In this document: piece by piece, positions 1 to 53,900 of the stretch
How positions within the stretch are numbered: the first letter of the stretch is position 1
Layout of the letters: every line of letters begins with the position of its first letter
Source of the DNA: Arcticibacter svalbardensis MN12-7
GTDB lineage: Bacteria; Bacteroidota; Bacteroidia; Sphingobacteriales; Sphingobacteriaceae
Direction: 5' to 3'
Assembly: GCF_000403135.1 (NCBI RefSeq)
Contig: NZ_AQPN01000022.1
Location: forward strand, 1 to 53,900
DNA: 53,900 bases
The notes under the pieces: generated by a model
Told to the model about the DNA's origin: nothing
The model's input: the letters and a program-made list of their open reading frames with translations, nothing else
Databases searched by the model: none
Position numbers and translations under genes: made by a program

Positions 1-1056
1 GACCTTGGGATGTTTAAGGATCGTTTGACAGCATCTTTTGATGTCTATCAAAGAGAGACCACCGACATGATCACTGCGGGTCCCACCCTTCCTTCTGTTT
101 TCGGGGCCTCATCACCCAATCAAAATGCTGCTGATTTGATAACCACAGGTTTTGACCTTTCTGTACGTTGGAACAACAATGGACAATTGGCTGGTAAGCA
201 GATTTCTTATGATATTGGTGTAGTACTTTCAGATTATACCTCCAGGATCACAAAATTCAACAACCCAAATAAATTGCTGTCTAATTATTATGTTGGTCAA
301 AAAGTAGGAGAAATATGGGGATATAGTCTAGATGGATATTTCACCTCTGATGAAGAGGCTAAAAATTGGCCAATTAATCAATCTTTTGTAAATAGTACCA
401 TTATAAGATCACCCGGTGAATGGAGCACCCTTCACGCTGGTGATATCAAATTCAAAGATTTGAATGGTGATAATATTATAAATAATGGCAAAAACACAGT
501 AGATGATCATGGTGATTTAAAAGTAATTGGAAATAAATTGCCAAGATACTCTTATGGTATCAATGGATCTGTAAGATGGGCTGGTTTCGATTTATCATTA
601 TTCTTACAGGGTGTTGGTAGGCAAGACTGGTATCCGGGTAATAATGCTGATAAATTCTGGGGATTTTATTCCCGTCCCTATTTTTCCTACATCCCAAAAG
701 ATTTTGAAAGTCAAATCTGGTCGCCTGAAAATCCTAACGCTTATTTCCCACTATTGCGTGGATACACTGCTCTTAATAGTGGTAGTGAGTTAAATAGTCC
801 GAATGACAAATACATTCAAAACCTTTCTTATTTGAGGTTAAAAAATCTAACAATTGGATACAACATCCCACAAACTTTTATTAAGAACTGGAAAAGGAAT
901 CAATTCAAAATATTTTTCAGTGGACAGAATTTAATGACGCTTACAAATCTTAACACAAAGTACATAGATCCAGAGCAGGCCATAGCTGAAGCCAATGGGC
1001 GTGTATATCCATTTTTTAAGATCTATTCTTTTGGTCTCAACGTATCATTTTTATAA
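1..1056 (+). CDS. SusC/RagA-type TonB-dependent outer membrane transporter, C-terminal part
   Basis: The gene is cut by the left window edge; the reading frame is open from base 1 and 351 residues are visible. These correspond to the end of the TonB-dependent beta-barrel: alternating aromatic and polar strands, a Y-I-D-P-E segment followed by a final strand ending in F-G-L-N-V-S-F-L, the hydrophobic/aromatic C-terminus expected of an outer membrane barrel. SusC proteins import glycans or other large ligands energised by TonB, working with a SusD lid lipoprotein. A SusD gene follows 19 bases later, which strongly supports the call. The substrate cannot be deduced because plug and N-terminus lie outside the window. 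Confidence 0.93.
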   Translation, partial: DLGMFKDRLTASFDVYQRETTDMITAGPTLPSVFGASSPNQNAADLITTGFDLSVRWNNNGQLAGKQISYDIGVVLSDYTSRITKFNNPNKLLSNYYVGQKVGEIWGYSLDGYFTSDEEAKNWPINQSFVNSTIIRSPGEWSTLHAGDIKFKDLNGDNIINNGKNTVDDHGDLKVIGNKLPRYSYGINGSVRWAGFDLSLFLQGVGRQDWYPGNNADKFWGFYSRPYFSYIPKDFESQIWSPENPNAYFPLLRGYTALNSGSELNSPNDKYIQNLSYLRLKNLTIGYNIPQTFIKNWKRNQFKIFFSGQNLMTLTNLNTKYIDPEQAIAEANGRVYPFFKIYSFGLNVSFL

Positions 1057-1075
1057 CTATAAAATATAATTAGTG

Positions 1076-2818
1076 ATGAAAAAAATAATCTTGGCAATAT
1101 TTTTAGCCCTCATTTTTGTTGGATGTAAAACGGACTTTTTAGAAAGAACTCCGCTATCCCAAATCTCACCAGAAAACGCTTTCAATACAGAGAGCGAACT
1201 ACAATTATATGTTAATTCATTTTATAATAGCTTACCATCAGGTCCAGAAATTTATAGTGAAGATGCGGACAACATCGTAAAAACATCTCTTACTCCTGAG
1301 CAAACAGGAAATCGTACCGTTCCTCTCTCTGATGGTGGCTGGATATGGACCGACTTAAGAAATATCAATTATTTTTTGTCAAACTATACAAAAGGTGGCC
1401 TTAGTCCAGCTGTGACAAATAAATATGTAGGGGTAGCAAAGTTTTTTAGAGCCTACTTTTATTTTAACAAAATGATAAGGTTTGGAGATGTCCCTTGGTA
1501 TTCAAAAGTAATTGAATCAAATGACATTGAAAACTTAACAAAAGCTAGAGATCCTAGACAATTAGTTATCGATTCTGTTATTGCTGACCTCGATTTTGCT
1601 ATTGCAAATTGCAATACAACTGTTAGGAGTGACCAAGTCACCAAATGGACTGCTCTTGCATTAAAATCAAGAATTTGCTTGTTTGAAGGGTCTTTTAGGA
1701 AATATCATCCGGAGTTCAACCTGCCGGATGCAGATCTATTTTGGAAAAAAAGCGCTGATGCTTCAAAAGAATTAATGAGCGCTGAAAGTTATGGCTTATA
1801 TGTTAGTACTCCTGATAAGTCATACGGAGAATTGTTTTCCTCTACTTCTGCGATCCCTAGAGAGATCATTCTAGCCAAAAAATTTAGTACAGAACTTCAG
1901 GTATTTCACAATGTAAATGATTATACAATTACGGCGACACAGGGAAAACCAGGTCTGGAAAAAAGTCTAGTGAACAGCTACTTAAATAAGGATGGAAGCA
2001 GGTTCACTGATGTAACAAATTATCAAACACTTCAATTTTATGATGAAGTTCAAAATAGAGACCCACGATTGTCACAGACCATACGAACACCGGGTTATAC
2101 CAGAATTGGAGATAACGTGGTGAAGGTTCCAGAATTTGGATCTTCTGTTACTGGTTATCAATTAACCAAATTTGTTACAGGAAATGGAGGCGATGGAGCC
2201 AACCACTCTAACAATGACCTTCCTTTGTTGCGCTATGCAGAGGTACTTTTAAATTATGCTGAAGCAAAGGCCGAATTGAATGAATTGACTCAAAATGATA
2301 TAAACATATCAATTAAATTACTTAGGGATAGAGTAGGTATGCCTAATTTGATTTTGGAGACGGCAAACAATACTCCTGACCCATATTTGGGCAACATATA
2401 CAACAATGTGACTGGAGCAAATAAAGGTATTATACTAGAAATTCGTAGGGAGCGTAGGATTGAGCTGGTAATGGAGGGTTTTAGATGGAACGACATCTAT
2501 AGATGGAAACTGGGTCGCTTAGTTACAAATCCATTCAAAGGTATGTATTTTCCCGGTCTTGGCCAATATGACTTGGATAGAAATGGAACAATAGATTTAG
2601 TAATTTATGAGGGCACTAAACCCGGAGGCAATGGACCTACTTACCTCAAATTAGGGAGTGAGATTGATTTAGAAAATGGCAATAATGGTGGCAATGTGGT
2701 GGTAAATAAAAATATCATTAAAAAATTCAATGAAGATCGGGATTATCTATTTCCATTACCTAGCCAAGAGATCTTATTAAATCCAAATTTGTCACAAAAC
2801 AATCTTTGGACACCCTGA
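1076..2818 (+). CDS. SusD/RagB family nutrient-binding outer membrane lipoprotein
   Basis: The 580-residue product starts with a lipoprotein signal (MKKIILAIFL followed by A-L-I-F-V-G-C), so Cys17 should be the lipidated residue. A GTG lies directly before the ATG at 1076; the ATG gives the cleaner signal peptide. Family features are the N-terminal D-F-L-E-R-T-P segment, TPR-like helices, the R-R-I-E-L motif with G-F-R-W-N-D-I-Y-R-W-K near residue 460-475, and the C-terminal F-P-L-P-S-Q-E-I with a late N-x-x-L-W. SusD forms the lid over the SusC barrel and captures ligand at the cell surface. It follows SusC by 19 bases and is probably cotranscribed with it and the next gene. Confidence 0.95.
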   Translation: MKKIILAIFLALIFVGCKTDFLERTPLSQISPENAFNTESELQLYVNSFYNSLPSGPEIYSEDADNIVKTSLTPEQTGNRTVPLSDGGWIWTDLRNINYFLSNYTKGGLSPAVTNKYVGVAKFFRAYFYFNKMIRFGDVPWYSKVIESNDIENLTKARDPRQLVIDSVIADLDFAIANCNTTVRSDQVTKWTALALKSRICLFEGSFRKYHPEFNLPDADLFWKKSADASKELMSAESYGLYVSTPDKSYGELFSSTSAIPREIILAKKFSTELQVFHNVNDYTITATQGKPGLEKSLVNSYLNKDGSRFTDVTNYQTLQFYDEVQNRDPRLSQTIRTPGYTRIGDNVVKVPEFGSSVTGYQLTKFVTGNGGDGANHSNNDLPLLRYAEVLLNYAEAKAELNELTQNDINISIKLLRDRVGMPNLILETANNTPDPYLGNIYNNVTGANKGIILEIRRERRIELVMEGFRWNDIYRWKLGRLVTNPFKGMYFPGLGQYDLDRNGTIDLVIYEGTKPGGNGPTYLKLGSEIDLENGNNGGNVVVNKNIIKKFNEDRDYLFPLPSQEILLNPNLSQNNLWTP

Positions 2819-2852
2819 TCTAAATTTATTATTCATCTTTAATCAGTAAATA

Positions 2853-4724
2853 ATGATCCTTTATATTAAAAAAAACAGGCTTTACATATTCATACTATGT
2901 GTATTTTTTATTTCGCTACGAAATGCTAATGCAAACTCCAAGCTAGGTCTCCTCACTTTTGCTGTTGTAACAGATACGCATATTGGGAAGCCTGGCAATA
3001 CAGAAGGGCTAATAAAAATTATTAACGACATTAATCAGCGATCAGAAATCAATTTTGTAGTTTTAACAGGAGACATCACCGATTTCGGTTTAATGCCTCA
3101 ACTTTTGGAAGCAAAACGCATCTTAGATAAATTGAATAAGCCATACTATATCATTCCCGGAAACCATGATACTGCATGGTCGGGCAATGGAGGCCTATCC
3201 TTTATAAAGATTTTTGGTAGCGATAAATTTCTTGTGGACTACAAAGGCTACCAACTAATCGGTATAAACACAGGTCCATATATCAGACATGCTGGAGGCT
3301 TCGTGACTGACAAGCAACTTAAATGGCTTGATAGTGTGGTTAACGTAATCCCAAAAAACAAACCAGTTTTAATGTTCAGCCACATGCCATTTTTAGAAGA
3401 CAATGTAAACAATTGTTCCTTAGTATTAGAGCGATTGGACCAGATGAATACATTAGTAACTTTTTGCGGGCATGGCCATAGTAACAAAATATTTGATTAT
3501 GGAGGTCTTTATGGTATAATGACTGTTACTGCCCAAAAAAGAAATGGGATCACGGGATATAATATCTACAGATTGAATAGCGATTCGTTGGAAGTCAAAT
3601 TGATAGATCCAGACTCACAGAAAGATTCTGTGTGGAAAAATCTGGAAGTTTCAGGAAATAGACATTTTGCATTTCACAAAACACCTATTCCGCTTGACAC
3701 TTTAGAATTCAACAAAAAAAATCCACTATGGACTTTCCATTCTACAGGTAATATTGCTTCAACACCAGCTATATTAAAGGATTGTTTTTTTGTTGGTGAT
3801 TTAAACGGAGAATTCAAATCTCATAATTTAAAAGATGGTAAAGTAAATTGGTCTTTTAAAACAACGCAAGCTATTTATTCTTCACCAGTGAGTTTTGAAA
3901 ATAGTATTATTTTCGGTTCGGCAGACAGCAACATTTATTGTTTGAATGCGAAAAACGGCAAATTAATTTGGAAAATGAAGGTAGGTGATGCTGTTGTTGC
4001 TTCCCCAATTGTAAAAGATAATAAACTATACATTGGTGCAAGTGATCTCCACTATAGGTGCATAGATCCAAAAAAAGGGACTCTTCTATGGAAATCTCCG
4101 CAATTGGCTGGTTTCCCACCGGGCAAGCCCTCTATTGAAAACGGAAAAATCCTTTTTGGTACCTGGAACAGAGTATTATATGCTTTAAATATTAAAAACG
4201 GGCAGATCGCTTGGGAATGGCTAAATGAGTCAAAAAACCATTATTACTCTCCTGCAATCAGTACTCCAGCAATTTCCAAAAACAGAGTTTATGTGGTTGC
4301 CCCTGATGAAATGATACATATATTAGACTTAGCCACAGGTAAATTAATTTCTAAAATAGAAGGTCATCGTGTTAGAGAATCAATTGGGGTAGATAAAACT
4401 AACAATTTATTAATTGCAAAAACTATGAAGGATTCTGTGATTGTATGGGATATAAAAGATGATAAGCCAAAGATATTTTTTAAAATAAATGCAAAATTCA
4501 ATGTCGACTATACGTTTTCTGACGTAAGTGTGCATAATAATATTGCAACCTTCGGTACAACATTTGGAAGAGTTTATGGGATAGATCTTACCAACAAAAA
4601 AATTAAATGGCAATCCAAAATAAGCAACGGTATGGTAAACTCACCCATATCGTTACCTAATGATAGGCTTTTAGTTACAGCTGTAGACGGAGGTATTTTC
4701 CTGTATGGTATTAAACCGAATTAA
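2853..4724 (+). CDS. Secreted metallophosphoesterase fused to PQQ-like beta-propeller
   Basis: This 623-residue protein has an N-terminal signal peptide (about residues 1-27, ending A-N-A). Residues about 35-240 are a calcineurin-like phosphoesterase: D41-T-H43 metal motif, G-D-I-T-D, G-N-H-D and a late G-H-G-H. From about residue 285 to the end are repeated W-x-F/x-G-x-x-x-S-S/T-P units with G-D and D-x-x-x-G-K-x-x-W turns, as in PQQ-like (BamB-like) beta-propeller repeats. The phosphoesterase probably hydrolyses a phosphate ester outside the cytoplasm; the propeller may bind a partner or substrate. It follows SusD by 34 bases, so the operon may take up a phosphorylated compound or a compound released by this enzyme. 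The substrate is unknown. Confidence 0.88.
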   Translation: MILYIKKNRLYIFILCVFFISLRNANANSKLGLLTFAVVTDTHIGKPGNTEGLIKIINDINQRSEINFVVLTGDITDFGLMPQLLEAKRILDKLNKPYYIIPGNHDTAWSGNGGLSFIKIFGSDKFLVDYKGYQLIGINTGPYIRHAGGFVTDKQLKWLDSVVNVIPKNKPVLMFSHMPFLEDNVNNCSLVLERLDQMNTLVTFCGHGHSNKIFDYGGLYGIMTVTAQKRNGITGYNIYRLNSDSLEVKLIDPDSQKDSVWKNLEVSGNRHFAFHKTPIPLDTLEFNKKNPLWTFHSTGNIASTPAILKDCFFVGDLNGEFKSHNLKDGKVNWSFKTTQAIYSSPVSFENSIIFGSADSNIYCLNAKNGKLIWKMKVGDAVVASPIVKDNKLYIGASDLHYRCIDPKKGTLLWKSPQLAGFPPGKPSIENGKILFGTWNRVLYALNIKNGQIAWEWLNESKNHYYSPAISTPAISKNRVYVVAPDEMIHILDLATGKLISKIEGHRVRESIGVDKTNNLLIAKTMKDSVIVWDIKDDKPKIFFKINAKFNVDYTFSDVSVHNNIATFGTTFGRVYGIDLTNKKIKWQSKISNGMVNSPISLPNDRLLVTAVDGGIFLYGIKPN

Positions 4725-4820
4725 GATTTATAAATTCGGTTTAGAAGAAGTGAAATTTCATGTTTATAGCTAAGTGCTATTTTAAACATGAGGAAAGTAT
4801 CTAAGAAAAACTCTAAAATT

Positions 4821-4854
4821 AAAACCCCTGTAATAATAAAACTACAGGGGTTTT
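4821..4854 (+). terminator. Intrinsic terminator after the SusC/SusD operon
   Basis: A 12-bp perfect stem (AAAACCCCTGTA paired with TACAGGGGTTTT) encloses a 10-base loop and ends in a short T run. It lies 97 bases after the phosphoesterase stop and the A/T ends on both sides would let it work in either direction. Confidence 0.8.
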
Positions 4855-5083
4855 GAATTTAATCGTACTCACTACGGAAGTTAGATCAATCCAGTTTATT
4901 GAGGATTTAAAGAAGATTGCTTATTTAGATCTTGAGATAAAAGAGTTTTCGAAATCCCGTTTTTAGGTCGATTGGCATTATCAAATTTTAAATAAATGAA
5001 TTGATAATGTGGGTTTAAATGAGTTCCAGCTTGTTAAAATTTGGTAATAATGATTCTTCATGATTTAGGCATATTTCAAGAAA

Positions 5084-5098
5084 TGAAATTTAATTTCA
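5084..5098. promoter_or_regulatory. Palindrome upstream of higBA, candidate HigA operator
   Basis: TGAAATT and AATTTCA form 7-bp perfect arms around a single central T, ending 24 bases before the higB ATG. HigA-type antitoxins usually repress their own operon by binding a palindrome in the promoter, so this is the natural candidate. The rest of 4855-5122 shows no supportable gene. Confidence 0.4.
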
Positions 5099-5122
5099 GT
5101 AATTAAAATATTATATTTGTAT

Positions 5123-5428
5123 ATGGTTATCATTTCAAAAGCCGTATTGCGTGATTTTTACCGGGTACATGCCGATGCAGAAACGCAATTGGAAAATTGG
5201 TATGAGCTGGCGAAAAATGCGGATTGGAAGAACTTCAATGAAATGAGAAACACATTTAACAGTGTGGATGCGGTGGGCAATGATCAGTATGTGTTTAATG
5301 TTAAAGGCAATTCCTACCGGCTGATCGCGCTGATCATATTTAAAGTAAGAACGGTATTTATATTGTTTATTGGTACCCATGCGGAATATAATAAGATTGA
5401 GGCTGGTACGGTAATATTTAAAAAATAA
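5123..5428 (+). CDS. higB: HigB family toxin (mRNA interferase)
   Basis: The 101-residue product begins M-V-I-I-S-K-A-V-L-R-D-F, the usual start of this family, and ends with the conserved F-I-G-T-H-A-E-Y-N-K-I segment. The N-K-G/V-K-G-N-S-Y-R-L-I core is also present. HigB is a RelE-fold ribosome-dependent mRNA endonuclease neutralised by HigA. A TTG six bases upstream is in frame but the ATG at 5123 matches the family start. The stop is directly followed by the antitoxin ATG (one base between), and the toxin-first order is the HigBA hallmark. It is likely autoregulated through the palindrome at 5084-5098. Confidence 0.92.
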   Translation: MVIISKAVLRDFYRVHADAETQLENWYELAKNADWKNFNEMRNTFNSVDAVGNDQYVFNVKGNSYRLIALIIFKVRTVFILFIGTHAEYNKIEAGTVIFKK

Positions 5429-5429
5429 A

Positions 5430-5813
5430 ATGGCTATGGACTATGCAATAAATTCTGAAAAGCATTATCACGAGACGATGGTTCAGATCTATGATCTGAT
5501 GAACAAAGACGAGGAAAACCTCACTGAGGCGGATGTAAAAAAGTTGACGGCAATGACAAGCGCCGCAGAAAGATTTGAAGATGAAGTGCTGGAACTGAAA
5601 CCTACAAGACAGCCCAACTCCTTACCTGAAGTAATTGAACTTTTTATGTTTGAAAATAAGCTTTCACAGGCCAGACTTGCCGATGAATTAGGTATTGGCA
5701 AGCCCAAGCTTTCGCAGATACTAACCGGCAAGCGTAAGCCGGACGTACCTTTCTTAAAAGCAGTTTACAATAAGCTAAGACTTGACCCAAAGTTCATTAT
5801 GGATCATATTTAA
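5430..5813 (+). CDS. higA: HigA family antitoxin with helix-turn-helix
   Basis: The 127-residue protein has an N-terminal region with acidic and helical character (about 1-60) and a C-terminal Xre-type helix-turn-helix (about 68-122) containing L-S-Q-A-R-L-A-D-E-L-G-I-G and K-L-S-Q-I-L-T-G-K-R-K-P. It should bind and inhibit HigB and repress the operon. Its start is one base after the higB stop, so the genes are translationally linked. The C-terminal position of the DNA-binding domain is typical for HigA partners of this HigB subtype. The pair is complete and appears functional. Confidence 0.9.
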   Translation: MAMDYAINSEKHYHETMVQIYDLMNKDEENLTEADVKKLTAMTSAAERFEDEVLELKPTRQPNSLPEVIELFMFENKLSQARLADELGIGKPKLSQILTGKRKPDVPFLKAVYNKLRLDPKFIMDHI

Positions 5814-6629
5814 CCCTACTTACTCCGAGCTTGGCTAATCTACGCTTGAAGAAGAGTTTGAAAGAGCGTCATGCTGCCTAGTCTTCCAAATCGCTATTGC
5901 CTGAAACTTTCTTCCACTCCTCAAATTTAGCAAAGCGGTTTTTATAGTAACTATAGGTCTAGAACCATTACCTCATAAACCAAAAGCGTGGGACACATTC
6001 ATCACAATTAGTTTATTTTAAACACATTACGCCTAAAAATCATTAACATCATCCTATGAAGCACAATGCGATCAGGAATATAATTTCATAAAACCACAAA
6101 TGCAAGTCTCTTTCATCGGTCTAAATATATTCAAGTAAGTAATTCTTGTTTAATGTAATACCAAATCACAACTGTATATCCAAAGTAAGATTCATGATAG
6201 AGTTAAGAAGCCAATGACTCTTAATCACTGGGTCAACATTTCGAGGCTCTTCCAAGTCACTTGAGCGCAGTTTTCGTCAGGATTCACACATTTTTTTGTC
6301 TAATTTAACGCAGACCCGTCACAAATACGTCACAACAATTCTAGGTGATAGATAAGAAATCCCTAGTAACAGTCATTGAAAATCGTATAGTATTCTACAT
6401 TAGCTTATCGTTACAGATATCATATTCATAATTTTATCAAACTGGATACTTCGTTGATTAATTGAACTACTGAACTTCACCTACATTAATATAATTCTTT
6501 ACACCTCTATTCGAATAGGGCTTGACTTTTAAACATTCAGATTATTTCTCACACACCCTACTACCACCTTACTAACCGTTTATAAATTCCCCGCCTAAAT
6601 TGCCCTTTGAAATTTAAAGGATAGTCCCT
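5814..6629. other. 816-base gene-free stretch of accessory DNA
   Basis: No reading frame of convincing length or coding quality is visible on either strand. The stretch holds the tRNA-Lys-like fragment at 6214-6260. A short minus-strand frame at about 5878-5960 could be a worn gene end but cannot be identified. Such decayed DNA between a toxin-antitoxin pair and a recombinase is what remains after repeated insertion and loss of mobile elements. Confidence 0.6.
6214..6260 (+). pseudogene. Degenerate tRNA-Lys(CTT)-like 3' half
   Basis: The sequence contains TGACTCTTAATCA, which is the anticodon loop of a tRNA with anticodon CTT, followed by TGGGTCAA (variable region) and a T-loop-like TTCGAGGC, ending in GTCAC. 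The anticodon arm AATGA/TCACT has one mismatch, and the T-stem no longer pairs, so it is not a working tRNA. There is no proper 5' half directly upstream. It resembles a tRNA 3' end left behind at an old integration site, but the assignment rests on pattern memory only. Confidence 0.4.
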
Positions 6630-6794
6630 ATGCTCAAACCAAAGCGTTCTGTAACCCCAGAAAAAGCAATAGAAATCCTTAAAAAACATGGAACAATTAT
6701 TTCAAAAGAAGAGGCAGAGAAGATATTGCAAATCATGTACGATCTTGCTAAATTAGTTGTAGAAGAACAACTTAGATTGAAGAAACAACTTTAA
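6630..6794 (+). CDS. 54-residue protein paired with serine recombinase
   Basis: A small ORF runs from ATG 6630 to TAA 6794, 30 bases before the recombinase start. The product is basic at both ends and helical in the middle: K-P-K-R near the N-terminus, A-I-E-I-L-K-K-H-G, then K-E-E-A-E-K-I-L-Q and a leucine/valine-rich helix ending R-L-K-K-Q-L. I recall similar short proteins directly upstream of recombinases in other Bacteroidota, which cannot be verified here. Its place in front of the integrase makes it a candidate accessory or directionality factor, or a regulator. No known domain is recognised. Confidence 0.6.
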   Translation: MLKPKRSVTPEKAIEILKKHGTIISKEEAEKILQIMYDLAKLVVEEQLRLKKQL

Positions 6795-6824
6795 CTCGCT
6801 CTTTGATAAAATTAATATCAAACT

Positions 6825-8393
6825 ATGAAAACTGCAGATCTATATATCCGGGTAAGTACAGACGAACAAGCAGATAAAGGCTACTCCCAAAGAGACCAAG
6901 ATGAACGAATTAGAACCTATTGTGAAAAGAAAAACATACAATTAAGAAAAGTAGTCTTCGAAGACTACTCAGCCAAAACTTTTAACCGTCCGGAATGGAC
7001 TAAACTATTCGCAGACTGGAAAAAAACTAAAGGAAAACAAACCGACTATGTGATATTTACAAAATGGGATAGATTCAGCAGAAACACCGCTGATGCTTAT
7101 ACCATGATCAGGACCTTAAAAACTCTGAATATAGAACCCATAGCAATAGACCAACCTCTCGACCTATCCGTCCCTGAAAGCAAAATGATCCTGGCAGTCT
7201 ACCTTTCCACACCCGAAGTAGAAAACGACCGCAGAGCATTAAATGTATTTTATGGTTTACGCAGAGCGAAAAAAGAAGGACGCTGGATGGGAATGGCTCT
7301 ACCTGGTTATATTAACCGGACCAGGGAAAATGGCACTAAATATATAGCCATTCACGAACCCGAAGCTTCACACATGAAATGGGCATTTGAAATGATCGCC
7401 AAAAACCAATATGCAATAGAACATATCTGGGCAATGGCAAAAGAAAAAGGACTCCGCTGTACCAGGACTTGCTTCTGGACCGCCATCCGAAATCCATGCT
7501 TTTGTGGAAAGATCGTTATTCCCGCTTTTAAAGAGGAAGAGAGGTTTCTGGCTAATGGACTCCATGAGCCTTTAATTTCGGAACGGTTATTTTATGATGT
7601 CCAGGACGTTCTTGACAACAAAAGAAGAAAAATAGGACAAGTAGTGCAAACAGATAACCTTCCCTTACGCGGATTTCTTATCTGCCCCGCCTGCAACAAA
7701 CAACTTACAGGAAGCGCATCTAAAGGCCGCAATACCTATCATTACTACTACCATTGCAAATACCCATGCAAGGTTAGGTTTAATGCCAGGGAAGTAAATG
7801 AAACCTTTAAAAATGACCTCAGGAAAATCGTTCCCAAACCTGGTATGGCAGAACTTTTCAAAGCAGTCATTTGCGATGCCAACAGCGACAATGCACAATT
7901 ACTTCAGCTGGAACGTAAAAAGACAATAGTAGAAATTACAGCCCAAAACAACCGGATCACAAAAGCTAGAGAATTACTTTTAACGGATGCTATTGAGAGT
8001 GCTGAATATAAATACATCAAAGCTGAATGTGAAAATAAAATCCTCCGGCTCGAAGCAAAATTGAAAGAATCTAATGATACGCTTTCCCTCGATATTGATT
8101 TAAACGACCTTGTCGATAAATCAGTGTTTAACCTCAAAAACCTCGTTTATTTATACCAAAACGCCGATTTAGCAGGAAAGCAACTGATCACCGGTTCGAT
8201 CTATGCCCCAAAATGGGTAATTTCCAAAACGGGAGATCGAACCGCTCCGCTCAACGAAGTTGCCTCGCTTATCTACTTAATAAACAACAAGTTAGGACAT
8301 AAAAAAACCGGAGAAAAAACTATTTCTAGTTTTTTCTCCGGTCAAGTACCCAGCGCCGGAGTCGAACCGGCACGGTTTCCCACAGGTGTTTGA
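6825..8393 (+). CDS. Large serine recombinase (site-specific integrase)
   Basis: The 522-residue protein starts with the resolvase catalytic domain: Y-I-R9-V-S11-T-D-E-Q with nucleophile Ser11, and K-W-D82-R83-F-S-R86. A recombinase domain follows (about 170-260), then a zinc ribbon with C287-P-A-C290 and C311/C315, and a coiled coil (about 360-430). This is the layout of large serine integrases of mobile elements. The last 28 or so residues (from about 495) are encoded by the tRNA-Leu terminator hairpin and the tRNA gene itself, and the TGA lies within the tRNA, so the natural C-terminus was probably replaced by genomic sequence at the insertion junction. All catalytic residues look intact. 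Confidence 0.9.
   Translation: MKTADLYIRVSTDEQADKGYSQRDQDERIRTYCEKKNIQLRKVVFEDYSAKTFNRPEWTKLFADWKKTKGKQTDYVIFTKWDRFSRNTADAYTMIRTLKTLNIEPIAIDQPLDLSVPESKMILAVYLSTPEVENDRRALNVFYGLRRAKKEGRWMGMALPGYINRTRENGTKYIAIHEPEASHMKWAFEMIAKNQYAIEHIWAMAKEKGLRCTRTCFWTAIRNPCFCGKIVIPAFKEEERFLANGLHEPLISERLFYDVQDVLDNKRRKIGQVVQTDNLPLRGFLICPACNKQLTGSASKGRNTYHYYYHCKYPCKVRFNAREVNETFKNDLRKIVPKPGMAELFKAVICDANSDNAQLLQLERKKTIVEITAQNNRITKARELLLTDAIESAEYKYIKAECENKILRLEAKLKESNDTLSLDIDLNDLVDKSVFNLKNLVYLYQNADLAGKQLITGSIYAPKWVISKTGDRTAPLNEVASLIYLINNKLGHKKTGEKTISSFFSGQVPSAGVEPARFPTGV
8301..8342 (-). terminator. Terminator of tRNA-Leu, inside the recombinase 3' end
   Basis: A perfect 16-bp stem (8307-8322 with 8327-8342) encloses a 4-base loop. 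On the minus strand it follows the tRNA and is followed by seven T, the correct polarity for tRNA-Leu. On the plus strand it is read as codons of the recombinase. Confidence 0.85.
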
Positions 8394-8426
8394 GACCAGC
8401 GCGTCTACCAATTCCGCCAGCTGGGC
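8347..8426 (-). tRNA. tRNA-Leu (anticodon CAA)
   Basis: The minus strand gives acceptor stem GCCCAGC paired with GCTGGGT plus discriminator A, a D-arm with AATTGGTAGAC, anticodon loop CTCAAAC (anticodon CAA), a short variable arm and the T-arm GCCGG-TTCGACT-CCGGC. CCA is not encoded. The anticodon stem CTGGT/ACCTG contains one T-T mismatch at the second pair. The 3' half overlaps the end of the convergent recombinase reading frame. Confidence 0.93.
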
Positions 8427-8444
8427 ATTGCTTGTTAGCGGCTG

Positions 8445-8475
8445 CAAATCTATCTATTCTAACCCATATTTGCAA
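8445..8475 (-). promoter_or_regulatory. Bacteroidota-type promoter of tRNA-Leu
   Basis: On the minus strand TTG (8475-8473) and TAGATTTG (8452-8445) are separated by 20 bases, matching the TTG/TAnnTTTG pattern of the major sigma factor of this phylum. The -7 element ends 18 bases before the tRNA. Confidence 0.75.
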
Positions 8476-8521
8476 CAAATATCGAGAATTGTCTGACAGC
8501 CCTGACAGCCAGCAAATTACC

Positions 8522-9844
8522 TTATTTAATTACATATTTAAAAATGTCATTCCCTAATACGAACACCATTAAAGCCACAATAATAACAAAACCGACCAGT
8601 TGAGCCCGTTCCATAAACTTATCACTCAGCGGACTTCCCTTTACCATTTCCACAAGCAGAAACAACGAATGCCCCCCGTCCAATGCCGGAATAGGTAATA
8701 AATTCATTAAAGCCAACGCCATAGAAAGCAACCCTACCAGAGTCCAGAACCTAATCCAGTCAACTGTTCCACCAAACATATTCGCAATCCCTACAGGGCC
8801 TGTAAATGCTTTCTGGGCGTTTACTTTACCGGTTACAACCTTTCCTATCCCCTTGGCGTTATCAGTGAACAATCCCCATGCCTTTGAAGCTCCTATAGGA
8901 AGCGATGCAAAAAGGCCATGTTTTAAACTTTCAGTAGGAAGATTCGCATCTAGCGATATACCAATTAAGCCCTCCTCGTTTACTACAGGGGTTAATGTAA
9001 GCACCTGGCTATTGCGCCAAACATTAATATTTACCTTATTCCCCTTATTAACCTGCATCTGACCTTGAAACTCATCAAAATAAGTAATCAGTTTACTGTT
9101 AACACTAAGAATACTATCTCCCTTTTCAAATCCGGCAGCTCCTGCGTTACTGTTAGGCGTCACCTCATTTACCCTACTTATCGTAGTCCTTGGCTGAATA
9201 AATTCAGCAATACCGTAGTCTGCTACCTGATCAAGAATGTTTCCCGGAACGTGAATTTCCTTAGTCTGCGATCCTCTTATTACAGTAAGATCTCCGCCTC
9301 CTAGTAATACTTTCGAACTGGTTAATTCCTCAAAACGAACTACTTTAGCTCCATTAACAGCTTCAATTCGATCCCCCGTTTCCAAGCCTATTGATTTTCC
9401 AATCTTACCCGGCACAATTCCACTCACCAATTTATCATTAGGAATGTAGGTCTCACCCAACTTAAAGGTAAGCATCCAGAATATGAACATGCCCAAAACA
9501 ATATTAACTGTAACACCTGCAAGCATCACTATTAACCGTTGCCAGGCTGGTTTTGAACGAAATTCCCAAGGCTGAGGCTCTCCGGCAAGTTGTTCCGTAT
9601 CCATCGACTCATCGATCATTCCGGCAATCTTGACATAACCTCCTAAGGGAAGCCATCCCATTCCGTATTCACAACCCTTGTAAGTAAAACTGAATAACTT
9701 AAATCCCCATGCATCAAAGAACAGGTAAAACTTTTCCACTTTAATTCCGAAAGCTCGTGCGGCGAAAAAATGCCCTGCTTCGTGAAGTATTATTAATATT
9801 GAAAGACCCAGCAAAAGCTGTCCCGTCATAACCAATCCATCCAT
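8522..9844 (-). CDS. rseP: RIP metalloprotease RseP (site-2 protease)
   Basis: The 440-residue membrane protease has the zinc motif H21-E-A-G-H25 in the first membrane segment and the second active-site motif N-L-L-P-I-P-A-L-D-G-G-H near residue 385. Two PDZ-like segments lie between them, with V-P-G-K-I-G-K-S-I-G-L-E-T-G-D at about 145 and P-N-S-N-A-G-A-A-G-F-E-K-G-D at about 228. The last membrane segment is at 415-435. It cuts membrane-embedded anti-sigma factors after a first periplasmic cleavage and so links envelope stress to transcription. It is the last gene of the block, 30 bases after dxr, an arrangement found in many bacteria. Confidence 0.95.
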   Translation of the reverse strand: MDGLVMTGQLLLGLSILIILHEAGHFFAARAFGIKVEKFYLFFDAWGFKLFSFTYKGCEYGMGWLPLGGYVKIAGMIDESMDTEQLAGEPQPWEFRSKPAWQRLIVMLAGVTVNIVLGMFIFWMLTFKLGETYIPNDKLVSGIVPGKIGKSIGLETGDRIEAVNGAKVVRFEELTSSKVLLGGGDLTVIRGSQTKEIHVPGNILDQVADYGIAEFIQPRTTISRVNEVTPNSNAGAAGFEKGDSILSVNSKLITYFDEFQGQMQVNKGNKVNINVWRNSQVLTLTPVVNEEGLIGISLDANLPTESLKHGLFASLPIGASKAWGLFTDNAKGIGKVVTGKVNAQKAFTGPVGIANMFGGTVDWIRFWTLVGLLSMALALMNLLPIPALDGGHSLFLLVEMVKGSPLSDKFMERAQLVGFVIIVALMVFVLGNDIFKYVIK

Positions 9845-9874
9845 AGTACTTATAAATTCAATTAGAATATTTCT

Positions 9875-11029
9875 TTAATAATTTGTTACCAACTGCATGG
9901 CAATTTTTCTAGTTTCCTCATCTGTCTCCATAAAATCAGTCAAATTCGGATCACGAATATAGGAAACTTCACTCATACATCTTTCTATCACCTCGCTCAT
10001 CTCCAAAAACCCAAGCTCATCGTTTAGAAAAGCGCGAACCACAACTTCGTTAGCTGCATTCATGATACAAGGCACATTTCCACCTCTTTCCATGGCTTCA
10101 AAGGCGAATCCCAGACTTCTGAATGTACTAAGGTCAGGCTGTTCAAATGTAAGCTGTGCATATTTAATAAAATCAAAACGCGGAAATGTGTTTAATATTC
10201 TATCCGGATAACCTAATGCATACTGAATCGGAAGCTTCATATCGGGTAAACCCATTTGTGCTTTCATCGATCCATCCTGAAATTGTGCAATAGAATGAAT
10301 AACAGATTGAGGATGAATGATCACATCAATTTGCGAAGGCTCAAGATCAAATAGCCACTTGGCTTCAATAACCTCCAGACCTTTATTCATCAGCGTGGCA
10401 GAATCAATGGTAATCTTTGCCCCCATGGTCCAGTTTGGATGTTTCAATGCCTCCTTTTTGGTTACTGATGCCAGAAAATCAATCTTCTTTCCCCTGAATG
10501 GTCCACCTGATGCGGTAAGATAAATCTTTTCTACTTTATTAGCCGACTCCCCCTGCAAACATTGAAATATAGCAGAATGCTCCGAATCAACAGGAAGAAT
10601 AGACACTTTATTTTTCTTGGCCAAAGCATTTATCAGCTCACCGGCAACCACTAAGGTTTCTTTATTTGCCAAAGCAATATGTTTACCCGCCTCAATGGCT
10701 GCAATGGTCGGGCGCAATCCACAAAAACCCACTACTGCAGTAAGCACTACATCAATAACCGTCAGTTTAACCGATTCAATTAATGCCTCTTCTCCTGCAA
10801 ATACCTGAATCTCCGTACCTGCTAAAGCTTTTTTTACTTCCCCGTATTTTTGCTCATCTCCGATGACTACCTGAGCCGGATGAAATTCCAAAGCCTGCTC
10901 AATGAGTAACCCAGCATTGTTTCCGGCACTTAAAACGGATACTTTAAATAGTTCAGGATGATCTCGGATTACTTCTAATGCCTGAGTTCCTATACTACCA
11001 GTAGATCCTAATATCGCTATATGTTTCAA
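9875..11029 (-). CDS. dxr: 1-deoxy-D-xylulose 5-phosphate reductoisomerase
   Basis: The 384-residue enzyme converts DXP to MEP with NADPH, the first committed step of the non-mevalonate isoprenoid route. Visible motifs are the Rossmann G-S-T-G-S-I-G at residues 8-14, A-N-K-E-T-L near 120, the metal and substrate motifs D-S-E-H-S-A and A-S-G-G-P-F, and H-P-N-W-T-M-G-A-K-I-T-I-D-S-A-T-L-M-N-K-G. Length is usual. Translation must begin at TTG 11029, because the frame is closed by a stop five codons upstream and the next ATG would remove the dinucleotide motif. It lies 12 bases after the GH3 gene. Confidence 0.97.
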   Translation of the reverse strand: MKHIAILGSTGSIGTQALEVIRDHPELFKVSVLSAGNNAGLLIEQALEFHPAQVVIGDEQKYGEVKKALAGTEIQVFAGEEALIESVKLTVIDVVLTAVVGFCGLRPTIAAIEAGKHIALANKETLVVAGELINALAKKNKVSILPVDSEHSAIFQCLQGESANKVEKIYLTASGGPFRGKKIDFLASVTKKEALKHPNWTMGAKITIDSATLMNKGLEVIEAKWLFDLEPSQIDVIIHPQSVIHSIAQFQDGSMKAQMGLPDMKLPIQYALGYPDRILNTFPRFDFIKYAQLTFEQPDLSTFRSLGFAFEAMERGGNVPCIMNAANEVVVRAFLNDELGFLEMSEVIERCMSEVSYIRDPNLTDFMETDEETRKIAMQLVTNY

Positions 11030-11041
11030 TATTAATTTATT

Positions 11042-12541
11042 TTAAAGAATGTAAGTGGTTAGCTCATCCGCAATATTGCGATCGTTTGATAGTCTGGGTA
11101 CTTTATTTTGTCCCCCTAATTTCCCCTCTTTCTTCATGTAACTCTGAAAGCTTCCACCACGAAGACTTCGTATTATTAATGGTTGCAAGATATTCCCTTT
11201 TATTAAATCAAAATAATAAATGTTCTTCTTTTGCATCACCTGGTCAACCTTTTTGCTAAAACCAGCCAGATCCTTAGGAGGTTTAGCAAACTCGATGAAC
11301 CATTCATGATAAGGAAGCTCACCTACCGCCGGAGTTACCTGAGGTGCTACCGTAAACTCAACAATTTCCAGTCCCTCATCCAATGCAGCTTCCATTAAAG
11401 AACACTCTACCTCTTCTCCTATTACATGTTCCCCAAACGCGGAGATATAATGTTTTATCCTTCCTGTCACCAAGATCCGATATGGGCTTTTTGAAACAAA
11501 TTTCACCGTATCACCTATACTGTATCCCCAGAGACCTGCATTTGTATTCAAAATCAGTGCATAGTTTACATTCAACTCTACCTCTCCTAAAGATAATCGC
11601 GAAGGATTTTCATTATAATACTCTTCTGCAGGGATAAACTCATAAAACATCCCGGCATGAACCTGTAATAACAGTCCCTTCTCCGTTTGCGAATCCTGAT
11701 AAGCAATAAACCCCTCCGATGCCGGATAAGTTTCAATAGAATCTACTTTACGGCCAATCACATCTTCCATCCGATTTCTATACGGCTCAAAGTTGACCCC
11801 TCCATAAACAAAAAGACTAAAGTTCTTAAATATTTCTTTAATTTTCTTGCCCCCTGCTTTGTCGGATAAACGGTCAAAATACATTTGCACCCATGGCGGA
11901 ATGCCTGATATTAAACGCATATCCTCATGGAAAGTCTCCTCCACAATGGCATCTACTTTCTCTTCCCAATCTTCAATACAATTCGTTTCATAGGAAGGAA
12001 GTCTGTTTTTCTGCAGATAGTGTGGTACAAGATGCGCAACAATGCCTGATAATCTTCCTATTAATATCCCATGCTTCTTTGTTAAAACAGGACTTCCCTG
12101 CAGAAATATCATCTTTCCATCTATAAAGTCAGTTTTACCTGTTTCATGAATGTAAGTTAACAGCGCATTTCGGGCGGCCTTGATATGCTCAGGCATCGAC
12201 TCAGCCGTTATGGGTATATATTTCACTCCTGATGTCGTACCCGATGTTTTAGCAAAGTATACTGGCTTTCCTTTCCACATCACATCTTCCTCCCCATTTA
12301 CAACTCGTTCAATATAAGGACGAAGTGCTTCATAATCACAAATCGGAATATGATGTTTGAAATCTTGATAGGACTTAATGGAAGAAAAATCATGATCCTT
12401 ACCAAACGCGGTAGATGAAGCATCTTTTACTAAAGCTAACATCACATCCTGCTGAACTTCTACTGCTCTATTTTTCCACTGGTTAATTTGGTAAACGGCA
12501 AACGCTGCGAATGGTTTACTGAGAATGGCTTTTAGTCCCAT
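11042..12541 (-). CDS. GH3 superfamily acyl-adenylate synthetase
   Basis: The 499-residue protein is of the GH3 (auxin-responsive promoter) family known in plants and widespread in Bacteroidota. An A-K-T-S-G-T-T-S-G-V-K-Y-I-P segment near residue 105-120 is the ATP-binding P-loop-like motif, followed by Y-P-A-S-E-G-F and a Y-S-I-G-D-T-V-K-F region near 340-350. Family members activate a carboxylate with ATP and transfer it to an amine such as an amino acid. The bacterial substrate is not known. The gene starts eight bases after the membrane-protein gene and precedes dxr, suggesting an envelope-lipid or secondary-metabolite role, which is inference. Confidence 0.88.
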   Translation of the reverse strand: MGLKAILSKPFAAFAVYQINQWKNRAVEVQQDVMLALVKDASSTAFGKDHDFSSIKSYQDFKHHIPICDYEALRPYIERVVNGEEDVMWKGKPVYFAKTSGTTSGVKYIPITAESMPEHIKAARNALLTYIHETGKTDFIDGKMIFLQGSPVLTKKHGILIGRLSGIVAHLVPHYLQKNRLPSYETNCIEDWEEKVDAIVEETFHEDMRLISGIPPWVQMYFDRLSDKAGGKKIKEIFKNFSLFVYGGVNFEPYRNRMEDVIGRKVDSIETYPASEGFIAYQDSQTEKGLLLQVHAGMFYEFIPAEEYYNENPSRLSLGEVELNVNYALILNTNAGLWGYSIGDTVKFVSKSPYRILVTGRIKHYISAFGEHVIGEEVECSLMEAALDEGLEIVEFTVAPQVTPAVGELPYHEWFIEFAKPPKDLAGFSKKVDQVMQKKNIYYFDLIKGNILQPLIIRSLRGGSFQSYMKKEGKLGGQNKVPRLSNDRNIADELTTYIL

Positions 12542-12549
12542 AGCGCAGA

Positions 12550-13338
12550 TTAAATAATATTACCCATAATACCCGGATCTTCCTCTCCCTGGTACTCATT
12601 CATCATTTTACGGTAAGCTACAGCTATCGCCACGCTCGAAAGTGGAATAATTAATAAGGCGTTAACCAGGTTAATGAATACAGCAGAAAGCATATCCTTT
12701 TCTGAATAAATAACAATATATAGTCCCTGAAATATTGCCAGTAACATGAGTAGCATCAGCAACTTGGTAAAGTTCCCACGGGTAATTGCCATACTAAACC
12801 GTATAGATTTAAAAGGGGAACAGGCACTGTCTATGATAAAAAAGGGAAAAAATGAGATTCGGATCCAGGTAAATATAATCCCTAAAACACCCAATGATGT
12901 GGCTACCTGGGTTACAATATCCATCGGAATCCGCGCAAATACAAAAGGCATAACAAGCACTATTATAATCCCGTAAACGATTAAAATGCAAAGCACAAAG
13001 TAAAACGTAGCAATAAGAAATTTGAAGATTTGCTTAGTTGTTGGAAAAGAATCTTTCACATATACTTCATGATCGGGCTCATCCAATACCTTAAGAATAA
13101 ATTTAAAAAGTGTGAGCTGAAAGCCGAAATAGGCAAGTATGAAAATTACCATCATGAGAACACTCAACCCAATATTAATTCCACTGATAAATATGGATAA
13201 TATGCCTGATAAATTAAAAACCAGGAACATGATAAGACACAATCCTAATATTTTAAAATATTGGATTTTAAGTACCTTCCAAGCAATACGGATCACATCA
13301 TTAACAGCAAATGTGCTCTCCTTTAGAAATTCAATCAT
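12550..13338 (-). CDS. Multi-spanning membrane protein of unknown function
   Basis: The 262-residue product has about six hydrophobic segments (about 25-50, 55-80, 108-132, 140-160, 188-210 and 222-245) with little soluble sequence, and a charged C-terminus. No family motif was recognised with confidence. Its ATG overlaps the TGA of the upstream glycosyltransferase (ATGA), so the two are translationally coupled. That coupling, and the neighbouring GH3 gene, suggest it works with the glycosyltransferases at the inner membrane. Confidence 0.75.
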   Translation of the reverse strand: MIEFLKESTFAVNDVIRIAWKVLKIQYFKILGLCLIMFLVFNLSGILSIFISGINIGLSVLMMVIFILAYFGFQLTLFKFILKVLDEPDHEVYVKDSFPTTKQIFKFLIATFYFVLCILIVYGIIIVLVMPFVFARIPMDIVTQVATSLGVLGIIFTWIRISFFPFFIIDSACSPFKSIRFSMAITRGNFTKLLMLLMLLAIFQGLYIVIYSEKDMLSAVFINLVNALLIIPLSSVAIAVAYRKMMNEYQGEEDPGIMGNII

Positions 13339-14306
13339 GAATGTTTAAGAATTATTTTCTTCCAAAAATCCTGCATAAAACCCAACCCATAAGCTATAAG
13401 CTGAATAGAGGCAGAAATTATACTTAAAAACGCCACCTTTGCTGATTTGTTCGCATTCCAGGAATGAAAGAACAATAACAGTATATACAAGGCAATAAAG
13501 AAATTACATATACCGGCTACCCTCAGGTTCAGGACGTTTGCAAGTGCTGTAAAAATAACAAATAATGTAGCTATAGCAGGAAAGAAATGAATAAGTTTTA
13601 ATTGCGAAGGATGATATATGTAAATATTAATCCTTGCTCTTCCAAAAAAGTGGATCTGTTTGTAAAACTGCAGGAAATTTGTCCTGCGCTTATGATAAAC
13701 CACTGCCTCTGGTATCAAGCCTGTTTTAAACCCAAGCGACTGAATCCGAATACTATACTCAATATCTTCTCCTAATCGTGTTAAAATAAATCCATTCGTT
13801 TCTTCCCAAACTCGACGGGAAATTCCCATATTAAAACTCCTTGGATGAAAGGAACCTCCTATTCGCTTTTTGTTTCCCCTGATCCCCCCAGTAGTAAAGG
13901 GTGAAGTCATCGAATAACTAATTGCTTTTTGTATGGCCGTAAAGGATATATGTGCTGCATCCGGACCTCCATAAGCATCGAGCTGATGCTTCAGAAGATA
14001 AGCTGATACAATTTCTAAATAATCACCTGGAATTAAACAATCTGAGTCAAATATCACAAAGTAATCACCCCTAGCCCTCGCAAATGCATAATTACGCGTA
14101 AATCCCTGCCCCTCGTTTTCTTTTACATAATAATGGAGGTCCAGCTTATCTTCATACTCCTTAATAACATGCCGGGCATCAATCTTCGATCCGTCTTCAA
14201 TAACTAATACTTCAAACTGTGTATAGGTCTGAAGGGTAAGCGTGTACAACAGCTCATCTAATTCTTGTGGTCTGTTATAAACAGGGATAATTATGGAAAA
14301 GAACAT
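13335..14306 (-). CDS. Family 2 glycosyltransferase with membrane anchor
   Basis: The product of about 323 residues opens with F-S-I-I-I-P-V-Y-N-R, the GT2 nucleotide-sugar binding start, followed by V-I-E-D-G-S, a D-S-D motif near residue 93-95 (F-D-S-D-C) and L-G-E-D-I-E-Y, the likely catalytic base region near 185. Two hydrophobic segments follow at about 240-285, and a third near 300. The ATG at 14306 overlaps the upstream stop by one base (TGATG); a TTG one codon earlier is less likely. It probably adds a sugar to a lipid carrier or envelope glycan. The acceptor is unknown. Confidence 0.9.
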   Translation of the reverse strand: MFFSIIIPVYNRPQELDELLYTLTLQTYTQFEVLVIEDGSKIDARHVIKEYEDKLDLHYYVKENEGQGFTRNYAFARARGDYFVIFDSDCLIPGDYLEIVSAYLLKHQLDAYGGPDAAHISFTAIQKAISYSMTSPFTTGGIRGNKKRIGGSFHPRSFNMGISRRVWEETNGFILTRLGEDIEYSIRIQSLGFKTGLIPEAVVYHKRRTNFLQFYKQIHFFGRARINIYIYHPSQLKLIHFFPAIATLFVIFTALANVLNLRVAGICNFFIALYILLLFFHSWNANKSAKVAFLSIISASIQLIAYGLGFMQDFWKKIILKHS

Positions 14307-15271
14307 CAAACCTCTCTCTCTATTTGGTAATTATTGCGTTCTGATGAATTCCGGGATACCAGTTCAGCTACAAATCCGGTTAAAAATAATTGGAATCCAA
14401 CTACAATAGCCACCAAAGCAATGAAAAACAAAGGTTGATCCGTCGCATTTCTAAATTTAACACCCATGGAAATATCATACAACTTCTCCCCTATCAGCCA
14501 TATTGAAATTACCGTACCCGTAAAAAAGCTGAGTACTCCCATCGAACCAAAAAAGTGCATGGGCCTTTTACTGAATTTTCCTACAAATAGAATCGACAAT
14601 AAATCTAAAAATCCATTTATAAATCGACTTAATCCAAATTTTGTTGTACCATATTTCCTTGGATAATGCTCTACTACTTGTTCATCAATTTTTTTAAAGC
14701 CTGCCCATTTTGCCAAAACAGGTATATAACGATGCATCTCGCCATATACTTCAATATTCTTGATTACATCTCTCCGGTACGCTTTTAATCCACAATTAAA
14801 ATCGTGTAAGTTATGAATGCCGGACATTCTTCGGGTAGCCGAATTAAATAACTTAGTCGGGAGGGTTTTGGTAAAAGGATCATGCCTTTTCTTCTTCCAA
14901 CCGGAGATCAGGTCATATTTCTCATCCATAATCCGGCTATATAAAAGTGGAATTTCATCCGGACTATCCTGAAGATCGGCATCCATGGTAATTACGACAT
15001 TGCCCTGCGCAGCTTCAAACCCTACATTCAGAGCAGCAGATTTACCATAATTACGTCTGAACTTAATACCCCTCAACTGAGGAGTCTGTTTTTTAAGTTC
15101 TTCTATTACTTCCCATGAACGGTCTGTACTTCCATCATCTATCAAGATGATTTCAAAACTGAAATTATGAGCTTCCATAACCCTGCAATTCCATTCCACC
15201 AGTTCAGGCAATGATTCATCTTCGTTAAATAAGGGTATAACTACAGATATATCTATTTTTGAGTTTGACAT
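14306..15271 (-). CDS. Family 2 glycosyltransferase, polyprenyl-phosphate type (GtrB/DPM1-like)
   Basis: The 321-residue protein has the GT2 N-terminus I-S-V-V-I-P-L-F-N-E, L-I-D-D-G-S-T-D, and the metal motif M-D-A-D-L-Q-D near residue 95-101. A cytosolic catalytic domain of about 230 residues precedes two membrane helices (about 235-260 and 275-300), the layout of GtrB-like and dolichol-phosphate-mannose-synthase-like enzymes that load a sugar onto undecaprenyl phosphate. It is followed by, and overlaps by one base, the second glycosyltransferase, and the two plausibly act in sequence. The sugar is not predictable. Confidence 0.92.
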   Translation of the reverse strand: MSNSKIDISVVIPLFNEDESLPELVEWNCRVMEAHNFSFEIILIDDGSTDRSWEVIEELKKQTPQLRGIKFRRNYGKSAALNVGFEAAQGNVVITMDADLQDSPDEIPLLYSRIMDEKYDLISGWKKKRHDPFTKTLPTKLFNSATRRMSGIHNLHDFNCGLKAYRRDVIKNIEVYGEMHRYIPVLAKWAGFKKIDEQVVEHYPRKYGTTKFGLSRFINGFLDLLSILFVGKFSKRPMHFFGSMGVLSFFTGTVISIWLIGEKLYDISMGVKFRNATDQPLFFIALVAIVVGFQLFLTGFVAELVSRNSSERNNYQIEREV

Positions 15272-15273
15272 AT

Positions 15274-15861
15274 TTATTCGTCCCCCGCCTTGAAATACAC
15301 AGGAGGTTCTCTTTTAAAAATTGCAGCAAATACTAATGCAGCTACAAAGATAATAATGACAGCTTGCAAATAGCCCATTATAACATCACCAATCTTTAAA
15401 TCCGGACTTTCAGCAAACCCTGCATTTACTTTATCTACAGCTGCATCTATTTCAACTTGATCCGCACCTTGTTTTTCTAAAAACGATGAAGTCACCCGGA
15501 TTAAATTCTCTTTCGTATGCACCTTTATACCAGGTCCCGCTGCTTTTAAGTAAGCAATACTCCCGGATGTTGAAACGAAATAAGCAACAAGAAACAAGAT
15601 AAATATACCTGTAGTTGCCTGACGCAAATCCCAATATCCGTTTATTTTTTTTCTTAAACTAAAAATCAATACTACTGCCGCTACGAGCGGCAGTAGTATT
15701 GAAAAAACGACAGGTGTTCCTACCACAACGGCCAGATTCGAAGTGCTTGACATTAAATAAAAAGAAATAATGCCAGCCAGTATCATCACCATACCGAGTA
15801 TAAGACCATAAATAGCCCCCGTTTTTTTTAACTTTTTCTGATCTAATTCTATCTCAGCCAC
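15274..15861 (-). CDS. DUF4199 family membrane protein
   Basis: The 195-residue protein has four membrane segments (about 13-35, 42-67, 83-105 and 158-182) and matches the DUF4199 pattern common in Bacteroidota, with the N-terminal G-A-I-Y-G-L-I-L-G and the G-Y-W-D-L-R-Q-A loop. The start is GTG 15861, which overlaps the upstream TAG by one base. It lies two bases before the glycosyltransferase gene in transcription order. DUF4199 proteins have no known biochemical role; their frequent neighbourhood with a GT2 enzyme suggests a link to envelope lipids. Confidence 0.85.
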   Translation of the reverse strand: MAEIELDQKKLKKTGAIYGLILGMVMILAGIISFYLMSSTSNLAVVVGTPVVFSILLPLVAAVVLIFSLRKKINGYWDLRQATTGIFILFLVAYFVSTSGSIAYLKAAGPGIKVHTKENLIRVTSSFLEKQGADQVEIDAAVDKVNAGFAESPDLKIGDVIMGYLQAVIIIFVAALVFAAIFKREPPVYFKAGDE

Positions 15862-16535
15862 TAGTCTGCTTCATTAAAAGCGATCAATAATGAATATACC
15901 GGAGCATCAAATGCAGCATCATCACTATATATAACTACAGTCTCCACATCATCTTCTTCTGGATTAGTCTCGAAAAAGAAACTCATTATTGGATAAAATA
16001 AATCCACAAGTTCTGAATCTTCTGGAAGAGTTGCAGCAACTTTACTTATTTCTTCAATACTGCTTTCCATCAAGATCTGGTTAGAAATCATTTCTTCATA
16101 GATCCGATGTTCATCCTGAAATTCATCTTCATCAACCAATAAAAACTCTTTCAAGAAGTCTTCCAGATCGGGTTGAATATCTTCGTCTTCACACTCCTGA
16201 ATGTACAACAATACATTTAAAAGTTCTGTACCGCGATCAATGGTCTCATTTTCAATCTCTTCCCATTCTGGAGTTTCCAGATAATCATCTGCCAGTTTAT
16301 GGACGTCTTCTGAAAAGAAGTTTACCATGAGTAAGTCAAAAAACACTTCCCTCAAATTCTCCAATGCGGGTTCGTCATCAAACGTTGCGTCTAAATCAGC
16401 AACCTTATCCATGAAGCCTTTATCAGATTCGAATACAGAATTAACCTTGTCCTCAAACTCAGCAATTGATTTTCCTGTAATTTTCTCAAATTGTTCTAAC
16501 GCGGCAACTATTGCCTTCTCGATCTGTCTGTCCAT
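15861..16535 (-). CDS. Acidic protein of unknown function
   Basis: The 224-residue product is strongly acidic, rich in Glu and Asp over its whole length (for example E-C-E-D-E-D-I-Q-P-D-L-E-D and N-P-E-E-D-D-V-E), with amphipathic helical stretches and no signal peptide or membrane segment. I do not recognise the family. It sits between the dihydroorotase-like gene (five bases upstream) and DUF4199 (one-base overlap), so it is cotranscribed with both. A soluble helical scaffold or protein-binding role is possible but not shown. Confidence 0.7.
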   Translation of the reverse strand: MDRQIEKAIVAALEQFEKITGKSIAEFEDKVNSVFESDKGFMDKVADLDATFDDEPALENLREVFFDLLMVNFFSEDVHKLADDYLETPEWEEIENETIDRGTELLNVLLYIQECEDEDIQPDLEDFLKEFLLVDEDEFQDEHRIYEEMISNQILMESSIEEISKVAATLPEDSELVDLFYPIMSFFFETNPEEDDVETVVIYSDDAAFDAPVYSLLIAFNEAD

Positions 16536-16540
16536 AGTAT

Positions 16541-17809
16541 TTATTGTTGATAATAAAACTGTTTTTTATTACACACTGCCAGCACCTTCCCTTTTAGTTT
16601 ATGATTAATAAAAGGCGAATTAGCTGATTTAGATTTATTTGTTGATGCCTCGAATGTCCACTCTTCTTCCGGATTGAACAACACCAGGTTCACCTCATCA
16701 CCTTTTTCAAATCCCGGTATAGGAAGATGAAGGATCTGACGCGGATTGATGGCCATCTTCTCCACGATTAATGCAGGTGATAATCCTGCTTTTAATGCTA
16801 AAGGTAGAGCGGTTTGTAATCCAATGATTCCAAAAGAGGCTATTTCGAATTCTACATCTTTAAACTCAATTTCATGTGGGGTATGTTGCGAAACGATTGC
16901 ATCAATTGTACCATCCTTGAGTCCCGCAATCAATGCATCGACATCATTTTGTGTTCTTAAAGGTGGCCTGACTTTATATTGGGTATCAAAACCTGATAAT
17001 GCTTCATCTGTCAGCACCAAATGATGCACAGCCACATCACAGGTTACCTGTATGCCTTTCTCTTTCGCTTTGCGAATCAGTTCGACACTCCCGGCACAGG
17101 ATATCGTACTAAAATGAATTTTAGATTCATTGTATTCGGCCAAATACAGATCCCGTGAAATCGAAACTTCTTCTGCCAAATTAGGAATTCCCTTCATCCC
17201 CAGATAAGTGCTCACAATGCCTTCATTCATTTTGCCCTTTCCTGCTATAGAGGTATCCTCAGGATAAGAAAAGATAAGTCCGCCAAACCCCTTTACATAT
17301 AATAAGGCCCTGCTCATCAGTCCTGAATCATTGATCGGACTTGTACCATCCGTAAATGCGATTGCCCCGGCAAGCTTCATATCATAAAGTTCAGCCAGAT
17401 CTTTACCCGCCCTGTTATAACTGATGCATCCTAACGGATATACATCTGTCAAATAACTACTCGTCCGATTTAATATATACGATACACCTGCTTTAGAGTG
17501 AACAGGAGGTTCTGTAGCGGGTTGTAAAGCGATACCAGTAAATCCTCCGGCTACGGCAGTCTGTGTACCACTTATTAAATCTTCGCATGTTTCATTTCCG
17601 GGTTCACCGAAATTCGCATTCAGGTCAAAAAAGCCAGTTGAGATAAAACAACCTTCCGCGTTTATAATTTCTAAATCATCACCGTTTACATCTATAGTTT
17701 GGGCTATATCTTCAATCTTTCCATCCAATATCAGTAGATCCACAACTTGATTATGAAATTTAGATTCCGGATGAATAAGAGTGGCTGAGCGAAAGAGTAG
17801 TTTATTCAT
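16541..17809 (-). CDS. Dihydroorotase-like protein, probably non-catalytic
   Basis: The 422-residue protein has the full amidohydrolase fold of class I dihydroorotase: G-F-F-D-L near 59-63, E-P-G at 69-71, N-R-A-G-K, S-C-A-G-S-V-E-L-I-R, V-H-H-L and R-P-P-L-R. The metal ligands are largely lost. The usual H-x-H is N64-A-N66, the HVST histidine is replaced by Thr (H-F-S-T-I-S), and the D-H-A-P-H aspartate is Gln (S-Q-H-T-P-H). Only one His of the V-H-H-L pair region is kept. It is therefore likely a structural homologue, as known for the inactive PyrC' partners of aspartate carbamoyltransferase. An active PyrC would be needed elsewhere. It heads the operon. Confidence 0.85.
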   Translation of the reverse strand: MNKLLFRSATLIHPESKFHNQVVDLLILDGKIEDIAQTIDVNGDDLEIINAEGCFISTGFFDLNANFGEPGNETCEDLISGTQTAVAGGFTGIALQPATEPPVHSKAGVSYILNRTSSYLTDVYPLGCISYNRAGKDLAELYDMKLAGAIAFTDGTSPINDSGLMSRALLYVKGFGGLIFSYPEDTSIAGKGKMNEGIVSTYLGMKGIPNLAEEVSISRDLYLAEYNESKIHFSTISCAGSVELIRKAKEKGIQVTCDVAVHHLVLTDEALSGFDTQYKVRPPLRTQNDVDALIAGLKDGTIDAIVSQHTPHEIEFKDVEFEIASFGIIGLQTALPLALKAGLSPALIVEKMAINPRQILHLPIPGFEKGDEVNLVLFNPEEEWTFEASTNKSKSANSPFINHKLKGKVLAVCNKKQFYYQQ

Positions 17810-17816
17810 TTGATCA

Positions 17817-19850
17817 TTAATCTTTTATGTTCATCTGCCTGTAATACCGCAGAAGAAGGATTTCCGCAGCAACGGAAACCAGCGATAAAATTAGACAAAG
17901 TTTCCACAACTGCACACCAAAATTTACTGCTTTTATTTCCGACGACAAAGATTTCGTTCCTGGTTCGAATAATTTAAACGATTCGCTCTTGAAAATTTTC
18001 TTTAGTTCAGTATCATTCAGGTAACTTAAATCTGATTCTGAACGATTATCATTGAATGCAACTTTTGCGAGTAAACTATCTCCATTTGTGAGTTTATAGA
18101 TCCCTGATTTCATACCCTGATCTGAAATGAACATCCTTCTGCCTGTTTCTGTTTTTCTAAAATCAGGGATGATTTCCTTGTCCTTATTATTTAACCGCAG
18201 AATCGGATTTGCATCAAGTCCTGTTTGATTGATCTCCATATACAAATCTTTTCCAGGTGTATAAGATAAAGCCTGATCCTTTAAACTGTTGAAAGCGAAT
18301 TGAAACATAATAGGAACAAATAAAGAATGCCTGACCAGATTGCTGCTTTTTTCATTTAACGCCACAGCAGATAAGTACACCCTTCCCTGTCGTACTTTAT
18401 ATTGCGACAAAAAAGGAATCTGATCTTCCAATTCCAGCAGATTCCTGCCATTACCCGGATAACGAATATATGCCAAAGCAAATGGAAGACTTATATTTCG
18501 CGGTAACGATTTAAAGACCCCCTTAAATAGTGGATTTTTCATATCAATCTTATTCACTTTCCTGCGGGAGCTGATCACCTCTAAAGGTCGACTAATGCCT
18601 AATGCAGTGGTCAATGTCTGCAAACCCGTTAGTTTATTTGTTTCAGAAGGGAAAACTACTAAATCACCCCCATTCCTTACATACTGACTAAGTTGCTGAG
18701 CCAATCCTACCGTCATCTCTTCTACTCCGCTAAGTATAATCAAGGGATATTCACTTAACCGGGAATAGTCTACATTAGCCTCTAAAATAGTATTCACATT
18801 AAAAAAGGGTTCCGAACCATAAACCGCTTCAATATAAACGTTTGTTTGATGATCATTAATAACAAGCAAGGGGATCTCTTTGCGAACATAAAAACTAAAA
18901 TAATACTGATCATCAAACGTAATCGGATTATCCGCTATCTCTACCCTACCTTCTTCCCAGCCACCACTGAGTCCGCTAAAACTTAGGGTATCCAAACTAA
19001 TACCCCTTGCCTCAATGTTCACACTTGCAAATGCCTTTTGCTGTTCATTAACAAGTACTTTTAAAGGAACCTGGTCTGCCTGTGTATCCGAGTTATTTTT
19101 CAAACGCACAATTAATTGTTCCACACCACCTGATTTATGTAATGGGGAGAGAAACCAAACCGAATCCACAGAAATATTAGCCTGCTTATTTGCTTTAAGT
19201 TGCACAAGCCGAAAAACACTTGCAGGATCCTTTTCAATACTATCCTGATCCCACATATTATTCTGAAAATCGGAAAGCAGGTAGGTAACTGTCGATTGAA
19301 CGCCCGAACCTTTAAATAGCAGGTTCTGCCTGTTGATGATCTGCTTAAAACTCCGGCTTATGGAACTTATTTTTATCGTATCCACAGCCTCGGTAAAGTC
19401 ATTCCGGGTCATTAAACGCTTATGGATCCCATCAAAATCATTTGTAATGAGTTGAAACCGATCATTCAGCGCATAAGCCCCCACTATTTCCTTCGCTTTT
19501 CGCTTTGCCTCATCTAGTAAAGTACCTTCTCTATTCAGAGCCTCCATACTATATGAATTATCCATGTAGATACTCACTACATTTTGACTGACAACGGAAT
19601 CTGGTGTCGATGAAGGAATATAGGGACGCGCAAAAGCGAACACCAAGAACACAATAGTCAATACCCTACATAATAAAAGAAGATATCGTTTCAGCTGCCT
19701 TGCTCCTGTCGTTTGCTGACTCACCCTCTTCAACAAGGCCACATTAGAAAAATAGACCTTTTTATACTTCCTGAAATTGAATAAATGGATGATCACAGGG
19801 ATCACTACCATGATAAGCGCAAATAGAAATTCAGGATGGAGAAATCGCAT
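17817..19850 (-). CDS. BatA-domain membrane protein
   Basis: The 677-residue protein begins with the Bacteroidota BatA N-terminal domain (M-R-F-L-H-P-E-F-L-F-A-L, then I-P-V-I-I-H-L-F-N-F-R-K-Y-K) and two membrane segments (about 7-25 and 55-75). A von Willebrand-like region follows (V-S-I-Y-M-D-N-S-Y-S-M near residue 95, an altered MIDAS with D-N-S-x-S). A large middle region lacks a recognised domain and a last helix lies at about 650-670. BatA proteins belong to the aerotolerance/MoxR-associated group. It ends seven bases before the dihydroorotase-like gene, so may be in the same transcript. Confidence 0.85.
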   Translation of the reverse strand: MRFLHPEFLFALIMVVIPVIIHLFNFRKYKKVYFSNVALLKRVSQQTTGARQLKRYLLLLCRVLTIVFLVFAFARPYIPSSTPDSVVSQNVVSIYMDNSYSMEALNREGTLLDEAKRKAKEIVGAYALNDRFQLITNDFDGIHKRLMTRNDFTEAVDTIKISSISRSFKQIINRQNLLFKGSGVQSTVTYLLSDFQNNMWDQDSIEKDPASVFRLVQLKANKQANISVDSVWFLSPLHKSGGVEQLIVRLKNNSDTQADQVPLKVLVNEQQKAFASVNIEARGISLDTLSFSGLSGGWEEGRVEIADNPITFDDQYYFSFYVRKEIPLLVINDHQTNVYIEAVYGSEPFFNVNTILEANVDYSRLSEYPLIILSGVEEMTVGLAQQLSQYVRNGGDLVVFPSETNKLTGLQTLTTALGISRPLEVISSRRKVNKIDMKNPLFKGVFKSLPRNISLPFALAYIRYPGNGRNLLELEDQIPFLSQYKVRQGRVYLSAVALNEKSSNLVRHSLFVPIMFQFAFNSLKDQALSYTPGKDLYMEINQTGLDANPILRLNNKDKEIIPDFRKTETGRRMFISDQGMKSGIYKLTNGDSLLAKVAFNDNRSESDLSYLNDTELKKIFKSESFKLFEPGTKSLSSEIKAVNFGVQLWKLCLILSLVSVAAEILLLRYYRQMNIKD

Positions 19851-19872
19851 TACTCAAATTTACATAATAATA

Positions 19873-21777
19873 TTACGGATTGGTAGTCCATGAGTTATTC
19901 CTTAAATCACTATCCATAAAAAGATTGCCATCTATCCGCAATGACTTGAGTTTTTTATTGGTCTTAATAGCAAGACCTGCCTTTTTCTCATTCGCAAACC
20001 AGATCTGTGGTGTTTGATGAATAACTTGATTCGATCCATCCGCGAATTCAAGATACACATCAAAAGGGATGGCAAACCCACCAATATTAGCAATAGATAC
20101 GGCGTATCCATTCGCGTTTTTCTGAACTGAACTAATAGAGAGATCAATATAATTGCTGGAGAAAAACCAGTTATTCCAGAACCAGTTGAGCGATTTACCC
20201 GTAACATTGTTAAATGTATAAAAGAAATCCCAGGGAATAGGATGTTTGCCATTCCATCTATCCATATAAACATGAAGCGACTTTTTAAACACGTCATCAC
20301 CAAGCAAATCTTTTAATGCCAGATAGGCTAACGACGGTTTCCCGTATGCATTATGCCGATAGCCATCTTTCAGTTCGCTAGAAGGAGTAATAATAGGAAT
20401 TTGAGAAACAGCTAACTTGTCTGTTGCCCAATGACTCACCCTTCCCTGTCTATACGTTTTATCTACCGCCTTAGGATCTGAAAAGGAACGTCCAATTAAA
20501 AGCTCCAGAGTGGTTGCCCAGCCCTCATCCATAAAAGCATACCTGCTTTCATTAACTCCCATATAAAAAGGAAACCAGGAATGCGCAATTTCATGGTCAG
20601 TTACCCTTCGTCCTTCCGGACCATCAATTGAGGAATCGTTAACTAACATGGGAAACTCCATATCTGCATTTCCTTCAAACGCCGTCATTTTAGGATAAGG
20701 ATAAGGCAGGCCCGGAAAGTTGTGCGAATACCAGTTCAAGGCATAACTTCCGTCATGAACAATGCTCCTGAATGCTTTGGCCGTATCTGAATAGGCAGCT
20801 TGCATTTCTGCCCGTCGTCCCGTTTTATTATCTACTACCGCACTGGATGCATCCCATAGATAATGATCACTTAATCCAAGGGCTATATCCGAAACATTGG
20901 ATGCTTCAAAATGCCAAATATTCCTTTCGGCCTGAAGAGTTACTTTATGTTGAAGAAGCTCTTCTTTATTCGCTATGCTAATGGTTGAATCGGCGGTTGC
21001 GGCAATCTTCAGTTTTTTTATAATAGCGGACTGCAATACTTGCTCCGGGTTTTTTAAAACTCCTGTCGCCCATACCACATAGTTTGCAGGAACACTTACC
21101 TTTAAGCTATATTGATTGAAATCATTGTAAAATTCCTGACCTCCGGTAAACTCTGTTTTATCCCAGCCCAAATAATCATCATAAACGGCAACACGCGGGT
21201 AGAAATAACCCAGATAGAATGTGGTAGAGTCTATCATTCCCTCTCTTCCGGCTTGTTTGGAAACGTCATAATGCCAATCAAATTCCAGGTTGATATGCGC
21301 TCCCGGCAAAACACTTTTTTTTAGCAAAACATCCACCAATGTGGTATTATTGGTATTGTCCCATAGCCCATCAGTACCATCAATTGAAAAACGATCTATT
21401 ACAATACCATCTGTCTGGTAATCCATACCCGAACCACCATAACGCGCCGCACCTGGTTTATGCTGATTAAGAATAAGTTTAATAACTAGTTTATTTAATG
21501 TATCGGGACTATTATTGGTATAGGAGATCGTTTCTGTCCCTTTTATCAGGCGTGAAGGTGGATCTGCACTAATACTAATAGCATAAGTAGCCGTATTTTG
21601 CCAATACTTAACACCAGGCTGCCCATCTCTCGATCTTGTATTTTTAGTATAGGCATCTTTTATATCCCTGGTTTCATTTAATGACTGGGCTTCGAGACTA
21701 AATGAGCAAATTGAGATAAAAACACACAATAAACCCGTTAATTTTACAAAATTCGAACTGAAAGGCATAGCAAACAT
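19873..21777 (-). CDS. Secreted M1 family zinc metallopeptidase
   Basis: The 634-residue protein starts with a signal peptide (about 25-30 residues, ending S-L-E-A-Q-S; an ATG three codons downstream is equally possible). The catalytic motif is H395-E396-I-A-H399 and the third zinc ligand is E418 in D-E-G-W, spaced exactly as in M1 aminopeptidases. The usual G-x-M-E-N substrate motif is replaced by a G-N-A-D-M-E-F-P segment about 45 residues before the zinc site, so N-terminal recognition may differ. It degrades peptides in the periplasm or outside. It is 22 bases upstream of the BatA gene. Confidence 0.9.
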   Translation of the reverse strand: MFAMPFSSNFVKLTGLLCVFISICSFSLEAQSLNETRDIKDAYTKNTRSRDGQPGVKYWQNTATYAISISADPPSRLIKGTETISYTNNSPDTLNKLVIKLILNQHKPGAARYGGSGMDYQTDGIVIDRFSIDGTDGLWDNTNNTTLVDVLLKKSVLPGAHINLEFDWHYDVSKQAGREGMIDSTTFYLGYFYPRVAVYDDYLGWDKTEFTGGQEFYNDFNQYSLKVSVPANYVVWATGVLKNPEQVLQSAIIKKLKIAATADSTISIANKEELLQHKVTLQAERNIWHFEASNVSDIALGLSDHYLWDASSAVVDNKTGRRAEMQAAYSDTAKAFRSIVHDGSYALNWYSHNFPGLPYPYPKMTAFEGNADMEFPMLVNDSSIDGPEGRRVTDHEIAHSWFPFYMGVNESRYAFMDEGWATTLELLIGRSFSDPKAVDKTYRQGRVSHWATDKLAVSQIPIITPSSELKDGYRHNAYGKPSLAYLALKDLLGDDVFKKSLHVYMDRWNGKHPIPWDFFYTFNNVTGKSLNWFWNNWFFSSNYIDLSISSVQKNANGYAVSIANIGGFAIPFDVYLEFADGSNQVIHQTPQIWFANEKKAGLAIKTNKKLKSLRIDGNLFMDSDLRNNSWTTNP

Positions 21778-21918
21778 CTATTAAGTTGGGAAATTACTTC
21801 TAAATAACCAATTACACGAGAAATTTTGTGAATAATAACCAAAACAGCAACACTTGTTTCCTGTTTGCTTTTTATGGAATAATTAAGCGACCTTAGTTTT
21901 TTAAAAACTCATTCCAAA

Positions 21919-22356
21919 ATGTCAGACCAAAACATAAAAAACCACATCAGATTCTATGTGCCTCATCACTTTATATTTTATCCCCTGATTCTGGCGCTTA
22001 CCATTTCCAGCGTTTACTATTTGATCACACAGTCGCAGGACCGCGTTATATTCAGTTTTATAACGGCCATACTTATCCTGATCGGATGGCTTTCCTATAT
22101 GACAAGGCAGCATTATGCACTAAACAATCAAAACCGGATTGTTAGGTTAGAAATGAGATTGCGGTATTACCAACTTACGGGTCAGCCATTTGAAATTATT
22201 GAAGATCAGTTATCTTTCTCCCAGATAGCAGCATTACGGTTTGCTTCCAACACCGAACTGGTAACTTTAATTAAAAGGAGTATTCAAGAGAATTTACAAC
22301 CAAAAGCCATCAAACAAGCCATTCAACATTGGATCCCCGATCACATGCGCGCCTAA
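21919..22356 (+). CDS. DUF6526 family membrane protein
   Basis: The 145-residue product has two membrane helices (about 18-37 and 43-62) followed by a soluble tail with R-L-E-M-R-L-R-Y-Y-Q-L-T-G and A-L-R-F-A-S-N-T-E-L, matching the small Bacteroidota family DUF6526. The family has no assigned function. It is a single gene, divergent from the M1 peptidase with 141 bases between them. Confidence 0.8.
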   Translation: MSDQNIKNHIRFYVPHHFIFYPLILALTISSVYYLITQSQDRVIFSFITAILILIGWLSYMTRQHYALNNQNRIVRLEMRLRYYQLTGQPFEIIEDQLSFSQIAALRFASNTELVTLIKRSIQENLQPKAIKQAIQHWIPDHMRA

Positions 22357-22375
22357 AAGCGTACTTGTTTTAATT

Positions 22376-22756
22376 TTAGAGTTTTAAAATATGTTTACTT
22401 AGGATCTGGTAGACTTCATTAATACTATCGCCCCTTTTGAACTCTTTTTTAATAGGGAGCTCCTCTCCTTTGATCCAAATTCTCAAATCCGCTTCCAGAT
22501 CCATAATTCCAGCACTTTCTTTTGAGAATTTCCTGATACTGGTATATGGAACAGTTAAATAATCTATTTTAGAACCCGTAATACCTTGTTTATTTACTAA
22601 GATGAGCCTCTTATTCGTAAAAATAAACATGTCGCGTATTAACTTGAAAGCCTTTTCAACAAATTCTCCTTCAATCATTAAGGGCTGAAACTCTTTCGCT
22701 ATGGCATCCAGAGAAACTTCTGAGGCATGCCCCATTAAACCATCAAATAATCCCAT
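22376..22756 (-). CDS. Bacterial PH-domain protein
   Basis: The 126-residue product fits the bacterial pleckstrin-homology family (bPH_1): an N-terminal M-G-L-F-D-G-L-M-G helix, then I-F-T-N-K-R-L-I-L-V and V-P-Y-T-S-I-R-K-F-S strands, and a C-terminal helix I-N-E-V-Y-Q-I-L-S-K. No signal peptide or membrane segment. Role unknown; such proteins are proposed to form oligomeric rings. It converges on the DUF6526 gene with 19 bases between the stops. Confidence 0.85.
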   Translation of the reverse strand: MGLFDGLMGHASEVSLDAIAKEFQPLMIEGEFVEKAFKLIRDMFIFTNKRLILVNKQGITGSKIDYLTVPYTSIRKFSKESAGIMDLEADLRIWIKGEELPIKKEFKRGDSINEVYQILSKHILKL

Positions 22757-22876
22757 TTTTTATATGTATTTTGTTTCTCCTAAATTAACCATATTAAAAG
22801 AAATTTAAACCCCTATGATTAACTAGTATTCACACAATACCTCGTACTTATTTTTCTCGCACATTATACCCACCTC

Positions 22877-22898
22877 CTCCGCACCTTCTCCGCACCTT
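22877..22898. repeat. Two tandem copies of an 11-bp GC-rich unit
   Basis: CTCCGCACCTT occurs twice in immediate succession, flanked by similar but imperfect units (ACCTC before, GTTCGCTCC after). It lies in the 264-base gap between the PH-domain gene and the MarR gene and stands out as GC-rich against an AT-rich background. No gene is visible in the rest of 22757-23020. Confidence 0.75.
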
Positions 22899-23020
22899 GT
22901 TCGCTCCGATGCACATAAACTGCGTACCAGGTGAAACTTATATCCCTCTCAATTATAACGCTGCTAATTCTCAAACTTATTTGTGTGTCTTATAGGAAAA
23001 AAGTATCTATGGAATCGATC

Positions 23021-23638
23021 CTAAATCTCCTGTGTCTTAAAAGTAATTTGATGATGCGAATCAAGCTTTTGAAGCAGCGTGATCAGTTCAAATTTTTCCG
23101 TTTCACTGATGTTACCTGAAACAATATGACTTGCTTTCCTGACTTTAGCCATTACTTCATTCAATGCCGTTGAACCAACCTGCGTTATTCTAATAATTTT
23201 GCCCCTTCTGTCCTGCTCATTGATATATTCTTCGACAAATTTTTGCTGAAGCAGCCGATTAATAATTTGAATTCCGGTTGTTTTATCCAATACGTTACGA
23301 TCAACCAATTGAACCTTCCCCATTGGGCCTGAATGTAGCAGGTTGAGCAAAAATATGACTTCATCAATTGTTCGGAATGGCGATTCCAGAATAGCCATTT
23401 TACTATAGTGTTTGGCATATCTGCTTAAATGTAGAAGTAAGCTGTTTAAAATGCTATCTGCTGTCCGCCCTTCTTCCTTTCCTTGCCACACGGGTTCAAT
23501 AATTGATTCCTCCTTTGCTAATTTAATATAAAGCCAACTGACAAACACCTGAAGATCATCACTTTTAAGCGTCTCTTTATTTTCAATCTCAAACTCTTCT
23601 ACCTGAGTAATCAGCTTTTGTAACAATATATAAGACAT
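23021..23638 (-). CDS. MarR family transcriptional regulator
   Basis: The 205-residue product (start M-S-Y-I-L-L-Q-K; a longer frame adds 20 hydrophobic residues that are unlikely) has a winged helix-turn-helix at about 105-165: V-D-R-N-V-L-D-K-T-T-G-I-Q-I-I-N-R-L-L and the wing with N-E-Q-D-R-R-G-K-I-I-R-I-T, the MarR signature D-x-R. It is divergent from idi with 93 bases between the starts, which contain repeated operator-like sequence. It therefore probably controls idi and itself. MarR proteins often respond to small hydrophobic ligands; ligand unknown. Confidence 0.85.
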   Translation of the reverse strand: MSYILLQKLITQVEEFEIENKETLKSDDLQVFVSWLYIKLAKEESIIEPVWQGKEEGRTADSILNSLLLHLSRYAKHYSKMAILESPFRTIDEVIFLLNLLHSGPMGKVQLVDRNVLDKTTGIQIINRLLQQKFVEEYINEQDRRGKIIRITQVGSTALNEVMAKVRKASHIVSGNISETEKFELITLLQKLDSHHQITFKTQEI

Positions 23639-23678
23639 AAAAAAAAATTTAACTTGAATATTTACAATAATAAGAAAT

Positions 23679-23722
23679 ATTAGTACGTTTACATTCATAA
23701 ATTAGTACATTTAAATACTAAT
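23679..23722. promoter_or_regulatory. Repeated MarR operator candidate between MarR gene and idi
   Basis: ATTAGTAC-N-TTTA begins at 23679 and again at 23701, exactly 22 bases apart (two helical turns). The second copy is also half of an inverted repeat: ATTAGTA (23701-23707) and TACTAAT (23716-23722) with 8 bases between. It lies 10 bases before the idi ATG. Confidence 0.5.
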
Positions 23723-23731
23723 ATAAATTAT

Positions 23732-24289
23732 ATGATGGATAAAGATATTTCTTTTTTAAAGGCTTCTCACCATGTCATACTAGTTGATAAATTCGACAAG
23801 GAAGTTGGCTATTGTGAAAAACTTGAAGCACATAAACTAGGGTTGCTTCATAGAGCCTTTTCCATCTTCATTATTAATGATGATGGAAAAATGCTTTTAC
23901 AGAAAAGATCCAGAATAAAGTATCATTCAGCGGGACTGTGGACCAATGCATGCTGTAGCCATCCGGGACCTCAACAGTCCATTCTGGAGTCTGCCTCTGT
24001 GAGACTAACTCTCGAAATGGGTTTTGAATGCGATCTTCAGCTCGTTGACCACTTATTGTATAAGCATGGTTTCAAAAATGGATTAATTGAACATGAGTAT
24101 GACCACATTTTATTGGGATACTACTCTGGAAAAGTAGTCCCCAATCCTTTAGAAGCTAGTCAATACAAATGGAGCTCGTTAGAGGACATCGAATTGGCTT
24201 TATTGAAAGATGAAAAGAGCTTTACCTTTTGGTTCAAACATGCTTTACCTAAATTAAAGTTCCACCTAAAACATTTAAACATAGCCTGA
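23732..24289 (+). CDS. idi: Isopentenyl-diphosphate delta-isomerase, type I
   Basis: The 185-residue enzyme interconverts IPP and DMAPP. Metal and active-site residues are visible: the two His of H-K-L-G-L-L-H-R-A-F, the Cys and His of N-A-C-C-S-H-P, and the Glu pair of L-I-E-H-E-Y-D-H-I. The Nudix-like helix (S-V-R-L-T-L-E-M-G-F) has lost one canonical Glu but that residue is not the metal ligand in this family. Two ATGs (23732 and 23735) are possible starts. Divergent MarR gene and operator repeats suggest regulation, perhaps tied to carotenoid or quinone supply; no carotenoid genes are next to it. Confidence 0.92.
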   Translation: MMDKDISFLKASHHVILVDKFDKEVGYCEKLEAHKLGLLHRAFSIFIINDDGKMLLQKRSRIKYHSAGLWTNACCSHPGPQQSILESASVRLTLEMGFECDLQLVDHLLYKHGFKNGLIEHEYDHILLGYYSGKVVPNPLEASQYKWSSLEDIELALLKDEKSFTFWFKHALPKLKFHLKHLNIA

Positions 24290-24293
24290 CAAA

Positions 24294-24309
24294 ATGCATA
24301 TCTATGCAT
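24294..24309. promoter_or_regulatory. Palindrome between idi and the following gene
   Basis: ATGCATA and TATGCAT form perfect 7-bp arms around TC, 4 bases after the idi stop and 68 bases before the next ATG. Could be an operator; the 2-base centre makes an RNA hairpin unlikely. Confidence 0.3.
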
Positions 24310-24377
24310 AAATATTAATTCTTATTCAAACTTAACAACCTCCCGTTAGTTTAAAGAGAAACATACAAAATAATAAA

Positions 24378-24932
24378 ATGCAGGAAGAACGTACAATTGC
24401 AGGAGAAACCGAAGACCAAATTTGGCAACAGGTCGATGTTGACTTTAGGCCAGCAAATGACCTTTTAGATTATCACGTGGTACTGGATCAGGCCGGAAGA
24501 CGAATTTTGTTGGATATGGGCATTGATTTAGGTGGAGGTTTTGAAAGTGGCAGTGCATATACAACCTTTAGTGCCTATCTATATGGCCGAAGTCCCTTTC
24601 GCTTTTCTATTCATAAACAAGGATTTATTGATGAAATAGGTAAGTTTTTCGGCATGCAGGATGTAGTTCTTGGCTACCTGGAGTTTGATGAAAAGTTTAT
24701 TGTTAAAACGAACAGTGAAGTAAAAGCAGCTGAAGTTTTTGCTGACGATAGGGTAAGAAAAGTTCTTCTTAGCTATCAGGATCTGGAGTTCGGCATTGTA
24801 GAATATGCAATGGAAGATAGCACGGAGAAAGCTCCTTTTCTCGAACTTAAGATCGAAGCAGGCATAACTGACCCGGTTTTACTCCGTGAAATATATTCTG
24901 CCTTTTATTCAGTGATTCAGACTATTGATTAG
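24378..24932 (+). CDS. Conserved-looking protein of unknown function
   Basis: The 184-residue protein is soluble, moderately acidic and without signal peptide. It carries R-P-A-N-D-L-L-D-Y, D-M-G-I-D-L-G-G-G-F-E-S-G and a Y-G-R-S-P-F-R-F-S-I-H-K-Q-G-F segment. I do not recognise a family. Its last bases overlap the convergent xseB stop by 11 bases, so termination is shared or within the opposite gene. Function not proposed. Confidence 0.75.
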   Translation: MQEERTIAGETEDQIWQQVDVDFRPANDLLDYHVVLDQAGRRILLDMGIDLGGGFESGSAYTTFSAYLYGRSPFRFSIHKQGFIDEIGKFFGMQDVVLGYLEFDEKFIVKTNSEVKAAEVFADDRVRKVLLSYQDLEFGIVEYAMEDSTEKAPFLELKIEAGITDPVLLREIYSAFYSVIQTID

Positions 24933-25131
24933 TCTGATCCGGTATTCCGGCTAAAATTTTATTAATTTCATCTTCCGTAGCGCGTAGTCTGGACTGGCAG
25001 AATTGGATCAGTACAGCTGCCCGCTTTACTCTTTCGGCTAAAAGATCTACAGATACCTGCTCATTGTTGATTTCCTGATATATTTTATCCAGTTCAGCAT
25101 AAGCACTCTCGTAAGTTAGTTCATCCATCAT
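24922..25131 (-). CDS. xseB: Exodeoxyribonuclease VII small subunit
   Basis: The 69-residue product has the typical Y-E-S-A-Y-A-E-L-D-K-I start, a repeated leucine helix (V-D-L-L-A-E-R-V-K-R-A) and a F-C-Q-S-R-L end. The start may be at 25131 or the next ATG at 25128. It follows xseA by one base (stop TAA 25133-25135). ExoVII degrades single-stranded DNA from both ends; several small subunits bind one large subunit. Confidence 0.93.
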   Translation of the reverse strand: MMDELTYESAYAELDKIYQEINNEQVSVDLLAERVKRAAVLIQFCQSRLRATEDEINKILAGIPDQTNQ

Positions 25132-25132
25132 A

Positions 25133-26458
25133 TTATAGTTTTTTTATTATTTCAGCCTCGTAACTGCTGGTTTCTTGAATAATTTCTATCTCTTCCCCTG
25201 GGTTTAATTTCTCATTAACGACATAAGTGCCATTCTTCTTGATTAACACAAAACCTCGTTTGAGAAGTCTTTGCGGACTTAAGCTCTGAATATGGTCTTG
25301 CAGGTATAACAGATTTTTCTGCATTGCAGTAAAATAAAAAGGCAATCGAAAACTAATTTGCAAAGATTTCTGCTCAAGCTTCAGCGCCTCATTTTTCAAT
25401 ACCCGAAACACGGATGGAACTAAATTAGATTCCACTTGAGACAGCTGGAACGTCTTATTTTGTAAGGCCTCCTTCGTAATGGAAAATAATTTAGATTGGA
25501 GCATTAAAAACTGATTGTTACGCGAAACATACAATGACATGGCGGTTTTATTGATTGATTCAGACAATAAATTAAGCCTGCTTTCAAACTGAGCATTGTA
25601 ATCTATCATGTACTGGGCAGCCATGGTGGGTGTTTTCATGTGGATCCTGGCAAAGAAATCTGCTATTCCCTGATTCATTTGATGCCCGATACCCGTCAAT
25701 ATAGGGATTGGAAATGTCGCAATGCGAAGCGCCAGGTCATAGTCATCAAAAGGTAGAAAATCAGCAGGTGCCCCTCCTCCCCTGATTAAAACCGCAACAT
25801 CATACTTTTTACCTGAGGCTAAAATTTGATCCATTGCCTCCATGATAGATATTGTAGTTGAATAACCATGCACCAGTGCCTCATATATGTCGGTATGAAA
25901 GCGATAGTCACGATCGTTATTCTTGATACAATGCATGAAATCGGCAAAAGCATCTGAAGATAAAGAAGTGATCACTGCTACACGTTGAATAACTAAAGGA
26001 ATGGGCAACAGTTTATTTGGTGTCGAATAAATACCATCCCTCAGCAGAATCACACCCGGATTTTTAAGAAGTAATCGCTCCAGCGTTTGTTTACGCTGAA
26101 GCTCAATACCTCCAATTGTAAGTTCAGCATCCAGTTCCAAAAGATTTAAACTCAATCCATATACGGGATGGTAGTTTACTGTGGCCCTAAGTCCTATCTT
26201 AATTCCATAAGCAAACTTCTGACCAGTAGTCTTTTCGAAGTCTGCAATAGCCTGGGTGCCCTCTCCGTAAAATGCAGTACCTCTTATTTGTGCAACCTTT
26301 TGTCCGCTACTTAACTGAATGAGTTCAAAATAGACATGTCTGCCTACCTTGCGTACCCCTGCCAGTTCAGCTTTAATCCAATAACTTTCAGGGAAAGAAT
26401 ATTTGAGCTTTCCCTGGATGTTAAGGAGAAATTGTTGCAGACTGAGGTAAGATTGCAT
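25133..26458 (-). CDS. xseA: Exodeoxyribonuclease VII large subunit
   Basis: The 441-residue protein has an N-terminal OB-fold (about 15-110, with Y-W-I-K-A-E-L and V-Y-F-E-L), then the nuclease core with A-V-I-T-S-L-S-S-D-A-F-A-D-F and I-R-G-G-G-A-P-A-D-F-L-P-F-D-D, the catalytic D-D region near residue 235, and T-G-I-G-H-Q-M. A long coiled coil follows (about 285-400) and then a S-P-Q-R-L-L-K-R-G-F motif at the end. Length fits. It precedes xseB by one base and follows the M16 peptidase by eight bases. Confidence 0.95.
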   Translation of the reverse strand: MQSYLSLQQFLLNIQGKLKYSFPESYWIKAELAGVRKVGRHVYFELIQLSSGQKVAQIRGTAFYGEGTQAIADFEKTTGQKFAYGIKIGLRATVNYHPVYGLSLNLLELDAELTIGGIELQRKQTLERLLLKNPGVILLRDGIYSTPNKLLPIPLVIQRVAVITSLSSDAFADFMHCIKNNDRDYRFHTDIYEALVHGYSTTISIMEAMDQILASGKKYDVAVLIRGGGAPADFLPFDDYDLALRIATFPIPILTGIGHQMNQGIADFFARIHMKTPTMAAQYMIDYNAQFESRLNLLSESINKTAMSLYVSRNNQFLMLQSKLFSITKEALQNKTFQLSQVESNLVPSVFRVLKNEALKLEQKSLQISFRLPFYFTAMQKNLLYLQDHIQSLSPQRLLKRGFVLIKKNGTYVVNEKLNPGEEIEIIQETSSYEAEIIKKL

Positions 26459-26465
26459 GTGTACT

Positions 26466-29285
26466 TTAGTTTTGTTTTGTCTTAGCAGTCGTTTTATCCT
26501 CTGGCAAAAGAATTAATTTGATCAGATTTTTACCACTTAAATAGGTATTAGCTGCTGCTTTTAAGCTTTCAGGCGTAACCTTTTTTAATGCCTCTACATA
26601 AGTAAGAATTTGATCCGGATCTTCCTGTAATTGATAAGAAGATGATAGATACCCTGACCAAAAACCATTTTGCTTAAGCTGTACTTCGGTACTCCGCTTT
26701 TCTTCAGCAAGGAATTTTCCTATGTCTGATGCTTGTGCACCATTTGTTTTCAATTTGTTAATCTCATCGAGCGTAGCAGCAATCAGCTTATCTACATTTT
26801 CGGGACCGCAGCCAAAGGATACCGTAAAGGAAAATTTGTTTTTTGGAAACTTGGTATAACTGGCTCTTGCACCCGGACTGTAAACACCGCTTTCCTCTTC
26901 ACGCAAACGATCAATTAATTTAATTTGCAATACCTCTGCTAAGGCGTCTATTTGATTATTATTTTCTGCGTTGTAGGTATAATATCCACCGAATACCAAA
27001 CGAACAGTTGCTTTAGGTTCTTGTCCCTTGTATACCTTTTTCTCAAGCAATCCTAAGGGAGCATTAATATTTAAATCTCTGGCTTCTTCAACTCTTTTTG
27101 TTGTAGGCAAAGATCCCAGATATTGTTCGAGCAAAGGTTTAATTTTCTCAATGTCAAAATTACCAACAAAGCTGAAGGTAAAGTCACCCGCATCAGCGAA
27201 ACGATCTTTATACACTTTAAGCACCTGATCTGCCTTAACCTGGTTTAATTTTTCAAGAGTAGGTCCGGTGCGTCTCACATTATGATTTCCCATTACAGCG
27301 GATATCGTATCACTGAACACACTATTTGGATCATCAGAACGATTAGCCAATGCACCTCGTTGCTGTTGAATAACAGATTGGAAAATTTCCTGATCTAAGC
27401 GTGGTTGTGTAAAATACAGGTTAATCAGCTGAAAAGCTGTTTCCAGGTCTTTAGGCGCAGAAGATCCGGCAATACCCTCTGTCCTTTCGGTGATATATGG
27501 GTTTATAGATACCAGCTTTCCATTCAATAACTTAGGTAGTTGAATAGAATTGAAAGAAGCCAAACCACTTCTCGCAACTAAGGCACTGGCCCAAGAGGCA
27601 GATTCATATAAAGAGTCAGGGTATAAAGAGGTACCACCCGGACTAAAGGCATTAATCAGGATCTCATCATTTTTAAAATCAGTAGGTTTTAAAATTACCT
27701 TTACTCCATTACTTAGAGTCAATTCTGTAAAACCTACCTTATCATCCTTTTTCTCCGCAACAATCTTTCCTGGCTGAGGTTTAACATCCATTAACGGTTT
27801 ATCGGATATCTGGTCTATATATGCCAGAACATTTGAATTTGTAACGTCCTTAATCCAGGAATTAACGATAGCTTCTTTAGGCAAACTTGCAAGATCTTTT
27901 TCGGGTGCCATAATAATTACATCACGGTTTACATCGGTGAGGTACCTTTTGGTCAATCCATTCACTTCTGCAAGGGAAACCCCAGGGAGTGTCTTTTTTG
28001 CATAGTTGTATTCATATTCAATACCGGGACTAGCAGATCCTTTTAAAAACAGCTGCACGTATTCCTGTACATAATTCTCAGAACTGGTTTTATCTTTTTC
28101 TTTTAAAGCGGCTTCCATTCCGGTTAGGTAGGTTTCCTTAACACGATTCAGTTCAGTGGAGGTAAAACCAAATTTCTTGACCTTTTCCAGCTCTGTAAAT
28201 ACGGCCTTAAATCCTTTTTCAAGTTCACCAGGTTTAGCTACCACTACAGCAGTTGCAGCATCAAGACCAGCAAGGAAATTGCCGATATCGCTTCCGCCCT
28301 GAAGAAAAGGAGGATCAGCCTGTTTCATCAATTCGGAAAAGCGGGCATCCATCATTTGATTATATAGGGATCTGATGATACTGTTCCGAAGATCAGTTGT
28401 GGTGATGATTTCAGTTCCAGGATGTTTGATGATCACTTGCGCAACGGTATACTGCATTTCTTTATCCGTTACGGCAATAAACTGATTTTTATTAAGCAAA
28501 GGGATTTTATACTCTATTCTTTTGGGGGCATTAGCGGGGTTCTTAAGATCAGAGAATTTATCCTTGATCATTTTTTCCATCTGAGCCACATCAATATCTC
28601 CTACAACAATTAATGCCTGCAAATTAGGACGGTACCAGTCTTTGTAAAACTGTGTTAATGTAGCAGGTTTAAAGTTATTTAATACTTCATCCGTTCCAAT
28701 AGGTAAACGTTTTGCATATCGTGATTGATTTAAGATAGCCGGAAGATACTTGTTCTGCATTCTCTCCTGTGCTCCTTTTCCTAAACGCTTTTCTTCGAGA
28801 ACCACTCCTCTTTCTTTGGTTATTTCGGAGGGGTCAAGTAAGGCATCCTGTGCCCAGTCGCGCATAATTTGCATACCATTTTTAAGCAGTTCAGGGTCGT
28901 CTGTAGGAAGTGGCAATTGGTAAACAGTTTCGTCAAAGCTGGTATAAGCATTCAAATCTGCGCCAAAACGAATACCAGACTTTTGCAGATAATTAACCAA
29001 TTCATTTTTAGGATAGTTTTTGGTGCCATTGAAGCTCATGTGCTCCATAAAATGCGCCAGCCCCTGTTGTGTGTCATTCTCTAAAATTGAACCGGCTTTT
29101 AAAGCCAGGTACAGTTGCACACGATTTTTGGGCTCAGTATTTTTACGGATATAATAGGTAAAGCCATTGGCTAATTTACCGGTTCGGACCTGCGCATCGA
29201 GTGGTATTTTCGTCTGTGCGGATCCAAAAAAAGAGCTCATAACCAGTGCTACGAGCATAAAAATGATTCGATTAAGATAGTTCAT
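26466..29285 (-). CDS. Secreted M16 family (pitrilysin-like) zinc peptidase
   Basis: The 939-residue product starts M-N-Y-L-N-R-I-I-F with a signal peptide; a longer frame adds nine residues and weakens the signal. The inverted zinc motif H-F-M-E-H lies at residues 78-82, with an E-E-K-R / G-V-V-L-E-E segment about 75 residues downstream that holds the third ligand. Two M16 repeats are present; the second (from about 520) lacks a zinc motif, as in the family. It digests peptides in the periplasm. The bulk follows the single-chain M16B layout of Bacteroidota. Confidence 0.92.
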   Translation of the reverse strand: MNYLNRIIFMLVALVMSSFFGSAQTKIPLDAQVRTGKLANGFTYYIRKNTEPKNRVQLYLALKAGSILENDTQQGLAHFMEHMSFNGTKNYPKNELVNYLQKSGIRFGADLNAYTSFDETVYQLPLPTDDPELLKNGMQIMRDWAQDALLDPSEITKERGVVLEEKRLGKGAQERMQNKYLPAILNQSRYAKRLPIGTDEVLNNFKPATLTQFYKDWYRPNLQALIVVGDIDVAQMEKMIKDKFSDLKNPANAPKRIEYKIPLLNKNQFIAVTDKEMQYTVAQVIIKHPGTEIITTTDLRNSIIRSLYNQMMDARFSELMKQADPPFLQGGSDIGNFLAGLDAATAVVVAKPGELEKGFKAVFTELEKVKKFGFTSTELNRVKETYLTGMEAALKEKDKTSSENYVQEYVQLFLKGSASPGIEYEYNYAKKTLPGVSLAEVNGLTKRYLTDVNRDVIIMAPEKDLASLPKEAIVNSWIKDVTNSNVLAYIDQISDKPLMDVKPQPGKIVAEKKDDKVGFTELTLSNGVKVILKPTDFKNDEILINAFSPGGTSLYPDSLYESASWASALVARSGLASFNSIQLPKLLNGKLVSINPYITERTEGIAGSSAPKDLETAFQLINLYFTQPRLDQEIFQSVIQQQRGALANRSDDPNSVFSDTISAVMGNHNVRRTGPTLEKLNQVKADQVLKVYKDRFADAGDFTFSFVGNFDIEKIKPLLEQYLGSLPTTKRVEEARDLNINAPLGLLEKKVYKGQEPKATVRLVFGGYYTYNAENNNQIDALAEVLQIKLIDRLREEESGVYSPGARASYTKFPKNKFSFTVSFGCGPENVDKLIAATLDEINKLKTNGAQASDIGKFLAEEKRSTEVQLKQNGFWSGYLSSSYQLQEDPDQILTYVEALKKVTPESLKAAANTYLSGKNLIKLILLPEDKTTAKTKQN

Positions 29286-29405
29286 CTGCAATATAAATTG
29301 GGATAAGATCAATTAAGTATTTATTATCAAAGGTCATTATGACACTAATTTAAAAACATTATCTTTACAAGAGTTATTAACCAAAGTTTAAACGTAAATC
29401 ACTAC

Positions 29406-30280
29406 TTGTCTGTATGTATAATCAAAAAATTTAACTTGATCATCTTTGGCCCGCTATCCTTATTAAGCCTCCAGTCCATTGCTTCAAACAATCAGATTAA
29501 TTTAAAGGATACCACTTTCAAATCAAATGGAAATCCTATTATCAAACACAAATATACTGCAGATCCTGCGGCGATAGTTTATAAAGATAAGGTTTATATT
29601 TATACAGGCAACGATGTAGCTCCGGCAGGGAAAAGTAGCTATGTGATGCACGATTGGTTATGCTTTTCATCTTCAGATCTGGTAAATTGGACGGAACATC
29701 CGATACCTTTACGAGTAACTGATTTTAAATGGGCTCAAGATGATACATGGGCATCGCAGGTAATCGAACGTAATGGGAAGTTTTACTGGTATGTAGCAGT
29801 GGAACACGGCACTATTCATGTCAAATCAATCGGTGTAGCCGTATCGGATAGTCCTACCGGTCCTTTCAAAGATGCCCGCGGCTCTGCTATTATTACCAAT
29901 GACATGACTAAAGCAGCATCTATCTCCTGGGACGACATTGATCCTACAGTTATTATTGACGATCAGGGACAAGCCTATCTTTTCTGGAGAAATACGGCCT
30001 GTTACTATGCTAAGCTTAAACCGAATATGATTGAGCTTGACGGCCGGATAAATACCATTAAGCAGGTAATTCAAATACGATTCATCAGGCCATCATTGAC
30101 TTTAAAGGCAAAAGTTATTTTTTTATCATAATGGTGCTTTATCTGCGAATGCAGGTAGTTTTCACCGTTCGGTATGTATAGATGAATTGTTACAATAAAG
30201 ATGGCACCATTAAACGTGTGTTTATGACTTCAGAAGGGTTAAGGCTATTACATAAAGTGCTTAAAATGGACTTTAACTAG
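29406..30280 (+). pseudogene. Broken GH43 family glycoside hydrolase
   Basis: A first frame (29406-30131) encodes a signal-like start and the N-terminal GH43 five-bladed propeller, with catalytic-type Y-T-A-D-P, W-A-Q-D-D-T-W-A-S-Q and W-D-D-I-D-P-T. From about 30070 the homology continues in other frames: N-S-N-T-I-H-Q-A-I-I-D-F-K-G-K-S-Y, then F-F-Y-H-N-G-A-L and R-S-V-C-I-D-E-L, then Y-N-K-D-G-T-I-K-R. A stretch of perhaps 100 residues is missing before N-S-N-T-I. A T-run of seven at 30117-30123 has one T too few. No ATG fits the start. It can no longer make an active enzyme. It ends inside the sbcC stop region. Confidence 0.85.
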
Positions 30281-33200
30281 GCAGATATGCCTGATACTTC
30301 TGTGCCATAATGAATCACCTTAATGGTACTCACTCCACCCGGTTGCTTGCCAACCTGAATTTGGGTAGCTATACGCTCCTTGAGGGCTTCCACGTGAGAG
30401 ATAATGCCAATGGTCTTTCCATTCGCCTGAAGGTTCTCTAATGCTGAAATTGCCACATCCAGGGTATCGGCATCCAATGTCCCAAAACCTTCATCAATGA
30501 ACAGGGAGTTAATTTGGGTTTTGCGACTTGCCAAATCAGACAATCCAAGTGCTAAAGCCAGACTCACTAAAAAGCTTTCACCACCTGAAAGTGTGGCCAT
30601 TGGTCGCACTACATCTGCCTGATAACCGTCTATTATCTGAATTTCCAGATCTTTAGCCGGAGTTTTAAGAATCTGATACCTATCGCTGAGCTTTATGAGG
30701 TGAATATTTGCTAGTTCTGTTAGGCGGGCAAGTGTTAAACCCTGAGCAAAATTACTAAACCGCCTTCCATTGTCTGAGCCAATTAATACAGACATTTTTT
30801 GCCATCTGTCATATTCAAACTTCTGGGCCTTTGCCTGTTCGACTAAATCTTTCGATTTCAACTTCAAACGGGTATCTTCATCCAGTTTTTGTTTAGTTAC
30901 ACCCATCTGCTGGTTTAATGAAGAGGTCAATTCCCCAAAAGACTCTGCTTGTTCATGAAGTTCTTCATCAGAAAGTGTAGTTAGATTTTTGTTTTTTTCT
31001 GTAAGAAGTTCATCTAAAGTGCTTTTCAGGACTTGCTTCCCGGTTGCAATGGACGTAGCTATACCTTTCTCTAATGCAGATAAACGTTCAGCTGTGGAAG
31101 GATCAAGAAACAAAGCATTTAGCTCTTCAAGAGAAGGAATTCCCTTTTCTAACAGATTGATTTTAAGTTGTAGAGTGGATTGATCAATAAGTACACGGAG
31201 CTGTTCTAAGTCGGTTTGATACTGCCCTATTTTTGTTTCTGTAATCTGCAAGGTTGCCGTACAGCCATTTTCTACTGCCCTTAGTTTTTCTACCCGATCT
31301 CTTTCCATCCGCAATAAACCGGTTAGACGCTCGCGTTCCAAATCAGGGTTCTTATCCCCAAAAAGCTCTGTTCGTTCCGAGGTATGAACACTCAATTGGT
31401 TCTTTTCCTGATTAAAGGCTTTTGACCGCTGATCATAGAGGAGCTTTTTCTCCAGGATAGCCTCTTTGGTACTTTCCAGATAGGATGCCAGCTCAGTCCT
31501 TTTAAGTATATGGGTCTGAACGGAACGCGTATTTGTGCGAAACTGATCTGCCCTTTCATTCAGCGTAATACTAATTTCAGCACCAGTACCGGTTAGTTTG
31601 AAGGGAGTTAGAAGGTCTTTGATCTGATTTTCTGCCGTTACATAAGCTGCCTTGATTTGTTCCGTATCATTTTGCAGTTTCAGCATTTGATCTTCCACCT
31701 GCTTGAACTGAATCAAGCTGGATTCTAATCGTGTGCCATTGTTTTCAATGGCATGCTGAGTATCAACACAGGCTGATTGGAAAAGAGCGATCGTCTTTTG
31801 TAATTCCCTTAATGTCTTAATCTTTTGCTGTAGCGCATCCAGCTCGTTTTTCTTTTTATCAATAACCGCTTCAATTACGGCTGGTTTATCTAAAGAAAGC
31901 GAAACGGGTAATAACTTATTTTGCGAAGTAAACTCTTCTTCTTGCTTTGAAAGACGGTCTTCAAGTGCTTTTAGTTGATCTTTAGTGGTTGATAAGTTGA
32001 CACTCAACCCTTTTACATCAAGACTGGCTCCATTTACTAAATCTGTTAATTTCTTGACTCGTAGTGCATGCACATCTCTTTCCTGTTCAGCCAGATTGAC
32101 CCTACTTTTATAATGACCATGCACAAAAGGATGTTCGGTAGAGCCGCATAATGGACAGGGTTGATCTACCTGGAGCTGATCACGATCCGCATCATAATTC
32201 TGGATCCGTAATTCAATTTCTACCTTTCTTTTATAATCCTCCAGGATCAGATCAGCCGCCGTTTTTTCCTGTTGTAAGCCAGTTATAAGATTGTTCTTAG
32301 TATCAAAAGACTGCTGATATTCGTTTAGCTGCTTATTTAAGTCTTTGCTGTTTTGTTTGGATAAGGAGATATCTTTGGCAAGTTTAAGTTGACCCTGACA
32401 AATCCCGATGATGGAGGGTAAACCGGAAGCAATTACTTCTAATTCCTCTAAAGGCTGACCTTGGGCTACTTTTTGTTGATAAGAATTTAATTTATCTGTT
32501 TTAATGATTAAATCCTGTTTTAAACCCTCAATTGTTTTATTTGTGCTTATTGAAAATTCATTTATCTTTTTCTTTTCATTCAGTGCATTTGTAATACCTA
32601 ATGAGTTGATCTGAAGCAACCTTTCCGCAGTTAATAACTCCTTTCGATACTGTTCATACAGGAGAATCGCTTTATCAAGATCCTGATCGTGAGGATTGTT
32701 CAAAATCCAATCTTCCAGCTCTTTGATAGCGCCTTCTACTTTTAGTAATTCGACAGATCGCTGCTCTTGTTCTTTCTGCTTCAGATCAAGCTCTTTTTCT
32801 GCATCATGGAGTAAAGATTCGGTGCGAAGGAACTGCCCCTTAATTACCTCTATAGCAGCATCTTTGCGCGACACTTCCTGTAATAAAGGTTCCACTTCCT
32901 TTAACACACTTTCTTGTTGTTCAGCTGATTTTTTAGCAAGTAAAAGATCTTGCTGCGCCTTTTTTAACTGCTCCAGAATAACGGGAAAATCAAGTTCCAA
33001 TTGATCTAATGAAGCTTGTTTGATTATCTGCTGTTCCGTTTGGGTTTTTATTTCCCTAAGAGCTGGCCTAAACGATTCTGCTACCTGATGAGATGCCAGC
33101 CGTTCGAAATCTTGCTCATGCTGCAGGTATAAGGCTGTTTGTTCATCTAAAGATAGTTTCTGGTTGATCTGTTGCGCGCTGAGTTTAACAAGGCCTGAAA

Positions 33201-33939
33201 GCCAGTTTCGCTTTACATTCACTTCCTGCAGAGAAGTTCTTATGTTTTTATCTGCAACAATGAGTTCTTCGAGGGAAAGCTGAAGTACCTTTATTTCCTC
33301 ATCAGATAATAATTCAGTGCTATTGAGCTGCAATTTTAGATTTTCAAGCTTATCCTTTTCAGTTCTCGCCCGGTCATACACATATCTGGAGATGTCTGAA
33401 TAAATCGCCGTATCTGTAATGCGTTCTAACAGTTCACTCCGCTCATTTTCTTTTGATTTCAAAAACTGCGTAAAGTCGCCTTGCGAAAGCATCACCGAAC
33501 GTAAAAATTGGTTATAATCTAATCCGCATAGATCTACAATATACTGTAATACCTCTGCCAATGGGTGATTGATAATGACTTCAGAAGAACTTAGATCAAT
33601 AAGCTCCATTTTATGCGTTTGAAGTGTGCCCTCTACCTTACCCCTACTCCTTCTTTGCGACCATTTAGCGCGGTATGATTTATCTTTTACTTCAAATTCA
33701 ACTTCTGAAAATGACTCTGCCGTATGGCGTGTCATATTTTCAGATACATCGCGATCGTGACGATGTACACGGCCATACAACGCTACTGTAATAGCATCAA
33801 GAATAGTCGTTTTGCCGGCACCTGTAGGTCCTGTAATCGCAAATAGACCACTTTCAGTAAAGGGATATTCATCAAAGCGAATCTGATGTTCACCCTTAAG
33901 CGAATTTAAATTCAAAAAGCGTACACTTAATATCTTCAT
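30277..33939 (-). CDS. sbcC: SbcC-type nuclease subunit, SMC-like ATPase
   Basis: The 1220-residue protein has Walker A G-P-T-G-A-G-K-T at residues 37-44, two long coiled coils and a central zinc hook C-P-L-C near residue 594. Near the C-terminus are the ABC signature T-L-S-G-G-E-S-F and Walker B S-L-F-I-D-E-G-F-G-T-L-D. The N-terminal Q-loop V-M-L-S-Q-G-D-F-T-Q-F-L-K is present. With SbcD it cuts hairpins and DNA ends and helps in double-strand break repair and replication of palindromes. It follows sbcD by two bases. Confidence 0.96.
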   Translation of the reverse strand: MKILSVRFLNLNSLKGEHQIRFDEYPFTESGLFAITGPTGAGKTTILDAITVALYGRVHRHDRDVSENMTRHTAESFSEVEFEVKDKSYRAKWSQRRSRGKVEGTLQTHKMELIDLSSSEVIINHPLAEVLQYIVDLCGLDYNQFLRSVMLSQGDFTQFLKSKENERSELLERITDTAIYSDISRYVYDRARTEKDKLENLKLQLNSTELLSDEEIKVLQLSLEELIVADKNIRTSLQEVNVKRNWLSGLVKLSAQQINQKLSLDEQTALYLQHEQDFERLASHQVAESFRPALREIKTQTEQQIIKQASLDQLELDFPVILEQLKKAQQDLLLAKKSAEQQESVLKEVEPLLQEVSRKDAAIEVIKGQFLRTESLLHDAEKELDLKQKEQEQRSVELLKVEGAIKELEDWILNNPHDQDLDKAILLYEQYRKELLTAERLLQINSLGITNALNEKKKINEFSISTNKTIEGLKQDLIIKTDKLNSYQQKVAQGQPLEELEVIASGLPSIIGICQGQLKLAKDISLSKQNSKDLNKQLNEYQQSFDTKNNLITGLQQEKTAADLILEDYKRKVEIELRIQNYDADRDQLQVDQPCPLCGSTEHPFVHGHYKSRVNLAEQERDVHALRVKKLTDLVNGASLDVKGLSVNLSTTKDQLKALEDRLSKQEEEFTSQNKLLPVSLSLDKPAVIEAVIDKKKNELDALQQKIKTLRELQKTIALFQSACVDTQHAIENNGTRLESSLIQFKQVEDQMLKLQNDTEQIKAAYVTAENQIKDLLTPFKLTGTGAEISITLNERADQFRTNTRSVQTHILKRTELASYLESTKEAILEKKLLYDQRSKAFNQEKNQLSVHTSERTELFGDKNPDLERERLTGLLRMERDRVEKLRAVENGCTATLQITETKIGQYQTDLEQLRVLIDQSTLQLKINLLEKGIPSLEELNALFLDPSTAERLSALEKGIATSIATGKQVLKSTLDELLTEKNKNLTTLSDEELHEQAESFGELTSSLNQQMGVTKQKLDEDTRLKLKSKDLVEQAKAQKFEYDRWQKMSVLIGSDNGRRFSNFAQGLTLARLTELANIHLIKLSDRYQILKTPAKDLEIQIIDGYQADVVRPMATLSGGESFLVSLALALGLSDLASRKTQINSLFIDEGFGTLDADTLDVAISALENLQANGKTIGIISHVEALKERIATQIQVGKQPGGVSTIKVIHYGTEVSGISA

Positions 33940-33941
33940 TA

Positions 33942-35159
33942 TTAATCTTTTTGATCCATATGCTCCAACACTTCATTAAACATGTGCATCAGATCGGTGT
34001 AATCTGCATCGGGAAGTTCCGATTCACAGCGTTTCAAAAAAACAGTTTTAGGATCAAGCTCATTCAAAGCGCTAGCTATGATCTGTTGTTCATTCAAACT
34101 TTGACTTTGTCGGCTCCTAATCTGCCGCGGAAAGAAGCGCTCTATAAAAGGTTTATTTTTTTTCAGTTGATCCAACTGCTCATCCAGATCATTAATGAAT
34201 TTATCGGTATCAATTTGTAGCTCTATCCAGGCAGGAAACCGGAGTGCTTGATCCTCAAGCAAATCAATCTGTTTTTTTATGGCATCCATACTTCCTTTCA
34301 TACGAATGAGCCGCCTGCTGGAAGGAACGATCAGCTCCTCAATATGCAGGTTCTGCGTTTGATCAAATTCAAGAATAAGCACTTGTTTATGATCCTCTGT
34401 CTCCGAAAAGCTTAATGGAATTGGTGATCCGGAATAACGTACATGATTCATTTTATTGACAATCTGGGGACGGTGAATATGCCCCAGGGCCACATAATTG
34501 AATTCTTCCGGAAACTGATCACCACAAATCTGTCCCAGGTTTCCAACATGTATTTCTTTCTCACTATCAGATGTACTGGATCCAGCAGCAAAGAGATGCC
34601 CTGTAGCAATGACAGGGATTCCTTGTTGTTTGAATGTGGTAATATGCTCTCGGAAGTTATTATAATGCGCACAAATGCCTTGTTTAATCCGTGCTTCACG
34701 ATCAAGGGAAGACTCCCCAGCCACAGAAAGCCGTACATCGCGGTCACGCAAAAAGGGAATGGCACAGATCACTAATTGTATTTCCTGCTGTGCATTTCTG
34801 ATCGGAATGATCTGATCATTAATATCAGGTGGAACCCCTCCTATGACATGAATATTAAAAAATCGCAACAGCTCTTTAGGGGCGTTTAATGTACTGATCG
34901 AATCGTGATTGCCGCCAATGATAATCACTTCCCGGCAACAGGTACCCTTCACTTTCCACAGGAAATTATAGTATTGCTGCAATGAGGCATTGGAAGGACT
35001 GCCTGTATCAAATATATCGCCCGCTATAATAAGCACGTCAATGCAATGGCTATTGAGTTCCTCAATCAGCCAATCCAGAAAATACTGATGCTCTTCTGTT
35101 CGTTCACACTGTTCTAATCTTTTACCTAAATGCCAGTCGGCGGTATGAAGGACTTTCAT
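33942..35159 (-). CDS. sbcD: SbcD-type exonuclease subunit
   Basis: The 405-residue product begins M-K-V-L-H-T-A-D-W-H-L-G-K, the calcineurin-like phosphoesterase metal motif; an in-frame ATG three codons earlier is less likely. Further motifs are I-A-G-D-I-F-D-T-G, I-G-G-N-H-D-S, A-T-G-H-L-F and A-L-G-H-I-H-R-P. The C-terminal third forms the DNA-binding cap and SbcC-contact region. It provides the Mn-dependent nuclease activity of SbcCD. It is transcribed just ahead of sbcC. Confidence 0.96.
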   Translation of the reverse strand: MKVLHTADWHLGKRLEQCERTEEHQYFLDWLIEELNSHCIDVLIIAGDIFDTGSPSNASLQQYYNFLWKVKGTCCREVIIIGGNHDSISTLNAPKELLRFFNIHVIGGVPPDINDQIIPIRNAQQEIQLVICAIPFLRDRDVRLSVAGESSLDREARIKQGICAHYNNFREHITTFKQQGIPVIATGHLFAAGSSTSDSEKEIHVGNLGQICGDQFPEEFNYVALGHIHRPQIVNKMNHVRYSGSPIPLSFSETEDHKQVLILEFDQTQNLHIEELIVPSSRRLIRMKGSMDAIKKQIDLLEDQALRFPAWIELQIDTDKFINDLDEQLDQLKKNKPFIERFFPRQIRSRQSQSLNEQQIIASALNELDPKTVFLKRCESELPDADYTDLMHMFNEVLEHMDQKD

Positions 35160-35471
35160 ATAAAACAAACTTCGTGATATGATCGCTATTTACGCATACA
35201 ATTTTTCATTTTTTAGATTTATTAAAAAACTTAGCTTCCCAATCGAGATCATTAAAGAAAGTATTGGCCCTGTGAATATTCGGGATTCCTGGAAAAAAAG
35301 ATTGAATTTACCGATCAAATACAACCATGATTTAGCCTAATCATAAATTATGTCTACATTGGCAAACATTAACAAGTCAAACATAACACCTGCTTATTCC
35401 TTTACTATATAGTACAATTTGTCAAAACATAATTTCAACTAATAACAATAAAACAATTTAGATTTAACACC
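35160..35471. other. 312-base intergenic region between sbcD and the hibernation factor
   Basis: The region lies between divergent genes. A 12-bp perfect palindrome TACTATATAGTA is at 35403-35414, about 58 bases before the hibernation-factor ATG, and could be a regulator site. No gene or RNA was recognised. Confidence 0.5.
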
Positions 35472-35786
35472 ATGACAATCTTATTTAATACAGACAAAAA
35501 TATAACCGTAAGCGAAAAATTTGATGCTTCGTTAACTACCTTAATTACTAATGAATTAACCAGATTCACTGATCACATTACAAGATTAGAAGTTCATATT
35601 TCCGATGAAAACGGAAGTAAAGAAGGGCCCAACGATAAACGCTGCATGATCGAAGCACGTCTTGAGGGACTACAGCCTATTGCTGTAACCGGTCAGGGAG
35701 ACAGTACAGAACATGCCGTTAAAGGAGCTGTGGCAAAGCTAAAAGCAGCCCTTGATACCGTAGTTGGAAAATTAAAGAGCCACTAA
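35472..35786 (+). CDS. HPF/RaiA family ribosome hibernation factor
   Basis: The 104-residue protein has the short HPF pattern: N-terminal T-V-S-E-K-F-D-A-S-L helix, L-E-V-H-I-S-D-E-N strand, R-C-M-I-E-A-R-L-E and a C-terminal helix with A-V-K-G-A-V-A-K-L-K-A-A-L-D. It binds the decoding site of idle ribosomes. It has its own terminator at 35810-35841. DnaJ-like CbpA follows, so this is a stress-protein neighbourhood. Confidence 0.88.
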   Translation: MTILFNTDKNITVSEKFDASLTTLITNELTRFTDHITRLEVHISDENGSKEGPNDKRCMIEARLEGLQPIAVTGQGDSTEHAVKGAVAKLKAALDTVVGKLKSH

Positions 35787-35809
35787 TTCAACAATATTTA
35801 AAAATATTT

Positions 35810-35841
35810 GATGGATAATTCTCATAATTTTCCATCCTTTT
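35810..35841 (+). terminator. Terminator after the hibernation factor gene
   Basis: An 11-bp stem (GATGGATAATT with AATTTTCCATC, one mismatch) with a 5-base loop is followed by C and four T. It lies 23 bases after the stop. Confidence 0.65.
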
Positions 35842-35926
35842 ATAATCCTGGTTAGTCCTGAAACTTTTTAATTTAATAAACACCATTGTTTTAAATAAAA
35901 CGTTCAATAAGAAGGAACCTTATATT

Positions 35927-36838
35927 ATGGCTTATATTGATTATTACAAATTACTTGGTGTTGAAAAGAACGCTACAGATAAAGATATAAAAACCGCTTA
36001 CCGTAAATTAGCCCGCAAGTACCATCCTGACCTTAATCCTGATAATAAAGAAGCGAATTTAAAGTTTCAGCAGATAAATGAAGCCAATGAGGTATTGAGC
36101 GATAAAGAAAAACGCAAAAAGTACGATCAATATGGAGAACATTGGCAAAACTCTGAAGCCTATGAACAGGCACAGCAGCGAGGTTCTTCGTATAACCCGG
36201 GGACTTCAGGAGGAACCAATGCCACGGGAGGTTATGATTTTGATGGATTTGGTCAAGGTGGAGATTTTTCTGATTTTTTTCAATCAATGTTTGGAGGTAA
36301 TAGAGCATCAGGTAATAAAAGGCAGGCCAAATATCGTGGTCAGGACTATCAGACCGAACTTCATTTAAGTTTGCTGGATACTGTCGAAACACATAAACAG
36401 ACCTTGTCTGTAAACGGTAAAAGCATCCGAATTACTATTCCAGCCGGTATAGAAAATGGTCAGGTAATTAAAATCACAGGGCATGGAGCACCCGGTGCGA
36501 ACAATGGACCTGCTGGAGATCTCTTGATTACATTTCTAATTCAGGATGACCCTCACTTTAAACGAGATGGCAAAGATCTGTATAGCACCGTTCCATTGGA
36601 TCTTTACACTGCTATACTAGGTGGAGAGATCGTTACCGAGACTTTAAATGGGAAAGTGAAAGTGAAGGTAAAACCGGAAACACAGAATGGAACAAAAATT
36701 AAGCTTAAAGGAAAAGGGTTACCGATATATAAAAGTGAAAACGTATTTGGCGATCTTTATGTCACCTATTCTATTCAAATACCGGTAAATCTGACCGATA
36801 AACAAAAAGAATTATTTAAAGAACTTGCTCAATTATAA
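35927..36838 (+). CDS. cbpA: DnaJ/CbpA-type co-chaperone
   Basis: The 303-residue protein has a J-domain (1-70) with [11 protein letters not shown] and the H-P-D motif, a Gly/Phe-rich linker (about 85-125) and the DnaJ C-terminal substrate domains (about 145-300, with [11 protein letters not shown] and L-K-G-K-G-L-P). The zinc finger is absent, as in CbpA. It stimulates DnaK. A purine-rich A-A-G-G-A-A lies 10-15 bases before the ATG. CbpM follows directly, supporting the assignment. Confidence 0.93.
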
Positions 36839-36847
36839 TTGAAGAAA

Positions 36848-37138
36848 ATGGCAACAGAAGAATTAATTAAAGCAACCGTTTTTTGCACCTATCATGAAAT
36901 TGACTACTCTTTTATCCTTTTATTGGAAGAATCGGGTCTACTCGACCTTCAACTGGTAGAGGAAGAAAAATTCATTTCGCATAGTCAACTGCAGCAACTC
37001 GAACAAATGACAAGGCTTCACCAGGACCTGGAAATAAATATTGCAGGTATAGATGCGATTGTAAATCTTCTTCAACGCATGCAGGAAATGCGGGAAGAGA
37101 TGGAGAGTATGAAAAACAAACTCCATTTTTATGAATAG
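36848..37138 (+). CDS. cbpM: CbpM-type chaperone modulator
   Basis: The 96-residue product has a MerR-like N-terminal helix (V-F-C-T-Y-H-E-I, then L-E-E-S-G-L-L-D) and a C-terminal coiled coil (I-V-N-L-L-Q-R-M-Q-E-M-R-E-E-M), typical of CbpM, which inhibits the CbpA J-domain. A TTG nine bases upstream is in frame; the ATG is preferred. It starts nine bases after the cbpA stop. Confidence 0.88.
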   Translation: MATEELIKATVFCTYHEIDYSFILLLEESGLLDLQLVEEEKFISHSQLQQLEQMTRLHQDLEINIAGIDAIVNLLQRMQEMREEMESMKNKLHFYE

Positions 37139-37335
37139 GTTATTTTTGTTTATTTTAAATATTCGGGCATTACTTCTCAGCCCCTCTGATATTACAGTTA
37201 ATCATTTTAAGATTTTCTACCCGAGATGATTTATAAGCTCTGACGTATAAACCGTATTTTACTCTCGTGTTATACCATTTCACCATGAGCTTTAAACAAA
37301 TATGGCTCCCTAGTCAGAAGCCATCAAACAAGTTA

Positions 37336-37779
37336 TTACCCCTTCTCCTTACCCATTGCTTCACCCTTTAAATACACTTGAACAAATCGTTCGGCATACT
37401 CACGGATCATATCCCGTACTTCATTAAATAGGTTCCTTACTTCCTCCTCTGTTCCACTTGTCTTAGCCGGATCGGGAAAATCACAATGAAGTTTAACCGC
37501 TTTTGAAGGGAAAAAAGGACAGTTTTCCTTGGCGTTATCACATACAGTAATCACATAGTCAAACTCGACATCCTGGTATTCATTTACGTTATTTGAGGTA
37601 TGACCCGAAATATCTATCCCATCCGCTTTCATGGTTTCAATTGCCTTTGGGTTAACCCCATGTGTCTCTATCCCTGCACTATATATTTTTGCAGTATCGC
37701 CAGCAAAATGTCTTAAATATCCTTCGGCAATCTGACTGCGGCAGCTATTGCCTGTACATAATACTAATACTTTTTTCAT
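37336..37779 (-). CDS. arsC: Arsenate reductase, low-molecular-weight phosphatase type
   Basis: The 147-residue product begins M-K-K-V-L-V-L-C8-T-G-N-S-C-R-S-Q, the phosphatase P-loop with nucleophile Cys8. It carries the C-D-N-A-K-E-N-C-P-F-F-P segment with the two shuttle cysteines and D-F-P-D-P, so it is the thioredoxin-coupled type. It reduces arsenate to arsenite. A longer frame of 16 residues upstream lies in the neighbour gene; the chosen ATG overlaps that stop by four bases (ATGA). Confidence 0.93.
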   Translation of the reverse strand: MKKVLVLCTGNSCRSQIAEGYLRHFAGDTAKIYSAGIETHGVNPKAIETMKADGIDISGHTSNNVNEYQDVEFDYVITVCDNAKENCPFFPSKAVKLHCDFPDPAKTSGTEEEVRNLFNEVRDMIREYAERFVQVYLKGEAMGKEKG

Positions 37780-38264
37780 ATAAATACGGTTTGGCTTCTT
37801 CGTTCTAGTAACATGGAATTTCTCCACACCCCATTCATCTGACCTATTTTTTCCCTGTAACCCACTTCCCGAAATCCTGTTTTTTTGTGAAGTGCTATAC
37901 TGGCGGTATTTTCCGGAAAGATCCCGGATTGAAGTGTCCAGATCCCATGTTTTTCACTATCGGCAATCAGTTGATTCATCAGCAACTTACCGATCCCTTG
38001 TCTGGAAAAAGCAGAGGACACATAAATACTTACTTCAGCCACTCCTGCATACACACATCTGGAGGACACGGGTGATAATACTGCCCAGCCAGTGATTGTA
38101 CTATCCTTTAAAGCGACCAACCGGCAATTAGACAAGTGACTGGCATCCCATTCCTCCCAGGTCGGTACATCCTTTTGAAAGGTTGCATTGCCTGTAAGAA
38201 TCCCTTGGCTATATATTTCCCTGACCTGTGGCCAGTCCTGTACGAGTAATTCTCTGATGATCAT
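37776..38264 (-). CDS. GNAT N-acetyltransferase, ArsN1-like
   Basis: The 162-residue protein is a phosphinothricin-acetyltransferase-type GNAT: M-I-I-R-E, I-Y-S-Q-G-I-L-T-G-N-A-T-F, V-S-I-Y-V-S-S-A-F-S-R-Q-G-I-G-K-L-L-M, the acetyl-CoA motif, and F-P-E-N-T-A-S-I-A-L-H-K-K-T-G-F-R-E-V-G. Such genes within ars cassettes are called ArsN1 and are known to acetylate arsinothricin. It is translated with arsC (4-base overlap). The substrate here is inference from neighbours. Confidence 0.85.
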   Translation of the reverse strand: MIIRELLVQDWPQVREIYSQGILTGNATFQKDVPTWEEWDASHLSNCRLVALKDSTITGWAVLSPVSSRCVYAGVAEVSIYVSSAFSRQGIGKLLMNQLIADSEKHGIWTLQSGIFPENTASIALHKKTGFREVGYREKIGQMNGVWRNSMLLERRSQTVFI

Positions 38265-38295
38265 AATACAAAGTTATCGACTAGCTATCATTTTG

Positions 38296-38625
38296 TTAGC
38301 AGCATCCCTTTGGATCCTGATAAGAATTGAAGAATACATTCATTTCTTTTGCCAGCAAGTTCCAGGCTTTGGGCTCTATGCAATAACATACCTTGACTCC
38401 TTCTATCGTTCCCTGAATAATTCCTGCATTCTTTAATTCTCTTAAATGCTGCGAGATAGTGGGTTGTGCTAGTCCTAACTCGTCGACTAAATCGCCGCAG
38501 ATACAACTATTTGCCTTGATAATAGATTGTAGAATAGCTATCCGGGCAGGATGGGCCATTGCTTTTAACATAGTGGCAAGCTGATTCTGCTCTTCTGTGA
38601 AGATCTCTGTTTTTGTAAGTCCCAT
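38296..38625 (-). CDS. arsR: ArsR family transcriptional repressor
   Basis: The 109-residue product has a winged helix-turn-helix with A-M-A-H-P-A-R-I-A-I-L, C-I-C-G-D-L-V-D-E-L-G-L, Q-P-T-I-S-Q-H-L-R-E-L and the wing G-T-I-E-G-V-K-V-C-Y-C. Cys near residue 44 and 46, and C-C at the C-terminus (G-C-C) are candidate arsenite ligands. The ATG at 38625 is preferred over a TTG four codons upstream. ATTGCAAT at 38631-38638 lies just ahead and could be its operator. Confidence 0.92.
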   Translation of the reverse strand: MGLTKTEIFTEEQNQLATMLKAMAHPARIAILQSIIKANSCICGDLVDELGLAQPTISQHLRELKNAGIIQGTIEGVKVCYCIEPKAWNLLAKEMNVFFNSYQDPKGCC

Positions 38626-38630
38626 AACGC

Positions 38631-38670
38631 ATTGCAATATTACGATTAAATAATAATGAAATCAAATGTA
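38631..38670 (-). promoter_or_regulatory. Promoter and candidate operator of the ars cassette
   Basis: On the minus strand TACATTTG (38670-38663) fits the TAnnTTTG -7 element; no clear TTG is found 20 bases upstream. The self-complementary ATTGCAAT (38631-38638) sits between it and the arsR start. Confidence 0.45.
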
Positions 38671-38779
38671 ATACACTGATTTATAAAGTATCCATTTTAA
38701 TAGCATAAATAACCGGATATATTAAATCAGTACACCAAATTTTAAAACAGCTTGACATTCAATTAATTTTCGTTCCGGC

Positions 38780-38809
38780 TTGTTTACTTACAAAACGTGT
38801 TTATTTTTG
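38780..38809 (+). promoter_or_regulatory. Promoter upstream of the 38845 gene
   Basis: TTG at 38780-38782 and TATTTTTG at 38802-38809 are separated by 19 bases, a good Bacteroidota promoter. The ATG follows 35 bases after the -7 element. Confidence 0.65.
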
Positions 38810-38844
38810 TATATTATTTTTTACTTAAAAAGCGTTTTAAAGAC

Positions 38845-39192
38845 ATGAAACCAGGAGACAAAGTAATTTGCATTAATGCGCTTATTGACGCCAATAAAAA
38901 GGAGGAGATTAGACGCGATTTCGAGATTTGGGTTACTAAAGATAAAGAATATACAATCAGGGAGATCCTGGATAATAAAGGCATTGTAACAGGCGTACTT
39001 TTAGAAGAAATTTATAATATTCCAAAGTTTTTCAAGCTCATTAACATGAATCAAGAGCCTGCTTTCGCAATATGGCGCTTCAGAAAACTAAATTATGCTA
39101 CCGCAGCTGCTGCTGAAGAACATGAGGCAGAATTGGTTGAAGTGGAAATTGAACGAAAAAAAGAAGCTTTGCCTTTAAAACAAAAGCCTTAA
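38845..39192 (+). CDS. Small soluble protein of unknown function
   Basis: The 115-residue product opens M-K-P-G-D-K-V-I-C-I-N-A and looks like a small beta-barrel or KOW/SH3-like N-terminus followed by a helical, charged tail (E-E-H-E-A-E-L-V-E-V-E-I-E). The ATG at 38845 is preferred to an earlier in-frame start that adds a hydrophobic run. Its stop overlaps the convergent SDR gene stop. Not recognised. Confidence 0.75.
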   Translation: MKPGDKVICINALIDANKKEEIRRDFEIWVTKDKEYTIREILDNKGIVTGVLLEEIYNIPKFFKLINMNQEPAFAIWRFRKLNYATAAAAEEHEAELVEVEIERKKEALPLKQKP

Positions 39193-40661
39193 CCCGAGGG
39201 ATTTTGTTTTAAGAGCTTAGGTTGATACCGGATCAATTCATTGGCCATACCTTTGAATATAAACAAATGGAAGGGCCACATCGCATACCAGTATAAACGG
39301 CCCCATAGTCCCCTTGGACGGAAAGTAGCCGTTTGTATCAGGGTATTTCCGCTAGGATCCGACTTATCTATACAGAATTCCAGCCATGCTTCGCCAGGCA
39401 ACTTCATTTCGGCATAAAGCAGGAGTCGCCTTTTCTCTTTGTCAGCTAGTAATACACGCCAAAAATCAAGGGTATCACCGGCAAGAAGGGAAATAGGACT
39501 GCGCCGTCCTCGCCTCATACCTACCCCTCCTACTACTTTGTCAGCAAAACCGCGCAGTTTCCATAGAAAGTTTAGATAATACCATCCCCGGTTTCCACCT
39601 ATTCCCCAAATATTATCCAGCACTTCATTGGAGTTTCGCTTGAATACTACTTTCACTTTGGAACTCACTGTACCGTTTTGAGGCACCTTTACCTGGTTCA
39701 TGAAAGTTGTTTCGAGGTAACCTTTATTTAAAGCGTCTTTCCAGCTGGAGACAATGGAGTTTTGTTCTATTTTAACAAAGGCCAATTTTAAAGACTCTCT
39801 GTAGGTCAGACAATCGCCTGGTATGATTTTCTTGATAAGGTCGTTGTGGCAAACCACTTCGTTCTTCATACTCTCTACCAGTGAACTGGCTAAAGAAAAC
39901 GGAACTGAGGTTACCAAATTGAGCCAGTAAGAGGATAGCTTGGGAGTAAGAAAGGGTACGTTGAGAATATATCTTTTTAAATTCCTTGATGCAGCATAGA
40001 TCAGGAGCATTTGCTGATAGGTCAGAATATCGGGTCCTCCTATGTCAAAGGCCTTCCCGTAACTCTCCTCTTTATGCAGAATTCCTGTCAGATAACGAAG
40101 TACATCACGGATCCCTATAGGCTGACATCGTGTAAGAACCCATTTGGGGGCAACCATGACAGGAAGTTTCTCTGTCAGATCGCGGATAATTTCAAACGAA
40201 GCACTTCCAGAACCAATTATAATGGCAGCACGCAAAACAGTGCATGGAACTTTGCTTTTATTGAGTACATCTTCTACAGCCAAACGGGATGATAGATGTT
40301 TTGATAGCTTTTTATCATTGACGATACCGGTTAAAAAGATCACTTGCTTGCAATTAGTCGAATCCATAGCCTGAGAAAAGTTCTCCGCTGATGTTTTTTC
40401 TGTATCGCTAAAATCGCCTTTAGGAGATGACATAGAATGCACCAGGTAATAAGCGGCTTCAATATCGCGGGGAATCTGGTCCAGCCCCTTACCGGAAATA
40501 AGATCTGCTTCGATGATATGAACGTGTTCAGACAAATCTACTTTTTGTATGAAACGTCTTTTATCGCGTACCATGCAGACTAAATCATGCCCATCTTTTA
40601 ATAATAATGGAATTAACCGGGTTCCGATGTAGCCGTTAGCACCTGTGATCAATAATTTCAT
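39189..40661 (-). CDS. SDR oxidoreductase with C-terminal DUF2867 domain
   Basis: The 490-residue protein has a Rossmann fold with G7-A-N-G10-Y-I-G13, A-Y-Y-L-V-H-S-M near 70, and I-I-G-S-G-S-A. From about residue 345 the DUF2867 region follows, including G-G-N-R-G-W-Y-Y-L-N-F-L-W and G-D-T-L-D-F-W-R-V. Such proteins are NAD(P)-dependent; the reaction is unknown. It converges with the preceding gene, their stops overlapping by three bases. Confidence 0.9.
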   Translation of the reverse strand: MKLLITGANGYIGTRLIPLLLKDGHDLVCMVRDKRRFIQKVDLSEHVHIIEADLISGKGLDQIPRDIEAAYYLVHSMSSPKGDFSDTEKTSAENFSQAMDSTNCKQVIFLTGIVNDKKLSKHLSSRLAVEDVLNKSKVPCTVLRAAIIIGSGSASFEIIRDLTEKLPVMVAPKWVLTRCQPIGIRDVLRYLTGILHKEESYGKAFDIGGPDILTYQQMLLIYAASRNLKRYILNVPFLTPKLSSYWLNLVTSVPFSLASSLVESMKNEVVCHNDLIKKIIPGDCLTYRESLKLAFVKIEQNSIVSSWKDALNKGYLETTFMNQVKVPQNGTVSSKVKVVFKRNSNEVLDNIWGIGGNRGWYYLNFLWKLRGFADKVVGGVGMRRGRRSPISLLAGDTLDFWRVLLADKEKRRLLLYAEMKLPGEAWLEFCIDKSDPSGNTLIQTATFRPRGLWGRLYWYAMWPFHLFIFKGMANELIRYQPKLLKQNPSG

Positions 40662-40774
40662 AAAAACTTAAAATCTATATCATAGCTATAACAATGCAAT
40701 GAATTCTTTGTTAGGCAAAAGCATCTTATTACATTAATATGCTTAAAAATACTTCTGTTAAAAAGTTTAATTGA

Positions 40775-40782
40775 TACATTTG
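40775..40782 (+). promoter_or_regulatory. -7 element of the 40805 gene
   Basis: TACATTTG matches the TAnnTTTG consensus, 22 bases before the ATG. No good TTG is visible 20 bases upstream. Confidence 0.45.
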
Positions 40783-40804
40783 AATACTCAAACAAAGCAA
40801 ACCC

Positions 40805-41032
40805 ATGAAATCATTATTTAAGAAAATACTTTACACTTTCTTGCTAATTACTTCTGTATCATACTCTTCATTTGCAGTGAATGTAGTGGATAGTGATTTA
40901 AGCAATACAGCGGGATCAAACTCGGGACACAGTAATGCAACCATCTATGCTTTTATCGTGATCTTTTTAATTCTGGCGGCTACTGCTCCCTTTTATGATA
41001 AGAAGGCCAAAAAAAGCAGCAACGAAAAATAA
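40805..41032 (+). CDS. Small exported membrane protein
   Basis: The 75-residue product has a signal peptide (about 1-24, ending S-F-A), a polar Asn/Ser-rich linker and a single membrane helix (about 45-63) with a K-K-A-K-K tail. Type I topology with a short periplasmic part is likely. Function unknown. It has a promoter element just upstream and a terminator at 41138-41174. Confidence 0.75.
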   Translation: MKSLFKKILYTFLLITSVSYSSFAVNVVDSDLSNTAGSNSGHSNATIYAFIVIFLILAATAPFYDKKAKKSSNEK

Positions 41033-41137
41033 AGAAATCAGCTTTAGATAGACAATTCTAAAAATAATTAAAAATAAATCATTTTGTTGAAACCAAAAGG
41101 TAAGTTTCTACGTTAATATATTCGATAAGGTTTAGGT

Positions 41138-41174
41138 GCCCTTGCTATACTCATTATAGCAGGGGCTTTTTTTT
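41138..41174 (+). terminator. Terminator after the small membrane protein gene
   Basis: A 12-bp stem (GCCCTTGCTATA with TATAGCAGGGGC, one G-T pair) encloses 5 bases and is followed by eight T. Confidence 0.85.
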
Positions 41175-41178
41175 GACC

Positions 41179-41889
41179 TTAATTATATAAGAATACCCCT
41201 GCTATTAAGGCTGCAAAGAGCGTATTCAGAAAATTTACCATGTTATTATTGAGTATAAATCTACGTTCCAGAGTTGCCCCTAATATAGAATCCACTATGT
41301 TTCCTAAAAATCCCGCTATTAAAATCAAGAAGACATAGGCTGAAAAACCAAAGCATACAGCATAAATCAGCGAAATAAATGTACTACCTGCAATTCCGGC
41401 TAGGGTTCCTTCCAGACTCACCACACCATTTTCGCCTCTAAGATCTTTTTTCCAGGTAATGATATGATAATAATTTTTACCGTAGACGTTACCAAGTTCG
41501 GAGGATACCGTATCAGACGTTGCAGCAGCGAATGAAGAGGCTAACATCACCTCCCACATGAACTGATTAGATGGATAAAAAAAGGCAAAGATTGCAATAA
41601 AAGCCGGTACTCCTGCATTTGCGAGTACCTGAAAGGCTGATCTTCTGCCTTTATTCGTTTCGGAAAGGCCTGCCAAAACTTTTTCTTTGAGTTTCCAGGC
41701 AGTGGCAATAACGGCTATAATAAAAAATGATGCCATCGTAAGCAAGCCCCCATATCCGATTCCTGCAAACAGGAGCAACCCAATTATACCTCCGGTTAAT
41801 GATGCTCCAACGGTCAGCTTTTTAGTGGATACACTAAAATACATCCCCAGCATCAATATGGAAATTAAAAGAAAATAGTCCGGTTTCAT
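41179..41889 (-). CDS. DUF92 family membrane protein
   Basis: The 236-residue product has about six membrane segments and the DUF92 hallmark A-T-S-D-T-V-S-S-E-L-G, followed by L-R-G-E-N-G-V-V-S-L-E-G-T-L-A-G. The family (TMEM19-like) includes phosphatidylglycerol-/phytyl-phosphate kinase relatives, but the bacterial role is unknown. The frame begins with a TTG one codon earlier; ATG 41889 is preferred. The stop is five bases from the terminator on the other strand. Confidence 0.85.
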   Translation of the reverse strand: MKPDYFLLISILMLGMYFSVSTKKLTVGASLTGGIIGLLLFAGIGYGGLLTMASFFIIAVIATAWKLKEKVLAGLSETNKGRRSAFQVLANAGVPAFIAIFAFFYPSNQFMWEVMLASSFAAATSDTVSSELGNVYGKNYYHIITWKKDLRGENGVVSLEGTLAGIAGSTFISLIYAVCFGFSAYVFLILIAGFLGNIVDSILGATLERRFILNNNMVNFLNTLFAALIAGVFLYN

Positions 41890-42146
41890 CAATTAAAGGT
41901 AAGCCTTAACAGGGACATAATAGTTTTTGTATCACCTGTATAAGAAGATTGAAAAGTACTTAAAACGGGTAACAATTTTAATACAAAGCATTAAATCAAG
42001 CAATTAGGTTCATTAAGCAGCTAAAAATATTTTATCTTGCAAAAGATCAAAACCAAAATAAGGCAATTAAAAGTTTTATAAAATAATAAGATCGGCCTTA
42101 CGTTACAATAGCATTATGTAGAACCATTTTAAACCATCGAAATCAT

Positions 42147-42590
42147 ATGGATGATATCTTAATTATAAATCTAAGGCATTTATTAATTCACAGTTTGAAT
42201 GAAACCAGATTTTATGATCAGGCTATTGATCTTGTGAAGGTTCCTTCATTAAAATCATCTTTTGCCAAATATTTATGGATGAGAGGGGAACATATTGTTG
42301 GAATCCGTTCGTATTTACTTCGGTCAAATTGCCGGTTAAATGAACTCAACTTTCCACAGTGTCCAGATCCGGCTGCATGGGAAGCGTTTAAAAATACCAT
42401 TGTTAAGCATGATAGTCAGGCTTTGATGCGTTGGGGTATGCAAAAAGGTAAACAGACCCTGCGTAAGTATGATTCTGCGCTCTCTAATATATCCAGCGAT
42501 ATTAAGTTACAGACTATGCTTCATCATCACATGATGGATATTAAACATTCCCTGGATTCTCTTTCTTCAATAAAAATCATTACTCATTAA
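42147..42590 (+). CDS. Ferritin-like four-helix-bundle protein (DUF2383/PA2169-like)
   Basis: The 147-residue protein is helical with two halves. The first has L-L-I-H-S-L-N-E-T-R-F-Y-D-Q-A-I and the second R-W-G-M-Q-K-G-K-Q-T-L-R-K-Y-D-S-A and L-H-H-H-M-M-D-I-K-H-S-L-D. The pattern resembles DUF2383 four-helix bundles, but similarity is weak. Stands alone, 120 bases before the phosphomutase. Function unknown. Confidence 0.5.
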   Translation: MDDILIINLRHLLIHSLNETRFYDQAIDLVKVPSLKSSFAKYLWMRGEHIVGIRSYLLRSNCRLNELNFPQCPDPAAWEAFKNTIVKHDSQALMRWGMQKGKQTLRKYDSALSNISSDIKLQTMLHHHMMDIKHSLDSLSSIKIITH

Positions 42591-42710
42591 TATTATTTGT
42601 GCTTTTTATCGTTTAAGTGTTTGCTTTGTAAAACAACTAGTTTAATTTTACCTTGTGCTAGTATACGCGTACAATGTATTATAAACTAGAAATACTTAAA
42701 TCTTTTAATT

Positions 42711-44447
42711 ATGCAGGAATTAGAGCCATCTGTTCTAAACAAAATTAATGAGTGGCTTCAGGGAAGCTATGATAATGAAACGAAACAACAGATTCAAACC
42801 TTATTAGATGAAAAGTCTTTTACCGAATTAACGGATTCTTTTTACAAAGATCTTGAATTCGGAACAGGTGGTCTGCGTGGACTAATGGGACCAGGGTCAA
42901 ACCGTATAAACAAATATACGATTGGCTCGGCAACACAGGGTTTAGCTAATTTTCTTAAAAAAACATATCCAGAAGAGCAGATTAAAGTCGCCATTGCACA
43001 TGACTGCAGAAACAATTCTGCTTTCTTTGCTGAAATTACGGCTGACGTGTTTGCTGCTAATGGCATCTATGTTTATTTCTTTCAGGAATTACGTCCTACT
43101 CCTGAGCTATCTTTTGCTATAAGGGAACTGGGATGTAAAAGTGGGGTGATGTTAACGGCATCTCATAATCCAAAAGAGTACAATGGCTATAAAGCATATG
43201 GTTATGACGGTGGACAGTTTGTGAGTCCTGCAGATACCGATGTGATGACAGAAGTTTCTGCCATAAAAAGCATAGATGATGTAAAATTCATGCCTCTGCC
43301 GGGACATCTTGAACTTCTGGGAGAAGAAATGGATGAGCTTTACTTGAGCAAAATTATTAAGCTGAGCATATCTCCGGATGCTATCGCAAAACAACGGGAT
43401 CTTAAAATCGTATATTCTCCTATTCATGGGACAGGAATTACATTAATTCCAAAGGCTTTAGCCCTATTCGGTTTTACCAATGTGCACCTGGTTGAAAAAC
43501 AAGTTAAACCAGATGGTAATTTCCCAACTGTAATTTATCCGAATCCAGAAGAAAAAGAAGCATTAACGCTTGCGCTGGAAAAAGGTGCAGAAGTGGATGC
43601 GGATTTGATTATGGCTACTGATCCTGATGCGGATCGGATTGGGATTGCTATTAAAAATAATGATGGAGAGTTCATTCTATTGAATGGAAATCAGACCGGA
43701 AGTTTATTGATCAATTATCTTTTGACTGCATGGGCTCAAAAAGGCCTGTTCACCGGTAAGGAATACATTGTTAAAACGATTGTTACCTCTTATTTAATCG
43801 ATGAGATAGCAAAAGCTAAAAATGTAGAGTGTTACAATACCTTAACCGGATTCAAATATATTGGTGAACTCATTACCCGTTTTAAAGACGAGAAGGTTTT
43901 CATTGGTGGAGGTGAGGAAAGTTATGGGTATCTGATCGGCGACCTGGTTAGGGATAAAGATGCCGTGGTTTCTGCTGCATTTATTGCTGAAATGACTGCT
44001 TTTTATAAAAACAATGGCAGCAGTTTATACAATGCCTTATTGGATATGTATTTACAATATGGCCTGTATAAGGAAAAATTAGTTTCGGTAACCAAGAAGG
44101 GTAAAACCGGCGCCGAAGAGATCAAGGCTATGATGGAGCGGTTCCGTAATACTCCTCCTACTTCTTTGGGTGGTTCAAATGTAATTACCTTGAAAGATTA
44201 TGAACTTAGTGTTCAAACGGACTTGATAACAGGAATAAAAACTCCTATTGATCTTCCTACATCAGACGTGTTGCAATTTGTGACTCAGGATGGCAGTATT
44301 ATTTCTGCCCGTCCATCTGGTACAGAGCCTAAGATTAAGTTCTATTGCAGCGTTAAAACACCTTTACAGGATAAATTAGCATATGAGCAAAAAAGCCAGG
44401 AGCTTGAGGTGAAGGTTGATGCTATTATGAGTGATCTGGGAGTTTAG
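42711..44447 (+). CDS. Phosphohexomutase (phosphoglucomutase/phosphomannomutase family)
   Basis: The 578-residue enzyme belongs to the long PGM/PMM group: G-T-G-G-L-R-G, catalytic serine in T-A-S-H-N-P-K-E-Y-N-G, metal loop D-P-D-A-D-R-I, sugar loop G-G-E-E-S-Y-G, and phosphate loop R-P-S-G-T-E-P-K-I. It interconverts 1- and 6-phosphohexoses for nucleotide-sugar supply or glycogen metabolism. It stands as a single gene and is closed by a terminator. Confidence 0.95.
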   Translation: MQELEPSVLNKINEWLQGSYDNETKQQIQTLLDEKSFTELTDSFYKDLEFGTGGLRGLMGPGSNRINKYTIGSATQGLANFLKKTYPEEQIKVAIAHDCRNNSAFFAEITADVFAANGIYVYFFQELRPTPELSFAIRELGCKSGVMLTASHNPKEYNGYKAYGYDGGQFVSPADTDVMTEVSAIKSIDDVKFMPLPGHLELLGEEMDELYLSKIIKLSISPDAIAKQRDLKIVYSPIHGTGITLIPKALALFGFTNVHLVEKQVKPDGNFPTVIYPNPEEKEALTLALEKGAEVDADLIMATDPDADRIGIAIKNNDGEFILLNGNQTGSLLINYLLTAWAQKGLFTGKEYIVKTIVTSYLIDEIAKAKNVECYNTLTGFKYIGELITRFKDEKVFIGGGEESYGYLIGDLVRDKDAVVSAAFIAEMTAFYKNNGSSLYNALLDMYLQYGLYKEKLVSVTKKGKTGAEEIKAMMERFRNTPPTSLGGSNVITLKDYELSVQTDLITGIKTPIDLPTSDVLQFVTQDGSIISARPSGTEPKIKFYCSVKTPLQDKLAYEQKSQELEVKVDAIMSDLGV

Positions 44448-44466
44448 GCTCGCTAATCATTAACAT

Positions 44467-44511
44467 AAAAAAGAGGTTGTATCTATTTTAAAATTGATCA
44501 ACCTCTTTTTT
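44467..44511 (+). terminator. Terminator after the phosphohexomutase gene
   Basis: AAAAAGAGGTTG pairs with CAACCTCTTTTT around a 20-base loop, followed by more T. It lies 20 bases after the stop. Confidence 0.8.
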
Positions 44512-44545
44512 ATTATCTATATTGGGCTTTTTAAAATAGTAAAGG

Positions 44546-44830
44546 ATGCGTATAGTTTATGGTCTATGGCTTTTTTATATAAAACTCATTATCCCTTCAT
44601 TAGTCGTTTCAATTGCGCTATCCTGTTTAATGACAGCAGCAAGCCATTTTCTAGTTGGTATAGGAGTTTCCTATATATTTTTAACTCCAACATTCCATTA
44701 CCTTACTTATGAACTTAGAAACCCCAATGAATACTACTTCTATTACAACATAGGCCTTAGTAAGTTTATTTTATGGACGAACACACTGGTTATTAGCACA
44801 ATTATAGGAATGTTATTTATGCTGATATGA
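44546..44830 (+). CDS. Small membrane protein coupled to ABC ATPase
   Basis: The 94-residue product has three hydrophobic segments (about 8-30, 35-52 and 73-94), the last running to the C-terminus. It has no signal peptide. Its TGA overlaps the ATG of the ATPase (ATGA at 44827-44830), so they are made together. It is too short for a typical ABC permease, but as an oligomer could act as one. I do not know a named family. A partner or anchor of the ATPase is the simplest role. Confidence 0.8.
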   Translation: MRIVYGLWLFYIKLIIPSLVVSIALSCLMTAASHFLVGIGVSYIFLTPTFHYLTYELRNPNEYYFYYNIGLSKFILWTNTLVISTIIGMLFMLI

Positions 44831-45507
44831 GCGAACTACACGTTGATAGCATTAGAAAACGATTTGGAGATAAACAAATCCTCAATGATATTTTCATCTC
44901 TTGTAAGCCCGGGCAGATTATTGCCCTCTTAGGAAGAAATGGATCGGGAAAGTCTACCTTATTAAAGATAATTTTCGGGTCTTTAAGTGCCGATAATAAA
45001 TTCATTAAAGTCGATGATAGAAAGATAGATTCACTATATCAAAAGAGAAAACTAATTCACTATTTAGCTCAAGACAATTTCCTGCCTAACCATGTTAAGA
45101 TCAAAAATATCATCCGCTGTTTTTGTGATACAAAAAATGCTGCCCTGATAATGGGGAATGATTTAATCATACCTTTTTTGCAAAAGAAAGTGAATCAGTT
45201 ATCAGGAGGTGAAAAAAGAATAATGGAGATATTGCTAGTGGTTCATTCCAATGTAAAATATGTATTGCTTGATGAACCGTTTAATGGGAGTTCTCCATTA
45301 CATATTGAAATCATTAAAGAGCTAATTAAAGAACATTCAAAAAATAAGGGCTTCATCATTACTGATCATGATTATAAAAATGTATTAGATATATCATCAA
45401 CGGTTATTTTAATGGATAGTGGAAATACCAGAGTGATCAAAGAGTTCAGTGAATTAATAGATTATGGGTATCTACCTGCAACATCTGAAAGGACACAGCA
45501 CCCTTAA
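44827..45507 (+). CDS. ABC-type ATPase of unknown transporter
   Basis: The 226-residue protein is a complete nucleotide-binding subunit: Walker A G-R-N-G-S-G-K-S-T near residue 37-45, Q-loop L-A-Q-D-N-F-L, signature L-S-G-G-E-K-R, Walker B Y-V-L-L-D-E-P-F and switch His in T-D-H-D-Y. No permease is seen other than the upstream 94-residue protein. I recall similar ATPases next to a small protein in other Bacteroidota, unverified here. Substrate unknown. It may not transport at all. Confidence 0.9.
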   Translation: MSELHVDSIRKRFGDKQILNDIFISCKPGQIIALLGRNGSGKSTLLKIIFGSLSADNKFIKVDDRKIDSLYQKRKLIHYLAQDNFLPNHVKIKNIIRCFCDTKNAALIMGNDLIIPFLQKKVNQLSGGEKRIMEILLVVHSNVKYVLLDEPFNGSSPLHIEIIKELIKEHSKNKGFIITDHDYKNVLDISSTVILMDSGNTRVIKEFSELIDYGYLPATSERTQHP

Positions 45508-45570
45508 TATTGAATGATAGCGTCTTTACTGTTTTTCCGATCCTTAATGCCGAATCCTGATCAAGATTAG

Positions 45571-45590
45571 TTTGTTAATATGTTAACAAA
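45571..45590. promoter_or_regulatory. Perfect inverted repeat upstream of the YkuK gene
   Basis: TTTGTTAA and TTAACAAA are 8-bp perfect arms around TATG. It lies 98 bases before the YkuK ATG. It resembles a dimeric regulator site; there is no following T-run to suggest a terminator. Confidence 0.4.
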
Positions 45591-45688
45591 AATTAAACCT
45601 ATTGTGTATCTCCTTTTAACTACCTTTATATCAGGATCAACAATTGCTTTTTAAGTTTTTGTTCTTTCATATATGTAATCGTAAAATC

Positions 45689-46162
45689 ATGACCTGGAAA
45701 AAATTTAGTGGAGAAATTATCCCTAGTTCTATACATGAGGCAGTGGAAAACGCAATTGAAAGAGAGTATAGACAAGGAAACAAATTAAAAGTGTGTATTG
45801 GCACAGATTCGCAGGTGAAAGGACCTGTTACGGATTATGCCACAGTAATCGTATTCATTCGGGAAAAGAAGGGAGCATTCATGTTCATCCATCAGGACCG
45901 CAGTTCCATTAAGATGAGTATCAAAGAACGCATGTTAACAGAGGTGCAGAAGTCTATTGAGGTAGCTTATTCACTATGCGACTTGCTGGACCTGTATCAT
46001 GTCGATCTGGAAGTACATGCGGATATCAATACAAATCCGATGTTTAAGTCAAACCAGGCTCTTCATGATGCGATGGGATACATACTCAGTATGGGATTCG
46101 TGTTTAAAGCCAAACCTGAAGCATTTGCCAGTTCTGCCTGTGCAAATAAAATGGTACATTAA
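45689..46162 (+). CDS. YkuK family (DUF458) RNase H-like protein
   Basis: The 157-residue product begins M-T-W-K-K-F-S and shows I-G-T-D-S-Q-V-K-G, D-Y-A-T-V-I-V-F, and L-E-V-H-A-D-I-N with conserved acidic residues, as in the RNase H-like YkuK family. An in-frame ATG 15 codons upstream gives a hydrophobic extension and was rejected. The biochemical role is not established. Confidence 0.88.
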   Translation: MTWKKFSGEIIPSSIHEAVENAIEREYRQGNKLKVCIGTDSQVKGPVTDYATVIVFIREKKGAFMFIHQDRSSIKMSIKERMLTEVQKSIEVAYSLCDLLDLYHVDLEVHADINTNPMFKSNQALHDAMGYILSMGFVFKAKPEAFASSACANKMVH

Positions 46163-46207
46163 ATTAAAAACTCAGATTGGGTTAATGCCCAATTAGAGGT
46201 TTAACGC

Positions 46208-46215
46208 TAATTTTG
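46208..46215 (+). promoter_or_regulatory. -7 element before the 30-codon ORF and antiporter
   Basis: TAATTTTG matches TAnnTTTG and ends 12 bases before the small ORF start. The nearest TTG is 28 bases upstream, further than usual. A short hairpin ATTGGG-TTAATG-CCCAAT precedes it. Confidence 0.4.
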
Positions 46216-46227
46216 TATATTAGCAAT

Positions 46228-46320
46228 ATGCAGGGTTGGGGATTTTTATACGCTTTATTTTTCTTATCGCTTTTTTCATTTCTGAAAGGGCAACCTTTTG
46301 ACCTGAAAAATCGTCTATGA
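46228..46320 (+). CDS. 30-residue hydrophobic peptide overlapping the antiporter start
   Basis: ATG 46228 to TGA 46320 encodes M-Q-G-W-G-F-L-Y-A-L-F-F-L-S-L-F-S-F-L-K followed by a polar tail of ten residues, which resembles a single membrane helix. Its TGA overlaps the antiporter ATG (ATGA). It may be a leader peptide or a small subunit, or only a translated leader. There is no independent evidence of conservation. Confidence 0.45.
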   Translation: MQGWGFLYALFFLSLFSFLKGQPFDLKNRL

Positions 46321-48548
46321 TCCATCTTCCACAGCTTGTAACCGATCTCGGATTAATTCTTGCCGCTGCGGCATTTACAACACTCCTTTTTAAGAAGATT
46401 AAACAACCTCTTGTATTAGGCTATATCATTGCTGGCTTATTGGTAGGGCCTCATTTTAATTTTTTTCCCTCTGTAAGTGATGAAGCTAGTATTTCTACAT
46501 GGGCAGAAATTGGTGTGATCTTTTTATTATTTAGCCTTGGACTAGAATTCAGTTTCAAGAAATTAGCGAAAGTTGGAGGGGCAGCTTCGGTAACTGGAAT
46601 TACAGAAGTGAGTATCATGTTTTCTTTAGGATATACAGCAGGTATGTTGCTGGGTTGGTCTACAATGGACAGCATCTTTCTGGGTGGTATGTTAGCCATT
46701 TCCTCCACGACAATTATTATAAGGGCTGTTGATGAACTTGGAATCAAGCATAAAAAGTTTGTCAACCTTGTCTTCGGTGTACTGATTATTGAAGATCTGG
46801 TAGCCATATTGCTTTTGGTGGTACTTTCAACTATGGCTGTGAGTAGAGAGTTTGAAGGCTCAGAAATGCTATTTTCTATTTTAAAATTTGGTTTTTTTCT
46901 AATCCTATGGTTTATAGGGGGAATATTTCTGATCCCAACATTTCTTAAAAAGACACATAAGTTGATGAATGATGAGACGATGCTGATTGTATCTATCGCA
47001 CTGTGTCTGCTGATGGTGATGCTGGCCGTACAAGTTGGCTTCTCTCCTGCCCTTGGTGCCTTTATAATGGGCTCTATATTAGCTGAAACTACTATGGCCG
47101 AAAGAATTGAGCATATTACTAAATCGGTCAAAGATCTTTTTGCTGCGGTATTTTTTGTTTCCGTCGGAATGTTAATTGACCCCTCTGTATTGATTAATTA
47201 TGCCATTCCTATTGTCATCCTGACTATGGTCTCCATTTTTGGTAAACCGATCAGTGTGTTGATTGGAGCACTGTTATCCGGACAAACCTTAAGAACTTCC
47301 CTTCAGTCAGGTATGAGCCTGGCTCAAATAGGGGAATTCTCCTTTATCATTGCCACTTTAGGATTAACATTAAATGTAACCAGCTCTTTTCTTTATCCTG
47401 TTGCTGTTGCGGTATCTGCCATTACAACGTTTACAACACCTTATATGATTAAAGCATCAGGGCCTTTTGCAGAGTACCTGGAGCGGATCCTTCCTACAAA
47501 ATGGATCACTACTTTGAATAAATATAGTTCCAGCACACAAGGGATTTCGGAAACGAGTGACTGGAAGATTCTTTTAAAATCATATTTCACAAATTTCCTT
47601 ATTCACTCTGTCATTTTAATAGCTATTTTGTATGTGGTTCAGCATTATCTGCATCCTTTTATAATCACTAACATAACAAATGGAATTAAAGGTACTGGCT
47701 TGACCATAATCATTTCCTTTATACTGATGGCTCCATTTCTATGGGCATTTGCATTAAGAAGGATTGAAAAAAGAGCTTATGCGCATTTGTGGCTAAATAA
47801 AAAGTATAGTCGAGGGCCGCTGGTTGCTTTGGAAGTATTACGGGTGTCATTAGCAATTGTATACCTTGTATTCTTATTAACCATTGTTCTGGATACTAAC
47901 CTTGCTATTATTATTGCGATCCTCACTATTTTAGTGGTGGTATTCATCTTTTCAAAAAAGCTTCAGGTATTTTACGGAAGGCTGGAAAACCGATTTCTGC
48001 TTAACTTAAACGACAGGGAAAATAGTATGGATAAAACACGTCCCAATCTCGTCCCTTGGGATGCCCATTTAACCGAACTCATTGTTTCGCCTGAATCAGA
48101 ATTGGTCGGTAAAAGCTTGATTGAATTAGCAATCAGAGAAAGACATGGCGTAAATATTGCGCTTATAGAAAGAGGAAATCTGTTTATTGCAACACCTTCA
48201 GGAAATGAGCGCATTTACCCCAATGATCAGTTGACGGTGATTGGCACAGATGATCAGATTGCTGCTCTAAAGGCACAACTTGAGGTTTCTGATCAGTACA
48301 ATGAGACTATTCAATCGTCTAAAAAAGACTTGGAACTTCAAAAAATAGTACTTACTTCGAAGTCTCCGGTATGTAATCAAACCATTCGAAATTCAGGTGT
48401 TAGGGAGAAAACACAAGGTTTAATTGTTGGAATTGAGCGCCTTAATGAACGGATCTTAAATCCGGACTCCACCCTTACCTTGTTAGCCGGAGACATCGTA
48501 TGGATAGTAGGAAACCGTAAAAAAATTGTAGAACTTTTAAAAGGCTAA
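46317..48548 (+). CDS. CPA2 family cation:proton antiporter with TrkA-C-like domains
   Basis: The 743-residue protein has about 12 membrane segments (to about residue 400 and again 425-545) with the CPA2 motifs G-Y-I-I-A-G-L-L-V-G-P, F-S-L-G-L-E-F and L-A-Q-I-G-E-F-S-F. From about 575 a cytosolic region with two TrkA-C-like domains follows (E-L-I-V-S-P-E-S-E-L-V-G-K and L-Q-K-I-V-L-T-S), each binding a nucleotide or ion. It is KefB/KefC-like but lacks the TrkA-N domain, so it resembles the plain K/H antiporter group. The DtxR gene follows by 20 bases. Confidence 0.92.
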   Translation: MIHLPQLVTDLGLILAAAAFTTLLFKKIKQPLVLGYIIAGLLVGPHFNFFPSVSDEASISTWAEIGVIFLLFSLGLEFSFKKLAKVGGAASVTGITEVSIMFSLGYTAGMLLGWSTMDSIFLGGMLAISSTTIIIRAVDELGIKHKKFVNLVFGVLIIEDLVAILLLVVLSTMAVSREFEGSEMLFSILKFGFFLILWFIGGIFLIPTFLKKTHKLMNDETMLIVSIALCLLMVMLAVQVGFSPALGAFIMGSILAETTMAERIEHITKSVKDLFAAVFFVSVGMLIDPSVLINYAIPIVILTMVSIFGKPISVLIGALLSGQTLRTSLQSGMSLAQIGEFSFIIATLGLTLNVTSSFLYPVAVAVSAITTFTTPYMIKASGPFAEYLERILPTKWITTLNKYSSSTQGISETSDWKILLKSYFTNFLIHSVILIAILYVVQHYLHPFIITNITNGIKGTGLTIIISFILMAPFLWAFALRRIEKRAYAHLWLNKKYSRGPLVALEVLRVSLAIVYLVFLLTIVLDTNLAIIIAILTILVVVFIFSKKLQVFYGRLENRFLLNLNDRENSMDKTRPNLVPWDAHLTELIVSPESELVGKSLIELAIRERHGVNIALIERGNLFIATPSGNERIYPNDQLTVIGTDDQIAALKAQLEVSDQYNETIQSSKKDLELQKIVLTSKSPVCNQTIRNSGVREKTQGLIVGIERLNERILNPDSTLTLLAGDIVWIVGNRKKIVELLKG

Positions 48549-48568
48549 GGTTTTTGTATTTTTGTAAC

Positions 48569-49225
48569 ATGCTTTCTTTTACAGAAGAGAATTATATTAA
48601 AGCGCTGTTCCATATTACGTATGAGACAGAGCACAATAATGAGGCGGGAACGAATCAATTAGCTTCTTATATGTGTGTGAAGCCTGCTACGGCAACAGAC
48701 ATGTTAAGGAAGTTGAAAGAGAAGGGTCTGATCGATTATGAAAAGTATGGTAAAATTACTTTGTCAGAAGAGGGTAGAGTAAATGCTTTGGAAATATTAA
48801 GGAAACACCGGTTATGGGAGACTTTCTTGTTTCAAAAGCTTGATTTCAGTTGGGATGAAGTGCATGAAGTGGCCGAACAGCTTGAACATATTCATTCAGC
48901 AAAGCTGATTGACAAACTAGATAATTTTCTTGGGTACCCTGAATTTGATCCTCATGGAGATGCTATACCGGATTCAAAAGGAATTATTAAACCATTGTCC
49001 CGTAAGTCACTTGCCGAAGTTGAACCGGGTTATACCTGTAAAATGGTAGCTGTTAGGGATAATACACCGGCTTTTTTGCAATATGTAAGTCAGTTGAACT
49101 TAAAGCTAAACACGCCGATAAAGGTTTTATCCAGGCAAGGTTATGATGGGACTATAGAAATTCTCATTGATAATCAATTAAATACTGTTTCGCAAAAGTT
49201 TGCGGAAAACATAATGATTGTTTGA
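48569..49225 (+). CDS. DtxR/MntR family metal-dependent regulator
   Basis: The 218-residue product begins M-L-S-F-T-E-E-N-Y-I-K-A-L-F, then the winged helix with K-P-A-T-A-T-D-M-L-R-K-L-K-E-K-G-L, and the dimer/metal region with R-K-H-R-L-W-E-T-F-L, H-E-V-A-E-Q-L-E-H and D-P-H-G-D. A C-terminal FeoA/SH3-like domain is present from about 150. Metal ligands such as the H and E of this region are conserved. It likely senses Mn or Fe. A TTG five codons earlier was rejected. It may be cotranscribed with the antiporter. Confidence 0.92.
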   Translation: MLSFTEENYIKALFHITYETEHNNEAGTNQLASYMCVKPATATDMLRKLKEKGLIDYEKYGKITLSEEGRVNALEILRKHRLWETFLFQKLDFSWDEVHEVAEQLEHIHSAKLIDKLDNFLGYPEFDPHGDAIPDSKGIIKPLSRKSLAEVEPGYTCKMVAVRDNTPAFLQYVSQLNLKLNTPIKVLSRQGYDGTIEILIDNQLNTVSQKFAENIMIV

Positions 49226-49253
49226 CACGTCTACATAACAACCACAAAACAAA

Positions 49254-49700
49254 ATGAACGTTAATATCCGAAATAAAAAAGCATACTTTGAATATAATAT
49301 ACTCGATAAGTTTGTAGCTGGAATCCAGTTTCTGGGTACTGAAATTAAGTCAGTAAGAGAGGGTAAGGCCAATATCAATGATGCTTTTTGTGCTTTCCTG
49401 GGCAATAATCAACTATTTATACGAAACATGCACATTGCCGAGTATTCGCATGGGTCGTTCTATAATCATGAATCAAAGCGTGACAGGGTGTTATTACTAA
49501 CGAAAAAGGAATTTAAGAAGCTGAAGGATAAAAGCGAAGAAAAGGGCTATACCATTGTTCCACTTGCTTTATTTATTAGTGAACGTGGTTTTGCTAAGCT
49601 TGAAATTGGTCTGGCTCAGGGTAAAAAGACGTTCGACAAGCGGGATACCATTAAGGACAGAGAGAGTAAGATTGAATTGAACAGAGCGATGAAACAATAG
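49254..49700 (+). CDS. smpB: SsrA-binding protein
   Basis: The 148-residue product has the SmpB pattern: I-R-N-K-K-A-Y-F-E-Y, L-G-T-E-I-K-S-V-R-E-G-K-A-N-I, H-I-A-E-Y and the C-terminal K-K-T-F-D-K-R-D-T-I-K-D-R-E. It carries tmRNA to stalled ribosomes. The tmRNA gene is not in this window. It starts 28 bases after the DtxR stop. Confidence 0.97.
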   Translation: MNVNIRNKKAYFEYNILDKFVAGIQFLGTEIKSVREGKANINDAFCAFLGNNQLFIRNMHIAEYSHGSFYNHESKRDRVLLLTKKEFKKLKDKSEEKGYTIVPLALFISERGFAKLEIGLAQGKKTFDKRDTIKDRESKIELNRAMKQ

Positions 49701-49713
49701 TTTTGGTGATTGA

Positions 49714-50373
49714 TTACCAGGCCTGATCGCCTACCAGGGGAACGAAACGGAAAGTATCCAGCTCGATTCTTTCATAGTCATTTTCGTTAACGCGAATTAT
49801 GGTAATCATTTTCTGACTCTTTTCATCGCCTACAGGGATAACCAATGTACCTCCAATACGGAGTTGTTTGAGCATAATTTCGGGAACAAATGGAGCTCCG
49901 GCAGTAACCAGGATTTTATCGTATGGTGCGTGTTCGGGAATGCCCTTTGATCCGTCACCCAGGAAAAAATTAGGATGATAGCCCATTTTACTGAGGAATA
50001 ATTTTGCTCTGTGATACAGTTTTTCCTGTCGCTCGATGGTATATACAGAAGCTCCCAGCTCTAATAAGACGCAAGTTTGATAACCAGATCCTGTTCCGAT
50101 TTCCAATACTTTATCCCCTTCGCTGACATGAAGTAATTGAGTTTGATAGGCTACGGTATAGGGCTGAGAAATGGTTTGGCCCTCTCCTATTGGAAAAGCG
50201 ATGTCACGATAGGATTGACTCCAAAACGTCTCATCAAAGAAATAATGCCTTGGAACTTTGCCTATTGCATCTAATAAGTTAGTGTCTTCAATCTTTCTTT
50301 CTTCTTTAAGCAGATTCACTAACTTTTTCCGAGCACCCTGTTCTCTGTAATTATCAACAAACTTGTAAGCCAT
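49714..50373 (-). CDS. pcm: Protein-L-isoaspartate O-methyltransferase
   Basis: The 219-residue enzyme has the SAM motif V-L-E-I-G-T-G-S-G-Y-Q-T, the upstream G-Q-T-I-S-Q-P-Y motif and G-D-G-S-K-G-I-P-E-H-A-P-Y-D-K-I. It repairs isoaspartyl residues in damaged proteins. It converges on smpB with 13 bases between. Confidence 0.95.
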   Translation of the reverse strand: MAYKFVDNYREQGARKKLVNLLKEERKIEDTNLLDAIGKVPRHYFFDETFWSQSYRDIAFPIGEGQTISQPYTVAYQTQLLHVSEGDKVLEIGTGSGYQTCVLLELGASVYTIERQEKLYHRAKLFLSKMGYHPNFFLGDGSKGIPEHAPYDKILVTAGAPFVPEIMLKQLRIGGTLVIPVGDEKSQKMITIIRVNENDYERIELDTFRFVPLVGDQAW

Positions 50374-50466
50374 CCTTTTTCAAAAATAAGCTTATTTCTA
50401 TAAAAAAGCGCTATTTTCAGACGGGATCATGGTAGCAGTGTAGGAATCAGGTTTATAAAATTGTCT

Positions 50467-52947
50467 TTAATACGGATCAACGTCAACCTGGATAAAAGTT
50501 CCTTTATTTAATTTATCCGCTTCAAAACCAATTAATGCGGTCTTGAGATAGTCTTTGACTTTTGAAACAGGAATTCCATTCCGCTCAATCTTGACATAAA
50601 TAGTTTTGATATAAAGGTTACGGATGCGGGTGATCATCGGATCTTCAGGACCGAGTACACGACTTCCCAGATCTTTCTTAATGGCTGATGCAAAACGTTG
50701 TGAAGCGTTATTTAATACAGCCTGATCCTTATGTTTAATATCAAGACGGATCATCCTGTAAATGGGCGGATATTTAAAGTTCTGCCTTTCCTGAATTTCT
50801 GTTTTAAAAAGGCCTTCATAGTTATGATGAATTACCTGGTCAATAACCCGGTGTCTTACATCGTAGGCCTGAATGATAACCTTTCCGGCTTTATCACGGC
50901 GACCTGCTCTTCCTCCTACCTGGGATAACATCTGGAAGCTTTTTTCGAAAGCCCTGAAGTCAGGAAAGTTTAATAAGCTATCGGCATTGATTACCCCGAT
51001 TAGGGTTACATGACTAAAGTCAAGACCTTTAGCAACAATTTGCGTACCTACCAGGATATCAATTTTCTGGTCTTCAAACTCTGTCAATATATGCTGGAAG
51101 CTGTGTTTTGCCCTCGTGGTATCGAGGTCCATTCTAGCGATACGGGCATCGGGAAAAATATATTTCAAGTCGTCTTCAATCTTTTCGGTACCAAACCCTT
51201 TGGGCTCGATATGAACCGAACCACATGCAGGACAAACAGATAAAATATCCTGCTTATAGCCACAATAATGACAGTGCAGTTGATGCGTACTTTTATGATA
51301 ATTTAAACTAACATCGCAATGGATACATTTTGATATATAGCCACAGGTGCGACAGATAGACATAGGTGTATATCCTCTTCTATTCTGAAATAAGATTACC
51401 TGTTCTTTTTTCTCCAGATTTTCCCTGATGGCATCAATTAAAACACTCGTAAAGTTATTCTGGATAGTCTTTTTATTCGTTTCATCACCAATACTGACCA
51501 CTTGGATTTCAGGCAGCCCTGCTTCTCCATAACGCTCAGAGAGCTGAACAAAACCATATTTTCCGGTTTTTGAATTATAAAAACTTTCGAGGGAAGGCGT
51601 TGCGGATCCAAGCAGCACTTTAGCCTGATGAAGATGTGCCAGGTAGATAGCGGTATCTCGTGCGTGATAACGGGGAGCAGGATCCTGCTGTTTATAGGAG
51701 GTTTCATGTTCCTCGTCGATAACGATTAAACCCAGGTTCGAAAAGGGCAGAAAAACAGCTGATCGTGCCCCAAGAATAATAGTGTACTCGTTCTTTAATA
51801 CCTTTGACCATACTTCTGCACGCTCATTATCGCCCATTCTGGAATGATAGATTCCAATGGCATTTCCGAAGAATTTCTTGAGTCTTTCTACAATCTGTGT
51901 GGTTAGTGCTATTTCAGGAAGGAGGTATAACACTTGTTTCCCTTGCTTAAGATTTTCTTCAATGAGGCGTACATACAGCTGGGTTTTACCGGAAGATGTG
52001 ACTCCATAAAGCAATACGACTTCTTTATGAGTAAATTGAGTATGTAATTCTTCATAAGCCACTTCTTGTTTAGGACTTAAAAGAAAATGTTCATCTATGT
52101 CAGTATCTCCTTCAGGCAGGCGGCTTACGGCTATACTGTCCTGAATCAGAATTTCTTTATCAACGAGCGTTTTTATAATGGCGGCACTACAACCACATTC
52201 TTCCATGATCTCCTTTTTGAGAACAGCCGGATTGGAACGGCTTAACTTAGTAAAGGCGAGGAAAGCATCCAGCTGTTTTGGACTGCGTTCCAAGACGGCA
52301 AATAAAGCCTTTCTGTTTGCATCGTCCTGATAAAAAGGATTTAAACGATAAAATGATTTCATCCGGGGTTTATACCGTTCAATTACTTCCTCGGATATAT
52401 GGATAATTCCTTTGTCAAACAGAGACTTTAAAAGTTTAAAAACAGACTTCTGACCTAAGAGTTTAACAATTTCATTTACCTTGAGCTCAGGCTGGATCTC
52501 CAGGGCATCAATTATCAAGAATTCTTTGTCGTTTAAATCAGCTTTATCGTATTCAGCGTCTTTCAACAGGATGACCCTGGTTTCGCTGGCTAATTTTAAG
52601 GCAGAAGGTAAAGCCGCTTGCATCACCTCCCCGATTGTACACATATAATAAGAGGCAATCCATTCCCAAAGTTTTATTTGCTTTTCATTTACTATCGGTG
52701 TATCATCCAGGATATCTATAATATACTTGGCTTCGTACAAAGAAGGAGCTTTTTCTGAGATAGAATAGATGATAGAGGTGTAAATTCTACTTTTACCAAA
52801 TTGAACCACAGCACGTTTTCCTACTTCAATTTGTTGATTAAACGACTGCGGTACCCGATAGGTATATGTTCGGGAAATAGAAAGTGGTAGTATTACTTCT
52901 ATAAAAAAGGTTCTATGTTCGCCGGGGGCTTCATTAAATTCAAGCAT
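50467..52947 (-). CDS. priA: Primosomal protein N' (replication restart helicase)
   Basis: The 826-residue protein has an N-terminal 3'-DNA-binding domain (about 15-110) and the DEAH-type helicase: G-V-T-S-S-G-K-T, V-I-D-E-E-H-E, and G-S-A-T-P-S. Its zinc region holds C-R-T-C-G-Y, C-I-H-C-D, C-H-Y-C-G and C-P-A-C-G, followed by V-G-T-Q-I-V-A-K-G and the C-terminal Q-V-G-G-R-A-G-R. It reloads the replisome at forks. Its ATG overlaps the DUF423 stop by one base. Confidence 0.97.
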   Translation of the reverse strand: MLEFNEAPGEHRTFFIEVILPLSISRTYTYRVPQSFNQQIEVGKRAVVQFGKSRIYTSIIYSISEKAPSLYEAKYIIDILDDTPIVNEKQIKLWEWIASYYMCTIGEVMQAALPSALKLASETRVILLKDAEYDKADLNDKEFLIIDALEIQPELKVNEIVKLLGQKSVFKLLKSLFDKGIIHISEEVIERYKPRMKSFYRLNPFYQDDANRKALFAVLERSPKQLDAFLAFTKLSRSNPAVLKKEIMEECGCSAAIIKTLVDKEILIQDSIAVSRLPEGDTDIDEHFLLSPKQEVAYEELHTQFTHKEVVLLYGVTSSGKTQLYVRLIEENLKQGKQVLYLLPEIALTTQIVERLKKFFGNAIGIYHSRMGDNERAEVWSKVLKNEYTIILGARSAVFLPFSNLGLIVIDEEHETSYKQQDPAPRYHARDTAIYLAHLHQAKVLLGSATPSLESFYNSKTGKYGFVQLSERYGEAGLPEIQVVSIGDETNKKTIQNNFTSVLIDAIRENLEKKEQVILFQNRRGYTPMSICRTCGYISKCIHCDVSLNYHKSTHQLHCHYCGYKQDILSVCPACGSVHIEPKGFGTEKIEDDLKYIFPDARIARMDLDTTRAKHSFQHILTEFEDQKIDILVGTQIVAKGLDFSHVTLIGVINADSLLNFPDFRAFEKSFQMLSQVGGRAGRRDKAGKVIIQAYDVRHRVIDQVIHHNYEGLFKTEIQERQNFKYPPIYRMIRLDIKHKDQAVLNNASQRFASAIKKDLGSRVLGPEDPMITRIRNLYIKTIYVKIERNGIPVSKVKDYLKTALIGFEADKLNKGTFIQVDVDPY

Positions 52948-53327
52948 TATTTATTTTTAATTGCAGCCAGTAATAAAAACACCCAACCTAGTATAAACAT
53001 TAATCCGCCTAATGGAGTGATGGGACCCAGTACACTGACAGGAAGACCTGTTATAGAGCGGGTAGCCAGAAGATATAAGGATCCGGAAAAAAAGATTATT
53101 CCCAATAAAAAAGTGTAATAGGAAAGATTGGTATACTTGCTCTTAAGTGGTACTACGGATAAAAAAAGTAGCACCAGGGTATGATAAAAGTGATAGTTAA
53201 CAGCTGTTTTCCAGTTTTCAAGATCAGAAGGTGCAATTAGTTGTTTTAATCCATGCGCTCCAAAGGCTCCTGATATCACAGCGATGATTCCGAAAATACA
53301 GGCTGTTATGATAATTTTTCTGTTCAT
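52947..53327 (-). CDS. DUF423 family membrane protein
   Basis: The 126-residue protein has four membrane helices and the hallmark G-A-F-G-A-H-G-L-K near residue 22-30. It also carries Y-H-F-Y-H-T-L-V-L and a P-I-T-P-L-G-G motif close to the end. The YgdD/TMEM256-like family has no known function. It overlaps priA by one base (TAATG). Confidence 0.9.
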   Translation of the reverse strand: MNRKIIITACIFGIIAVISGAFGAHGLKQLIAPSDLENWKTAVNYHFYHTLVLLFLSVVPLKSKYTNLSYYTFLLGIIFFSGSLYLLATRSITGLPVSVLGPITPLGGLMFILGWVFLLLAAIKNK

Positions 53328-53474
53328 AAATGATCTAAAGTGCTAATGTAGTCATCCTGTTTTAATCCTCTTGTAAATTTATACAAGCTTTAATTTTATT
53401 CTAATTTTTTGATAAAATCAAAAGCTTTTTCTTATCCAGTTAAAGGCAAAATTATCTAAGTTTGTAAGCAAACG

Positions 53475-53900
53475 ATGAAGAAAATAATAATTCTAAGTTC
53501 TGTTTTGTTAATCGCTATCGCAGTTATTGCGGTAAAATATTTCTCAGAGCTAACAGGTAATTCAAATAACAATACAAAAGTATTAAAATATATTCCTTCG
53601 GACGCCACACTGATTGTCAACTTCAGCAATGATGACTACTTCTATGACATCATAAAAGATTATGATCTTTTTGATGAATTGATTGGAGAAAAACAGAGTG
53701 TTGAGATCTCTCAACTGCGGGCAATGCTACTTAAGCAACCACTTATAGCAGAGGAAATTAAGGGTCAGAAAATTTTCATCTCTTTTCATAAGATGCATAC
53801 GGATTCGCTGGATTATCTGTTTTCAATGGGGATGAATGAATCGGTAAATCAGGAAGAAGCGGAGCTTTTATTGAAAGGCTGCACAGGGGTTAAATATAGC
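53475..53900 (+). CDS. Exported or anchored protein of unknown function, partial
   Basis: ATG 53475 opens a frame that continues without a stop to the right edge (142 residues visible). The N-terminal helix (about 4-22) can be a signal or membrane anchor, followed by N/K-rich linker and a Y-I-P-S-D-A-T-L-I-V-N-F segment. The remainder looks soluble. Not recognised. It is 147 bases from the divergent DUF423 gene. Confidence 0.7.
   Translation, partial: MKKIIILSSVLLIAIAVIAVKYFSELTGNSNNNTKVLKYIPSDATLIVNFSNDDYFYDIIKDYDLFDELIGEKQSVEISQLRAMLLKQPLIAEEIKGQKIFISFHKMHTDSLDYLFSMGMNESVNQEEAELLLKGCTGVKYS

Follow-up and report, generated by a model that had tools for sequence, protein, structure and literature searches.

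Can an ABC ATPase and a membrane protein of 94 residues make up a working transporter between them? The question is raised by two overlapping genes of Arcticibacter svalbardensis MN12-7, found in a 53,900-nucleotide stretch of DNA (the window, meaning the whole stretch that was analysed; contig C22 of a 4.69 Mb draft genome). The first gene (44546–44830, + strand) encodes the 94-residue membrane protein and the second (44827–45507, + strand) encodes a 226-residue ABC ATPase whose nearest known family is LptB, but which lies outside LptB. We find that the two genes are inherited together. We give about even chances to the proposal that they constitute one self-contained ABC machine, in which case the small protein is perhaps the smallest ABC membrane subunit among known systems.

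Layout of the locus and selection on both genes

The original prediction described a small membrane protein joined to an ATPase by an ATGA overlap, and both open reading frames were verified, with the stop codon of the first and the start codon of the second sharing four bases (44827–44830, + strand). A terminator-like hairpin with a T run (44465–44513, + strand) lies between the pair and an upstream gene whose product was judged by eye to be phosphoglucomutase-like. The hairpin's folding energy is -19.6 kcal/mol (z -5.9) and none of 200 shuffled sequences was equally stable; a pattern scan with a loop limit of 8 did not report it. Because the hairpin separates the pair from the upstream gene, the pair is probably transcribed separately, on its own transcript.

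Downstream of the pair is a gene for an RNase H-like protein (45674–46162; PF04308 match), which is present in all five congeners, whether or not they carry the pair here. It is kept regardless of the pair, and is therefore not part of it. No ABC permease was apparent among the nearest genes of the window, whose translations were read, with the database search confined to the RNase H-like protein. Among named genomes, Arcticibacter eurypsychrophilus carries the closest relative of the pair, with identities of 89% (small protein) and 91% (ATPase).

We calculated dN and dS for both genes in four comparisons. Against A. eurypsychrophilus, the values are 0.048 and 0.123 for the small gene, its weakest constraint in any of the comparisons, and 0.042 and 0.377 for the ATPase gene. 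Against locus L101, they are 0.198 and 1.12 for the small gene and 0.125 and 1.50 for the ATPase gene. Between loci L079 and L082, they are 0.043 and 0.255 (small gene) and 0.033 and 0.353 (ATPase gene), and between L072 and L074 they are 0.036 and 0.369 (small gene) and 0.037 and 0.306 (ATPase gene). Since dN is lower than dS for both genes in all four comparisons, these rates indicate that the small gene and the ATPase gene are both under purifying selection. This bears on whether the small gene is a spurious reading frame next to an ordinary ATPase. The lack of any database family for its product would suit such a frame, but the substitution pattern, together with the conserved pairing, reading frame and motif described below, leaves this explanation next to no chance of being correct.

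The ATPase and its relation to LptB

The ATPase had been predicted to carry every motif of its superfamily, and each was located. From the sequence and the conserved alignment columns, Walker A is GRNGSGKST (residues 36–44; 44932–44958, + strand), the ABC signature is LSGGE (residues 125–129; 45199–45213, + strand) and Walker B ends in LLDEP with the catalytic glutamate (residues 147–151; 45265–45279, + strand). The Q-loop is Q82 and the H-loop is H181. Across 59 relatives, G36, G39, G41, K42, S43, Q82, S126, G128, D149, E150 and H181 are each kept in at least 90%. The Pfam ABC_tran model matches the window ATPase at 86.4 bits (cut-off 25). Judged by its sequence, the protein is a complete member of the ABC ATPase superfamily with all motifs in one domain.

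Several comparisons place LptB nearest to this ATPase. Its best NCBIfam model is LptB (TIGR04406) at 112 bits, against an equivalog cut-off of 240 that the genome's own LptB passes with 375 bits. All 26 clade ATPases that were scanned matched the LptB model, which gave the best E-value of those listed, and models of the FtsE, LolD and MacB types are absent from the best 25 NCBIfam matches of the ATPase. When its fold was compared with the PDB, 13 of the best 20 matches carried LptB or an LptB complex in their title, with identities of about 26%. A phylogenetic tree united 59 pair ATPases in one clade (support 100/100) to the exclusion of 26 other ATPases from the window genome, and the genome's LptB branches closest to this clade (86/96, short of the value at which the tool awards a star; midpoint rooting). 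The tree covers 26 of the 27 other ATPases of this genome (L031 was omitted); both the tree and the motif alignment omit 11 loci with truncated or duplicate rows, and seven loci were excluded as repeats of a named one. In the single genome where this was looked at, LptB came next after the clade in the ATPase profile search, at 146.6 bits. The NCBIfam model, the PDB fold matches, the tree branch and the next profile match all agree, and the pair's ATPase is probably a cousin of LptB rather than LptB itself. Two LptF/G matches and a genuine LptB are found elsewhere in the window genome, and the pair is therefore not a replacement for them.

Inheritance of the two genes as a pair

Using a profile of 13 small proteins, we found matches in 34 of 395 Bacteroidota genomes (E ≤ 0.01) and 31 loci in named genomes, including Pedobacter, Mucilaginibacter, Chryseobacterium, Maribacter, Marinifilum, several Bacteroidales and others. 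An ATPase lies directly downstream on the same strand in 70 of the 76 stretches examined, seven or more of which repeat another. The six stretches without an ATPase are L062 (none nearby), L122 (contig end) and L096–L099 (judged to be chance matches). Among the 70 with an ATPase, three of the ATPases are truncated and the gap at L123 is 149 bases. The overlap is four bases in 48 of 63 pairs, with start codons set by script. Because these loci had been found through the small protein, the reverse search that begins from the ATPase carries the most weight.

With a profile of 59 ATPases, we found at least 38 clade ATPases (217 bits or more) in 37 of the same 395 genomes, a carrier count that is a lower bound since the search scored the first 7 ATPase and the first 12 small-protein candidates per genome. 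Below the clade come two ATPases of other classes at 191 and 183 bits, followed by a gap to 158. The small-protein profile matches directly upstream of 37 of the 38 ATPases, with at most 120 bases between model ends, and gave no further match in the same genomes. The 38th ATPase (genome G021) has a divergent 96-residue relative upstream, which was found by inspection. Twelve of the 38 lie outside the training set and all twelve have a partner, G021 included. Of these two outlying ATPases, the one in G540 has a hydrophobic reading frame that overlaps its start and matches the small-protein profile (E 2.9e-4 in a small search), and the one in G456 has an overlapping hydrophobic frame recognized by its position and hydrophobicity only (E 1.5). 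Separately, genome G336 carries two pairs of differing sequence (contigs C1 and C5; L081 and L283).

We carried out the same reverse search in 251 genomes of the family. A single small-protein query matched 25 of them, some weakly and others strongly, with an ATPase beside the good ones by tblastn. The ATPase profile found at least 129 clade members in 127 of the 251 genomes; about 14 of these ATPases were in the training set, and ten genomes are common to both samples. As searches scored the first 7 or 11 ATPase candidates and the first 12 or 20 small-protein candidates per genome, the counts are minimum values. A partner is present for 127 of the 129 ATPases, of which 105 were detected by profile and 22 by inspection. 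The gap for the profile-detected partners is at most 135 bases, except for one of 325. The inspected partners are hydrophobic frames of 93–142 residues that end from 5 bases before to 73 bases after the estimated ATPase start, with one to three segments by a crude hydropathy count. Nineteen of these 22 match the profile at E ≤ 0.0017 in a small search. The weaker partners in G109 (E 0.027) and G066 (E 0.15) show the motif, and the assignment in G048 (E 9.9) is made from position and hydrophobicity.

The two family ATPases that stand without a partner differ in kind. The one in G220 is a fragment. The one in G071 is full-length (L384, C2:633703-634347) and an intact small gene (L062, C2:245232-245519) lies 388 kb away on the same contig; here a pair seems to have been split with both halves kept, or else these are remnants of two pairs. 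In the family sample, 15 small-profile matches do not stand beside a full ATPase. Those in G071 and G250 are real and the other 13 were judged to be chance matches (E 3e-4 to 0.01); four of the 13 were inspected and all four lie inside long unrelated frames. The small gene of G250 (L380, C11:211942-212220) adjoins an ATPase frame of about 128 residues, from decay or an assembly fault.

The original prediction had pointed to similar pairs elsewhere in Bacteroidota, had taken the small protein as the partner of the ATPase and had proposed collecting ATPase homologues and recording the conserved neighbour. The pair recurs in both the phylum and family samples, and the neighbour is conserved to a near-constant degree (38/38 and 127/129, respectively).

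Neighbourhood and patchy distribution

We found no third gene that recurs in more than 4 of the 38 neighbourhoods, when up to four genes on each side were clustered; genes were called by a simple script, and 11 of the neighbourhoods end at contig ends. The widest cluster (4/38 loci) is short-chain-dehydrogenase-like by eye and occupies differing positions, and clusters found at the same position are shared between near relatives. Within the genus, a clade ATPase is present in all six genomes by profile, and a single small-protein query showed the pair in two of the six. Four congeners lack the pair at the window site, where about 210–660 bases separate the flanking genes (L295–L298), and the same four carry a divergent pair or clade member elsewhere in the genome.

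The distribution is patchy, the unit stands alone at unrelated loci and it is missing from this site in four congeners. All this would also suit an accessory protective device, one that confers immunity or resistance by clearing a membrane-active peptide or drug from the inner membrane, much as small ABC systems for bacteriocin immunity do. A lantibiotic protection ATPase model is indeed among the NCBIfam matches of the ATPase (74 bits), though not as the best. The rest of the evidence argues against such a device and makes it improbable in our assessment. When neighbours were compared with one another, no recurrent adjoining gene family appeared that could serve as a biosynthesis cluster. A search of the defence library returned nothing for the small protein; for the ATPase the best entry was mad3 (82.6 bits), but many unrelated ABC models match it at least as well. 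Finally, two small-protein queries had no match in 72,556 plasmid records.

Anatomy and conservation of the small membrane protein

The small protein had been predicted to have three membrane segments, and AlphaFold2 modelled it as a single chain with three long helices and one short helix (29 aligned sequences, mean pLDDT 96.1, pTM 0.84). The predicted helices span residues 2–29 (TM1), 32–58 (TM2), 62–68 (the short helix) and 73–93 (TM3), with no strands. Across 130 sequences, the mean number of lysines and arginines is 2.61 at the N-terminus, 3.41 in the loop at residues 54–75 and 0.36 in the outer turn at residues 29–36. Because positive charge is concentrated in the N-terminus and loop rather than in the turn, the loop with its short helix is placed in the cytoplasm and the C-terminus outside. 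The charge pattern thus suggests that the N-terminus is probably inside, the TM2-TM3 loop cytoplasmic and the C-terminus out.

The strongest conservation falls in this loop and its short helix, which include a coupling-helix-like motif, EYYFYYNIGLSK (residues 62–73; 44729–44764, + strand). The kept positions are N68 (128/130), G70 (122/130), L76 (109/130), Y66 (105/130) and E62 (76/130), counted in a set where 56 of the sequences were picked by the family profile, a selection that favours the motif. Two positions near the N-terminus are also kept, F10 (106/130) and Y11 (104/130). Identity between small proteins falls to 17% across pairs (10 loci with truncated or duplicate rows omitted). As a side observation, H89 in the Q-loop of the ATPase is found in 31 of 53 pairs with E62 and in 1 of 20 without it. 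Shared descent explains this co-variation equally well, and we did not use it as evidence.

In LptF/G, the coupling helices are placed in the cytoplasmic TM2-TM3 loop, according to a published study (PMC5082905). The coupling consensus taken from that study is fully matched in 43 of 60 small proteins, in 23 of 29 local LptF/G (first 160 residues), in 9 of 30 FtsX and in none of 30 ABC2_membrane_3 proteins, where it was sought anywhere. The E-x7-G spacing by itself is found in 51 of the 60 small proteins. It is also present in all 30 FtsX proteins when sought anywhere, and in 28 of the 30 within their last 170 residues; the spacing is therefore not specific.

Comparison of the small protein with known families

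The window small protein matches no family in Pfam, NCBIfam or PADLOC, in keeping with the expectation that the pair has no assigned role. Among 28 relatives, Pfam yielded no convincing family, and none at all in six divergent members. The weak Pfam matches across 29 members are to DUF3267 (3 members), DUF4118 (1) and Oxidored_q2 (1), with a best E-value of 5e-4. In particular, the small protein has no Pfam match to the LptF_LptG model (PF03739), the FtsX domain (PF02687) or ABC-2 (PF12698 type). Nothing fell below E 1.7 in a PDB fold search or rose above Z 4.9 in a VIA structure search. LptF/G and MacB chains are absent among the structural matches listed for the small protein, an absence that excludes nothing. 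We saw no description of such a gene pair in the open-access literature, as covered by titles and the starts of abstracts.

We also compared two profiles of the small protein (63 and 130 sequences) to LptF/G, FtsX and ABC2_membrane_3 using hhalign, and rejected homology to all three at this sensitivity. Probabilities against the N-terminal half of LptF/G were at most 1.5%, compared to at most 1.1% for reversed controls with the same targets, while LptF against LptG as a positive control gave 98.1%.

These results bear on the origin of the pair. It could be a reduced paralogue of the LPS extractor, with the small protein derived from the N-terminal half of LptF or LptG and the ATPase from LptB, an origin that is compatible with each of the functional readings. 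LptB is the nearest ATPase and the order of TM2, coupling helix and TM3 is the same, but neither profile of the small protein gave an hhalign match, the characteristic glutamate is lost in 54 of the 130 sequences and the E-x7-G pattern recurs in the last 170 residues of most FtsX proteins. We consider this origin unlikely. Given the hhalign result and the loss of the glutamate in the wider family, we retain the view that the small protein may work like LptF/G, but not that it is a member of that family.

Proposed mechanism of the pair

For the pair, an exporter or flippase appears more likely than a regulator. Two features make us lean towards an exporter: the small protein has a coupling-helix-like anatomy, and the ATPase is LptB-like. 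According to the proposed mechanism, the short helix at residues 62–68 would act as the coupling helix and sit in a groove of the ATPase. The complex would contain two ATPases and two (or four) small proteins. ATP-driven closing of the ATPase dimer would move the three-helix subunits, and the moving subunits could then flip or expel a hydrophobic substrate, such as a lipid or peptide-like molecule, from the inner membrane. The action would resemble that of LptB2FG, with neither periplasmic domains nor a path through the outer membrane.

Several observations count against this explanation. The small protein shows no profile similarity to LptF/G, FtsX or ABC2_membrane_3, and its matches to solved folds do not rise above noise. 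The glutamate that LptF/G never lack is present in just 76 of the 130 small proteins. The tree branch next to LptB has support short of the star threshold, the two genes are 388 kb apart in G071, and the ATPase fragment of G220 has no partner. We know of no ABC transporter with as few as three helices per subunit, or with fewer, and a translocation path is consequently doubtful.

The small number of helices raises a different possibility, in which the small protein docks the LptB-like ATPase at the membrane and the resulting module drives or regulates an unlinked partner, as FtsEX drives cell-wall hydrolases. Candidate partners are a permease, an envelope enzyme and LptF/G. A dimer would have six helices, which is very little for a pore, there is no periplasmic domain, and LptF/G, the partners of the related LptB, are at hand in all 21 genomes examined. 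Against this, the neighbourhoods described above reveal no recurring third gene, and the ATPase clade is patchy (127/251 family genomes) compared to the presence of LptF/G in 21 of 21. The strongest conservation is also in the loop, though F10 and Y11 near the N-terminus are kept as well. On this evidence, we judge an anchoring role of this kind to be rather unlikely, though it is the main alternative to the exporter.

The exporter or flippase reading leads to a broader proposal. The pair may form a structural class of its own among ABC systems, one in which two genes suffice for a transporter or flippase and the membrane subunit, with three helices and its coupling helix in a cytoplasmic loop, is the smallest known. 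Roughly half of the species sampled in the family carry it, and further members are dispersed across the class. We advance this proposal tentatively and give it somewhat less than even chances.

If the two-protein complex is complete, it would lower the minimum size of an ABC membrane subunit among known systems, and would provide a minimal system for studying the step from ATP binding to membrane movement. It would also put a name to, and allow a test of, a gene pair that many Bacteroidota carry and whose membrane protein matches none of the family models searched. The near-constant partner offers an annotation rule for LptB-like ATPases in Bacteroidota that seemingly lack a permease.

Comparison with known ABC systems

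The membrane subunits LptF and LptG have six TM helices and a periplasmic jellyroll domain, and membrane subunits of the MacB/FtsX type have four helices. In the text of a review considered here, nine structural classes of ABC membrane domains are distinguished, none of them described there as three-helix, and all types except ECF have at least one coupling helix per membrane domain (PMC9408558).

The pair most resembles LptB2FG, the type VI exporter. Its ATPase is nearest to LptB by sequence, predicted fold and profile search, a cytoplasmic helix lies between TM2 and TM3 in the membrane subunits of both systems, and one subgroup of small proteins has E-x7-G together with the hydrophobic pattern of LptF/G. 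The two systems differ in that the small protein has three helices, compared to six in LptF/G, and lacks the jellyroll. Moreover, the ATPase reaches less than half of the LptB cut-off (112 against 240 bits) and the small protein has no profile homology to LptF/G.

The likeness to MacB/FtsX/LolCE (type VII) consists of few helices and the E-x7-G spacing, which is shared with 28 of 30 local FtsX. Unlike these proteins, the small protein has no FtsX profile match and its model has no periplasmic domain. A third comparison is with EcfT, which acts as a scaffold in the membrane and couples two ATPases through its cytoplasmic helices. The small protein gave a weak structural match to chain 6zg3_C, titled ECF PanT transporter (Z 4.7, rmsd 4.2 over 89 residues), which is at noise level for helical proteins; we take this chain to be EcfT. 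It has 207 residues, compared to 94 in the small protein, whose model contains only one short helix, and clustering of the neighbouring genes revealed no recurring candidate for an S-component.
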